From NCBI GenBank assembly GCA_012522575.1, contig JAAYKE010000132.1, positions 1-50,026 of the forward strand: a stretch of DNA of 50,026 bases, read 5' to 3'. The notes under the pieces are model-generated. The model did not search any database. It saw only the letters and a program-made list of their open reading frames with translations, and had not been told where the DNA came from. Shown in pieces: positions 1 to 50,026 of the stretch. Made by a program: the position numbers and the translations under genes. The first letter of the stretch is position 1; each line of letters opens with the position of its first letter. Source of the DNA: Armatimonadota bacterium (GTDB lineage Bacteria > Armatimonadota > UBA5829).

Positions 1-1602
1 CGCGTTGACCGCATCTCGAACCTGACTCAGTGGAACGGCCTTGCTGAACGATGCCTGGATCGTGGTTCCCGAAGTAAACTCGATTCCCGGCTTCAGGTGA
101 TACATCGACAAAACGATGAGACCCGGCACGACTAAAACTGCGCTCAACAAGAAGAACCAGTTGCGCTGGCCTACGATATTCCAACCTGAGCTAGCGATTT
201 TTCCGGTTGCAAGCCCATAAAGCTCCGGCTTCTGCGCCCACTGCCAGTTCACGAGCAGGTGCAGGAACGTGCGCGTAACGGTGATAGCGGTGAACATGCT
301 GATCGCCACACCGATAAGCAGCGTAAGCGCAAAGCTCTGAACGGTGGGAGTGCCCATCCACATAAGGATGGCGCAGGTGATAGCTGTGCAAATATTCGAG
401 TCAAAAATCGCTGTAAATGCTCTGTTGAAACCGGCATCGATAGCCGCCCTCAGAGTTTTACCGGCGCGCAACTCTTCTTTTAGTCGCTCGAAGATCAAAA
501 TATTGGCATCTACCGCCATACCGATAGATATGATCAAAGCGGCCATACCCGCCAGCGATAAAGTGACATGCGTGAACTTGAATACCGCTATGACAAAGAG
601 AGCGTATAGAATCAAGGCTACGTTTGCAAGAGCGCCCGGCAGCCTGTAGTAAAGAAGCATAAACAGAAGAACCAGGATAAGACCGGCAATACCGGCGACT
701 AAAACCTGGTTAATCGTCTGCCGACCAAGGCTAGGCTCGACAATGTCCTTGCCGATAACCTTCAACGGAACCGGCAGCGCGCCGGCGTTTAGGTAGGTTG
801 CTATGCCGGTGGCTTCTTTGAGGGAAGAAAACCCGGATACCTCCGCCTTGCCATCGCCGATTTTATCCTTGATGGTCGGAGCGGTTAAAAGTTTGCCATT
901 ATAGAAGATAGCCAGAATTTCGCCGATATGCGCTCCGGTGAAATCGCGGAATATTTCCGTTCCATGCCTGTTGAACTCAATTTCAATCACAGGCTCGTTG
1001 CTGGTTGCCTTGAACGATGATTTCGCGTTGGCCAGCAGCGCGGACCCGGTGAGGACGGGTTTGACATCCGGCGCACCGACTACCTGGGCCATAATTTTGG
1101 GCTGATCTTCCTTTTTGCCTGAGCTTAGCGTTTCGCCTTTTGGCCCCGTAAAGACATAGTCTTTGCCTTCTCCTCTTGCGGCCTCCATTCGCCATTTGCC
1201 GAGCGGATTCTGCGGAGTGGAGACTTCTTTGAGGTAGTAGAACTCCAGAGACGCGCTCGTCGTGAGCTGCCTGAGCGCATCGCCTTTGTTCTCGGCTCCC
1301 GGCAGTTCCACGACCAGCCTTGCGGCATCAGTGGTCGGGTTTTCGACTCGGACGATAGGCTCCGTGACCCCGGCAAGTCCTTTAACTCGCTGTCTCATGG
1401 TATCGGCAACGGTTTTCATCTTTGCCGCCCGGTCTTCGGGCTTAGTCGGCCAGTCGGCTGGCTGTCTCGGATCAACCTGCAGTACAACACGCAGGCCACC
1501 TGCTATATCCAAACCAGGGCTGATCGGAATTGTCACACAGACAACTACCGCCGCAATCGCAATCAACGTGACTATCAGAAAAAGTCTTAGATATTTGGAC
1601 AC
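1..1602 (-). CDS. secDF: Protein translocase SecDF fusion (5' part, runs off window start)
   Basis: The frame is open from a GTG at 1602 to the window edge, giving 534 residues without a stop. A GGGAGGA ribosome site lies 6 nt upstream of the GTG. The N-terminus has one membrane segment (residues 5-30) followed by a SecD-like periplasmic region. The SecD membrane bundle ends near SMFTAITVTRTFLHLLVNW. The frame then continues into a SecF-type start (NIVGQRNWFFLLS) and the segment GIEFTSGT, the counterpart of the SecF motif GIDFTGGT. SecD and SecF are therefore fused, as in Bacillus SecDF. SecDF uses the proton gradient to help SecYEG-translocated proteins off the membrane. The rest of the SecF half lies outside the window. 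Family assignment is firm; the exact total length is unknown. Confidence 0.93.
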   Translation of the reverse strand, partial: MSKYLRLFLIVTLIAIAAVVVCVTIPISPGLDIAGGLRVVLQVDPRQPADWPTKPEDRAAKMKTVADTMRQRVKGLAGVTEPIVRVENPTTDAARLVVELPGAENKGDALRQLTTSASLEFYYLKEVSTPQNPLGKWRMEAARGEGKDYVFTGPKGETLSSGKKEDQPKIMAQVVGAPDVKPVLTGSALLANAKSSFKATSNEPVIEIEFNRHGTEIFRDFTGAHIGEILAIFYNGKLLTAPTIKDKIGDGKAEVSGFSSLKEATGIATYLNAGALPVPLKVIGKDIVEPSLGRQTINQVLVAGIAGLILVLLFMLLYYRLPGALANVALILYALFVIAVFKFTHVTLSLAGMAALIISIGMAVDANILIFERLKEELRAGKTLRAAIDAGFNRAFTAIFDSNICTAITCAILMWMGTPTVQSFALTLLIGVAISMFTAITVTRTFLHLLVNWQWAQKPELYGLATGKIASSGWNIVGQRNWFFLLSAVLVVPGLIVLSMYHLKPGIEFTSGTTIQASFSKAVPLSQVRDAVNA

Positions 1603-1695
1603 TATATATCCTCCCAAATGGATATCCCAGCCGACACAAAAGACAGGCCGGCTCGTGTATTCCCTACACGCCCAGCCCTGTAGACAACAGGTGTC

Positions 1696-1724
1696 ATTAT
1701 AACTACATGCCTAATCACTGTCAA
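1696..1724 (-). promoter_or_regulatory. Consensus sigma-70 promoter for secDF
   Basis: On the minus strand TTGACA (1724-1719) and TATAAT (1701-1696) are separated by exactly 17 bp, a perfect match to the housekeeping consensus. The predicted start is near 1689, giving a leader of about 87 nt before the GTG of secDF. The leader contains a short inverted repeat (AGCCG/CGGCT) but no riboswitch that I recognise. Confidence 0.85.
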
Positions 1725-1847
1725 CTCCGGGACGCTGCTTAAGATTTTGCAGGCAAATTACATTAGAAGTATCGGGTATATCGATCAATCCGTATATCCC
1801 GCTATGCCGCATATAAAAACGGATTTTTAGACTTTTATTGCTAAACT

Positions 1848-2156
1848 GTAACAGCTCACGAATGATGAGTGCCTCTGCCCGTAGTGTCCGATCTCCGTCT
1901 CGGACAAGGTCGGGACAGAGGCCAGCTACTACACTTGAATGCGTCAATTAAATTGTCATTCCGAGGCGAAAGCCGAGGAATCTGCTTTTTTCCTTCCCAT
2001 TTCTGAGTCTCGCTTCTTGCGGACTTTCGCGATTTACGTAAAAGCAGATTTCTCACTTCGTTCGAAATGACATGGGTTGACGTTCGAAATAACATAGTTT
2101 GTGTGGCTGGGACAGAGACCAGTCACTACAATCACTCACGAAGAGTGAGTTGTTAC
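1848..2156. mobile_element. MITE-like palindromic element, copy 1 (309 bp) with 8-bp target duplication
   Basis: The ends are perfect 12-bp inverted repeats: GTAACAGCTCAC at 1848-1859 and GTGAGTTGTTAC at 2145-2156, with one G:T wobble position. The flanks are the identical octamer GCTAAACT (1840-1847 and 2157-2164), a clean target-site duplication. Inside, arms at 1954-1990 and 2040-2072 form a second imperfect inverted repeat, so most of the element can fold on itself. No transposase ORF is present. A second copy lies at 10371-10655. The GTAA ends and 8-bp duplication resemble what is known for IS66-family elements, so trans-mobilisation by such a transposase is a reasonable inference. It sits between divergent secDF and the hydrolase gene at 2255. 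Confidence 0.85.
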
Positions 2157-2224
2157 GCTAAACTCGGTGGTTTGACTCCCCTGAAATATGCAATTATCCT
2201 ATTCCATATTCTGCGCGCGCGCAC

Positions 2225-2245
2225 TATAATTGCTGCAATAAGGAG
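2225..2245 (+). promoter_or_regulatory. -10 box and ribosome site for the hydrolase at 2255
   Basis: TATAAT at 2225-2230 is followed by AAGGAG at 2240-2245, 9 nt before the ATG at 2255. No good -35 hexamer is visible at 16-18 bp spacing, so only the -10 box and the Shine-Dalgarno site are supported. The MITE-like element ends about 70 bp upstream. Confidence 0.5.
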
Positions 2246-2254
2246 ACTTTTGAT

Positions 2255-3052
2255 ATGCGTATTCAGATTCTTGGCACTGCTGCGGCCGAAGGATGGCCTG
2301 CGGTATTTTGCGGCTGCGATACCTGCGTCCGCGCTCGCGCAGCCGGCGGACACAATCTCAGGAGCAGATCGTCTATTCAAATCGATGATATATACAAAAT
2401 CGACCTGCCGCCGGACACATTCCACCACGTGCTAACCTATGACATCAATCTTTCAAACCTGGAGCACCTGTTTATCACCCACTCGCATCATGACCATTTT
2501 GCGGTAAGCGAACTGTATTATACTCGTCCTCCATTTGCACACAATATCAGAAAACCGCCGATCAGGATTTACGGAAATGAAACCGTAGCTGATACCGTCA
2601 GGACCAAAGTATCCGAAGATTCACACCCGATCGAGGTCGTAACCCTTGAGGCGTTTGTCCCGGTCAAGGCAAATGATCTGAGATTTATTCCGATAACCGC
2701 GCATCACAGCCCTAACGAGCACTGCTTGAATTATGTGATCGAGTCGGACTCGGTAAGGGTGCTATACGCATCTGATACCGGAGAATATGAGCAGCCGACC
2801 CTGGATTTTCTGGCCGCCCTCGACTATGACCTGCTGATTATCGAATGCACGCAGGGCGCTCTGCCGGGTCCTGCGACCAGCCACATGAGCTTTGAGGCAG
2901 TGTTGAGGCTGCGCGATAAAATCGGCCCAACCACCCGCACCGTGATCACTCACTTCTCTCATAACATGGGACTTTTACACGATGAGTTCGAGGCGATAGC
3001 TAACCCTGAAGGCGTAGAAGTCGCTTACGACGGAATCGTCCTTGAGTGTTAA
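2255..3052 (+). CDS. Metallo-beta-lactamase-fold hydrolase, PhnP-like
   Basis: 265-residue cytosolic protein. It opens with the IQILGTAAAEG strand typical of PhnP and related phosphodiesterases, followed by a Cys-rich stretch (CGCDTC) of the kind found in PhnP. The main metal-binding motif is THSHHDHF near residue 76. Later ligands are plausibly ITAHHSPNEH, LYASDTGEY and the C-terminal THFSHN. PhnP hydrolyses a cyclic phosphodiester in phosphonate breakdown, but no phn genes are nearby, so the substrate here is unknown. The gene is monocistronic and its stop codon overlaps the stop of the convergent DUF3866 gene by three bases. Confidence 0.8.
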   Translation: MRIQILGTAAAEGWPAVFCGCDTCVRARAAGGHNLRSRSSIQIDDIYKIDLPPDTFHHVLTYDINLSNLEHLFITHSHHDHFAVSELYYTRPPFAHNIRKPPIRIYGNETVADTVRTKVSEDSHPIEVVTLEAFVPVKANDLRFIPITAHHSPNEHCLNYVIESDSVRVLYASDTGEYEQPTLDFLAALDYDLLIIECTQGALPGPATSHMSFEAVLRLRDKIGPTTRTVITHFSHNMGLLHDEFEAIANPEGVEVAYDGIVLEC

Positions 3053-4137
3053 TTATTAATGATAATCTCCGCCGCCAATGCTCCTGCTGCAGCGGCGGAG
3101 AGGAAAAACTCCGGGTCCTGCTCATAACTTCTGCCCATGCTCGACATCCGCACGCCCTTTTCCTGCAATTCCGCTATCCCGCAAGCGCCATCGAGTATGC
3201 GCACCTTGTGGCGATATACAACAGGGCTGTGCGCGATCTGTTCCTGGATCATGCATAATCTCATCTGGTCTATCATAGGCAAAACCAGCGTGCATCCGCT
3301 GAGCGCGACAAATCCCAGCGAGGTGAGAGTGTGATGACTCAATCCCTGATGTCTTTGTCGCTCGTCGGCGTAGCTGATTCGAGCGATGGCAATGGCGTTT
3401 CCATCGAGCAAATTGACCGCGTTTACTATCTCCCCCTGCTCTATCGCCGAAAAACCGAGCTTGGTGCCCGTGCCGACATGTCCGGGACCGGGACATATAA
3501 TAACAACATCGGCATTGGCGACCTCTTTGGCGGCGATTATTGCGGTATATATATTGACCGCCTCATACTCTCCGCCAAAAGCCTGGCCTGCGGTGATCGT
3601 CACATCGAGCAGTTTTTTTTCGCGCAATTCTGAGACAAGCCTGCTGAAAGCGATGGGCAGGGCTGCGCTGTCGGTCATAATATAGGCCACGCGAGCCTGA
3701 TTGCGGGTTCTTCTTTTGACGGCCGCGCAGGCAGGGGCCAACTGACTGTGGAGTTGACCTATCACCACCGGCAGCCCATTCAGCGTCTCAAAATCGTCAA
3801 TTGCGGCTCTGTGGGGAGAATCCTGCTCCTCGACGGAGAGCACAGTATGCTGCACGGGAGTATAGCGGGCCTTTACGATGTGTCCCGGCTCGTCACAGGA
3901 TTGCTCGCCAGCAGGATCGCTGAGGTTGGCCATCACAAAGTCTACGCCGCCCGTGCCGAGAGCTTTGTCAAGCGCGGTCGTGTTCAAAAGAACCTCGTCT
4001 CCAACACCCACTGAAGCGGTGAGATTGGGATATGCGATCGCCCGCCTGAGCTGGCCTGCTACCTCGACGGTGATCTCACAGGCGCCCTCGCGCGCTCTGT
4101 CTATGCTTTTGACAATGCCAATCGAGCGTGAAAGCAT
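3049..4137 (-). CDS. DUF3866 family protein
   Basis: 362 residues, matching the usual DUF3866 length. An N-terminal beta-rich part (residues 1-65, IGIVKSID, GDEVLLNT) is followed by alpha/beta segments with glycine-rich turns such as CPGPGHVGTGTKLGFSAIEQG and a conserved histidine run (RHQGLSHHTLTSLGF). The function of the family is unknown. It is the last gene of the mutS2-cdd-mtlD-SIS-pepT series and starts 8 nt after the pepT-like stop, so it is probably translated from the same message. No signal peptide or membrane segment is apparent. Confidence 0.8.
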   Translation of the reverse strand: MLSRSIGIVKSIDRAREGACEITVEVAGQLRRAIAYPNLTASVGVGDEVLLNTTALDKALGTGGVDFVMANLSDPAGEQSCDEPGHIVKARYTPVQHTVLSVEEQDSPHRAAIDDFETLNGLPVVIGQLHSQLAPACAAVKRRTRNQARVAYIMTDSAALPIAFSRLVSELREKKLLDVTITAGQAFGGEYEAVNIYTAIIAAKEVANADVVIICPGPGHVGTGTKLGFSAIEQGEIVNAVNLLDGNAIAIARISYADERQRHQGLSHHTLTSLGFVALSGCTLVLPMIDQMRLCMIQEQIAHSPVVYRHKVRILDGACGIAELQEKGVRMSSMGRSYEQDPEFFLSAAAAGALAAEIIINN

Positions 4138-4145
4138 CTCAGCCC

Positions 4146-5267
4146 TCAGGTCAATGCGGCAGATTGAATCAGCGCTTTGACAAATTCGGCTGCCTTGACC
4201 AGTTCTTTAACGCTGGCCTGTTCAGAAGTCGCATGCGGGTCGGTGTATGCAGTGCCGATCACCATTGCGGGGATGCCGGCAGTGTTATATACATTGGCAT
4301 CGCTGCCTCCGCCGCCGTCCAGAAAAATATGTTCGGCTCCGATCTTGTCGCAGGCCGACATCGCCAGCTTCACTATATCATCTTCCGGAGTCCAGCGATA
4401 CGTGTGGTATTGGGTAAGCACATCAACGTTTGCCGTTGCTCCCATATCAGCCGCTTCCCGCTCGAACACCTCGACCATGTGCTTGACTTGAGCATCGAGC
4501 TTTTCGTTGTTGCGGCTGCGCGCTTCTGCATTGATCTTGACCGTGTCGGGCACTATGTTACGCGCTTTGCCGCCTTCGATTCGACCTATGTTTGCGGTGG
4601 TTTCGGAGTCTATGCGGCCGAGCTTCATCTTTGAGATCGCCTTTGAGGCGGCCACTATCGCGCTTACTCCTTTTTCCGGCTCGACTCCCGCATGCGCCGC
4701 CTTGCCCTTTATCTCTGCGCTGATTCGCGTATGGGTGGGAGCGCTCACCATCAACGCCGCGGCCGGTTTTCCGGTATCAAACACATAGCCCATATTCGCT
4801 CGTATCTGTGAATGATCCAACTCCTTGGCTCCGCGCAGACCCTGTTCCTCGCTTATGCTGAATATGATCTGAACATCTCCTGTGGGTAGAGCCTGTTCGA
4901 TGGCCGCCGCCAATCCCTCTATTATTGCGGTGATCCCCGCTTTGTCATCCCCTCCGAGAATAGTGGAGCCGTCCGTTCGAATCGTATCGTCCTCAATGAT
5001 CAGCTTGAGTTTATCGGTCGGCTCCACCGTATCCATGTGAGCTGATAAGAAGATCGGCGTCGCGTCCGGTTTTGTGCCTGGCAGAAAAGCTATCACATTT
5101 CCCGCGTTGCCGCCGATCTTTTCGCCGGCGTCGTCTTCTATGACATCCAATCCCAACGAGACAAGCCTGGCTTTGACATAATCGGCAACGCCACGCTCCT
5201 GACGAGAGGGGCTGTTGATTTCCAGCAGATCAAGAAATGTCCTTTTTACACGCTCGGCGTTTATCAT
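4146..5267 (-). CDS. M20 family metallopeptidase, peptidase T-like
   Basis: 373 residues. Metal-site motifs of M20 peptidases are in order: SAHMDTVEP, GGDDKAG, SEEQG and a late DPHATSEQ. A dimerisation domain lies between about residues 180 and 290. The family removes N-terminal residues from tri- or oligopeptides with two zinc ions. I chose ATG 5267 because GAGG sits 8 nt upstream; an in-frame GTG at 5273 is the alternative. The upstream SIS gene ends with TAG at 5275-5273, only 5 nt away, so the two are likely cotranscribed. Whether the substrate is a peptide or another acylated amino compound cannot be told from sequence. Confidence 0.85.
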   Translation of the reverse strand: MINAERVKRTFLDLLEINSPSRQERGVADYVKARLVSLGLDVIEDDAGEKIGGNAGNVIAFLPGTKPDATPIFLSAHMDTVEPTDKLKLIIEDDTIRTDGSTILGGDDKAGITAIIEGLAAAIEQALPTGDVQIIFSISEEQGLRGAKELDHSQIRANMGYVFDTGKPAAALMVSAPTHTRISAEIKGKAAHAGVEPEKGVSAIVAASKAISKMKLGRIDSETTANIGRIEGGKARNIVPDTVKINAEARSRNNEKLDAQVKHMVEVFEREAADMGATANVDVLTQYHTYRWTPEDDIVKLAMSACDKIGAEHIFLDGGGGSDANVYNTAGIPAMVIGTAYTDPHATSEQASVKELVKAAEFVKALIQSAALT

Positions 5268-5272
5268 CTTCA

Positions 5273-6307
5273 CTACCTCGTAAGAGTAACTTTGTTAAGG
5301 CCGCGAGGGCTGTCCGGGTCGAGTCCTCGGGTTACCGCCAAATAGTATGCCAGCAACTGAGCGGGCACGATATATGCAATCGGGCTGAGTTCCTCATCGA
5401 TGGTCGCTTCGAGCTTGAACTGAACATGCGCGTTTTCGAACGCGGCATCCTCGCTGCTGACGACTGCGACATCGGCATTGCGCTCCTTGAGAAGCTTAGC
5501 CATATCGAGCATATTCTGGAATGCTTTTCCCGGAGCGGCAAACAACAGACACGGCTGGCCTTCCACTGCGGCAATCGGGCCGTGCTGGAAGTCCGCCGAT
5601 GAGTATGCGCGCATACCCACATAGTTGGTCTCCATCAACTTCAAACCGGCCTCAAGGGCGGTGGCATAGTTGTATCCCCTGGAAAGGACAAATCCGCCCT
5701 GCATAAATCTATATCGCTCGGCCTGTTTTTTGCAGAAATCTTCGATTGTGAGGACTTTTTTGACAGCCTCGGCGCACTCCAGGAGTCGATCCTTTGCCTT
5801 AGGATCTCCGGCCAGGGTAGCGCTGAGCAAATTGAGCGCGGCCAGAGTCGATGTGTAGGTCTTGGTAGCTGCCACGCCTTTTTCCGGCCCTGCATGGCAG
5901 AGAATGGAATGGTCTGCTATCTTCGTCAGAGTGGAGCCGTCGACGTTGGTTATCGCGGCAGTGAGAGCGCCGGCTTCCTTTGAGCGCTGCAGGTATTCGG
6001 CCACGTCGGTAGCCTGTCCGGACTGCGATACGCCTATCACCAGCGCGCGATCCATTTTGAGCTTTCCGGAATATAGTGTGTAGACAGACGATGCGGCAAG
6101 CCCTACAGGCAGGGAGTTTTTTACTTCAATAAGATACTTGCCGTAGATTGCGGCATGATCGGAAGTTCCCCTCGCCGCCATAACCACATACTCGACGCCT
6201 CTTGCCTTGATCTCCGCCGCGAGCGCACCGACCTTGTCGGCCTCCGCAGCCACCATTTTTTTGATGACCTCCGGCTGCTCGTGGATTTCTTTGAGCATAA
6301 ACGACAT
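5273..6307 (-). CDS. SIS-domain sugar isomerase (GlmS isomerase-half-like)
   Basis: 344 residues with two SIS domains. The first carries VVMAARGTSDHAAIYGKYL and GVSQSGQATDV; the second carries VLSRGYNYATALEAGLKLME and SADFQHGPIAAVE. This is the layout of the isomerase half of glucosamine-6-phosphate synthase, without the glutaminase domain. Related stand-alone proteins isomerise or deaminate amino-sugar phosphates (AgaS/NagB-II type) or deglycate fructosamine-6-phosphates. The position next to an mtlD-like dehydrogenase points to sugar-phosphate metabolism. A GGAGG ribosome site lies 7 nt upstream of the ATG. The exact substrate is undetermined. Confidence 0.85.
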   Translation of the reverse strand: MSFMLKEIHEQPEVIKKMVAAEADKVGALAAEIKARGVEYVVMAARGTSDHAAIYGKYLIEVKNSLPVGLAASSVYTLYSGKLKMDRALVIGVSQSGQATDVAEYLQRSKEAGALTAAITNVDGSTLTKIADHSILCHAGPEKGVAATKTYTSTLAALNLLSATLAGDPKAKDRLLECAEAVKKVLTIEDFCKKQAERYRFMQGGFVLSRGYNYATALEAGLKLMETNYVGMRAYSSADFQHGPIAAVEGQPCLLFAAPGKAFQNMLDMAKLLKERNADVAVVSSEDAAFENAHVQFKLEATIDEELSPIAYIVPAQLLAYYLAVTRGLDPDSPRGLNKVTLTR

Positions 6308-6355
6308 TGCTATTCCTCCAGTTAAGCGACCGTTTTTTCAGTCGCGTAATGACCG

Positions 6356-7534
6356 TTAATTATGAAACTCCAGCTTGATGCGATCGTATTGGCGCACAAT
6401 TTCACCGGTTAGCGGCGAATCTTCGGCCAACTCGCTGATCTCCCACAGCGCCCCTCGCAGCCCTTTTTGTGACACTATTTGTTGCACGTTGGATGCGCCG
6501 GGGTCTCCGGGAGAATCGAAATGCAGCGCAGCAGCAATCGCTTTGCAAAGCACTGCGGGATACACATCATACTCAATACACAACTTCGCTCCGCCAACCA
6601 ATCTATCCTTCGGCCCCAGCTTTCGCATAGGATCCCCGCCCACCCGCGCGACCTGGTCTCCCAACGCGACGTTTGCAAAACGAGCCAGCAAATCATCGAT
6701 GTGGGCTTGATGTTCGGCAGCGTCAAGGTTGTGCTTTGCTATCAAAGCCCTGCCTGTCTCCGACATTAACTCCCTGACGGCGGATTCGATTTGAGGGTCG
6801 TCCATCCCCTGATATATATATTTGTAACCCTTGAGATAACCGAAATATGCGGCTGCGGCATGACCGGCGTTGTGCGCATATAGCTTGCGGTCGACGTAAG
6901 CCTGAAAGTTATCTTTTGGTTCAATGTTTGCAATTGACGGAAAATCCCCTTTTATGCCGGCCTTTGCGACGGGCAAATGTTTGTATGGCTCGACTATAAT
7001 CAACAGCGGGTCCTCGCGTTTTTGTTCGTCGGTCATAACCGGGACCATCCGTCCGACCACGCTCTCCACAAACCCGACCTTTTCATTCAGATAGCCATGA
7101 TAGCGCTCCGGCAGAGTCTTTTTGACTTGCGCGTGCAAAAATGCGCCCATATCCTGAAGATTTTCGCAGATTATTATATTCACAGGCTCCGAGTTGCCCG
7201 CGTCGGCTCGCGCTCGGATTCCGGCTGCGATGGTCGGCGCGATTCGCGGCAATACGTTGACTCCAACCGCAGTGCAGATAAGATCGGCGGTGCTAATCTC
7301 CTCTGCGACGGCGGGGATATCAATTCCGCTCACTGCCCGCACGTTTTGCACTGTCACGGTTTCTGGCTTGGGCTGCGCGAGTCGGATCGGATATGAGCGG
7401 CGTTGATTTATCAGCGCGACAAGATCAGCGAAGACATCGACGAAGACTACCTCGAAGCCGGATTCGCTGAACAACTGTCCCGTGAAGCCGCGGCCAATAT
7501 TACCCGCCCCAAACTGTACTGCTTTTCTCAACAT
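6356..7534 (-). CDS. mtlD: Mannitol-1-phosphate 5-dehydrogenase family oxidoreductase
   Basis: 392 residues of the long-chain polyol dehydrogenase family. The N-terminal NAD site reads AVQFGAGNIGRGFTG and the active-site segment reads KLYAHNAGHAAAAYFGY, with the conserved Lys, Asn and His. MtlD interconverts mannitol-1-phosphate and fructose-6-phosphate. No PTS components or mannitol transporter are nearby, so another hexitol or sugar phosphate is possible. The ATG at 7534 overlaps the cdd stop by one base (TGATG), and GAGG precedes it, so it is translationally coupled to cdd. Confidence 0.85.
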   Translation of the reverse strand: MLRKAVQFGAGNIGRGFTGQLFSESGFEVVFVDVFADLVALINQRRSYPIRLAQPKPETVTVQNVRAVSGIDIPAVAEEISTADLICTAVGVNVLPRIAPTIAAGIRARADAGNSEPVNIIICENLQDMGAFLHAQVKKTLPERYHGYLNEKVGFVESVVGRMVPVMTDEQKREDPLLIIVEPYKHLPVAKAGIKGDFPSIANIEPKDNFQAYVDRKLYAHNAGHAAAAYFGYLKGYKYIYQGMDDPQIESAVRELMSETGRALIAKHNLDAAEHQAHIDDLLARFANVALGDQVARVGGDPMRKLGPKDRLVGGAKLCIEYDVYPAVLCKAIAAALHFDSPGDPGASNVQQIVSQKGLRGALWEISELAEDSPLTGEIVRQYDRIKLEFHN

Positions 7535-7938
7535 CAAACCTCAAGCTTGAACGGCATCGGCAGGTAATCTTCCAGAGCGTGTGCCTCAATTTCTCTGTTG
7601 TTTACAAGCACTATCAACATCGAGAGTTCTTCGACATCAAACTCGGACATCACCTGGAGACAAGCTCCACATGGATGCGGCGGCTCCTCGCCATCTGCAC
7701 AAATCACAATCGCTTTGATTCCCTCTTCACCCTCGGAAATAGCTTTGAAAATAGCGACCCTTTCGGCACACATGCTGGAACCATAAGCGCCATTTTCTAT
7801 ATTGAAACCAGTATATATCTTATTTGACTTGCCCAAAACTGCCGCCCCGACTCCGTAGTCGGAATATGGCGCATAAGCACGATAGCGGTTTTCTCTAGCC
7901 AATCTACACATTTCTTCGACATCTGATGGGTCAACCAT
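7534..7938 (-). CDS. cdd: Cytidine deaminase
   Basis: 134 residues, the normal length of homotetrameric bacterial cytidine deaminase. The zinc site is NIENGAYGSSMCAERVA (Cys plus catalytic Glu) and HPCGACLQV. The enzyme converts cytidine and deoxycytidine to uridines for pyrimidine salvage. The frame is open further upstream, but ATG 7938 has AGGAG about 7 nt upstream and yields the usual N-terminus, so the longer version is unlikely. It lies 23 nt downstream of mutS2. Confidence 0.92.
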   Translation of the reverse strand: MVDPSDVEEMCRLARENRYRAYAPYSDYGVGAAVLGKSNKIYTGFNIENGAYGSSMCAERVAIFKAISEGEEGIKAIVICADGEEPPHPCGACLQVMSEFDVEELSMLIVLVNNREIEAHALEDYLPMPFKLEV

Positions 7939-7961
7939 ATCAACTCCTACCTGATTCATTA

Positions 7962-10319
7962 TTATTTCATCGTGACAACAGTCGCTCCGGAGCCGCCTTC
8001 TGATGATTCTCCAAGACGATATGATTTTACTCCCGGATGATTTTTCAGCAACTCCCATACAACCTGTCTGAGTATGCCGGTTCCCTTGCCGTGGATAATC
8101 CGCAACTGCGGCGCGCCGGCAGCCATCGCATCGTCTATGTATTTATCCAAATCGATCAACGCCTGCTCCGCGCGCATGCCTCGCAGGTGTATTTCCGGCT
8201 GAAATTCACGAGCTTTTTCCATAGATATTTTCGACTCGGCGGAAACCGGGCGCACCTGTGGCCTTTCCCCTTTTGCCTTGCGCAGCGTGGAAATGGGAAC
8301 GGTAACTCTCATCACGCCGATCATCACCACAACTTTTCCATCGACCGGCCCCTCTACTATCTCGCCATCCTGATTGACATTTGCTATGCGGACCGCAGCT
8401 CCTGGTTTGAGGTCGGCAGCTTCGGGCAGGCGATCGTCCTCCTGCTCTTTTGGAGGGGGAGCGGAACTGGCCTCATCGAATTGTTCGATCAGTTTTTCGG
8501 CTGTTTTTCTGAGGTCCTGAGCGCGCTTGGAGTCTTTTTTCTGCACCGCCAGTTGTTCGAGGGTCCTGTCAAGTCTGCGCTGATATGAATCGAGCATAGC
8601 GCGGGCGCGATCCCTGGCTTTTGCCTCTACGCTTTGCTTTACAGATTCCAGTCGATCGACTTGCTCCTGATAGCGTTTTTTAAGGGCGTCGGCATCTGAG
8701 GTTATCCTCTGCGCGGCGACCTTTTCCTGCGCCGCCGCTCGCTGAGTTTCCTCGAGCCTGCGGATAAGCTCATCAGCAGCCTCCACCTCAGAGCCGAGAC
8801 TGTCCCTGGCGGCAGATATTATCGACTGATCCAAGCCCAATCGATGAGCTATGGCAAACGCGTTGCTGGCTCCCGGTATGCCTACCTGCAGGCGATATGT
8901 GGGCTGAAGCGTTTCGGGGTCGAACTCCACGCGGGCGTTTTCGATTCCATCGTGTCGATATGCAAATTCTTTCAGCTCTCCGTAGTGTGTGGTGGCGACG
9001 ATTTTGCAGCCTTTATCGAGCAGATAATCCAGTATCGCCTTGGCCAGCGCCGCTCCCTCGGCAGGGTCGGTTCCCGCACCAATCTCATCCATCAACACCA
9101 GCGCGTTTTCGGCGGCTCCGCGGGTAATGCGCACAATGTTGTTCATGTGAGAAGAAAAAGTGGACAGCGATTGCTCTATGCTCTGCTCGTCCCCAATATC
9201 CGCGTAAATCTGACTAAAGATCGCTACTTCGGTTCCTGGCTCGGCGGGCACGTGCAATCCGCTGGCGGCCATCAACGAAAAAATACCTATGGTCTTGAGG
9301 CTGACGGTTTTGCCGCCGGTGTTTGGCCCTGTGATGAGAATGGCATTGAATTTCTTGCCAAGGGTCACGTCAATAGGAACAACTTCACCTTCGAGAAGCG
9401 GATGCCTGCCGGATTTGATATCTATGCGTCCTTCATCGTTTAGGACAGGCTCGGTTCCACCATAAGCGATGCTGAGGCCGGCGCGTGCGCTGATGCAGTC
9501 GATAATGCCGACAACATTGAGCGTTGCAAGGATTTGATCCGCAGACAGCCCGACCCGCGCGGTCAGATCCGCCAGGACTTTTTCGACCTCTTCGCGCTCC
9601 TTGATGGCAAGCTGCTTGCGTTTGTTGCCCAACTCCACCACGCCTGCCGGTTCGATGAAAAGCGTCGCGCCGGATGCGCTGGAATCGTGGACTATGCCGG
9701 GGATGACTCCGCGATATTCCGCCTTGACCGGAATGCAATATCGATCCCCGCGAATGGTGACGATAGGCTCCTGGATGGCAGTGCGGTATTGACCCGACTG
9801 CAAATATGAGTTCATCTTTTCGGAAAGTCTGGAATGCGCTATCTGCAAGTCTGCGCGCACCCGAGCCAGAGCGGGGCTGGCTGTGTTGAGCACCTCTCCG
9901 GATTGAGAGATCGCGCCGGATATGGCGGTCTCTATAGCCTCGAATTGTCCGATTTCCGAGCCAAGATCGCCAAGGATCGGATACCTCGGCTTGAGCTTTT
10001 CCAGAAACCAGCGCAACTTGCCCGCCGCCTGAAGCGTGCCCATAATAGACAGCAAATCGTGCGGCTGCAGCAGGGCTTCTATGCGGGCGCGCTCAACGTG
10101 ATGCCTTATGTCGACAATTCCACCAAGGGGTATATTGCCTTCGTATAGAAGAATCGCGCGCGCCTCGCTGGTTTCCTGCTGTTTGCGTTTTGCCGTTTCG
10201 AGATCTGTGGCAGGGTACGAAAGACCGGCGACCTCTCGCCCAATTGCGCAGGCCGCCTGATCCTGGAGTTTGGCTACCACCTTCTCGAACTCAAGAACTC
10301 GAAGCGTATGTTCCTCCAT
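7962..10319 (-). CDS. mutS2: Endonuclease MutS2
   Basis: 785 residues. The MutS-type ATPase has Walker A GPNTGGKT near residue 330, a Walker B region VLMDEIGAGTDPAEGAAL and STFSSHMNNI. A long charged coiled coil (about 500-620) is followed by a KOW-like linker and a C-terminal Smr nuclease domain (IHLRGMRAEQALIDLD, IIHGKGTG). Family roles include anti-recombination and ribosome-collision splitting. The ATG at 10319 gives the normal MEEHTLRVLEFEKV start. No ribosome site precedes it, and the promoter at 10329-10357 would put the transcript start about 3 nt before it. The open frame continues upstream, but only into promoter and repeat sequence. Confidence 0.93.
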   Translation of the reverse strand: MEEHTLRVLEFEKVVAKLQDQAACAIGREVAGLSYPATDLETAKRKQQETSEARAILLYEGNIPLGGIVDIRHHVERARIEALLQPHDLLSIMGTLQAAGKLRWFLEKLKPRYPILGDLGSEIGQFEAIETAISGAISQSGEVLNTASPALARVRADLQIAHSRLSEKMNSYLQSGQYRTAIQEPIVTIRGDRYCIPVKAEYRGVIPGIVHDSSASGATLFIEPAGVVELGNKRKQLAIKEREEVEKVLADLTARVGLSADQILATLNVVGIIDCISARAGLSIAYGGTEPVLNDEGRIDIKSGRHPLLEGEVVPIDVTLGKKFNAILITGPNTGGKTVSLKTIGIFSLMAASGLHVPAEPGTEVAIFSQIYADIGDEQSIEQSLSTFSSHMNNIVRITRGAAENALVLMDEIGAGTDPAEGAALAKAILDYLLDKGCKIVATTHYGELKEFAYRHDGIENARVEFDPETLQPTYRLQVGIPGASNAFAIAHRLGLDQSIISAARDSLGSEVEAADELIRRLEETQRAAAQEKVAAQRITSDADALKKRYQEQVDRLESVKQSVEAKARDRARAMLDSYQRRLDRTLEQLAVQKKDSKRAQDLRKTAEKLIEQFDEASSAPPPKEQEDDRLPEAADLKPGAAVRIANVNQDGEIVEGPVDGKVVVMIGVMRVTVPISTLRKAKGERPQVRPVSAESKISMEKAREFQPEIHLRGMRAEQALIDLDKYIDDAMAAGAPQLRIIHGKGTGILRQVVWELLKNHPGVKSYRLGESSEGGSGATVVTMK

Positions 10320-10328
10320 AATCAATGA

Positions 10329-10357
10329 ATTATAACAGATGGCAAAGGCGCTGTCAG
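10329..10357 (-). promoter_or_regulatory. Strong promoter for mutS2, predicting a leaderless transcript
   Basis: Minus-strand CTGACA (10357-10352) and TATAAT (10334-10329) with a 17-bp spacer. The +1 position should be near 10322, three bases before the ATG, which fits the absence of a Shine-Dalgarno site. The MITE-like copy 2 begins 13 bp upstream of the -35 box. Confidence 0.8.
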
Positions 10358-10370
10358 CACGCCGCAGCCC

Positions 10371-10655
10371 GTAACAGCTCACGAATGATGATTACCCCTG
10401 CCCGTAGTGTCCGATCTCCGTCTCGGACTAGGCTAGAACATATGCCGGCTACTACATTTGAATGCGTCATGTAAATTGTCATTCCGAGGCAAATGCCGAG
10501 GAATCTGCTTTTCCCTTCTCTTTTCCGGCTTTCGCTTCTTTCGAGTTTTCGCGATTTACAGAAAGCAGATTTCTCACTTCGTTCGAAATGACATGGTTTG
10601 TGTGGCTGGGACAGAGGCCATCCACTTTAATCACTCACGAAGAGTGAGTTGTTAC
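10371..10655. mobile_element. MITE-like palindromic element, copy 2 (285 bp)
   Basis: The same 12-bp ends as copy 1: GTAACAGCTCAC at 10371-10382 and GTGAGTTGTTAC at 10644-10655. The internal inverted arms (about 10477-10512 and 10562-10593) and most of the remaining sequence align with copy 1. It lacks the extra 24 bp that copy 1 carries after its right inner arm. The flanking octamers (CGCAGCCC and CGCTCCTG) no longer match, so the insertion may be older or rearranged. It lies between the GH20-like gene and the mutS2 promoter. Confidence 0.82.
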
Positions 10656-10676
10656 CGCTCCTGCTCTACCTCACGC

Positions 10677-13523
10677 TTATTCCTCCGTCGTCATCGCGAC
10701 CAAAAACGGGGATGCCTCCGGGTGATGCGCCACGAAGTCAATAGATGTCACCTTAACCTTTGGCCTCGGATTATCCCAACTCAGCTCACTGACTCCGATC
10801 AGCGCTCCGCCGCGTATCTTTTCGCGCCATGCAAAGCCATAAGTCAATGCAGTCGATTGATCGTACCAAGCCGATATTTCTCTGGAATAAGCGAGGTCTA
10901 TTTGCTCGACTTCGCCATCCTCATATTTGACAACATAGCTGCCCGCTTTGGAGCCATCCTCCGCTCCGTGAGCGCAGCCATGCAAAAAGTGGATGGTCGA
11001 AAATCGGGTATTGACCTCGATTCCCGTTATAGACTTCGGAAACTCCTCCGGCATCCCTCTTCCGCCAAGCATAATGACAGATGGGCAGTCAACTTCAGCC
11101 GGCAACACCAAATATGGGACAGAATCCATCCACTGCACGCCATCGGGTATCCCGCGAAGGTCATTGCCATGACCCAATCCGAGCCAGCCGATAGAACGCG
11201 CGGAATCCGCCCTTGATATATTGCAATGGCGATCCAATCGAATCACCTTATATTCGGGCTGCTTACAGGGCTGGTCGGGATACCACATCTTCTTGAAGAT
11301 CACATCCGGCCTGTAAGGCAGCATATCCAAAGCCGGTCGGGTTGGATTCCACGCCCACGCTGCGCCTAAAATATACGCATAAAGCTGGCGAGGCTGCTGG
11401 GCAAGTACAACATCCTCTTCTTCCCACCCTGTCCAGGTGGTCTGCATCATTCCCGCTATCCTGCGCTTGTCGGCATAATCCGAGAACAAAGCGATATTTC
11501 GAGGGTCATACCAGGTGCAGCCTATGACCGTGAAACCCCGCGATTGATAGACGTCCACCGATGAGTACTCCAACGCAGGGGAATATCGCCAGTCGTTGAT
11601 GACGATATCCTTGGGCACTCGATCAAGCAAATCGCGGTAGTCCATTCGCGACAGCAAATCCCCCCAAATCATCATTTTGCATCCCCTGGATTTGAGGTAG
11701 TCATAGACCTTGCGAATGTGCTCGACGTATAACTTATGCTTTCCTATGGCTTTGCACTGGTCGTCATAGGGCATCACCCCGCGCATATCGTATTCATCAT
11801 GGCCGGCATGCACGTATTCAGGCTGGCCGAAAAGCTCAATCGCCTCATCAAACAAGCTGTATATCAACTCATAGGATTTGGGATTGGACATACAGTAGCA
11901 GTATGGAGTGTTGGGATCCTCGGCCAGCGCCTGATGTTCCGGCGCTCGAAGAATATATGACACATGGCCCGGGCATTGCACCAACGGCGTGACAGTGATG
12001 TGATGCCGCCTTGCAATTTCGAGCAACTTAGGTATATCCTCGCGCGGCATGCACCTGTCGCGGTCGACAATCTCCGGGTGGCTTTTCCAGTCTATGTTGT
12101 CGATTTGCAGCACGATATTGTTAATTTTAAGCGGCGCAAGCACGTTTGTGATCAACTTGCCGATATGGGACAGCGCATCGCGAGAGGCAAGCAGATGAAC
12201 TCCGCGGAAACCAAATCGCGGCGTATCTCGCACGGTAATAGACGGCATGTATATCGCGCCGTCGGCGTCTTTGCTCAGCAACTGCTTGAAAGTCTGTATG
12301 CCATAGAACGTATCCGGGGCGGACGACCCGCAAATCACCACGCGCTCAGGGGACACATTCATAGCATAGGAACCGTTTCCCCTTGCCGAACGCGGCAGAA
12401 ACAGCGAATCCCGCCGACATATCGAGTTAAGCAATTCGTTGCGCGTCGTCTCGCCGATTACTATCGCGTTAGACACATGAGTAAAATCGATTCCGGCAAC
12501 CGATGATCTCACCACCGCCAGACTACCGCCGCCCAGCCGCCGGATTGCCTCGTTTATCTGATCGGCGCTCCATAAATCACTCTCGGCAGCGTTATCGTTG
12601 ACGATTATCCTCGTATCCGATTTGATATGAAACGGCTCCCTGCTGCGTCGCTGGTGAACTTCCATCGGTTCGGGAATTATAAAATTGTTTTTCTTTGCAG
12701 GCTCTGGTTCGGTCACAGCCTGTGCTCCTGCAGGCGCATCGGCAGCGGGCTTGAGCATCTCCGGGGCGCCGCGGTATGTATTGAATTTGAAGCTTGCCTC
12801 ATCCGGGGCTATGAGCCTGCCAAATTTTGAAAAAGTGGCGTATTTGAGCGGCACGGGAGCCCAACTGCTAAGTTCGCCAAGGCTGATCTGGTTGCGACAG
12901 AGGTTGATCCGCCAAAAAGGTTCGTTTTTGCCAAGCGGCCGGATCATCTCAAATGGAATCGCGACCTCGACTGCCCACCGATCTTTCATTTTTACAGCGG
13001 CAGCCTGCCATTTGCCCTCCGGTTTCGCCCAGCCGGGCTGCTGACAGGTCTTTGCTCCCAAGAGATTGACCGCAAAATGATGGCAGTTGCTCGCATCCGC
13101 AACGGAATGTGGGGATATGTAGATTTCAATCGAGTCGTCCTGCCAGACAGGCTCGCCATCGAGCGCATATTCTGCCCTGGCTCGATCCATGCGCTCGTCT
13201 CTGCACTCAAAGGCGAAATAAATAGCCGTCTTGTCGTAACAGATTTGCACGTAAGTCGACTGAGCAGCAGCATCGCCCGATCCCACCAGCCTGAAATTGC
13301 CCAGCCTGGGCACATTGGCCCAGGTAAGCTCGCTGATCTTCCCATCTATCCTTGGCGATCTGCTCGCATAAGTCGGTATGGCATTGAAGATTCCTGTTTC
13401 ATCGCTTCCGTTTGCAGCCTGCATCGTGCCTCCATCCACCCGGCAGCTAAGGCCTTGCACCAAAACAAGAGCAATAAGCATAGCCGCCCACATTTTTTCC
13501 AACGCTTTTGTTGTGTAGTGCAC
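10677..13523 (-). CDS. Secreted GH20-like beta-N-acetylhexosaminidase with N-terminal CBM9-like domain
   Basis: 948 residues. A hydrophobic export signal (MWAAMLIALVLVQGLSC) lies near the N-terminus. Residues about 45-250 resemble a CBM9-type carbohydrate-binding domain (IDGKISELTWANVP, DDSIEIYISP). A GH20 N-terminal domain follows (IIPEPMEVHQR, IVIGETTRNELL), then the catalytic barrel. The acid/base pair is D576-E577 in VHAGHDEYD, where typical GH20 enzymes read H-x-G-G-D-E. The C-terminal 200 residues form another beta-rich domain. The likely role is release of N-acetylhexosamine from extracellular glycans. GTG 13523 has GGAG 11 nt upstream; ATG 13493, right at the signal peptide, is an alternative. 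It follows valS by 27 nt. Confidence 0.8.
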   Translation of the reverse strand: MHYTTKALEKMWAAMLIALVLVQGLSCRVDGGTMQAANGSDETGIFNAIPTYASRSPRIDGKISELTWANVPRLGNFRLVGSGDAAAQSTYVQICYDKTAIYFAFECRDERMDRARAEYALDGEPVWQDDSIEIYISPHSVADASNCHHFAVNLLGAKTCQQPGWAKPEGKWQAAAVKMKDRWAVEVAIPFEMIRPLGKNEPFWRINLCRNQISLGELSSWAPVPLKYATFSKFGRLIAPDEASFKFNTYRGAPEMLKPAADAPAGAQAVTEPEPAKKNNFIIPEPMEVHQRRSREPFHIKSDTRIIVNDNAAESDLWSADQINEAIRRLGGGSLAVVRSSVAGIDFTHVSNAIVIGETTRNELLNSICRRDSLFLPRSARGNGSYAMNVSPERVVICGSSAPDTFYGIQTFKQLLSKDADGAIYMPSITVRDTPRFGFRGVHLLASRDALSHIGKLITNVLAPLKINNIVLQIDNIDWKSHPEIVDRDRCMPREDIPKLLEIARRHHITVTPLVQCPGHVSYILRAPEHQALAEDPNTPYCYCMSNPKSYELIYSLFDEAIELFGQPEYVHAGHDEYDMRGVMPYDDQCKAIGKHKLYVEHIRKVYDYLKSRGCKMMIWGDLLSRMDYRDLLDRVPKDIVINDWRYSPALEYSSVDVYQSRGFTVIGCTWYDPRNIALFSDYADKRRIAGMMQTTWTGWEEEDVVLAQQPRQLYAYILGAAWAWNPTRPALDMLPYRPDVIFKKMWYPDQPCKQPEYKVIRLDRHCNISRADSARSIGWLGLGHGNDLRGIPDGVQWMDSVPYLVLPAEVDCPSVIMLGGRGMPEEFPKSITGIEVNTRFSTIHFLHGCAHGAEDGSKAGSYVVKYEDGEVEQIDLAYSREISAWYDQSTALTYGFAWREKIRGGALIGVSELSWDNPRPKVKVTSIDFVAHHPEASPFLVAMTTEE

Positions 13524-13550
13524 TTCAAGAATTGCTCCAGAAAATATAAC

Positions 13551-16211
13551 TCAGCGACCCAATACCTGCTTCTTTTCCATCAGTTTTTGTCTCTTTTCCG
13601 TTAACTCCGCCACTATGCGTCGCTCTTTTTCGATAACGGGAGCCGGAGCCTTTGAAACAAACTGATCATTAGCTAATTTCGACTCGTGCGGCGCAAGTTC
13701 CTTTGTCAGCGCATCAATTTCGGATTGAATTCGATCAAGCTCCCGCTCGACATCGATCACTCCGGCCACCTCGATGTAGATATCGATTTTGTGAAGGTGA
13801 GCGGACAGACATTTGCTCTTCTCGGAGTCTGTAATCGAATCCGCCAGGTTGATTGCGCCGACTCGCGCCAGTGATTTTATGCTGCTTTCGTTGCGCTCGA
13901 TGAGGGCTTTGGTCTCCCCGCCGACCACAATCAATACATCCGCCGGCTTGCCCGGAGATACGCCAAGCTCAGTGCGCAGATTTCTTACTGATCGGACAAT
14001 ATCCATCACGATGCCCATCTCGGCCTCTGCAGCGTCATTGATGGCGGACTCATCTGATTCAGGGAACGCAGCGACCATTATGCTCTCCCCTGAATGCGGC
14101 AACGCCTGCCATATCTGCTCCGTGATAAACGGGGTGATGGGATGCAGCAGACGCATTGTCGTCTCCAGCACGTGATACAGAGTCTGCTGAGCCTCGTTTT
14201 TCTCCTTTTGCGAACCTCTGAGGCGAGGCTTTGCAAGTTCGATGAACCAATCGCAAAACTCGCTCCATATAAACTCATAAAGCGCATTGGAGGCATCGTC
14301 GATGTCGTAGGTTGTCAGAGATTCGTTTACCGTGCGAATGGTGCGGTGCAGGCGCGACATTATCCATTTGTCAGCCAGAACAGCATCGTCACCTCCGGGA
14401 CAAAAATCGCCATCGACCTCGAAATCCTCCAGATTCATCATCACAAACCGAGATGCGTTCCATATCTTGTTGCCGAAGTTTCGAACGTTTTCGACACGCC
14501 TGTCGGAGAAGCGAATGTCCTGATTTTTGCCCGCCTGCTGCATCAAAGCGAATCTCAGAGCATCTGCGCCGTATTTGCCTATCAGATCAAGAGGGTCGAC
14601 GCCAGTGCCCAGGGACTTGCTCATTCGTCTGCCTTCTTCGTTTAGCACGGTGGCGTAGATGTAGACGTCCTTGAACGGAATCTGTTCGAGATATTCCAGG
14701 CTGGAAAAAATCATCCTGGCAACCCAGAGATAGATGATTTCGCTCGCCGTAACCAGCACATCGGTTGGATAGAAATAGTCCAGTTCAGGATTGTTTTTCG
14801 GCCATCCGAGAGTGGCAAAGGGCCAGAGAGCCGAGAAGAACCACGTTTCGAGCACATCCGGGTCCTGGACCACATTTGCGTTGCCACATTGGGCGCAAGG
14901 GTCGAGGTCGGACTTCGCGGTTGTGTATTGTCCGCAATCCTCACACTTCCATACCGGAATACGATGTCCCCACCAGAGCTGCCGGGATATGCACCAGTCG
15001 CGGATGTTATCCATCCAGTCTATATAAATATCGGCATAGCGATCGGGGAAGAACTTGACTTTTCCCTGCTTGACAACTTCGATGGCAGGCGCGGCAAGCT
15101 CTTTCATTTTGCAGAACCATTGCTCGGAGAGCAGAGGCTCGATGACGGTGTGGCATCTCTCACAAGACCCCACAGAGTGCGTATAGTCCTCTATTTTCTC
15201 GACCAGTCCCAACGCTTCGAAGTCCTCTACCACTTTTTTTCTGGCTTCGTATCGATCTAACCCTGCGTATTTTGCTCCTGCCTGTTGGGTCATCGTCCCG
15301 TCAGGGCCAATGACAACCACCTGCGGCAGGTTGTGGCGCAGCCCTATTTCGAAGTCATTGGGATCGTGCGCCGGGGTTGCCTTGACCGCTCCTGTGCCGA
15401 ACTCTATATCGACGAATTCATCCGCTATTATCGGGATGACTCGATCGGTGAGCGGAAGGCTGACAGATTTGCCGATCATCGCTTTGTAGCGGTCGTCATC
15501 AGGGTTCACCGTGACAGCGGTATCGCCGAGCATCGTCTCAGGGCGCGTGGTAGCAACGACTACATAGCCTGAGCCATCCTCATAAGGGTAGCGCAGATAC
15601 CAAAGATGAGAGTTCTGCTCAACATATTCCACCTCGATATCCGATATTGCAGTGTGGCATCTCGGACACCAGTTGATGACTCGCGCGCCGCGATATATCA
15701 TCCCCTTGTTGAAGAGGCGCACGAATGATTCGAGTACGGCATCCACGTAGCCCTCGTCCATCGTGAAGCGTTCCCGGCTCCAGTCGAAACTGCATCCCAT
15801 CGTCTTGAACTGATGCAGTATCTGGCCGCCGTATTCCTCTTTCCATGCCCATACACGCTTCAAAAACTCCTCCCGGCCAAGGTCGTGCCGAGTCAGGCCC
15901 TGTTCGGCTATCTGCTGTTCGACTTTGTTTTGAGTGGCTATTCCCGCGTGGTCAGTGCCCGGCAAACAAAGTGTCTCATAGCCCTGCATACGCTTCCAGC
16001 GAGTCAACACATCCTGGATTGTGTAGCACAATGCGTGGCCGATATGAAGCGAGCCGGTGACGTTGGGAGGAGGGATGGTGATGCAATACTCCGGCTTGCC
16101 CTCGTGCACGTCCGCACGAAAATAGTCCTTATCCATCCAGAATTGATACCATTTTTTTTCTACATCCGCAGGGTCATACACTTTGGGCAGTTGTTGGATT
16201 TCGTTATTCAT
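13551..16211 (-). CDS. valS: Valine-tRNA ligase
   Basis: 886 residues, typical for bacterial ValRS. Class I signatures are PPPNVTGSLHIGH (HIGH at 56-59) and RRMSKSLGTGVDP. A CP1 editing domain lies between them. Cys pairs (CERCHT, CEDCGQ, CAQCGN) suggest zinc-binding knuckles. The anticodon-binding domain is followed by a C-terminal coiled coil (last 70 residues) that clamps the tRNA. The gene lies 68 nt downstream of a small membrane-protein gene, and both stand behind a T-box leader whose specifier reads as a valine codon, so expression is likely induced when tRNA-Val is uncharged. Confidence 0.96.
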   Translation of the reverse strand: MNNEIQQLPKVYDPADVEKKWYQFWMDKDYFRADVHEGKPEYCITIPPPNVTGSLHIGHALCYTIQDVLTRWKRMQGYETLCLPGTDHAGIATQNKVEQQIAEQGLTRHDLGREEFLKRVWAWKEEYGGQILHQFKTMGCSFDWSRERFTMDEGYVDAVLESFVRLFNKGMIYRGARVINWCPRCHTAISDIEVEYVEQNSHLWYLRYPYEDGSGYVVVATTRPETMLGDTAVTVNPDDDRYKAMIGKSVSLPLTDRVIPIIADEFVDIEFGTGAVKATPAHDPNDFEIGLRHNLPQVVVIGPDGTMTQQAGAKYAGLDRYEARKKVVEDFEALGLVEKIEDYTHSVGSCERCHTVIEPLLSEQWFCKMKELAAPAIEVVKQGKVKFFPDRYADIYIDWMDNIRDWCISRQLWWGHRIPVWKCEDCGQYTTAKSDLDPCAQCGNANVVQDPDVLETWFFSALWPFATLGWPKNNPELDYFYPTDVLVTASEIIYLWVARMIFSSLEYLEQIPFKDVYIYATVLNEEGRRMSKSLGTGVDPLDLIGKYGADALRFALMQQAGKNQDIRFSDRRVENVRNFGNKIWNASRFVMMNLEDFEVDGDFCPGGDDAVLADKWIMSRLHRTIRTVNESLTTYDIDDASNALYEFIWSEFCDWFIELAKPRLRGSQKEKNEAQQTLYHVLETTMRLLHPITPFITEQIWQALPHSGESIMVAAFPESDESAINDAAEAEMGIVMDIVRSVRNLRTELGVSPGKPADVLIVVGGETKALIERNESSIKSLARVGAINLADSITDSEKSKCLSAHLHKIDIYIEVAGVIDVERELDRIQSEIDALTKELAPHESKLANDQFVSKAPAPVIEKERRIVAELTEKRQKLMEKKQVLGR

Positions 16212-16279
16212 ATCTGATGTTGTATCCTCGCAGTCTGCTAAACAGCCAAAGCCGCGCGATGATTATGCGGCTCTATGTC

Positions 16280-16756
16280 TTATATTTGTTCTACAAAGAA
16301 TTTGTCTCGACGCAGCGCAAACCAGCCTCCGAGAACTGCTCCCCAGAAGCAGGTGATTGCTATCGCGAAAAGCATAATTTCGTATGCGGTGGCGATGACT
16401 TCCTCGGAGGGATATTGATGTATGTTATCCCTCATCACGCTTAGCACAACTCCGCACAAAAGCGTCGCGCCCAAAGCCGACATCGCCGCACAAAGCAATG
16501 CGTTCAACAGCCACCATCGCGCTCTGCCAAGCCTCATCCACGGAAATTGGATCGATATGGCCGATGCCGCGACAGCAAACAATATGCCGCCTATTCCAAC
16601 GACAGCGGAATAAGTGAGGCGAGTTGAAAACTGGTTGACTATCGGCTCGTAGTATATGAAACAAGCGATAGCCGACACAATCGCAGCAGGCAGGCTCCAT
16701 ACTGCCGTGCGCACCCAAAACCATTCGCGAGCTTCCGCATAACTTATTTTGTCCAA
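16280..16756 (-). CDS. Uncharacterised four-TM membrane protein behind the valine T-box
   Basis: 158 residues from TTG 16756, preceded by GGGG 8 nt upstream. The frame is open to 16873, but the extra codons lie inside the T-box antiterminator and terminator, so the longer start is rejected. Four hydrophobic spans are clear: roughly residues 10-34, 45-68, 78-106 and 120-146. The C-terminus is basic (ALRRDKFFVEQI). I recognise no family. Its place directly between the T-box and valS implies induction during valine starvation. A role in branched-chain amino-acid handling is a guess from context only. Confidence 0.7.
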   Translation of the reverse strand: MDKISYAEAREWFWVRTAVWSLPAAIVSAIACFIYYEPIVNQFSTRLTYSAVVGIGGILFAVAASAISIQFPWMRLGRARWWLLNALLCAAMSALGATLLCGVVLSVMRDNIHQYPSEEVIATAYEIMLFAIAITCFWGAVLGGWFALRRDKFFVEQI

Positions 16757-16774
16757 AGCGCCATCCCCTATTAC

Positions 16775-17074
16775 AAAGCCCCTGTCGTCTGTTGCAAGGA
16801 CGACAGGGGCTATAATCCCTCTGCGTGGTACCACCTTGATTCCCCTGCCCGCATCATCGCCGGCAAGGCTCAATCAGCTATAACGGGCTTACCCGGCGAG
16901 GTCTAATAGGCCGAAGTCAGCCGTTCTTCTCGCGGCTGCAGGGCGACATTCGGAGGCGACACAACAGAAGCTCGCACCACAGCCCTGTGCAGCGCATACG
17001 CCGCCAAGGCTCCGCTTCCTCTCTGAGGAGTCCCGCCACCTACTCCTCCCTGCAATTGCCTTTCCTTTATCTTC
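16775..17074 (-). promoter_or_regulatory. T-box leader, probable valine specifier GUC
   Basis: Minus-strand RNA of about 300 nt. The antiterminator T-box AAGGTGGTACCACG (16837-16824) matches the 14-nt consensus at 12 positions; its UGGU suits a tRNA ending ACCA, as tRNA-Val does. A 13-bp terminator stem pairs 16811-16799 with 16789-16777 and ends in only three U. The competing antiterminator pairs GCAGGGG with CCCCUGU. In Stem I, GCAGGG (17053-17048) pairs with CCCTGC (16943-16938). The loop has AGTA (17044-17041) opposite GAA, U and then GUC at 16947-16945. An AGAGAGGAAGC stretch pairs with GCTTC in the distal stem. It controls the small membrane gene and valS. Confidence 0.88.
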
Positions 17075-17080
17075 CTGCCT

Positions 17081-17109
17081 ATTCTATCGGAATTAGCCCG
17101 GCTTGTAAA
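17081..17109 (-). promoter_or_regulatory. Promoter of the T-box/valS operon
   Basis: Minus-strand TTTACA (17109-17104) and TAGAAT (17086-17081) with a 17-bp spacer; each hexamer is one base from consensus. The predicted start is near 17074, just before the first T-box helix. The promoter lies immediately downstream of the stop of the preceding minus-strand gene (17144). Confidence 0.8.
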
Positions 17110-17143
17110 GAGAGGCCGAAAGGCAGAATCGCGAGTTGCGCGC

Positions 17144-17833
17144 TTATCTGAAGCTCAACTCGCTTTCCATCTTATCAAACGTGTCCTTATATGTCGCAAA
17201 CGCCGCACCCTTTACGCGCTGAACTAACACAATTCTTACAGAAGAATCCACGCCGACTATTCTTATGACACCTGCAGAAATGGCAGCAGTATATTGATAA
17301 GCATCGTGGCCTGCAACTCTTGTGGGGCCTTGAGAGGAAACTTTTCCGTCATTTGCAAAGGACACGAGGGCGGAATCCGCTATCGATTTGGCGTCGGTGG
17401 CCGTCGGATTGGGCGCATGAATCTCAAATTTGGCCTTGCCGTCCGTGAGAATCGCCGATGTCGACGCGGAGCGCAGATCGATACCCCATTTGTCCGGGTA
17501 GGTCACTACGACAGAGCCGAACACGGTCAGCGTCTTTTTTGATGACTGGCCCGGTTGTGCGGAGGGCGCAGGAGCAGGAGCGTGGGTCTGCTGAGGCTCA
17601 GGCGCGCTCGATGGCTCGGCTGCGTTCATATCCTCCGGCACTTCATAAGGCAGCGGAGTCTCAGGGCTGGGAGCATTTGCACCTTCGGCGGGAAGCGGCT
17701 GCTCGACGCCTTTTCCTGCAAAGAAATTGTTGTAAACGATCAATCCGCCCGCAATGACGATCACTGCAATCAATACGACGACAACCAGGCTTTGTTTGTC
17801 TTTGAGCGGTCCGGTGTTCATATCAAGCTTCAT
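17144..17833 (-). CDS. Membrane-anchored hypothetical protein with Pro/Ala linker
   Basis: 229 residues. A short basic N-terminus is followed by one strong membrane helix (about 15-37, LVVVVLIAVIVIAGGLIVY). Residues 40-100 form a linker rich in Pro, Ala, Glu and Gln. The C-terminal domain (about 100-229) has a GSVVVTYPDKWGIDLRSAS start, reminiscent of PsbP/DUF1795-like folds that begin with a strand and PxxW. No catalytic motif is seen. It is likely an extracytoplasmic domain tethered to the membrane. AGGAAAG precedes the ATG at 17833. Function unknown. Confidence 0.7.
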   Translation of the reverse strand: MKLDMNTGPLKDKQSLVVVVLIAVIVIAGGLIVYNNFFAGKGVEQPLPAEGANAPSPETPLPYEVPEDMNAAEPSSAPEPQQTHAPAPAPSAQPGQSSKKTLTVFGSVVVTYPDKWGIDLRSASTSAILTDGKAKFEIHAPNPTATDAKSIADSALVSFANDGKVSSQGPTRVAGHDAYQYTAAISAGVIRIVGVDSSVRIVLVQRVKGAAFATYKDTFDKMESELSFR

Positions 17834-17972
17834 TTGCCGTGTCTTTCCTCTTCAGTATTGCACTCGCAACATGCTAACAGCCTGCCGCGATATCCGCAAC
17901 AGTCGTGTTTGATATTTTCCTATAGCTCACTTTCGACGGGAGCTATGGTTCCATTGCCATGCTCTGCGCTTT

Positions 17973-19277
17973 TCAGGAATCGGCTACCCTTTTTATTTGC
18001 GCCATTGTTCTATCCGCCAGATCAGATATTTGAGGCTGCATAAAGCCCTGCACTCCAGTATCGAGTCGGCCTCCCAGCGGGTCAATCCACTTTTCGGGAA
18101 GCCTGCCTGCGCCCAGCGCCGCTCCGATTATGCTCCCCGCGGTAGCTCCGTTGCAGTCCGTATCCATACCCTGCATCACCGATATGCAAGCGACTTTTTC
18201 ATAGTCAGGCCATCCATACAACATCGCAATCAGCACGATAGCGAGGTTATTGTTGGTGTGAACCCAATTATATTTGCCGTAGTATGTGGCCAGCATTTTC
18301 TCGAATGCTTCTTCCCAGTCCTCGCACTCTTCACGCCACCTCAGACAATCCGCCACGGTTTCGGCTAGCCTGCATTTTGCGGGAATCTGGCCTGCTCCGG
18401 CCTTGACTATCTCATATACATCGTCACAGACAAGCGCGGCGCTGATCATCGCGGCGCACATCATTTCCCCATAGATGCCGTTTTTCACGTGCGACAGCGA
18501 AGCATCGCGCCAGGCAAACTCGGCGGCTTTCTGCGGATCACCCGGCGCGCAATATCCCCAGAAATCCGCGCGAATCTGAGCCCCTATCCACTCCCTGTAA
18601 GGATTCAAATACATCGGGACATCTTCGATGGGAAGAGTGTTGACCAGGTTCAGATATGCCTGCTTTTCCGCCGTGCAGACGTGGTGATACGGCAAATTCG
18701 ATAACCACATGTGGCCGACGTCCGCAGTTGAAAAACCGGGGCCTTTCTCCTCCATTATTTTCAGTCCCATCACAGTGTAGTTTGTATCGTCATCGGCCAG
18801 CGCGTGATCAAACTGCCCTCGCGCCGAATAGCCTCGTATGTGTTGTTTGAGTTCGTCGGGAGTGTCCGAAGCGGGAGCGGGAACATAATTCGACAGCGGA
18901 TATTCGCCGGCGGATTCAAGATACTGCCTGATTAAATCCCTCGACCAGCCCTCCACGGGTTTGCCGAGCATACATCCTGCAATCCTGCCAAGCCACGCTC
19001 CGTGGATGCGATCGCGCAGCGAATCGTCGATTTTTACATCCCATTTTTTGGATTGGTCGGGTCGAACGGCGAGAATGCCTGCCAGATGAGACGGTTCGAC
19101 GTAAGGGAAATCCGCCTTTGTTCGCAGTTTGCGCAAGTCCCAATAGAGTTGCATAAGGTCTGATTCGGTCGACGATGACTCCCATCGCTGCTCAAAACCG
19201 GCAACCTCGCATCCCTCCTCGCTTCGTTGTATGATTTCTTCTTTTATCAGGGTTCTCATATCTGTCCAGCCCGGCAT
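17973..19277 (-). CDS. ADP-ribosylglycohydrolase family protein
   Basis: 434 residues. Residues 1-90 are an extra N-terminal region. The ADP-ribosylglycohydrolase fold then starts at DRIHGAWLGRIAGCMLGKPVEG. Metal-site motifs are ADDDTNYTVMG and the C-terminal GMDTDCNGATAGSIIGAALG, matching the Asp-rich di-magnesium site of the family. Such enzymes remove ADP-ribose from proteins or small molecules; many in environmental bacteria have unknown substrates. GAGGTGA lies 7 nt before the ATG at 19277. A weak 7-bp hairpin without a U-tract follows the stop (around 17920-17945). Confidence 0.88.
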   Translation of the reverse strand: MPGWTDMRTLIKEEIIQRSEEGCEVAGFEQRWESSSTESDLMQLYWDLRKLRTKADFPYVEPSHLAGILAVRPDQSKKWDVKIDDSLRDRIHGAWLGRIAGCMLGKPVEGWSRDLIRQYLESAGEYPLSNYVPAPASDTPDELKQHIRGYSARGQFDHALADDDTNYTVMGLKIMEEKGPGFSTADVGHMWLSNLPYHHVCTAEKQAYLNLVNTLPIEDVPMYLNPYREWIGAQIRADFWGYCAPGDPQKAAEFAWRDASLSHVKNGIYGEMMCAAMISAALVCDDVYEIVKAGAGQIPAKCRLAETVADCLRWREECEDWEEAFEKMLATYYGKYNWVHTNNNLAIVLIAMLYGWPDYEKVACISVMQGMDTDCNGATAGSIIGAALGAGRLPEKWIDPLGGRLDTGVQGFMQPQISDLADRTMAQIKRVADS

Positions 19278-19383
19278 ATCATCACCTCTTCAGCGGTATC
19301 AGCATCGACGCAATTATGCCAGATATGCGCGAACAGGGCAATGGCTTCGGAACATATTATGACAGCCAGGCGTATTTGAAACT

Positions 19384-20022
19384 ATGAACTGGATTGCTGT
19401 AAGTAAATGGGTTATGTGGAACGCCATGCTCGCCTTGATACCCGTCGGGGTCGGATATGGCTTTCGCGCGATTGTGAACAGCCGGGCAGCGACGGCTCTG
19501 CGCTATAGCTTGTCTGTAGTAGCGGGTGCGGTGTGGTTCGTATTTTTGCCCAACACCTGCTATCTGCTCACGGAGTGGCGGCACTTTTTGATGCACCTGG
19601 ACGCAAAAAACTTATTTCTGCGCTCCAGAACGGATCATGTATATCTTATCGAGCTTGTATTGTTCTCGTTATTTTATTTCCTCTACAGCTCTTTTGGCAT
19701 GATAACCTTTGCAATGGCGATTAGACCCGTCAAACGAGTTGCCTCCCAAAGAGGATTGCCGCTGAGTTTTTGGGCGTTTCCGTTCTTTGCCTTGATATCG
19801 CTTGGGGTGTACCTTGGGCTGATACTGCGTTTTAACAGTTGGGATCTGCTCACGAAGCCGGGTATGATCTGGCAGGCTATAGTCGAAGTTGGAGACCGTC
19901 CTGTATTAATGGCGTTTATCGGCGGGTTCGGCATATTCCTCTGGATCGCTTATGAAGCGCTTGACATCTGGATAGACGGGATTAAAATGCGATTAGATAA
20001 AAATAATCGGAGAGACTCTTGA
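19384..20022 (+). CDS. DUF1361 membrane protein
   Basis: 212 residues with about six hydrophobic spans. The central segment FVFLPNTCYLLTEWRHFL is the hallmark of DUF1361, and LRFNSWDLLTKP follows a later helix. The function of the family is unknown. No convincing ribosome site precedes the ATG. Its TGA overlaps the TTG start of the histidine kinase gene (TTGA), so the two are translationally coupled, and the membrane protein could be a partner of the kinase. Confidence 0.85.
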   Translation: MNWIAVSKWVMWNAMLALIPVGVGYGFRAIVNSRAATALRYSLSVVAGAVWFVFLPNTCYLLTEWRHFLMHLDAKNLFLRSRTDHVYLIELVLFSLFYFLYSSFGMITFAMAIRPVKRVASQRGLPLSFWAFPFFALISLGVYLGLILRFNSWDLLTKPGMIWQAIVEVGDRPVLMAFIGGFGIFLWIAYEALDIWIDGIKMRLDKNNRRDS

Positions 20023-21890
20023 CCAACAACCACAATAAACTACCCATGACGCTGTGTGAGAGAGTTATGGCAACGATGCCGATCGCGCTGCTGATCTCGA
20101 CTCCGGATGGCACAAATATACAAGTCAACCAGGAAGCCGTTGATATGACCGGCTATTCCAGAGAAGAGCTCCTTGACGGAGTGTGGATGATCGACCCTGC
20201 CGATATTAAGGCAAAGGAATTATTAGAAAAGTCAAAAACCGGAGCCGCCGGCATCAACTATGAGACCAGACTGATTCGCAAGGATGGTGCTGCCATTTGG
20301 GTGTCTATTTCGTGGCGGCCAATGTTCGACGATGATGGCAATTTCGACGGCGTATGCACGACGATGCTCGATATCAGCGAGAAGAAAGAAGCCGAGTCGA
20401 ACCTGCTGCAAACAGGAGAACGATTGAGGCAGCTTTCAGAAAAAGCGGCCGATGTTTTATGGGAAATGACGGCAGACGGCGTATTTACTTATGTCTCAGA
20501 AGCATCTCGCTCTCTCGGCTATGCCGCATCGGATTGGGTCGGGCACAACCTTACGGAATTTCTGCCTGAAGAGACAGCGGCTGAATTCATCGGGCTAATC
20601 TCCGACAACAACCGAAAAGCAGGGGTGATGCACTATGAAATGCCGCTGATCAAAGGCGATGGTTCGCTGGCATGGATAGAAATCGCCTCTGACTCAAAAA
20701 TCGAAAATGGCGTCATTACAGGATATCACGGGGTCTCACGAGACATTACCGGGCGAAAAGTTTCTGAGCAGGCGCTGCGGGAAAGCGAAGAAAAGTATAA
20801 AAGCATAGTCGAAAACTCCCGCGACATAATCGCCCTGACAAAGCCGAATATGATAATAACTTATGTAAGCCCTGCTTGTAAGGCGATCCTCGGTTATGAG
20901 CCGGAAGAGCTAATCGGCACGGTTCCTGATATCGTCCATCCTGATGACTATGAATGGCTCAAGCCAACCATTCAAAAGGCTTTAAACGGAGCAAGCGGGT
21001 CGAACCTCCAATATAGAATGCGAACAAAAAACGGAGATGTGCGCTGGGTATCTCATTCATGGGTACCGCTGTTTGCAGACGGCAAGCTGCATCTGTTGCT
21101 GAGCGTATTGCGAGATATAACCGATGTAAAGAAATCTGAGGATGCGCTGCGCGCTGCACACGACGAACTCAAACAAGCCTACAAGCTGCAACAGGAATTC
21201 CTCAACAACATTACCCACGAGGTGCGCACTCCCCTTACCGCAGTGAAAGGCTATGCAGAGATGTTGTGCGAAGGGGTTGCCGGGCCGCTCAGCAAGGAGC
21301 AGTCCCAACTGCTTTCCAAAGTGCTCAGCAGTTCTGATCACCTGCTGGAAATTGTAAACGGAGTGCTTGAGATTGCACGACTCAAAAGCGGCAAGGTCGC
21401 GGTAAGGCCCCGTGTCAGTAATCCGAGAAATGTTGTGGCAAAAGCGGTGTCCGCAGTGCAGCCGCAGGCAGACAAGAAAGGGCTGAAGATAAAGATTAAG
21501 CCGGGATCCGGCGGCTGTCCTGCGATGTATGACAGAGACAAAATGCTGATAGTCATAACAAATATTATTTCAAACGCGGTAAAATTTACGCAGCGCGGAT
21601 CGATTAATATTGAGGTTCAATGCAGTCAGACTAAAGCGGATATAGTCATAACCGACACAGGGATTGGCATCTCTGACTCGGAGATAGAAACCATCTTCGA
21701 TGAGTTTGGCCAGCTTGATTATCCGAACAAGCACAAGCCCAGCGGTTTCGGAGTCGGGCTTGCGATAGTAGCTGCAATGGTCGAATCAATGGGAGCCAGC
21801 CTCACGGTTTCCAGCGTAAAAAACCTCGGCACATCGTTTTTGTTGAGCGTCCCGGTAGTTGATGTGCCCAACCCGCATGAGGGTCAATAA
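20019..21890 (+). CDS. PAS-domain sensor histidine kinase
   Basis: 623 residues, no membrane segment. Three PAS/PAC units lie at roughly 13-130, 137-250 and 259-375 (for example GYSREELLDGVW, WISMSW-like PAC strands, GYEPEELIGTVPDIVHPDD). The phosphoacceptor is H400 in NNITHEVRTPL. The ATPase domain has NIISNAVKFT (N box), DTGIGISDSEIETIF (G1) and GFGVGLAI (G2). It is therefore a complete soluble class I histidine kinase sensing through PAS domains. No response regulator gene is adjacent. The TTG start has GGAGAG 5 nt upstream. Ligand and output are unknown; coupling to DUF1361 may give membrane contact. Confidence 0.92.
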   Translation: MTNNHNKLPMTLCERVMATMPIALLISTPDGTNIQVNQEAVDMTGYSREELLDGVWMIDPADIKAKELLEKSKTGAAGINYETRLIRKDGAAIWVSISWRPMFDDDGNFDGVCTTMLDISEKKEAESNLLQTGERLRQLSEKAADVLWEMTADGVFTYVSEASRSLGYAASDWVGHNLTEFLPEETAAEFIGLISDNNRKAGVMHYEMPLIKGDGSLAWIEIASDSKIENGVITGYHGVSRDITGRKVSEQALRESEEKYKSIVENSRDIIALTKPNMIITYVSPACKAILGYEPEELIGTVPDIVHPDDYEWLKPTIQKALNGASGSNLQYRMRTKNGDVRWVSHSWVPLFADGKLHLLLSVLRDITDVKKSEDALRAAHDELKQAYKLQQEFLNNITHEVRTPLTAVKGYAEMLCEGVAGPLSKEQSQLLSKVLSSSDHLLEIVNGVLEIARLKSGKVAVRPRVSNPRNVVAKAVSAVQPQADKKGLKIKIKPGSGGCPAMYDRDKMLIVITNIISNAVKFTQRGSINIEVQCSQTKADIVITDTGIGISDSEIETIFDEFGQLDYPNKHKPSGFGVGLAIVAAMVESMGASLTVSSVKNLGTSFLLSVPVVDVPNPHEGQ

Positions 21891-21891
21891 A

Positions 21892-21930
21892 TTTAGCCCG
21901 GAGCGATATTGTCCGGGCTAAAGGTCTTTT
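21892..21930 (+). terminator. Intrinsic terminator after the histidine kinase
   Basis: An 11-bp perfect stem, TTTAGCCCGGA (21892-21902) with TCCGGGCTAAA (21912-21922), a 9-nt loop, then GGTCTTTT. It lies just after the TAA at 21890 and before the convergent phosphoesterase stop at 21954, so it may serve both directions. Confidence 0.8.
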
Positions 21931-21953
21931 GCTAAATCTATTGTCGTCCGACG

Positions 21954-23009
21954 CTATTTGGCTCCTGCGGGGGCCGGAACTGTAGCAGGCGCGGCGGCCT
22001 TGGCAGCTTCCATTTTGAGTTTATATCGATCCACTATGGCTGCGATGGCAGGGTCTTCGGGAGTTTCAGGACCTATCCACAGCAGTTCCCCGTGGCAACT
22101 CATCAGAGAGTATGCGCCGGTATCCGGGTTTTTGCGGAATACAACGCGAGTTTTGCCCATCTCCGAACCCCACTGATATGCCTGCACAATCGGCACCTCG
22201 CCGATCGAATATGCCGTAGGCTCAGCGACCTTCACCATAGTTGGCCTGGGGAGGCGCGTATGCGAGTGACCGCCCAAAATGACGTCGATTCCCGGCACTG
22301 CCTTTGCCAGTTCTTGATCGAGCGTGTAGCCGAGATGGCTGAGCACGATCAGAATATCGGCCTTCTGCCTGATCTCCGGAACGATCTTTTGGGCAACCTC
22401 GATCGGGTCGATTTGAATCAGGCCAAGTTCTTTTCTGCCTTTATAATTGTCTTTGTTGACCAGCGATGTAATAAGGCCGAGGAACCCTATGCGGACTCCG
22501 CCGTATTGACGAATTATATATGGTTCGACGAAGAGCTTTCCTGTTTTCTCGTCCACCAGGTTTGCACAAATCCAGGGAAACTTAGAGGACTTGAGGTTGC
22601 GCAGAGTATCAGCGGATGGCCACTCGAATTCGTGATTGCCCGGACACATTGCTATAAGTCCCAGGGCGTTCATTACTTCTACGTCGGGAGCGCCACGAAA
22701 TGCTTTGGCAATGGGGTTGGTTCCGAAAGTGGTGTCCCCGGAATCAAGCAAAAGGACATAGCCGCCGCTGTTTGCTTGGCGCTCTCGGTTTATAATCGTT
22801 GCTCGACGTGCGGCTTCGCCGACGTTTTCTATGGCAGGCAATTCGTCTTTGAACTTATCCGCCTGCTTAAAAGGCGCTACGTTGGCGTGGAGATCGTTGG
22901 TGGATAACAGGGTCAACTGAAGATATGATGGCTGCTGCTGCGCTGTGGCAGCAAGCGGCGCCATCAGTGCAATAAGTAGAGCTAACGGGATCAAAAAACG
23001 ACGTAACAT
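21954..23009 (-). CDS. Secreted 5'-nucleotidase-like metallophosphoesterase
   Basis: 351 residues with a signal peptide (residues 1-23, ending AATAQQ). Calcineurin-type motifs appear in order: STNDLHANV, LLLDSGDTTFG, CPGNHEFEW, VLSHLGYT and GGHSHTRLP. This is the catalytic domain of the UshA/YfkN group, which hydrolyses nucleotides and related phosphoesters outside the cytoplasm. The C-terminal substrate-binding domain of full UshA is missing; the protein ends in an Ala/Pro-rich tail. TAGGAGG lies 4 nt before the ATG. It appears to be transcribed alone. Confidence 0.88.
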   Translation of the reverse strand: MLRRFLIPLALLIALMAPLAATAQQQPSYLQLTLLSTNDLHANVAPFKQADKFKDELPAIENVGEAARRATIINRERQANSGGYVLLLDSGDTTFGTNPIAKAFRGAPDVEVMNALGLIAMCPGNHEFEWPSADTLRNLKSSKFPWICANLVDEKTGKLFVEPYIIRQYGGVRIGFLGLITSLVNKDNYKGRKELGLIQIDPIEVAQKIVPEIRQKADILIVLSHLGYTLDQELAKAVPGIDVILGGHSHTRLPRPTMVKVAEPTAYSIGEVPIVQAYQWGSEMGKTRVVFRKNPDTGAYSLMSCHGELLWIGPETPEDPAIAAIVDRYKLKMEAAKAAAPATVPAPAGAK

Positions 23010-23277
23010 GTGGCCTCCTAGCTGTATGTTCGCTCAAAGAGAGCATTGTTTAGTGAGCCGCAGTGCGACCGCACCCCGGCCAATGGCGTCATCGGACGAG
23101 GGCATTGCTCTATTCGACGTTGAGCGCAAAACCTCCTTCGCAGGAGAACACGACGCATTAATTGAAGCAGTCTGTAAATCGTATTCAATCACAAATAACG
23201 CGAGATATTCCGGCTTGGATAATGATTAAACAGGACGTGTAAGTTGAGCCGCCCGGCCACAGGAGCAATCTGCAAAT
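23010..23277. other. Divergent intergenic region, no gene seen
   Basis: 268 bp between divergent starts at 23009 and 23278. It contains the ribosome sites of both genes and a short inverted repeat (CCTCCTTCGCAGGAG). GATAAT near 23217 could be a -10 box for the plus-strand gene, but I find no matching -35. No ORF with family signal and no recognised RNA. Confidence 0.5.
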
Positions 23278-24393
23278 ATGAGCTTTAGGGTATTATTAGG
23301 GGGGATAATTCTTATTATGGCAGCGAATCTATCTGCATCACAGGTGCAAATCAAAGCTGAGGCATTGCCCGAATACGACGCTCTATTTCGGCGCACGAGC
23401 GGCTGGACTGGGGCCGATGGGGACTATTCCGTCGCGCTGAATGAGAAGGTAACACTATGGTTATTCAGCGACACTTTTGTCGGCGATGTGGAGGATAACC
23501 GTCGCACCAATGCCACGCTAATCAACAACTCGGTCGCCTTGCAGCACATTGACAATTCCAAACCCGTGGAGTTTTTCTATAACACGAACGCAGAAGGCAA
23601 GCCCTGTGCGCTCATTACGCCCGACGATGGCCGAGGGTATTTCTGGTTGTTTGCCGGAACGCATACGAGCCGCGGGTTATATGTGTTCCTGACCAGAGTG
23701 GAACGCAACGATGAGCATCCTGCGTTTCCTTTCAGAACCTTTGGAATGGCACTTGGACACGTGCCAAACCCGACGGAATCGCCATCAAACTGGCGCGTCA
23801 AACAAACACAGGTTCCATTCTGCAAGTTCACAAATAAAGGCGCCCTGCTGTTTGGTTCGGCAACGTTAAAGGACGGCGATTATGTATATATCTACGGCTT
23901 TGACTCGTTTGGCAGGGACTCCAGCGGAGCGTCGACGCATTCTATGGTAGTCGCCAGAGCGCCGGAGGATAAGCTAGGCGATTTCAATTCGTGGAGATTT
24001 CTAAGCGGCGGCAAGTGGATTGCAAACGCGACCCGATGCGACCGATTGATCGACACGATTCCCACTGAGTGCAGCGTTTCGTATATCCCCGGCATAAAAC
24101 AATTCGCATTAGTATATACCGACGGCGGGATATTCGGAAAGATTATGGTGCGTTTGGCCGATAAACCTCAAGGCCCGTGGGGAGAGCCGATTATGGTCTA
24201 TGATTGCCCCGATAAAGACTGGCACGAACAAGCCTACAGCTATGCATCCAAAGGGCATCCCGAACTGTCGAAAAACCCTAATGAGCTGATTGTGACCTAT
24301 GCGACCAACTCCACCAAATTTGAGGATCTGTTCAACGACGCCCGCCTTTACTGGCCAAGATTTGTAAGGCTGACTTTCGAACGATCACCATAA
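23278..24393 (+). CDS. Secreted DUF4185/DUF5005-like beta-propeller protein
   Basis: 371 residues with an N-terminal export signal (LLGGIILIMAANLSA). The body repeats strands typical of five-bladed propellers of the GH43/DUF4185 type: GADGDYSVALNEKVTLWLFSD-type opening, FWLFAGTHTSRGLYVFL, YVYIYGFDSFG and FALVYTDGG. Acidic residues line the predicted pocket (GADGD, SDTF), as in glycan-acting propellers, but the catalytic set is not certain. Function is probably binding or cleavage of extracellular glycans. The 3' end overlaps the convergent small membrane gene by 9 bp. Confidence 0.7.
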   Translation: MSFRVLLGGIILIMAANLSASQVQIKAEALPEYDALFRRTSGWTGADGDYSVALNEKVTLWLFSDTFVGDVEDNRRTNATLINNSVALQHIDNSKPVEFFYNTNAEGKPCALITPDDGRGYFWLFAGTHTSRGLYVFLTRVERNDEHPAFPFRTFGMALGHVPNPTESPSNWRVKQTQVPFCKFTNKGALLFGSATLKDGDYVYIYGFDSFGRDSSGASTHSMVVARAPEDKLGDFNSWRFLSGGKWIANATRCDRLIDTIPTECSVSYIPGIKQFALVYTDGGIFGKIMVRLADKPQGPWGEPIMVYDCPDKDWHEQAYSYASKGHPELSKNPNELIVTYATNSTKFEDLFNDARLYWPRFVRLTFERSP

Positions 24394-24666
24394 AAACTTG
24401 ACTGCGGCATACCATAACGCGCCGCTCACAATAAAGGTGGGCAGAAGATAGGCGATGTCACGGGTAGCGGCCTTGCGGTCGTTCTTGTTGCCCAAATAGA
24501 GCAGCAACTCAGTAAAGATCAAAAGCAGCGAGCCGAGCATAACCAATCCCGGAGCCATAGGGACAATACACAGCAGCAGCTTTGTCATGCCCTCCGCTAC
24601 GAACCAAAACATAGCCAGAGCAAGTATCAGTATAACCCCTGCTATCAAAACAAACCCAGCTACCAT
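24385..24666 (-). CDS. Small hypothetical membrane protein
   Basis: 93 residues with about three hydrophobic helices (residues 3-25, 30-58, 72-92) joined by a short basic loop (GNKNDRKAATRD). Its ATG directly abuts the TAG stop of the TGS GTPase gene (TAGATG), so it is translationally coupled to it. No family recognised. Confidence 0.65.
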   Translation of the reverse strand: MVAGFVLIAGVILILALAMFWFVAEGMTKLLLCIVPMAPGLVMLGSLLLIFTELLLYLGNKNDRKAATRDIAYLLPTFIVSGALWYAAVKFLW

Positions 24667-25659
24667 CTAATCGTGCATCTCCACAACGTCACCATCGGCA
24701 AGGACGTAATCGCGACCTATCTGCGCGCCATCGATGTGATTCTTTCCCCATGCGCGCGCAAAACGCAGGCTTTTAACAAAATCTTTGTGCACTGCCGCGG
24801 CAAAATCCATCAGCGTGCTTCCTCTTTTGAGCACAAACGGCCTGCTCATATCAGCGGGCTTGCCGGGCATTTTGGTATAGACGCGAACCATATCCAGGGA
24901 AGCATACAGATTTCTGCGCAACTCCTCCAACCCTTCTCCGGTCAGCGCACAAGTCCTGATTATATCAAACTCGTCCGAATAAAACTCCTGCAGCACATCC
25001 GCGTTATCGCCTGCCCCGGGCAAATCGATCTTATTTGCGATCAATACCGTTGGCATGGATATGGTTCCCGCTTTGGAATCGTCCAGGTCGCTTTTTGCGC
25101 CAACAAGGAACAACCTCGACTTCGCCGTTAGCTCTCTGACATCCTCGATCTGATCCAACAGGCCGTCATCGCTCGCATCGAAGACCAGTCCCACCATATC
25201 CGCTATGCGCGCCATGCTGATAAGCTCTCCATCGGTATGCTCATAAAACATAGCGGGCGTGTCCACTATCTGCACCGTCACATCCTCAAATTCCATCATC
25301 CCCGGCTGCGGCGCGCGCGTAGTGAACGGATAATCGGCTATCTCCGGCTCCGCCGATGTCAGTTTGGACAACAACGTCGAACGGCCCGCGTTGGCAGGGC
25401 CAAGCAGGACAACCTGCCCGGCGCCTTGTTTTTCTATATGAAACTCGCTGAAACGTTTGCCTTTTTTGCCTGCCTGCTTTTCTTTGTCGCGCAGCTTGGA
25501 TACGCGGCGTTTGATGTCGGCTCGCAGCTTCTCCGTGCCCTTGTGCTTTGGGATGGTGGCATACATCTCATCAAGGGCCGCTAGCTTTTCTTCCGTTGTA
25601 TTCGCCGCTCGAAACCTGGCTTCTGCGGCGAGATAATCCGGTGTAAGATTCGCCGGCAT
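24667..25659 (-). CDS. DRG/Obg-like GTPase with C-terminal TGS domain
   Basis: 330 residues. An N-terminal helical, lysine-rich region (1-75) resembles the basic segment of DRG proteins. The G domain follows: the G1 loop is GPANAGRSTLL, in which Arg replaces the nearly invariant P-loop Lys; G3 is VDTPAMF; G4 is NKID; G5 is CALTGEG. Residues about 260-330 form a TGS domain (VYTKMPGKPAD, FVLKRGSTLMDFA, GQ-like GRDYVLADGDVVEMHD). Family members act with ribosomes. The gene lies 69 nt downstream of rfaE2 in the RF1 cluster. The Arg is encoded by CGT and read clearly. Confidence 0.85.
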   Translation of the reverse strand: MPANLTPDYLAAEARFRAANTTEEKLAALDEMYATIPKHKGTEKLRADIKRRVSKLRDKEKQAGKKGKRFSEFHIEKQGAGQVVLLGPANAGRSTLLSKLTSAEPEIADYPFTTRAPQPGMMEFEDVTVQIVDTPAMFYEHTDGELISMARIADMVGLVFDASDDGLLDQIEDVRELTAKSRLFLVGAKSDLDDSKAGTISMPTVLIANKIDLPGAGDNADVLQEFYSDEFDIIRTCALTGEGLEELRRNLYASLDMVRVYTKMPGKPADMSRPFVLKRGSTLMDFAAAVHKDFVKSLRFARAWGKNHIDGAQIGRDYVLADGDVVEMHD

Positions 25660-25728
25660 GGCTTGTCATCTCCAGCATAAATCAGGTGATGAAGTCTTAA
25701 ACAGACTCTATGCAATAGCCTGCTTTTA

Positions 25729-26199
25729 TTAACGATTCTTATATCGGTTGATCGTTTCGGTCGTCGAAAACCGTTCGGAATCGGTGGCGGCAAACGGGAT
25801 AATCTCAACGCGCCCTCCGAGAGCCGCCATGACCCTGGCTTCCGGCATATCGTCGATTTTATAATCCCCGCCTTTGACATCTATATCCGGTCGGATTTGT
25901 TCTATCAACTCAACCGGAGTATCTTGTGCGAACAAAACCACGCAGTCCACGCACTCCAGCGCCGCAAGCACCTCAGCGCGGTCATTTTCCGAGTTGACCG
26001 GTCTCTCTGGCCCTTTCAGAGCGCGGACAGATTGATCGGTATTGACCCCTGCGACCAGCCAGTCGCCCATCGCGCGCGCTCGGCTGAGGTATCGCACATG
26101 TCCCACGTGGAGTATATCAAAACACCCATTGGTAAATACGATCGTTTTGCCGGCTCTTTGCAGTTCAGCTACCCTGCCGGCAGCCTCCGCACTCGACAT
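25729..26199 (-). CDS. rfaE2: D-glycero-beta-D-manno-heptose 1-phosphate adenylyltransferase
   Basis: 156 residues, equal to the C-terminal nucleotidyltransferase domain of HldE. Motifs are TNGCFDILHVGHVRYL (HxGH), GVNTDQSVRALKG, RAEVLAAL and the C-terminal TTETINRYK. It transfers AMP to heptose-1-phosphate to form ADP-heptose for LPS or other glycans, which suggests an outer membrane. The kinase half (rfaE1) is not in the window. ATG 26199 gives the usual start; a longer open frame overlaps tsaC and is less likely. It begins 10 nt after the tsaC stop. Confidence 0.88.
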   Translation of the reverse strand: MSSAEAAGRVAELQRAGKTIVFTNGCFDILHVGHVRYLSRARAMGDWLVAGVNTDQSVRALKGPERPVNSENDRAEVLAALECVDCVVLFAQDTPVELIEQIRPDIDVKGGDYKIDDMPEARVMAALGGRVEIIPFAATDSERFSTTETINRYKNR

Positions 26200-26209
26200 A
26201 ATCTTGCTA

Positions 26210-26848
26210 CTACTCAACCTCTCCCAGCACCTTTCCGATCGCCTCTGAGCCAATGCCGCCCATCCGCAGTATTTTTGGAGGGCTTACGGTCAAATCGACC
26301 ACCGTTGACGCAATGCCTGACTCGGACGTCCCTCCATCGAGAATCATTGTCACACTTTCCCCAACGCCATCAGCAGCCTGCGATGCAGTTGTCGGAGGCA
26401 TATCGCCGGTTTTATTCGCGCTCGTCGCGACCATCACAGAGCCGAACTCTCTGAGCAGCGCAAGGGCTACCGGATGATCCGGGATCCTCAGCCCTACCGT
26501 CGAGCCTCCGCAGGTAATCAAATCCGACAAGCCCGCCGCTTTGGGCAGTATCATGGTGAGCGGACCAGGCCAATACAGCACTGCAAGACGCCTGGCCTCC
26601 GCAGACATATACTCCGCCGCCTTTGATACATCCTCTATGTCGCCCACCTGCACCGGCAGCGGCTGGTTATTCAGTCGTCCCTTCGCCGCATATACCGCCC
26701 TTACCGCGCTCTCATTAAACGCATCTGCGGCCAGACCATATACAGTCTCAGTCGGAAATATTATAAGCTCCCCGCGACGCAAAGCCTCAACCGCAGCCTG
26801 AATTGCCGTCGGCTCCGGGTTGTCCGGGTTCACTTTAATCTTGATCAT
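26210..26848 (-). CDS. tsaC: L-threonylcarbamoyladenylate synthase (Sua5/YrdC/YciO family)
   Basis: 212 residues. Family signatures are FPTETVYGLAADAF, KGRLNNQPLPV, YWPGPLTMIL, VGLRIPDHP and SANKTGDMPPTT. The enzyme makes threonylcarbamoyl-AMP from Thr, bicarbonate and ATP, for the t6A37 modification of ANN-reading tRNAs. The ATG at 26848 overlaps the prmC stop by 4 bases (ATGA), which fixes the start; the longer in-frame reading runs inside prmC. Confidence 0.93.
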   Translation of the reverse strand: MIKIKVNPDNPEPTAIQAAVEALRRGELIIFPTETVYGLAADAFNESAVRAVYAAKGRLNNQPLPVQVGDIEDVSKAAEYMSAEARRLAVLYWPGPLTMILPKAAGLSDLITCGGSTVGLRIPDHPVALALLREFGSVMVATSANKTGDMPPTTASQAADGVGESVTMILDGGTSESGIASTVVDLTVSPPKILRMGGIGSEAIGKVLGEVE

Positions 26849-27681
26849 CTGCGTGCAACAGCAACCCTTTCGATTCCTGCAAGATCGCGCACAAACGAAG
26901 TCTCCTTCCACCCTTTATCCAAAGCAATTCGAAAGACATCGCCGGCCTGCCCTATGCCTATTTCAACCATCAATAGTCCCGTTAAATCCAACGCTTGAGA
27001 AAACAATACTCTTATGACATCCAGACCGTCAATGCCTCCGTCAAGCGCACCTGCAGGCTCGCAGAGCACCTCCGGCCCGAGGGTGTCTATGACGGATGCC
27101 GGTATATATGGCGGATTAGAGACTATCGCATCATACTCCTGCCCGGCCTGATAAAGCGGGCCAAGGAGATCGCCGTGCACTATATTTACCCGTTTCTCTA
27201 CGCTATGCCTCCTGATGTTGGACTCGGCAACCGCAAGCGCATCGTGACTGATATCGACAGCCCGGATGGCGCATTTTGGCTTATTGACCGCCAAAGCGAC
27301 GGCAATCGCGCCGCTGCCCGTCCCAATATCCGCAATTGAGGCGGTATCAGGAGTTCGTTTGATGCACTCCTCGACGAGAATTTCCGTCTCAGGGCGCGGG
27401 ATCAACACCGCAGGAGTCACATTGAAAGTCAAGCCATAAAACTCTTTGGTTCCGATTATATATGCCAAAGGATAGCGTTGCGCCCGTTTTGCTGTGAAAG
27501 TTCGAAACAAATCGACCTGTTCGGGCGTAAGTAGGCGTTTGGGGTGAGAAATCAGGTCAAGCCGCGAACATTGAAGCGCATGCGCCATGAGCAGTTGTGC
27601 GTCAAGTTGAGGGGACTCGATATCGGAATCGCGAAGAGAGGTCGCGGCGGCGGATAGTTCGTCTGCAAGGACGGCGGTCAC
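26845..27681 (-). CDS. prmC: Peptide chain release factor N5-glutamine methyltransferase
   Basis: 278 residues. The N-terminal helical domain (1-80) is followed by an SAM-binding Rossmann domain (IADIGTGSGAIAVALA) and the NPPY motif (IVSNPPYIPAS) that places the GGQ glutamine. It methylates release factors RF1/RF2, here encoded directly upstream. The GTG start lies one base after the prfA stop (TGATGTG), consistent with coupled translation. Confidence 0.93.
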   Translation of the reverse strand: MTAVLADELSAAATSLRDSDIESPQLDAQLLMAHALQCSRLDLISHPKRLLTPEQVDLFRTFTAKRAQRYPLAYIIGTKEFYGLTFNVTPAVLIPRPETEILVEECIKRTPDTASIADIGTGSGAIAVALAVNKPKCAIRAVDISHDALAVAESNIRRHSVEKRVNIVHGDLLGPLYQAGQEYDAIVSNPPYIPASVIDTLGPEVLCEPAGALDGGIDGLDVIRVLFSQALDLTGLLMVEIGIGQAGDVFRIALDKGWKETSFVRDLAGIERVAVARR

Positions 27682-27682
27682 A

Positions 27683-28750
27683 TCAGTTATCCACTTTGAG
27701 CTTTTCGGCCTGATCCGCAGCGTTGAGTCTATCTACCATATCGTCAATTTCGCCATCCATAAAAGCGGGCAGATTGTATATGGTGTGGTCTATTCGGTGA
27801 TCCGTGATACGATTTTGCGGGAAATTGTATGTGCGGCTCTTCTCGCTGCGATCCCCGGAGCCGACCATAGAACGCCGCTTCGCTACGACATCGTCCTGCT
27901 GCGCCTGTATTTCGCGTTCGTATAGTTGGGTTCTGAGCATTCGCATAGCTCTAAGTTTGTTCTGCAACTGCGACCTTTCGTCCTGACAGGTGACGACTAT
28001 TCCGCTGGGTCTGTGGGTTATGCGAATGGCGGTCTCGTTTTTCTGGACGTTCTGGCCGCCCGCGCTTGATGAGCGGTAGGTGTCGATATCGAGGTCGTCA
28101 TTGCTGATCTGCACGTCGATTTCGTCGGCTTCGGGGAGCACGCTGACAGTCGCTGCGGATGTGTGGATACGTCCGTTGGACTCTGTCGCGGGCACGCGCT
28201 GGACGCGATGCACTCCGCCTTCGAACTTGAGCCTGCTATAGGCTCCCTTGCCCTTGATTGCAAGCACAGCTTTGCTGTACCCGCCTATGCCGGACTCCAC
28301 CGAACTCATAAGCTCGGCCTGCCAGCCCTTGCGCTCGGCGTAGCGAGTGTACATCCTGAGCATGTCCCCGGCGAACAGCCCGGATTCCTCTCCTCCCGTC
28401 CCTGCGCGAATCTCAACTATTACGTCCTTGTCGTCGTTGGGGTCTTTGGGGATGAGCATAATGCGCAGTTCGTCTTCATAGTGCGCGATCTTTTCTTTGA
28501 GGTCATCGAGTTCGAGCTGAGCGAGGTCCCGCATTTCTTCGTCGAGCTTTTCGGCAAGCAAATTTTCGGTGTCGGCGAGCTGCTGGCGTGCCTGCTTATA
28601 TTGTCTCCATTTGCTCACCAGGTCAGCAAGGTCGGAATGCGCCTTTGCAACCTGCTGATACGCCTTTTGGTCCTTTATTATCTCAGGGTCGCCTAGTTTA
28701 TATTCCAGTGACTCGTATTTTTCTTCTACTTCAGCAAGTTTCTCGAACAT
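27683..28750 (-). CDS. prfA: Peptide chain release factor 1
   Basis: 355 residues, normal for RF1. The N-terminal coiled domain is followed by the codon-recognition region with RVPATESNGRIHTS, the PxT type of RF1 rather than the SPF of RF2. The catalytic GGQ is in SSSAGGQNVQKNETA. It releases peptides at UAA and UAG. The ATG at 28750 lies one base after the DUF1385 stop and has no clear ribosome site, so it probably depends on upstream translation. Confidence 0.95.
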   Translation of the reverse strand: MFEKLAEVEEKYESLEYKLGDPEIIKDQKAYQQVAKAHSDLADLVSKWRQYKQARQQLADTENLLAEKLDEEMRDLAQLELDDLKEKIAHYEDELRIMLIPKDPNDDKDVIVEIRAGTGGEESGLFAGDMLRMYTRYAERKGWQAELMSSVESGIGGYSKAVLAIKGKGAYSRLKFEGGVHRVQRVPATESNGRIHTSAATVSVLPEADEIDVQISNDDLDIDTYRSSSAGGQNVQKNETAIRITHRPSGIVVTCQDERSQLQNKLRAMRMLRTQLYEREIQAQQDDVVAKRRSMVGSGDRSEKSRTYNFPQNRITDHRIDHTIYNLPAFMDGEIDDMVDRLNAADQAEKLKVDN

Positions 28751-28751
28751 A

Positions 28752-29756
28752 TCAGTTTTCTGCGACCATCGCCGGCTGGGCGTCTTCCGCTTCCTTTGCC
28801 AGCACGCCTTTTAGGGATGCAATGGCTACTTCGATCATTGCATCGTCCGGTTCGCGGGTAGTAATCTTCTGCATAAGCAGGCCGGGCAGCAAAGTGAACT
28901 TGGTTAAGATCGACTCTTTGCAATTTCCGGCCATTCGGATAATTTCGTATGATATCCCGGCCACAAACGGCAGCAACAGCAGCTTGTAGCCCCACCGGAT
29001 AAATGAACTGAGTATTTTCATCGTCCCCTGATATTGCGTCAGGCTTCCATAGGGCAGATGATCGGCAATAAGCATAAAGATGATGATCCCGGTTACGAGC
29101 ACCACCAATATGAAGCTCGTGCCGCATCGCACGTGGGCCTTTGTATATTTGCGGACGTTTTCCACGTTGAGTTCTACGCCTGCTTCGTATGCGTTGATGG
29201 TTTTGTGCTCTGCGCCGTGGTATTGAAAAACGCGCCTGATATCTTTGAGCATAGAGATCGCAGCGACGTAGCCGACAAAAAGGGCTATCTTTATGACTCC
29301 CTCTATCGCCGTAAGCTGCCATGCCACTTCGATGTGCCGATTCAGTAATTTTGTCAGAAGAATCGGGACGAAGAAGAACAGCGCTAGTCCGCCCAGCAGA
29401 CCCAGAACCATAATCGCGCCGACAGCTATATCGTTTACGCCCTTGGCCGGTTCGTTTTCCTGATCCGGATCGGCTCCGTGCTCTTCGATGGCGATGTCTT
29501 TCATGGCTATATCGGTAGCATATTTCAATGCTTTTATGCCGAGAGCCATCGCGTCTATGAGCATCAAAGTCCCGCGCAAAAACGGCTTTTTGAGCCAGGC
29601 GAGCTTAGAGAACATAGACTCGACATTTTCTACAGTCGAGACGATCTCACCATTTGATCGCCTCACAGCCACCGCAAAATCCTTCGGTCCGCGCATCATA
29701 ACGCCTTCGATTACGGCCTGGCCGCCATAATGGAACTCTGGTTTCCTGTCAGACAA
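28752..29756 (-). CDS. DUF1385 membrane protein
   Basis: 334 residues. The N-terminus holds the signature YGGQAVIEGVMMRGP, then FLRGTLMLIDAMALG. About five membrane helices follow, with the polar motif YHGAEHKTINAYEAG and the segment HVRCGTSFILVV between them. DUF1385 is usually found beside prfA and rpmE, as here. Its function is unknown; the histidine-rich loop suggests a metal or catalytic site. The start is TTG 29756 with GAGG 7 nt upstream. Confidence 0.9.
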   Translation of the reverse strand: MSDRKPEFHYGGQAVIEGVMMRGPKDFAVAVRRSNGEIVSTVENVESMFSKLAWLKKPFLRGTLMLIDAMALGIKALKYATDIAMKDIAIEEHGADPDQENEPAKGVNDIAVGAIMVLGLLGGLALFFFVPILLTKLLNRHIEVAWQLTAIEGVIKIALFVGYVAAISMLKDIRRVFQYHGAEHKTINAYEAGVELNVENVRKYTKAHVRCGTSFILVVLVTGIIIFMLIADHLPYGSLTQYQGTMKILSSFIRWGYKLLLLPFVAGISYEIIRMAGNCKESILTKFTLLPGLLMQKITTREPDDAMIEVAIASLKGVLAKEAEDAQPAMVAEN

Positions 29757-29803
29757 CTGCTAACCTCACAAGTCGGTCGAATATCGAAAAGCCCAAAAGC
29801 AAA

Positions 29804-29845
29804 GGAAGCGACTCCCGGCTATGCAAAGCCTGCCGAACCGCTTCC
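29804..29845 (-). terminator. Probable terminator after rpmE
   Basis: A 7-bp outer stem (GGAAGCG at 29845-29839 with CGCTTCC at 29810-29804, minus-strand reading) encloses a GGCT/AGCC inner hairpin and is followed by TTTGCTTTT. It would separate rpmE from DUF1385-prfA at least in part. Confidence 0.6.
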
Positions 29846-29868
29846 CTGAAACTCGCCAAGTAGAATAG

Positions 29869-30093
29869 CTACTGATCGTCCTTCTTTTCTTTATCCTTCA
29901 TTCCATATTTTGCCATGAATTTCTCCACGCGCCCCTCTGTATCGAGGATTTTCTGCTTGCCGGTATAGAACGGGTGGCAAGCGGAGCATATTTCCACGCG
30001 GATTTCTTCGGCAGTGGATCTGGTCTCAAAAGTATTTCCACAGGCACAAGTGACTTGTGTCTTCTCGTATTTCGGATGGATACCTGCCTTCAT
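29869..30093 (-). CDS. rpmE: 50S ribosomal protein L31, zinc-binding type
   Basis: 74 residues from ATG 30093, which has AGGTGA a few bases upstream; the five-codon longer reading is less likely. The sequence begins [11 protein letters not shown] as expected. Four cysteines (C16, C18, C37, C40; TCACGNTF and [10 protein letters not shown]) form the zinc site of the C+ paralogue. The C-terminal tail is lysine-rich. L31 bridges the ribosomal subunits near the central protuberance. Confidence 0.95.
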
Positions 30094-30125
30094 CAGTTCA
30101 CCTTTCACGATATCTTTCTTGAAAA

Positions 30126-30154
30126 ATTATACCACACCACACATCTGCCCGCAA
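30126..30154 (-). promoter_or_regulatory. Promoter of rpmE
   Basis: Minus-strand TTGCGG (30154-30149) and perfect TATAAT (30131-30126) separated by 17 bp. The predicted start is near 30119, about 26 nt before the rpmE ATG. Confidence 0.7.
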
Positions 30155-30402
30155 CTATGAGTTGCAATCAATTTGCAGTCGCAGCCCTGAAATTGCGTTT
30201 GGGCGATATCCGATCGGATGCAGACAATTTTTTAATTGATTTTTTTGCCGCCAGCTATTATATTACGTTAATTACTACGCATAATGCAGTCTCTATGTTA
30301 CCACCTTAGAGGCGACAGGGCTAAAATTATTTCCGCCTGATGTGTAGGACTCGTCTTTTAGGGTAGTATAGAACAAGCTGCCAGGCAGCGTGGGAGGTTG
30401 AT
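30155..30402. other. AT-rich intergenic region upstream of the nitric oxide reductase gene
   Basis: Contains a T-rich run near 30230-30250 and several short AT palindromes. I looked for FNR/CRP-like and NsrR-like operators and for -35/-10 pairs for the plus strand and found none I would defend. A TATAGA near 30367 could be a -10 box. GGGAGGTTGAT lies just before the ATG at 30403 as ribosome site. Confidence 0.4.
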
Positions 30403-32718
30403 ATGAACACTGCTCCAAGAAAAGAGATGCTTGTGTCGCGGGTGTGGATGCAGATTGCCATTCTGACCTTTATCATCGGCTTTGCGGTGCTCGGCATACT
30501 CGCCGGCTACATCTACACTGCAAAACCGCCTATGCCGAAATCCGTCACCAATGAGCACGGAGAAGTGCTCTTTACGGCTGACGAGGTGATGATCGGACAG
30601 CACCTGTTTCAGAAATACGGACTGATGCAATTCGGCACGCTCTTTGGCCACGGAGCCTATCTCGGCCCGGATTTTACCGCTGAGTATCTCCACCGGGCTG
30701 CCCTTGCAGCGACTGATTACTATCAGGCTCAAGGGGATGTTCTGCCCGTTGCGCAAGCTCGCGTAAAAGAAGAGTTTAAGCACAACGCATACGATCCCGC
30801 AAATGACTCGCTCCAATATACGGCGGGTCAGAGCCATGCATTTGATCTGGTGAGCCAGTATTTTGCGGCCTACTTCGGGGAGAACCAGACAGGGCTGCAA
30901 AGGCCGGTTATTAAATCCGGTGAAATAGAAAAATTATCGGCATACTTCTCATGGGCGGCCTGGGTGTGCTCCGCCAATCGACCGGGAAAGGACTATTCAT
31001 ATACCAATAACTGGCCCGGAGAAGAACTCGTGGGCAACTCGCCGACGGCGGATGCTTTTATATGGAGCGCCTACAGCCTTATCGCGCTGCTGGGCGGCAT
31101 CGGAATTGTTTTATTCATATTCGGCAAATATGCCGACCTTGGCTGGCAGCGATATGATGATGAAGGCCCGGACAAAATCGCTCGATTCCGACCGCCGGAG
31201 GAGGTCAAGCTGACCCCGGCCCAAAGGGCGACCTCGTGGTATTTTCTGGTAGTCAGCGGGCTGTTTCTGGCTTTGGGATTGCTGGGCGGCGCGAACGCTC
31301 ATTATCACGCGGAGCCGCATGGTTTTTATGGGTTTGACATCGCCAAATGGCTGCCTTATAACCTTTCGCGCATGTGGCATGTGCAAATCGCAATTTTCTT
31401 CGTTGCCACGGCGTTTCTGGCTATGGGCATATTTCTGGCCTCGCTTATCGCCAAGCGCGAACCCAAACATCAGGACAAACTGACCCTTGGCTTATTTGGA
31501 GCTGTGGTGGTTGTCGTGATTGGCAGCCTTTTGGGGGAAGCCGCATCTTTAAAGAACTGGATTGACCTGAGCGGGCCGTGGTGGTGGATCGGAGCGCAGG
31601 GCTGGGAATTTCTTGACCTGGGCAGGCTATGGCAGTTGCTGCTTACGGTGGGGATGGTAATCTGGGTAATTATTCTCATTCGAGGGCTGCGCCACAGGCT
31701 CGCTTCGGAACATCCCGGCAATCTGCCGTTCCTGTTTTTGTTCAGCGCAATATCGATCCCGGTGTTTTATTCGGTGGGCATGATATATGGCAAGATGAGT
31801 GAGTTCGTCATCGTCGACTTCTGGCGATTCTGGGTTGTGCACCTTTGGGTGGAAGACTTCCTGGAACTCTTTACGACGATAATGGTTGCCTATATATTCG
31901 TGCTGCTGGGCGTAGTGAAGCCGAGGACCGCTACCCTGGTGGTCTATATCGACATAATTCTATACTCCATCGGCGGAGTGGTGGGCACTATGCACCATCT
32001 CTACTTCAGCGGCGCGCCGTCCGCTCACATGGCTTTGGGGGCTTTCTTCTCTGCGATGGAGGTCATCCCGCTGCTGCTGCTCTCTTATGAGGCGTGGCAG
32101 TTTATTCAACTCGGCAGTTACAAACAGGAAGAGTGCGCTATGTGCACCCCTGCCCGACAATTCCCGCACAAATGGGCGGTTATGTTTCTCATATCGGTTG
32201 GCTTTTGGAACTTCCTTGGAGCGGGCGTATTCGGTTTTCTGATCAACCTGCCAATAGTCAGCTACTATGAAATCGGCACGCAGTTCACCGCAAACCATGC
32301 ACACGCCGCCTTGATGGGCGTTTATGGCATGCTGGCTATCGGTTTCTTTATGTTCGTTGCGCGCTATTTTATTCCGCCTGATCGAAAAAGCGAGATCGCG
32401 ATGAAAACCTCCTTTTGGGGCCTTAATATAGGGTTGCTGTGGATGGTTTTCGTCAATCTTGTGCCTGTCGGATCGATTCAGCTTATGGAGAGCTTCAAGC
32501 ACGGTTACTGGCATGCTCGCCAACTATCGTTCTTCGAACAGCCTGCCGTGAGGATTTTTGAGTGGTTGAGGCTGCCCGGGGATGTTCTGTTTATCGTGGC
32601 GGGCATATTGCCTGTTGTATACCTTGCGCTGAGGATGTGGCTTGCCAGAAACAGGTATGGACGCGTTGAGCCGGGAGAGGACAGCGAACAACTGGTGCAA
32701 TTCTATGAGGACAGGTGA
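30403..32718 (+). CDS. norZ: Quinol-dependent nitric oxide reductase (single-subunit qNOR)
   Basis: 771 residues, the length of qNOR rather than the shorter NorB of the two-subunit enzyme. An N-terminal helix (15-37) is followed by a NorC-like periplasmic region without a CxxCH heme c site, as expected for qNOR. The NorB-like core of 12 or more helices carries the histidines for the two b hemes and FeB: MWHVQIAIF, VHLWVEDFLELF (with the conserved Glu), GTMHHLYFSG and NHAHAALMG. It reduces two NO to N2O with quinol electrons, serving NO detoxification or respiration. No other denitrification gene is nearby. It is followed without a gap by a DUF488 gene. Confidence 0.93.
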   Translation: MNTAPRKEMLVSRVWMQIAILTFIIGFAVLGILAGYIYTAKPPMPKSVTNEHGEVLFTADEVMIGQHLFQKYGLMQFGTLFGHGAYLGPDFTAEYLHRAALAATDYYQAQGDVLPVAQARVKEEFKHNAYDPANDSLQYTAGQSHAFDLVSQYFAAYFGENQTGLQRPVIKSGEIEKLSAYFSWAAWVCSANRPGKDYSYTNNWPGEELVGNSPTADAFIWSAYSLIALLGGIGIVLFIFGKYADLGWQRYDDEGPDKIARFRPPEEVKLTPAQRATSWYFLVVSGLFLALGLLGGANAHYHAEPHGFYGFDIAKWLPYNLSRMWHVQIAIFFVATAFLAMGIFLASLIAKREPKHQDKLTLGLFGAVVVVVIGSLLGEAASLKNWIDLSGPWWWIGAQGWEFLDLGRLWQLLLTVGMVIWVIILIRGLRHRLASEHPGNLPFLFLFSAISIPVFYSVGMIYGKMSEFVIVDFWRFWVVHLWVEDFLELFTTIMVAYIFVLLGVVKPRTATLVVYIDIILYSIGGVVGTMHHLYFSGAPSAHMALGAFFSAMEVIPLLLLSYEAWQFIQLGSYKQEECAMCTPARQFPHKWAVMFLISVGFWNFLGAGVFGFLINLPIVSYYEIGTQFTANHAHAALMGVYGMLAIGFFMFVARYFIPPDRKSEIAMKTSFWGLNIGLLWMVFVNLVPVGSIQLMESFKHGYWHARQLSFFEQPAVRIFEWLRLPGDVLFIVAGILPVVYLALRMWLARNRYGRVEPGEDSEQLVQFYEDR

Positions 32719-33083
32719 TGGGCTTGATCAAACTCAACAGGATTTATGAGCCGGCAAATCCATCTGATGGGACTCGTGTGCTTGTGGAGCGATTATGGCC
32801 GCGTGGGATCAGCAAACAGCGGGCAGCCCTTGACCTGTGGCTGAAAGATATCGCTCCCAGCCCGCAACTGCGAAGCTGGTTTGGACATGACCCTGAGAAA
32901 TGGGATGAGTTTCGCAGACGATACCGGCAGGAGTTGGATAATAATGCCGGGGCGGTGGCTCAGCTGAGGGATGTCATAAATCGAGGAGACGTCACATTCG
33001 TATATGCCGCGCACGACACCATACACAACGCAGCGGTGGCGCTCAAAGAATATATGGAGGAAACCGACGCGGATAAACTGTGA
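32718..33083 (+). CDS. DUF488 (YeaO-like) family protein
   Basis: 121 residues. Family motifs are IKLNRIYEP, RVLVERLWPRGISK, WLKDIAPSPQLRSWFGHDPEKWDEFRRRY and the strand TFVYAAHD. The function is unknown. The ATG at 32718 overlaps the qNOR stop by one base (TGATG) with GAGG upstream; an in-frame GTG at 32715 is less likely. Coupling to qNOR suggests a role linked to NO or nitrosative stress, which is inference. Confidence 0.88.
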   Translation: MGLIKLNRIYEPANPSDGTRVLVERLWPRGISKQRAALDLWLKDIAPSPQLRSWFGHDPEKWDEFRRRYRQELDNNAGAVAQLRDVINRGDVTFVYAAHDTIHNAAVALKEYMEETDADKL

Positions 33084-33084
33084 A

Positions 33085-33160
<76 letters not shown>

Positions 33161-33173
33161 ATATCACCGGTAA

Positions 33174-33202
33174 ATTATATCACCACGCCGCCGGACTTAC
33201 AA
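33174..33202 (-). promoter_or_regulatory. Promoter of tRNA-Ala
   Basis: Minus-strand TTGTAA (33202-33197) and TATAAT (33179-33174), 17-bp spacer. The predicted start near 33167 leaves a short leader before the mature 5' end at 33160. Confidence 0.8.
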
Positions 33203-33309
33203 TAGGTAAAAAATCGTCACTTTGGACATGTGACCGAAAAAGCCGCTTTTTTGCTGCGCATGAAGCAGCATTTTGCTGATATTTGGTCGTTTTTGACCTA
33301 TAACTGCGC

Positions 33310-33338
33310 TTGAAATCACCTTGCAAAGCTACTATAAT
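33310..33338 (+). promoter_or_regulatory. Promoter of the sugar isomerase gene
   Basis: TTGAAA (33310-33315) and TATAAT (33333-33338) separated by 17 bp; predicted start near 33345. An upstream GCTGC/GCAGC hairpin with a short T-run (about 33255-33275) could end transcription coming from the left. Confidence 0.8.
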
Positions 33339-33388
33339 GCCCCTAAGTCGAACTCAGCCCGCACGTTACCACACAGGAGGGGTCTGCA

Positions 33389-34351
33389 ATGAAAATCGGA
33401 GTATTCACGGTATTATTCGCACAACGGCCGCTAAATGAGGCGCTGGATTATATTGCTGCTTCCGGGGTCGAAATGGTAGAGCTTGGAACGGGCAATTATT
33501 CCGGACCTTCGCACTGCAATCCTGATGCATTGCTGGGCAATAAGGCCGCACAGAAGGAATTGCTTGACGCGGTAGAATCGAGAGGGCTGGCCATAAGCGC
33601 GCTCTCCTGCCACGGCAACCCGCTGCACCCGAACAAGGAATTTGCCAGGGCAAATCATGAGATTCATCGAAAGACAGTTCAGCTTGCAAAAGAGCTTGGA
33701 ATTGATACGGTTATCAACTTTTCAGGATGCCCCGGGGATGGCCCGAACGCCTCCAGGCCGAACTGGGTCACCTGTGCGTGGCCGCCGGATTATGCGGAGA
33801 TTCTGAAATGGCAGTGGGAGGAATGCGTTATCCCGTATTGGAAGCAGGAAGCCAAGTTCCTTAAAGATAATGGCGTTAAGGTGGCCTTCGAAATGCACCC
33901 TGGGTTCTGCGTGTATAACGTGGATACGATGCTGAAGGTTCGCGAAGCCTGCGGTGACGCCATCGGTTGCAACTTCGACCCCAGCCATTTGTTCTGGAAT
34001 GGAGTTGATGTGTGCGCGGCCATTCGCAAGCTCGGCGATGCGATTTATCACGTTCATGCGAAGGACTGCAAAATCGACTCTTTGAACACCGCGATAAACG
34101 GCTGCAACGATACCACGCCTTATGGTCAGGAGCTGGACCGAAGCTGGATTTTCAGAACGGTTGGTTATGGTCATGATGCTCAGACGTGGAAAGATATTGT
34201 AAGCGCTCTGAAGCTGGCGGGCTATGACAAAGTGTTGTCTATAGAGCATGAGGACAGCCTGATGTCGGTCAACGAAGGTTTTCAGAAGGCGGTGGCTTTC
34301 CTGAAGGACGTCATCATCACCGAACAGGCCGGTGAGATGTGGTGGGCCTAG
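33389..34351 (+). CDS. Sugar phosphate isomerase/epimerase (AP endonuclease 2 family TIM barrel)
   Basis: 320 residues of the IolE/xylose isomerase-like family. Metal-binding features of the barrel are visible: GVEMVELGTGNYSG, SCHGNPLHP, AFEMHPGFCVYN, CNFDPSHLFWNG, YHVHAKDCKID and LSIEHEDSLM. These enzymes isomerise or epimerise sugars or inosose-type cyclitols with a divalent metal; the substrate cannot be named. A GGAGGGG ribosome site precedes the ATG and a consensus-like promoter lies at 33310-33338. It appears monocistronic; ilvE starts 94 nt later. Confidence 0.88.
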   Translation: MKIGVFTVLFAQRPLNEALDYIAASGVEMVELGTGNYSGPSHCNPDALLGNKAAQKELLDAVESRGLAISALSCHGNPLHPNKEFARANHEIHRKTVQLAKELGIDTVINFSGCPGDGPNASRPNWVTCAWPPDYAEILKWQWEECVIPYWKQEAKFLKDNGVKVAFEMHPGFCVYNVDTMLKVREACGDAIGCNFDPSHLFWNGVDVCAAIRKLGDAIYHVHAKDCKIDSLNTAINGCNDTTPYGQELDRSWIFRTVGYGHDAQTWKDIVSALKLAGYDKVLSIEHEDSLMSVNEGFQKAVAFLKDVIITEQAGEMWWA

Positions 34352-34445
34352 TTATTTGGCGATTTTTCCGGCGAATTGTCGCGGCGATGAGTTTGTCGTG
34401 CGATTCGCAATATAAATATATATTATAGTCACGGGAGTGGTTCGA

Positions 34446-35309
34446 ATGGACAAATGGGTATTTCTCAACGGTGAGTTTGTGCCGTCAGAGAATGCAAGCG
34501 TTTCTATCTATGATCATGGATTTCTCTACGGCGATGGAGCCTTCGAGGGGATCCGAAGCTACCACGGCAAGGCGTTCAAGCTCACCGAGCACGTTGACCG
34601 CCTGTATAACTCACTTAAAGCGTTGTGGATTGAGCTGCCTTATGGGCGGGAGCAGTTTGCAGCGAACATTAAAAAGCTGATGGAGATGAACGAAGTTGTG
34701 GATGGATACATCCGCGTCACCGTCAGCCGTGGGATTACCCTGGGACTTGACCCTAAGAATATCAAAGGCGACCCAACCGTCGCCATCTCCACCGACAAAC
34801 TGTCACTTTATCCCAATTCGATGTATGAAGAGGGACTGGTCGTCGTGACTGTGGCGACTCGCGTTGCACGCCCGCAGGTGCTGGAACCGAGGATCAAATC
34901 GCTGGGTAAGTATTTGTGCAATATCCAGGCGAAGATCGAGGCTAATCAGGTTGGCGCGGGAGAAGGCCTGATGCTGACCGAGGATGGTTATGTGGCCGAG
35001 TGCACCGGAGATAACATCTTCTACGCAAAAAATGGCGTGGTCTATACTCCGCCTGCATTCCTTGGCATTCTCGAAGGCATCACTCGTCAGACGGTTATGG
35101 ACTTGCTGGCAGAGCTTGGCGTAGAAATCGTCGAAAAGGTGTTCACGCGCTTTGACCTGTATACGGCCGATGAATGTTTCCTTACAGGGACCGCAGCGGA
35201 GGTCATACCGATGGTCGAGCTGGATGCAAGGCCGATTTGCGATGGAAAGCCGGGCGCGATCACCAAAAGGTTGATCGAAGCCTTCCATGCTTTCGTCGCA
35301 AAGCAGTAA
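34446..35309 (+). CDS. ilvE: Branched-chain amino acid aminotransferase
   Basis: 287 residues of fold-type IV PLP aminotransferases. Signatures are YDHGFLYGDGAFEGIRSYHGKAFKL-type opening, RIKSLGKYLCNIQAKIEA around the PLP lysine, and GYVAECTGDNIFYAKNG. It makes the last step of Val, Leu and Ile synthesis with glutamate. D-amino acid transaminase or ADC lyase activity cannot be fully excluded by sequence alone. GGGAG lies 8-9 nt before ATG 34446; the GTG at 34437 would overlap that site. mcsA starts 16 nt after its stop, so it may lead the stress operon. Confidence 0.88.
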   Translation: MDKWVFLNGEFVPSENASVSIYDHGFLYGDGAFEGIRSYHGKAFKLTEHVDRLYNSLKALWIELPYGREQFAANIKKLMEMNEVVDGYIRVTVSRGITLGLDPKNIKGDPTVAISTDKLSLYPNSMYEEGLVVVTVATRVARPQVLEPRIKSLGKYLCNIQAKIEANQVGAGEGLMLTEDGYVAECTGDNIFYAKNGVVYTPPAFLGILEGITRQTVMDLLAELGVEIVEKVFTRFDLYTADECFLTGTAAEVIPMVELDARPICDGKPGAITKRLIEAFHAFVAKQ

Positions 35310-35325
35310 TCAGCGCACACAACCG

Positions 35326-35688
35326 ATGACTGACGATCGCGTATGTGAGATTTGTTCCAGCCGGACGGCGAAGATGGTTGTTATTCGCCGCCGGTTGGAT
35401 GGTTTTGACCGAACATTTGTGTGCTCGGAATGCGCAGGTGAGCGTGCGCGGCTGTATGCAGGGACGAATATCGACTTCGAGCATGTGCTTGTGCAGGTCG
35501 ATGAGAATGCGAGAGGGCCAAAATCTGCCTATGTCTGCCAGGGCTGCGGCGCCAGCATTGCGGATATTATTGCCAATGGCAGGCCGGGGTGCTGTGCCTG
35601 CTATTTGCACTTCGCCGATGAAATCGAAAGCGCCATTTCAAAAGCGCAGGGCCAACTGCGCCACGTTGGCAAGACACCCGGGATATGA
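35326..35688 (+). CDS. mcsA: McsA-like zinc protein without UVR domain
   Basis: 120 residues from ATG 35326; an in-frame ATG at 35287 inside ilvE is an alternative, and neither has a ribosome site. Four CxxC-type pairs are present: CEICS, CSECAG, CQGCGAS and CCACY, the two zinc ribbons of McsA. The usual C-terminal UVR motif seen in Bacillus McsA (about 185 residues) is absent. McsA activates the arginine kinase McsB. Its stop overlaps the mcsB start by 4 bases (ATGA). Confidence 0.8.
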   Translation: MTDDRVCEICSSRTAKMVVIRRRLDGFDRTFVCSECAGERARLYAGTNIDFEHVLVQVDENARGPKSAYVCQGCGASIADIIANGRPGCCACYLHFADEIESAISKAQGQLRHVGKTPGI

Positions 35689-36719
35689 TACCTTTCGAGT
35701 CTGCTGACCCAGAATGGGTTTGGGGCGATGGCCCACAATCCGATATTGTAATATCAACTCGCGCCAGGCTTGCCAGGAGTCTGGCAGAATATCCGTTTCC
35801 CTCTCGATGTTCTGAGCAAGATTCCAATATGGTGGTGCGCGATGTGAGCGCGGCCTCGGCCAGACTTGGGGATCGATTTCCCGGCCTTAGAACGATCAGC
35901 ATGGACAGGCTGAGCCAGGCTAGAAAGCAATACCTGCTCGACGCTCATCTTATAAGTTATGAGCAGACTCAAAATCGATTCGGCACTGCGGTTTTGCTGG
36001 AGCCGACCGGCGCTCTGTCCATAATGGTTAATGAAGAAGATCATCTCAGGATTCAGGCGCTGAAGTCCGGTTTGATGCCCCAGCAGGTTTGGGAACTGGC
36101 AGACTGGGCGGATGATGTGCTCTCCGAGAGCCTGCATTACGGATTTTCGAGCAGGTATGGCTATCTGACCGCTGATGTGAGCAACGTCGGCACCGGGCTT
36201 AGGGTCAGCGTTTTAATGCATTTGGCCGGACTTGCATGGAAGAACCGTGTTGCATCGCAACTGCGGGCGGCCTATGATCTTGGCGTGTCAGTGCGGGGGC
36301 TGTTCGGGGAGATAAGCCGACCGGTAGGAGATTTTTATCAGGTGTCCAACGAGGCCACGCTGGGGCTGACCGAGAGGGATATAGTGCAAAGAGTTAGCTC
36401 GATGGCGCAATATCTTCTTGAAGAAGAACGCCTGGCACGGAAGGAACTATTAGACAATCAGCGAACTCGTTTGATAGAACAGTCACGCAGGGCGCTGGAG
36501 GTCATGTCGCATTCGCGCTCTATCTCCGCTGAGAAAGCTATAACGCTTATGTCGCCGTTGAGGCTTGGGGCGGCCATTGGTTTGGTTGATGGTTGCTCGC
36601 AAAGGCTGATGAACGAGCTTTTGGCAGGGATGCGGGTCAGCGCGGGGGACGATATGGACGCGGGCATAGAACGCGCGGAACTTCTGAGAAATAAACTGGC
36701 CGATATTTATGCTGGCTAG
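35685..36719 (+). CDS. mcsB: Protein arginine kinase McsB (altered catalytic loop)
   Basis: 344 residues of the phosphagen kinase family. Conserved parts include STRARLARS, NEEDHLRIQ (the glutamates for guanidinium) and RGLFGE...YQVSNEATLGLTE (nucleotide binding). The catalytic-loop motif normally reads C-P-[ST]-N-[VI]-G-T-G, but here it is TADVSNVGTGLR, so the active-site Cys is Asp and the following Pro is Val. McsB tags proteins with phosphoarginine for ClpC-ClpP. The neighbours mcsA and clpC support the assignment. Activity may be altered or lost. CtsR is not encoded nearby. Confidence 0.9.
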   Translation: MIPFESADPEWVWGDGPQSDIVISTRARLARSLAEYPFPSRCSEQDSNMVVRDVSAASARLGDRFPGLRTISMDRLSQARKQYLLDAHLISYEQTQNRFGTAVLLEPTGALSIMVNEEDHLRIQALKSGLMPQQVWELADWADDVLSESLHYGFSSRYGYLTADVSNVGTGLRVSVLMHLAGLAWKNRVASQLRAAYDLGVSVRGLFGEISRPVGDFYQVSNEATLGLTERDIVQRVSSMAQYLLEEERLARKELLDNQRTRLIEQSRRALEVMSHSRSISAEKAITLMSPLRLGAAIGLVDGCSQRLMNELLAGMRVSAGDDMDAGIERAELLRNKLADIYAG

Positions 36720-36743
36720 ATGGGGTATAAAACAATAATGAAC

Positions 36744-36772
36744 CTGACTGCCTTGTTGGCCGTATCTATAAT
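36744..36772 (+). promoter_or_regulatory. Promoter of clpC
   Basis: CTGACT (36744-36749) and perfect TATAAT (36767-36772) with a 17-bp spacer. The predicted start is near 36779, 27 nt before the ATG. No direct repeat of the CtsR operator type is seen around it. Confidence 0.7.
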
Positions 36773-36805
36773 TGGTAATGTTATAAGCAAAGGGGGGATC
36801 TGAGA

Positions 36806-39271
36806 ATGTGGCAAAGGTTCACGGAGCGCGCACGCAGGGTCGTTTTTTTTGCGCAGGAAGAAGCCGGCAGGCTCGGAGAGAATTATGTCTCAACGGAGCA
36901 TCTGCTTCTTGGCCTTGTGCGTGAAAATGATAGTGTTGCGGCGAGGATTCTGGACCGTATGGGGGTGAGCCTGGGTAGAATTCGATCCGAGATCGAACGA
37001 CAGGTAGCTCGCGGCGATGGCCGTCTCGGTCAGGATATGCAGCTCACTCCTCGAGCGAAAAGGGTCATAGACCTCGCTTACGACGAAGCGCGAACACTCA
37101 ATAATAACTATATAGGCACGGAACACCTGCTTCTGGGGCTCATCCGAGAGGGTGAAGGGCTAGGAGGAAAGGTGCTTCAGAAGCTGGGCGTGGACATTGA
37201 GCGCACGCGCAGGGAGGTCACGAGCCTGCAGGATGGCGAAACTACTGCCGCGCCGGCCGCTCGCACACGCTCTAAAACCCCTACCCTGGATGAATTCGGC
37301 AGAGATTATACCGAATTGGCCAGGCAGGATAAGCTCGACCCGTGCATAGGACGCGATAACGAGATCGAACGAGTGATGCAGATTCTCTCTCGCCGAACAA
37401 AGAATAATCCCTGTCTGATCGGGGAACCGGGAGTAGGCAAAACCGCCATAGCAGAAGGGCTTGCACAGCGCATCATCTCCGGGGATACGCCGGATATGCT
37501 CAAAGATAAGCGGATTGTAGCCCTTGATCTTGCGGGACTTGTGGCGGGGACAAAATATCGCGGCGAATTTGAAGAACGGATGAAGCGGGTGATGGACGAG
37601 GTCCGCAAGGCCGCAGGTGAAGTGATACTCTTCATAGACGAACTGCATACGCTGGTGGGCGCAGGGGCTGCGGAGGGCGCAATAGACGCCTCCAACATAC
37701 TTAAGCCCGCGCTGGCCAGAGGAGAACTGCAGTGCATCGGCGCAACGACTATGGACGAGTTCAGAAAATATATCGAGCGCGATGCTGCGCTGGAGCGAAG
37801 ATTCCAGCCGGTGCAGGTTCGACAGCCGAGCACCGAGGAGACCATAGAAATACTAAAGGGGCTGCGAGATCGTTATGAGCAGCACCATAGCGTGACTATC
37901 GACGATTCCGCGCTGCTGTCTGCGGCGCGTCTTTCGGATAGATACATCACCGACCGTTCGCTGCCGGACAAGGCTATCGACTTGATAGATGAGGCGGCCT
38001 CAAGGGTGCGATTGAAACTGGCAATGCCGCCTCCCGAACTCAGGACTGCCAAGCAGGAATTGAACCGCATCCAGACCGAGCTTAACACCGTGCCAAGCGG
38101 CTCGAATTATGATGTCGCCGCGGAACTGCGCGCGCTTGAGCAGGAACTTACCGAAAAGGTCGGTGAGCTTGACAAAAACTGGCAGAATGAGCGAGAGAAC
38201 GAGCCGCGAATAGTCGGCGAAGATGAAATCGCTCATATAGTTTATTCCTGGACGGGCATTCCCGTTTCGAGGCTCGTGGAAGGGGAATCCGCGAAGCTGT
38301 TGAAAATGGAAGACGTTCTGCACGGCAGGATCATCGGCCAGCACGAAGCGATTGTCGCGGTATCCAAGGCTGTTCGACGCGCTCGATCCGGGATGAAGGA
38401 CCCCAAGAGGCCGATGGGCAGCTTCATATTCCTTGGCCCTACCGGCGTGGGTAAAACCGAGCTTGCAAGGGCGCTGACGGCGTTCCTGTTCGAAAGCGAG
38501 GATTCGCTGATACGCATCGATATGTCTGAATATATGGAGCGTTTTGCCGTATCGCGACTGGTCGGCGCGCCTCCGGGATACGTAGGATACGATGAAGGCG
38601 GTCAGTTGACCGAGGCTGTTCGCAGAAGGCCATATTCGGTGATCCTGCTCGACGAGATCGAAAAAGCGCACCCGGATGTGTTCAACATTCTTCTGCAGGT
38701 GATGGAAGATGGTCGGCTGACAGACTCTCAGGGCAGAATCGTCGACTTCAAGAATGCGGTCATTATTATGACATCCAACCTGGGCGCGCAGGCCATCCAG
38801 AGCGGAGCCGGAATTGGTTTCAGAAGCGGTGATTCGGACGAGGTCGACAAGAACTACGAGAGCATGAAGAACCGCATCATGGACGAAATGAAGCGGACGT
38901 TCAGGCCGGAGTTCATTAACAGGGTGGACGAGACCATCGTCTTCCACCAGTTGACTAAAGAAGAGATTCTGCAGATAGTCGAATTGATGCTTGACCGGGT
39001 CAGGCAGCAGGTTAATACTCAGGGCATGGAACTTGAGGTGACGCAGGCAGTCAAAGAACAGCTTGCAAGCGAAGGCTTCGATCCACAATTCGGGGCCAGA
39101 CCTCTGCGAAGAGCGGTTCAGCGACTGATAGAGGACCCGCTTTCTGAGGAAGTGCTCCTCGGAAGGTTCTCGGTAGGTGATACTATTCGAGTGGAAATCG
39201 AGGATGGTAAGGTCTTCTTTACCAAGGAACCTGACCTGCGGACGCTGCCTGTAGAATCGCAATCGACCTGA
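36806..39271 (+). CDS. clpC: ATP-dependent Clp protease ATP-binding subunit ClpC
   Basis: 821 residues. Two Clp N repeats (1-145: [40 protein letters not shown]) are followed by AAA-1 with Walker [14 protein letters not shown] and Walker [27 protein letters not shown] ClpC-type middle coiled region (about 410-470) follows. AAA-2 has [14 protein letters not shown] and [16 protein letters not shown], then the D2-small domain. It unfolds substrates, including phosphoarginine-tagged proteins, for ClpP. GGGGGGATCT lies before the ATG. It has its own promoter and also follows mcsB. Confidence 0.96.
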
Positions 39272-39295
39272 TATGTGATAGTGAGCTTAGAAATC

Positions 39296-39328
39296 AACGC
39301 CCCGCCATTGACGGGGCGTTGTGTTTTT
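39296..39328 (+). terminator. Intrinsic terminator after clpC
   Basis: A 9-bp perfect stem AACGCCCCG (39296-39304) with CGGGGCGTT (39312-39320), a 7-nt loop, then GTGTTTTT. It lies between convergent clpC and the DUF4091 gene and could also act weakly on the other strand. Confidence 0.85.
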
Positions 39329-39342
39329 GCGGATGTGCTGCG

Positions 39343-40872
39343 CTATTTGCTCAGTTCATCGCCGATCGACTTGCGAACCTTTGCCCAGTCGTTTACGTTT
39401 CGATTAAACTCGTTTGGCGAGGTTATCAGCTTGGAGACGTATTTTTCGGCGGCTGGTCGTCCGAGTTTTTTCTCCAGCAGCACGATGTATTCGTAGTCTT
39501 CCAGGCCTTCACGCAGTAATTCGAGCCGAATAGAGCTGACCGGCCCATCCACTCCGACTTTTTTGCCGGGATAAAGGAGAGATCCGTCACCGTAGAGGTC
39601 TTTGTTTATGTTTTTGACGGTCGCCATGTCAGTCCACGGATCCGATGTTCCTATCTCGCTGCAGCACCAGTACGTTGCGCTCCAATACAGCAGTCCCTGG
39701 CAGCGATATTTCCAACCGAGCATAGGCAGCACACGATGGCTGGGGCCGTCCATGTCGAGGAAGTAATTGGGATATGGAGCCGCCGGCCCGCAGCATACAT
39801 ACCACCAGAACTCCTCGCCTTTATCCAGCTTTGCATAGAGCCGTTCCTTATTGTTGTTGAAATACTCCAGGCTTGGGCACCAGATGTTGAGGTGGCCATC
39901 GGCAAGTTCGTGGATGGTCTTGCCGCCGGTATCATAATTCGGGTCGACAAAATAAGGGGCCACAATCCGCAGCTTAGGGTCGACGGAGTGGATGCTGGCG
40001 CAGGCGTCTATCAGTCTTTTGTAGTCGTCTTCTGTGATCGGCTCATCGACAGGATAGAAATAACCTTTATCGAGCAACCCGCGCTCCCTGAGCGATTCAA
40101 CCGATTTAGTATCGGGGATTATGTAAGTTGTGACTCGCGGGTCGTTGATATAGCGCGCCGCCTGATCCGATGTGGCCACCACGGGCAGCCAATAGGGCGA
40201 TACCCAGCGATCGACCATAAAATCGTAATACTTGGCGTGCAGGCGTATGGCAGCGGCGCTATCTTCCTCTACGCCGTGTTGTCTGGCGATCCATTTCTTG
40301 GTCAGACCAAACGCAGTCTTGTGTCCGGGACCTTCGGGAAGGGAAAAGTTCCAGACTTTCAGCTTGACGAGCATTCGTTTTTCCGCGGCATTTGCGGGTT
40401 TTACAGAAATGTGGCCGGAATACTCTCCCGCCTTGGCATTGCGCGGAATGGAGATTGTAATCCATACGGGTTGGTTTTTGTTCGCCGAAACATCGAACAA
40501 TGTCGCAGGCGGCAGCGGATCGGGAGCAATTTTATTGAGATTCGGCAGATCGATATACTCGACTTTGAGCAGTTCGATCTTTGTGATTGTCCCTGCAGTC
40601 CCGGTCAACGGGTCAAGGCTGATGCGCACATTTTTGAGCGGTTCACTGCCCGTTGTTATCACAATCTGTGCGGACTCGCTTTCGCCTTTGGCGGCGTAAA
40701 GCGCTATCTCTGACTTGGCATCGTTGGGTTTGTCCTGGTCGGGCAGTATCTTTGTCAGACTGCTTGCCGACCATAGCTGATAATCAGGAGCCTTGGCCAT
40801 AGCATTTCCTCCGGTAAACAATATGAGAGCCAACGCAATCAAAGCTGCAAATTTCAACTTCATTACAGGCAT
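39343..40872 (-). CDS. Secreted DUF4091 protein (glycoside hydrolase-like)
   Basis: 509 residues from ATG 40872, preceded by GGAGGAG; the open frame upstream to 41004 is unlikely to be translated. Signal peptide at residues 4-30 (FAALIALALILFTGGNAMA). A beta-sandwich region (30-200, with SAQIVITTGSEPLKNVRISL) precedes the DUF4091 barrel, with PVDEPITEDDY, IWCPSLEYFNN, WWYVCCGP and LLYWSATYW. The C-terminus LLREGLEDYEYIVLLEK is characteristic of DUF4091. The family is taken to act on sugars, but its reaction is not established. Confidence 0.83.
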   Translation of the reverse strand: MPVMKLKFAALIALALILFTGGNAMAKAPDYQLWSASSLTKILPDQDKPNDAKSEIALYAAKGESESAQIVITTGSEPLKNVRISLDPLTGTAGTITKIELLKVEYIDLPNLNKIAPDPLPPATLFDVSANKNQPVWITISIPRNAKAGEYSGHISVKPANAAEKRMLVKLKVWNFSLPEGPGHKTAFGLTKKWIARQHGVEEDSAAAIRLHAKYYDFMVDRWVSPYWLPVVATSDQAARYINDPRVTTYIIPDTKSVESLRERGLLDKGYFYPVDEPITEDDYKRLIDACASIHSVDPKLRIVAPYFVDPNYDTGGKTIHELADGHLNIWCPSLEYFNNNKERLYAKLDKGEEFWWYVCCGPAAPYPNYFLDMDGPSHRVLPMLGWKYRCQGLLYWSATYWCCSEIGTSDPWTDMATVKNINKDLYGDGSLLYPGKKVGVDGPVSSIRLELLREGLEDYEYIVLLEKKLGRPAAEKYVSKLITSPNEFNRNVNDWAKVRKSIGDELSK

Positions 40873-41072
40873 AACTCCTCCTTCTGCGATGCGTCTTGGT
40901 AACATAAGTATTGTACGCACGCATATATCATACCTTCGTCGGCGGATACTCTGGCGGTTCCGGCGCGGGCGAGATGCGAACCGAATGCAACTGAGTTTTC
41001 GCATCTGCCGGTTTATAGCCGCGATGCCGCCTGTCGTGGTAGAATTGATATAACTTCATTGCAGAGGCTGGT

Positions 41073-44000
41073 GTGTTGGCTCGCAGACCTACAACAATCA
41101 TTGCATTTATGTTGCTGGCCTCCATTTTCGCCGGCGGACCGGCTGCAGGCGGGATGGCTGACAAGGCTCGTCTCGTCGAGGAACTTGCCGCGTCCCCTGC
41201 TCGCGCATCCGCGCTGGCAAAGACAAACCGCAGCGATTTGTCGGAAATCGCGCTGGACATCATCGTATATCGCTGGGCATCGGTTGCGGCCAATCTGCCG
41301 ACGGATGTCAATAACGCGAACGCGATAATAGCCGCTGTTTCGGATTCGCTGGCCGATTCGCTGATCAAATGGTCGCTGGACGCATTTTCGACCAAGAATA
41401 ACTCAGGGGCGTCCTCTATTGTCTCAAATAGCGATCGCATCTCGAAACTGACCGAACTGCGGCGTCAGTTTGGAATGGCCCTCGATTATCGCAATTCATC
41501 TCCAATTCAGTCTGTAAACGCATTGACCAGCGTGCTCGCATCAAGTCGGGAACTCAATCTGGACCTGACGGAGGCTCTTGTTTGCACTATTTTAGGGCGG
41601 CAATATCACTATGACATGTCGCGATATCGCCTGGCCGAGGAGTGTTACAGCCGGGCCGGGATGATATTTTTCGCCTATGATTGCTTCGAATCGGCGGCGA
41701 TTGTATATGACGACTACGGCAGCCTCGGCTCTGAGATGGGCAGGTCGCTGGTGGCGACGCAGTATTATAGCCTGGCCGCTCAACAATGGTCCCTGTTGGC
41801 AAAGCAGAACCCGACTGTCAGCAGATATAGATTGATGGCAGGCAGGGAGTTTATTCGCGCAAGCAAGGCGCAAAACGCCGCCGGGGATACAGATAAGGCC
41901 CTTGAACTTGTCAACGCAGGATTGGATAAGCTCCGCGAGGCCGCTGCGATGACCAAATCATACGACGAACTAATTAGAAATCTGATCACCGTATCGAACC
42001 TGTATCGCAGCCAAAACAACCTCTCCAAGTCCATCGAACTGCTCAAAGCTGCCGCGCGAGCCGGAGAACAAAGCGAGGATCCGCTGCTGGTAGCGCAGGT
42101 TTATGAAAGCCTCAGCGACGCGTATGAAGAGACAAACCTGAACCCGAAAGCTCGCGAAGAGGCTGCAAAAAGAGAGAAGATTCTGAACAATGCAGCGATT
42201 GCCGCCGAAAACGCCGTAAACAAGCTGATATCAGATGAGTCTCTAACAAAAGAAGAGCAGCTCAAGTTGCAAACTATAGCCGAGCGCGGCGCGGGAGCGC
42301 TGCAGCAATTGGATAAAAGCGCGGAGTCGGCTGCGTTGCTGACGCGCATAATCGACATCTATAAAAGCAAATCTTTTGTGGATGGGCAGATAAGGTGTAT
42401 GAGGGCGCTTGCCGAGACCCTGGATTCACAACAGAAGTCACCGGAAGCCCTTGCGCAGCGCATGGAGGCAGTTACGCTCGCCCTAAAGACAAATAAAAAG
42501 GTGCTGGCAGGGGAGATTGTGCGCGAAATGGTGCAATCGTTTATCGATGTCGGCGATCTGGACAACGCATTGGACACACTGGCTGAGTTCTGGAGCATTA
42601 TGGAACAGTCCGGCAACGTGCGCGGGGCTGCTGACGTGCTCGAAGGCAGAGGGACCCTGCTGGCCAGTCATGGACGTTTTGAAGCTGCCGTTCAGGACTA
42701 TGAAAAGGCATTGTCTAGATATTCGACTCAAGTCGGGGATCCGTGGGCGGCGGCAGGCGTATCGCTAAAGCTGGCCTCGGCTCTTGGTTCGCTCGATAAG
42801 CCTGCGGAAGCTGCCGAGGTGTTGGAAAAAGACCTCCAAGATATTGAAACGCGCTACTCAGATGAAAATGTGGACCCTAATATAAGCCCGGAGCGCGCTC
42901 GGTTGATGATGGGATTGTATCAGGAGTTGGTGATCGCATACGTTCGTGACAACAGATGCGAGGCGGCCACGAATATATTGACCAAGGCTCGTCATTATCC
43001 GTGGATAAGCGAACTGGTCTCTCGGCTGCGGGCTTCGACCGACCCATTGGTAGCTGACTATGCAAAATCGGTCGATGTCGTCGGAAGCGAGCCTGATCCG
43101 GGGTCATCCACGCCATCCATAAGCGGCCCTACCCTGCTCGCCAATAACTGGGCGGATTTTTCTGCCAGATCTGCGATGCTCAGGGAGCGCTACCCTGCAC
43201 AGTATAATGCGCTGCCCGTCAATCCTCTTATAGAGTTTTATAAATCCCGCAACAGCCTGCCCAAAAAGATATTGATGATCGAATATCTGCCCACAAACAA
43301 CTCAACGTTCGCGTTCGTATGCGGAAACGGCAAGGCGTCGGTGTGGGAGTTGGGAATATCGAGCAAGAGGATGACATCCCTTGCAGGTCTGCTGCGAAAC
43401 AACATCAGGGCCTTTGAACTGAGCCTGGGAGCCGGAGTTCCGCTGCCGCCGATAAGCGACTGGAGAGAACCGTCATTTCTTGAAATCCGCGATCTGCTGA
43501 TTGAGTTTTACAACGCTCTGATTGCGCCGATTGCACAGGAGTTCGATCAAAATCACACCCTGATGTTTGCGCTGCCTAACGAACTTAAAGGCGTACCGAT
43601 ACATGCGCTTATTTCCGGTGACGACAAAGGCGCGCCAAGATTTATGGTGCAGGATTATGAGATAGGTTATCTGGCGGAGGATATGCTCAGAGACCTGCTC
43701 GGCAAGGATAACAGGCCGATTGAACAGAACTCGGACAGGCTGGCCATATTCGCCGACCCCGCGGGAGATTTGCCGGGTGCGCGCAAGGAAGCGACTATGC
43801 TGGGCAAGCTATACTTCAACAGCAGCGTCTATGTGGGCAACCGCGCCACCGTAGGCAACTTCATCAAAGAGTGCGACAAGGCCAGCATACTGCATATTGC
43901 GCTGCATTATGACGTGCATCCCAATCCGTCCAAGTTCGTCCTTCAACTCGCTCCTGAGGGCGGCCTGGCAAAAAACATCACAGTTCAAGAGTTATCATCA

Positions 44001-44315
44001 GTGACCAATCCGCATCTGCAACTAGTGGTGCTGTCGGCATGTGACTCAGCGGCGTCTGCCGATCCGCTGGAATCCGGGCCATCCCGCGCTGCCGAGGTGT
44101 TTTCCCTTATGGGCGCAAAATCCGTTCTTGGCGGGCTATGGAAGGTGGCCGATGAGCCGGCGTCGGATTTGATGGGCGATTTTTATAGAACCATTGTCCG
44201 GGGAAATACGCGAACCGGTTCGTTGCGTGCCGCGCAACTCAAAATGATCGAGGACAAAACTTATGCGCACCCGTTCTATTGGGCGTGTTTTGCGATGTAT
44301 GGAAGCCCGTGGTAG
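41073..44315 (+). CDS. Exported TPR-CHAT domain protein
   Basis: 1080 residues. The N-terminus is a signal peptide (TIIAFMLLASIFAGGPAAGG). Residues about 60-660 are helical repeats of TPR type (for example ALVCTILGRQYHYDMSRYRLAEECYSRA-like pairs and LLASHGRFEAAVQDYEKAL). The C-terminal CHAT protease-like domain (about 750-1080) holds the caspase-type dyad: H945 in LHIALHYD and C990 in VVLSACDSA, followed by FSLMGAKSVLGGLWKVADE and FYWACFAMYG. CHAT proteins are caspase-like peptidases or degenerate relatives. The start is GTG 41073 with GAGG 5 nt upstream. It is divergent from the DUF4091 gene; target and activator are unknown. Confidence 0.85.
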   Translation: MLARRPTTIIAFMLLASIFAGGPAAGGMADKARLVEELAASPARASALAKTNRSDLSEIALDIIVYRWASVAANLPTDVNNANAIIAAVSDSLADSLIKWSLDAFSTKNNSGASSIVSNSDRISKLTELRRQFGMALDYRNSSPIQSVNALTSVLASSRELNLDLTEALVCTILGRQYHYDMSRYRLAEECYSRAGMIFFAYDCFESAAIVYDDYGSLGSEMGRSLVATQYYSLAAQQWSLLAKQNPTVSRYRLMAGREFIRASKAQNAAGDTDKALELVNAGLDKLREAAAMTKSYDELIRNLITVSNLYRSQNNLSKSIELLKAAARAGEQSEDPLLVAQVYESLSDAYEETNLNPKAREEAAKREKILNNAAIAAENAVNKLISDESLTKEEQLKLQTIAERGAGALQQLDKSAESAALLTRIIDIYKSKSFVDGQIRCMRALAETLDSQQKSPEALAQRMEAVTLALKTNKKVLAGEIVREMVQSFIDVGDLDNALDTLAEFWSIMEQSGNVRGAADVLEGRGTLLASHGRFEAAVQDYEKALSRYSTQVGDPWAAAGVSLKLASALGSLDKPAEAAEVLEKDLQDIETRYSDENVDPNISPERARLMMGLYQELVIAYVRDNRCEAATNILTKARHYPWISELVSRLRASTDPLVADYAKSVDVVGSEPDPGSSTPSISGPTLLANNWADFSARSAMLRERYPAQYNALPVNPLIEFYKSRNSLPKKILMIEYLPTNNSTFAFVCGNGKASVWELGISSKRMTSLAGLLRNNIRAFELSLGAGVPLPPISDWREPSFLEIRDLLIEFYNALIAPIAQEFDQNHTLMFALPNELKGVPIHALISGDDKGAPRFMVQDYEIGYLAEDMLRDLLGKDNRPIEQNSDRLAIFADPAGDLPGARKEATMLGKLYFNSSVYVGNRATVGNFIKECDKASILHIALHYDVHPNPSKFVLQLAPEGGLAKNITVQELSSVTNPHLQLVVLSACDSAASADPLESGPSRAAEVFSLMGAKSVLGGLWKVADEPASDLMGDFYRTIVRGNTRTGSLRAAQLKMIEDKTYAHPFYWACFAMYGSPW

Positions 44316-44329
44316 AAATCTGCGCACAT

Positions 44330-44369
44330 AAAAAAAGGCGCAATGGCCACGATTGCGGCCACTACGCCT
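44330..44369 (-). terminator. Intrinsic terminator of the small RNA unit (also downstream of rnjA)
   Basis: Minus-strand hairpin with outer AGGCG/CGCCT (44369-44365 with 44340-44336), inner TGGCC/GGCCA, then seven T (44336-44330). It ends the candidate RNA that starts at 44533 and would also stop transcription running on from rnjA. Confidence 0.85.
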
Positions 44370-44533
44370 CAGGTTCAGGTGAGCTGACCCACCTGCAAAG
44401 GAGGTTAAGATGGGCGGCCGCCTGGAACAAATTGCGAAGTTGACCTAACATTTGGGAGAGATTGCAAGAGAACCACGCTGCTCCGATGTTTGGCGACCGC
44501 CTCGGTGCGAACTGCGTTTAGAAAGCACCGTAT
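44330..44533 (-). ncRNA. Candidate structured small RNA, about 204 nt, unidentified
   Basis: A consensus-like promoter at 44540-44568 and the terminator at 44330-44369 define a minus-strand unit with no ORF of note. Predicted helices from the 5' end: CGGUGC/GCACCG (44531-44504 region), GGCG/CGCC, CAAAU/AUUUG, a GC palindrome GGCGGCCGCC, and a two-part hairpin CCUC-CAGGUG/CACCUG-GAGG (about 44403-44368). It contains ACCUCCUUU, the sequence of the anti-Shine-Dalgarno tail of 16S rRNA. I compared it by eye with 6S RNA, SRP RNA, tmRNA and RNase P RNA and do not recognise any of them. Confidence 0.6.
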
Positions 44534-44539
44534 ACAATA

Positions 44540-44568
44540 ATTATATACCATTTATTATCAATATACAA
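44540..44568 (-). promoter_or_regulatory. Promoter of the candidate small RNA
   Basis: Minus-strand TTGTAT (44568-44563) and perfect TATAAT (44545-44540), 17-bp spacer, within a very AT-rich stretch (44531-44600). Predicted start at A44533. Confidence 0.7.
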
Positions 44569-44614
44569 CCATATTTATACCTAAACGTGTGTAGTTATTT
44601 CGGACAATCTTTCT

Positions 44615-46282
44615 TTATGCCTCCATAATAACAGGCACGACCATAGGTCTACAGTGAGTATGTTCGTAAACATATTTGCCCACAGCCTTTCTGCAGGCCG
44701 CCTTTATATCGTCAAATTCACCCAGCGCATCGTCGTCGGCATACTCCTGAAGCACCTGAGCAATGCGTTCTTTTGCGCCTTCTAAAATCTGTTCGGCGCG
44801 CTCGGCTTCGACAAACCCGCGTGAAAACATATCAGGTCCGGAGACAACCTGCTTTTCGGCCGGGTTAAGCCCTATCACGGCTATTATGAACCCGTCCTGA
44901 GCGAGATGCCGCCGATCACGCAGCACCAGATCCTCCACGTCCCCTACTCCCAGTCCATCTACCATAACCATGCCGGCGGCCACGCTATCGACCACCTCGG
45001 CTTTGTCATCGGATATCTCCAGCACGTCGCCAATATTCATATAAAAGATGCACTCTGCATCGTAGCCTTGAGACGTGACCAACTCCACAAACTTATGATA
45101 GTGCCTTTCTTCTCCGTGAACGGGGATCATATATTGTGGCTTCAGAAGATTGATCATCATCCTGATATCTTCCTGATTGCCGTGTCCGGACGCATGAACC
45201 ATTGTCTCCGGCTCGTAGAGCACGGTTGCTCCCTGTTTGAAGAGGCGGTTTATCGTGCGCATCACCAGGTCTTCGTTGCCGGGAATCGGGGTGGCGCTGA
45301 TAATAACTGTGTCCCCATCCTCGATTTTAATGCGCTTATGCTCGTCCATTGCCATCCTCGATAGCGCGGACAGCGGCTCTCCCTGGCTTCCTGTTGTTAT
45401 GATAACGGTTTCATCCCTGCCTGCCTTTGAGATTTCGTCGTTTGTAAGGCGGGTTCCGGGAGGGATTTCCAGATAGCCGAGTTCCTCTGCTATTCGACTG
45501 TTGTTTTCCATGCTGCGCCCGATTACCGCAACTGCGCGACCATATTTGGAGGCCACGTTAAATATCTGCTGAATGCGATGGATATTGGATGCAAATGCCG
45601 CAACTATGATCCTCCCGGTCGCGGTGGCAAAGATGCGCTCGAAGGTCTCTCCCACAACGCTTTCGCTTGGAGTGAAGCCGGGTTTTTCGACGTTGGTCGT
45701 ATCGCATAACAGCAACTCCACGCCCTGATCCCCTGCCCGCGCAAGGCGGCTCATATCGATAAGGTTTCCGTCGATGGGAGATTGATCGAATTTGAAATCT
45801 GCGGTATGCACCACCGTTCCGACCGGGGTCTCTATTATCAGACACGATGCATCCGGGATACTATGGGAGACACGCACCCACTCCACGGTAAAATCTCCAA
45901 GCTCCACAACTGAGCCGCATTGGACGGTATTTAGGCGCGCATAATCGATTAGCTTATGCTCGATGAGTTTGTTTTGGACAAAACCTAAAGTTAGCGGGGT
46001 TCCGTAAATCGGCACATCGATCCGCCTGAGCAAATAGGGCAGCGCGCCGATATGATCTTCGTGGCCGTGGGTGAGCACGACCGCCAGTACTTTGTCTGCG
46101 TTCTCTTCGAGGTAGGTGATGTCGGGGATAACAATATCTACTCCCAGCATCTCCTCTTCAGGAAACATCAAACCCGCGTCGACAACCAGAATCTGATCGT
46201 CGACGCGGAAGGCTGTCATATTCTTGCCGATTTCAAGCGCTCCGCCAAGGGGAATGACTTGCAGTTTTTTGTTTTCTTCCAT
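44615..46282 (-). CDS. rnj: Ribonuclease J
   Basis: 555 residues. The metallo-beta-lactamase core has VVDAGLMFPEEEMLGVD and VLTHGHEDHIGALPYLL; the beta-CASP insert begins near AAFASNIHRIQQIF and includes ITTGSQGEPLSALSRMA. The C-terminal metal ligand is in HASGHGNQEDIRMMI, and PVHGEERHYHKF is the usual conserved stretch. RNase J combines 5'-3' exonuclease and endonuclease activity in mRNA decay and rRNA maturation. The ATG at 46282 has no ribosome site; a 16-bp palindrome lies in the 34-nt gap to asd. Presence of RNase J fits a lineage outside the gamma-proteobacterial RNase E world. Confidence 0.95.
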   Translation of the reverse strand: MEENKKLQVIPLGGALEIGKNMTAFRVDDQILVVDAGLMFPEEEMLGVDIVIPDITYLEENADKVLAVVLTHGHEDHIGALPYLLRRIDVPIYGTPLTLGFVQNKLIEHKLIDYARLNTVQCGSVVELGDFTVEWVRVSHSIPDASCLIIETPVGTVVHTADFKFDQSPIDGNLIDMSRLARAGDQGVELLLCDTTNVEKPGFTPSESVVGETFERIFATATGRIIVAAFASNIHRIQQIFNVASKYGRAVAVIGRSMENNSRIAEELGYLEIPPGTRLTNDEISKAGRDETVIITTGSQGEPLSALSRMAMDEHKRIKIEDGDTVIISATPIPGNEDLVMRTINRLFKQGATVLYEPETMVHASGHGNQEDIRMMINLLKPQYMIPVHGEERHYHKFVELVTSQGYDAECIFYMNIGDVLEISDDKAEVVDSVAAGMVMVDGLGVGDVEDLVLRDRRHLAQDGFIIAVIGLNPAEKQVVSGPDMFSRGFVEAERAEQILEGAKERIAQVLQEYADDDALGEFDDIKAACRKAVGKYVYEHTHCRPMVVPVIMEA

Positions 46283-46302
46283 TTTTATGAGGGGCCATGC
46301 CC

Positions 46303-46318
46303 AGGCGATCGATCGCCT
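46303..46318. repeat. Perfect 16-bp palindrome at the asd-rnj junction
   Basis: AGGCGATCGATCGCCT, overlapping the first bases of the asd stop codon (minus strand). As RNA it can form a stem just upstream of the rnj start, which lacks a Shine-Dalgarno site. Confidence 0.7.
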
Positions 46319-47342
46319 AGTCCGCTGTTATATACCCGCGCTCGATTGCCATCTCTGCGATTTGGACGGCATTTAGCGCAGCTCCCTTTCGGATATTGTC
46401 GGCGACCACCCACATATCGAGCGTATTGGGATTGCACGAGTCCTGTCTTATGCGTCCCACATAGGTGGGGTCCTTGCCTTCAGCAAACAGGGGCATAGGG
46501 TATTTTCCGGCTGCCGGGTCATCTATGACCTCCAGCCCGGGCCAGTTTGCCAGTGCATTGCGAGCCTCATCAGCGGACAAAGGCTTTTCAAGCTCCACAT
46601 TGATCGTCTCGGAATGCGCCCTGAAGACGGGCACTCTGACACAGGTCGCCGATACCCTCAGACAGGGCAGGGCAAATATCTTCCTCGTCTCCTTTATCAT
46701 TTTGATCTCTTCGCCAAAGTAGCCCTCATACTCATCTTTCAGCCCGCTTATCTGAGGAATGAGGTTACATAGTATCTGATACGGATACTGCTCACAGGAT
46801 ATTTCTTCGCCGGCAACATAAGCCTGAAGCTGCTGTTCCAGTTCCTTGATGGCCGCGCTGCCGGTTCCGGAGACGGATTGATAGGTGGATACTACCACCC
46901 TTTTGAGTCCCGCCATTTTATGCAGCGGAGCCAGTGCATGCACCATCTGTGTGGTGCTGCAGTTGGGATTAGCGATGAATCGATGCTGCTTTTGCATTGC
47001 GTCGCCGTTGACTTCCGGCACGATAAGCGGCACTCGATCGTCCATGCGAAAGTCATCGCCGTTGTCGATCACAAACGCGCCTCTGCTGACCGCTTCCCAG
47101 CCGAACAGATGGCTTGCTCCCTTTACGCCCTCCGTGCCTGCAAAAAAGGCGATGTCGATGTCGTCGAAAGCCTCAGCGACGGTCTGTTTGACCGGGTACA
47201 CAACCCCATCGATCTCCTGATCACGAGAGGACCGCGCAAGAATGGTGAGTTCGGAGGCAGGGAAATCCCTCTGCTTGAGAACGCGCACCATTTCCTCTCC
47301 GACAGCGCCGGCCCCTACTACGCCGACCTTGAATTCAGACAT
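46317..47342 (-). CDS. asd: Aspartate-semialdehyde dehydrogenase
   Basis: 341 residues. NADP site GVVGAGAVGEEMVRVL (usual GATGxVG form slightly altered), active-site C128 in NPNCSTTQM, and substrate and His region LRVSATCVRVPVFRAHSE. It reduces aspartyl phosphate to the semialdehyde, the branch point for lysine/diaminopimelate, threonine and methionine. GGAGG lies 7 nt before the ATG. It is 139 nt downstream of dapB, with a hairpin between. Confidence 0.95.
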   Translation of the reverse strand: MSEFKVGVVGAGAVGEEMVRVLKQRDFPASELTILARSSRDQEIDGVVYPVKQTVAEAFDDIDIAFFAGTEGVKGASHLFGWEAVSRGAFVIDNGDDFRMDDRVPLIVPEVNGDAMQKQHRFIANPNCSTTQMVHALAPLHKMAGLKRVVVSTYQSVSGTGSAAIKELEQQLQAYVAGEEISCEQYPYQILCNLIPQISGLKDEYEGYFGEEIKMIKETRKIFALPCLRVSATCVRVPVFRAHSETINVELEKPLSADEARNALANWPGLEVIDDPAAGKYPMPLFAEGKDPTYVGRIRQDSCNPNTLDMWVVADNIRKGAALNAVQIAEMAIERGYITAD

Positions 47343-47447
47343 TGATTATCCTCCATAGCCATCACGGGCATCCCACACTCCCCCGCAGGGAAGCTCGGCC
47401 CGGTTGGTTATTTATTCCCTTGATTGTTAATCGCAGGAACAGCTTAA

Positions 47448-47469
47448 GCCTCAGGCGACGCCTGAAGGC
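47448..47469 (-). terminator. GC-rich hairpin after dapB, possible weak terminator
   Basis: Minus-strand GCCTTCAGGCG/CGCCTGAGGC with a tiny loop, 13 nt after the dapB stop. No U-tract follows (TTAAGCTGTT), so it may be an RNA-processing or stability element rather than a true terminator. The other 115 nt before asd hold the asd ribosome site and nothing else I recognise. Confidence 0.4.
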
Positions 47470-47481
47470 AATACATCTCCG

Positions 47482-48240
47482 TCATAACAACTGATCCAGC
47501 CCGTAAACCAGACCTTTTGCCTGACGCGCCTGCCTGATAGCCAGCAGCACGCCCGGCATAAAACTTGTTCGATCTATGCTATCGTGGCGTATGGTCAGCA
47601 GTTGGCCGGCCCCTCCGAACAAGACTCCCTGATGCGCAACAAGGCCGGGCAGCCTTACGCTGTGAATGCGAACTCCGCCGCGCTCATCCCCACGGGCAGG
47701 ATCGCTTCCGCCAATCGGAGTATGCGCCACAACGCCTGCCGCTTGACGCGACTCATCTATCATAGCCGCAGTTTTTATCGCGGTCCCTGACGGCGAATCG
47801 ATCTTTTTGTCGTGATGCAGTTCGATCACTTCCACGTCAGGCATATATTTTGCCGCCTCAGCCGCGAATCTCATCATCAAAACTGCCCCAATCGCAAAAT
47901 TGGGTATCACCATCGCAGCGACGCCCTTTTGTTCGGATAGCTGCGCCAATTCGGACAACTCATCATCAGCAAGGCCGGTCGTGCCGATTATCGGGACTAT
48001 TCCGCGCTGTATGGCATTCCGGGCGTTGCCCATCACAAAAGGCTTCGCAAAATCAACTATCACATCCGGCTTCGCATCGTTCAAAATATACCCAAAATCG
48101 ACGTGCACATCTATGCCGAGATCATCTGCAGGAGCCACATCGCACGCCGCCACCAGTGTCATATCATCTGCGCCGGTCACCGCTTTGACGACCTCGCGCC
48201 CCATCTTTCCACACGCACCCAACACAGCTACTTTAATCAT
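47482..48240 (-). CDS. dapB: 4-hydroxy-tetrahydrodipicolinate reductase
   Basis: 252 residues. NAD(P) site VAVLGACGKMGREVV at the N-terminus, IIGTTGL-type strand, and catalytic ELHHDKKIDSPSGTA with the conserved His and Lys. It performs the second step after DapA in diaminopimelate/lysine synthesis. ATG 48240 has AGGG about 7 nt upstream; ATG 48246 is possible, and the longer frame overlapping the M16 gene is not likely. Neighbouring asd acts in the same pathway. Confidence 0.94.
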   Translation of the reverse strand: MIKVAVLGACGKMGREVVKAVTGADDMTLVAACDVAPADDLGIDVHVDFGYILNDAKPDVIVDFAKPFVMGNARNAIQRGIVPIIGTTGLADDELSELAQLSEQKGVAAMVIPNFAIGAVLMMRFAAEAAKYMPDVEVIELHHDKKIDSPSGTAIKTAAMIDESRQAAGVVAHTPIGGSDPARGDERGGVRIHSVRLPGLVAHQGVLFGGAGQLLTIRHDSIDRTSFMPGVLLAIRQARQAKGLVYGLDQLL

Positions 48241-48262
48241 CAACATACCCTTCGAAGATTGA

Positions 48263-49534
48263 TTAACTGAAAACGCCCTCGAGCACATCCGCATGTTTTG
48301 TAAATGGCCCAATTGCCGCTACCGCTAAACGACTGTCACCGAACACCGCACTCGCAACATCGGCCACATCGTCCCGGCTGATGCTCATTATTGAAGCGAT
48401 CACCTCGTCGAGCCGAACGCTTCTGCCAAAATACAACTCCCCTTTTGCCAGTCGACTCATACGATTGGACATGCTCTCCTGGCCCAAAACCAGCGCGCCC
48501 CTTATCTGGTTCTTTGCACGATCAAGCTCCGCCTCGGTGACGCTATTGCGGCCAATGGCGGCACACTCCCTGCGGGTTAGTTCGACAACATCTCTTACAT
48601 TATCCACACTCGTCCCGCCATAAACAGCAAACAGCCCGGCCTCGTTGTATGATGCGGAGTATGACCCTATCGCATAAGCGAGGCCGCGGTTTTCTCTTAT
48701 CTCCTGAAACAGCCTAGAACTCATACCTCCGCCCAGAATCGAGTCGATCGCGGCAAGAGCGTATTTCTTCTTGTTATGCTGAGAAAACCCGACCGCGCCC
48801 AGGCAGAAATGCACCTGTTCGGTGGGCTTGTCGATGATCCGAAAATCGCGATTCGGGATCACATCGACCGCTCTTCTGGGCGTTCGTTTGCCCTCTAAAG
48901 AGCCGAAATGCAGGGCAACCGTATCGACAAAGCTGCGATGATCGATTTTGCCGGCAGCGACGATCACCAGTGCGTCAGGTCGGTAGAACTCATTTACATA
49001 GGAAAGCAGGGCCTCTCTATTGAGCGCACTGATAACCGCCTCGCTTCCGACAACCGGGTTGCCGAGGTGATGGCCTTTCCATAAAGTCTGCGCAAGCAGG
49101 TCGTGAACCTCATCCTCCGGGGTATCCTGATGGCGTTTTATCTCCTCAAGAACAACATTTATCTCCCTGGATATCTCGGCAGGCTCATATACGGAATTGA
49201 GAACCATATCGGAGACAATATCGAGCGCATCGTTTAGGTGCTCGCTCAACACCTTGGCATAAAAGCAGGTATATTCCTTGTCGGTGAACGCGTTTAGGTG
49301 TCCTCCCAGCGAATCAATTTCGTCGGCTATCTGCCGGGCAGATCGTTTTTGCGTGCCCTTAAACAGCATGTGCTCGACGAAGTGACTCATTCCCCGGCTT
49401 GTTTCGTCCTCATCACGAGCACCGGCCACTGCCCATACGCCAACAGATACGGAGTCCACATACGGCACTCTTTCGCTGATAATACGAACTCCGTTAGGCA
49501 GAACAGTCTTGTTGATGGACGATTGATACGCCAT
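48263..49534 (-). CDS. M16 family zinc peptidase (MlpA/processing-protease-like)
   Basis: 423 residues. The inverted zinc motif HFVEH is at residues 51-55, with the third ligand Glu in REINVVLEEIKRHQD. The second half repeats the fold without a metal site and has GGGMSSRLFQEIRENRGLAYAI. It resembles mitochondrial processing peptidase beta and Bacillus MlpA (YmxG), which is likewise found just after pnp. No signal peptide. ATG 49534 has AGGGA 8-9 nt upstream; the open frame continues 23 codons upstream without support. Confidence 0.92.
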   Translation of the reverse strand: MAYQSSINKTVLPNGVRIISERVPYVDSVSVGVWAVAGARDEDETSRGMSHFVEHMLFKGTQKRSARQIADEIDSLGGHLNAFTDKEYTCFYAKVLSEHLNDALDIVSDMVLNSVYEPAEISREINVVLEEIKRHQDTPEDEVHDLLAQTLWKGHHLGNPVVGSEAVISALNREALLSYVNEFYRPDALVIVAAGKIDHRSFVDTVALHFGSLEGKRTPRRAVDVIPNRDFRIIDKPTEQVHFCLGAVGFSQHNKKKYALAAIDSILGGGMSSRLFQEIRENRGLAYAIGSYSASYNEAGLFAVYGGTSVDNVRDVVELTRRECAAIGRNSVTEAELDRAKNQIRGALVLGQESMSNRMSRLAKGELYFGRSVRLDEVIASIMSISRDDVADVASAVFGDSRLAVAAIGPFTKHADVLEGVFS

Positions 49535-49659
49535 CCAGTCTTTCCCTTTCACGCATATACATCCAGAAGGCCACAAACCCCCCTGCCATCCCCTTGGATT
49601 CAAGAGAAGTTAGGAGGGTTCGTATGCATCATAAACCTATTGCAACAGCCTGTCAGTTA

Positions 49660-50026
49660 CTATCTTTTAGGACGGAACCTGACTGTCGGGCCATCGTCAT
49701 CCCCATCTCCGGATCGAGGGCTTTTATGGCCTCCACGAGGTGGTCTTCCGCCTCCGCTGCGTCCTCCAGAATCTCGACGCGGAGCCTGCGGGGGAGCAAC
49801 GTAGTCCTCATCACCTTCGATAAGGCCGCGTCGGCTGAGTCGAATCTTGCCGTCATCGCCGATCTCGATTACCTTAACCGTAAGCTCATCCCCTATTTTG
49901 CAGACGTCCTCGGTTCGGTTGACGCGCTCCTTGTCAAGCTGAGAAATATGCACAAGGCCATCTCTGTTAGGAAGAATCTCCACAAAAGCGCCGAACGCCT
50001 CGCAGCGAGTGACCTTTCCGGTAAAG
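49660..50026 (-). CDS. pnp: Polyribonucleotide nucleotidyltransferase, 3' end only
   Basis: 122 residues are in the window; the rest lies beyond the right edge. The S1 domain reads [26 protein letters not shown] and [23 protein letters not shown], as in PNPase. A low-complexity tail of Arg, Gly and Asp follows ([14 protein letters not shown]). PNPase is the phosphorolytic 3'-5' exoribonuclease. An S1-type ribosomal protein would be the alternative, but the neighbouring M16 gene and the ending favour pnp. Confidence 0.85.

Follow-up and report, generated by a model that had tools for sequence, protein, structure and literature searches.

Among described bacterial small RNAs, those of the RoxS/RsaE type from Bacillus and Staphylococcus are among the closest to the candidate presented here. 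In RoxS of Bacillus subtilis, C-rich regions are established pairing sites, and this RNA shields a target from RNase J1 (PMC5419742). Two other systems invite comparison on general features: 6S RNA (RF00013), which the candidate resembles in its size range and in its long imperfect hairpin, and the bacterial large SRP RNA (RF01854), which is likewise structured and stand-alone. Our search of the open-access literature for papers on small RNAs of Armatimonadota (Armatimonadetes) yielded nothing relevant, so that a candidate well bounded by a promoter, a structure and a homologue offers a usable entry point.

Genomic setting and boundaries of the candidate gene

The candidate sRNA gene was located in a 50,026-nt stretch of DNA from an uncultured Armatimonadota bacterium (contig JAAYKE010000132.1), hereafter the window, on the minus strand and immediately 3′ of the RNase J gene (44615..46282, minus strand). 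An earlier note on this DNA, made from the sequence alone, had placed it just downstream of RNase J, and the Pfam domains PF22505 and PF17770 back the identity of this upstream neighbour. The convergent neighbour on the other side (41073..44315, plus strand) codes for a TPR-CHAT protein (PF12770, 1.1e-45), and both genes lie outside the RNA. The same window also contains a gene for a glycoside hydrolase 123-like protein (PF13320; 39343-41004, minus strand).

The putative promoter (44540..44568, minus strand) consists of a -35 box TTGTAT at 44568-44563, a 17-nt spacer and a -10 box TATAAT at 44545-44540, with transcription expected to start at about 44533. Its -10 box is perfect and its -35 box agrees with the consensus in TTG only, which is why the promoter is not listed by a generic promoter scan. 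Two instances of the pattern TTGNAT-N17-TATNAT are present in the window, where shuffles give an expectation of 0.13. A corresponding promoter, TTGCAT-17-TATCAT, is found in a genus relative ahead of the homologue described below (L055:800-828), with the boxes and their 17-nt spacing kept in DNA that is otherwise just ~53-60% identical between the two species.

At the opposite end, an intrinsic terminator (44330..44370, minus strand) is formed by a stem of 16 pairs, 9 of them G-C, at 44370-44335, followed by a T run; it is the strongest terminator-like site within 43000-46000 and is seen in this species only. Both of the boundaries claimed earlier, the TTGTAT-17-TATAAT promoter and the strong intrinsic terminator, are thus present on the minus strand. 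The relative is without a separate terminator: there, the basal stem of hairpin H2 directly precedes CCCTTCTTTT, and the CHAT gene ends soon after, an arrangement in which H2 plus the U-rich tail could act as a terminator in its own right.

Predicted fold

The predicted transcript of 204 nt folds at -87.5 kcal/mol, compared with -60.2 +/- 4.4 kcal/mol for its dinucleotide shuffles (z -6.2; 0 of 200 shuffles as good), in line with the several helices that had been proposed for this region. Part of this value stems from the terminator, and the core without hairpin H3 and the terminator still has a z of about -4.1.

Two hairpins make up the conserved core, which extends from about 44532 to 44405 and, at ~120-130 nt, is smaller than the full interval. 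Hairpin H1 (44503..44530, minus strand) has the stem CGGUGC/GCACCG and a large conserved loop, UUUCUAAACGCAGUUC. Hairpin H2 (44413..44501, minus strand) is built on the basal stem GGCGGUCGCC/GGCGGCCGCC (44501-44492 with 44422-44413) and continues into a middle stem, GGAGCA/UGUUCC, and upper stems GCG/CGC and GGUU/AACU. Its top (44446..44479, minus strand) is an invariant stretch of 34 nt, AGCGTGGTTCTCTTGCAATCTCTCCCAAATGTTA, with an exposed apical loop, AUCUCUCCCAAA, that carries CUCUCCC at 44460-44454; in the predicted folds of both species, this loop is very likely to be single-stranded. H1 and H2 belong to a common fold, and both are obtained when the RNAs of the two species are folded independently. 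Downstream of the core, hairpin H3 (44376..44395, minus strand), CAGGUGGG-UCAG-CUCACCUG, is present in this species only.

A coding ORF was ruled out: 1-nt indels between the two species break the reading frames and leave none of them conserved, which agrees with the lack of coding capacity noted earlier.

A syntenic homologue in the genus relative

A search of 61 related genomes revealed a single homologue (G001:C216:840-964) in the only other genome of the genus that was searched (contig JAAYKG010000064.1, Armatimonadetes bacterium isolate AS10tlH2TH_387). It sits between the same two genes, RNase J, ending at position 747, and the convergent TPR-CHAT gene, and it has kept the promoter boxes with their 17-nt spacing, hairpin H1 and the long hairpin H2. 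The longest exact run of the entire 3.4-kb alignment, 34 nt (44446-44479), coincides with the H2 top, and the second longest, 27 nt (44503-44529), with H1; the next runs, of 23, 21 and 20 nt, are all in coding sequence. The region holding the 34- and 27-nt runs is elsewhere about 70% identical, and the flanking RNase J and CHAT DNA is about 71-74% identical between the two species. Since the longest identical runs are H1 and the H2 top within a region of only ~70% identity, selection appears to act on loop sequence and not on folding alone, and the predicted exposed loops are under stricter conservation than the adjoining protein genes.

Pair changes were counted on a hand-made alignment of the two sequences, on which the covariation count rests. 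It contains two compensatory changes (A-U to G-C and C-G to U-A) and two one-sided ones (U-G to U-A and C-G to U-G), and two end pairs are broken in the relative; H2 accounts for both compensatory changes, one of the one-sided changes and the two lost end pairs. A MAFFT alignment is shifted by one column at the middle stem of H2, so that RNAalifold, run on it, failed to recover this covarying stem; the pair-change count therefore depends on the hand alignment. The two compensatory and two one-sided changes support the predicted fold, although covariation is thin. The earlier note had proposed to look for covarying homologues in related genomes, and the one that was found is syntenic, conserved and partly covarying. 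As to orientation, the minus strand is favoured because its U-G and G-U wobbles correspond to A-C mismatches in a plus-strand RNA; it is also favoured by the core z-scores, which are -4.1 on the minus versus -2.3 on the plus strand in this species and -3.3 versus -2.5 in the relative. At the level of sequence, comparison of the two loci shows a conserved promoter and a predicted two-hairpin core (H1 and H2), followed by a lineage-specific 3′ end.

Distribution

A covariance model built from the two sequences matched 2 of 291 genomes of the phylum, i.e. just the two genus members, and at E <= 10 it detected no further copy among the genomes of the family (2 of 15). The same two species were the only ones returned when 28 genomes of the class were scanned for the loop patterns, allowing at most 3 mismatches, and an exact 19-mer searched across all GTDB r220 contigs was found in the genus relative only. 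In the 12 further genomes of the family that include this end of the RNase J gene, the DNA behind it differs and contains no counterpart. Phages and plasmids gave no significant match (best E 8 and 0.6), and viral contigs gave no match. A repeat or mobile element was ruled out, as the sequence is single-copy in the genome. The putative gene probably represents a real and new small RNA family restricted to this genus. Its very narrow distribution, confined to one genus, is unusual in combination with near-absolute loop conservation, and the two together suggest an RNA that is young or fast-lost and strongly selected where present.

Possible functions

The candidate RNA probably has a regulatory role. 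We would give about even chances to its being a stand-alone sRNA gene of one Armatimonadota genus that works in trans by base pairing: it has a promoter and an intrinsic terminator of its own, it is without a conserved reading frame, and its invariant loop AUCUCUCCCAAA, predicted to be unpaired, makes a conserved putative seed for pairing that is itself predicted. The C-rich apical loop of H2, and perhaps the loop of H1 as well, would under such a scheme act as the seed and recognise G-rich sequences in the leaders or ribosome-binding sites of mRNAs. Hfq, for which this genome has a gene (G000:C112), is a possible helper, and pairing would then block translation or alter nuclease access.

The sequence GGGAGAG, placed at Shine-Dalgarno (SD) distance before an ATG, occurs 40 times per genome as opposed to 15 for a reversed-pattern control, a 2.7-fold excess present in both genomes, although this control does not preserve everything and the comparison is a weak point. 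From the excess over the control, the loop would be complementary to an SD variant in apparent use. Scanning of both genomes for GGGAGAG-N3-10-ATG or TTTGGGRGRGRTTG uncovered no convincing target in common: there were 24 and 21 candidate starts in the two genomes, two pairs of which were related by BLAST, and neither pair resembles a real start site. Longer complementary sites were few, with none common to the two species. Chance matches of the CUCUCCC loop to many SD sequences will in any case occur.

The main rival to base pairing is a protein-binding or scaffold RNA, in which a protein would recognise the invariant H1 and H2 tops, leading to sequestration of a regulator or to a ribonucleoprotein, with no mRNA pairing. 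We regard this as possible but rather unlikely; it nevertheless has to be taken seriously, since the invariance extends to stems: the identical 27- and 34-nt runs cover both stems and loops. An invariant 34 nt also exceeds the usual sRNA seed and would fit protein binding equally well, as would the failure to find a conserved mRNA target. Against it, inspection of the sequence reveals no repeated motif of the kind carried by CsrB-type decoys, no candidate partner protein was identified, and Rfam gave no match to known protein-binding RNA families. A further conjecture, which we consider unlikely, is that this genus-specific structured RNA, under tighter constraint than the adjacent RNase J gene, uses its invariant H1 and H2 tops as a module that binds protein or RNA by an undescribed mechanism.

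The conserved sequence could alternatively belong to the other strand or act in cis, either as the 3′ untranslated region of the convergent TPR-CHAT transcript or as an antisense partner to it. Some 15 nt separate the CHAT stop codon from the 3′ terminus of the candidate gene, and the distance is comparably short in the second species; no plus-strand terminator for the CHAT gene was found in the gap between the two. However, the conserved promoter boxes point the opposite way, the wobble pairs and, in both species, the core z-scores favour the minus strand, and an antisense pair, being perfectly complementary in any case, needs no loop conservation, all of which makes this explanation quite improbable.

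A divergent housekeeping RNA (6S, SRP, RNase P or tmRNA) or a tracrRNA would be compatible with the size and structure of the candidate, which are within the range of such RNAs, yet we consider this very improbable. In a scan against all Rfam families, which the earlier note had suggested for 6S and SRP, no family reached its gathering score and the minus strand was without a hit even at E <= 10; the candidate matches none of the covariance models of 6S, SRP, tmRNA and RNase P. Moreover, the genuine 6S and large SRP RNAs of this genome are on other contigs (G000:C137:6745-6949 and G000:C168:9305-9568, respectively), in keeping with the earlier statement that the RNA does not look like a standard housekeeping one. 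With regard to a tracrRNA, 22-mers from the H1 and H2 loops, the only parts so searched, are single in the genome (both strands, up to 3 mismatches), and therefore no repeat array pairs with these loops; no repeats were found near the locus. Across the 61 related genomes, 6S RNA scored above cut-off in 38, and several genomes of the phylum were without a 6S match, which may reflect divergence.

The earlier note had also drawn attention to a 9-mer identical to the anti-Shine-Dalgarno tail of 16S rRNA, ACCTCCTTT (RNA ACCUCCUUU; 44397..44405, minus strand). The 9-mer is indeed present, in a linker predicted to be unpaired; the meaning suggested for it is not supported, as the sole homologue does not contain it. 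It occurs twice in the window, with 0.33 occurrences expected and 5 of 100 shuffles reaching two. Together with H3 and the separate terminator, it is missing from the second species, in which the upstream two-hairpin core is kept, and the idea is for this reason unsupported as a function of the RNA. On the plus strand (44397-44448), the same site reads AAAGGAGGT-TAAG-ATG, i.e. an SD located 4 nt ahead of a 12-codon ORF (44410-44448) encoding MGGRLEQIAKLT; this ORF overlaps the 3′ portion of the RNA in antisense orientation and is absent from the second species, and the combination is probably accidental. A role of ACCUCCUUU in titrating the 16S rRNA tail, or in mimicking it, is thus hardly credible: the single-stranded position of the 9-mer in the predicted fold is outweighed by its absence from a homologue that retains the rest, by the identical copy elsewhere in the window and by the SD reading of the plus strand, and we reject it as the core function.

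Comparison with described small RNAs

The candidate fails the 6S model, and for both 6S and SRP RNA the authentic copies just cited lie elsewhere in the genome. Base pairing by a small RNA, modelled on the C-rich regions of RoxS, would be the most economical reading of the locus, with a probability that we put at about one half. Like RoxS/RsaE-type sRNAs, the candidate is stand-alone and has an exposed C-rich stretch that could find pairing partners in G-rich SD or leader regions. It differs from them in having a single C-rich loop in place of several C-rich regions, in targets that are hypothetical, and in belonging to another phylum, with no sequence or Rfam relation to them (minus strand, E up to 10). 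The connection with RNase J is also of a different kind: in the case of the candidate, the RNase J gene is only a neighbour, and in that of RoxS the RNA shields a target against RNase J1.
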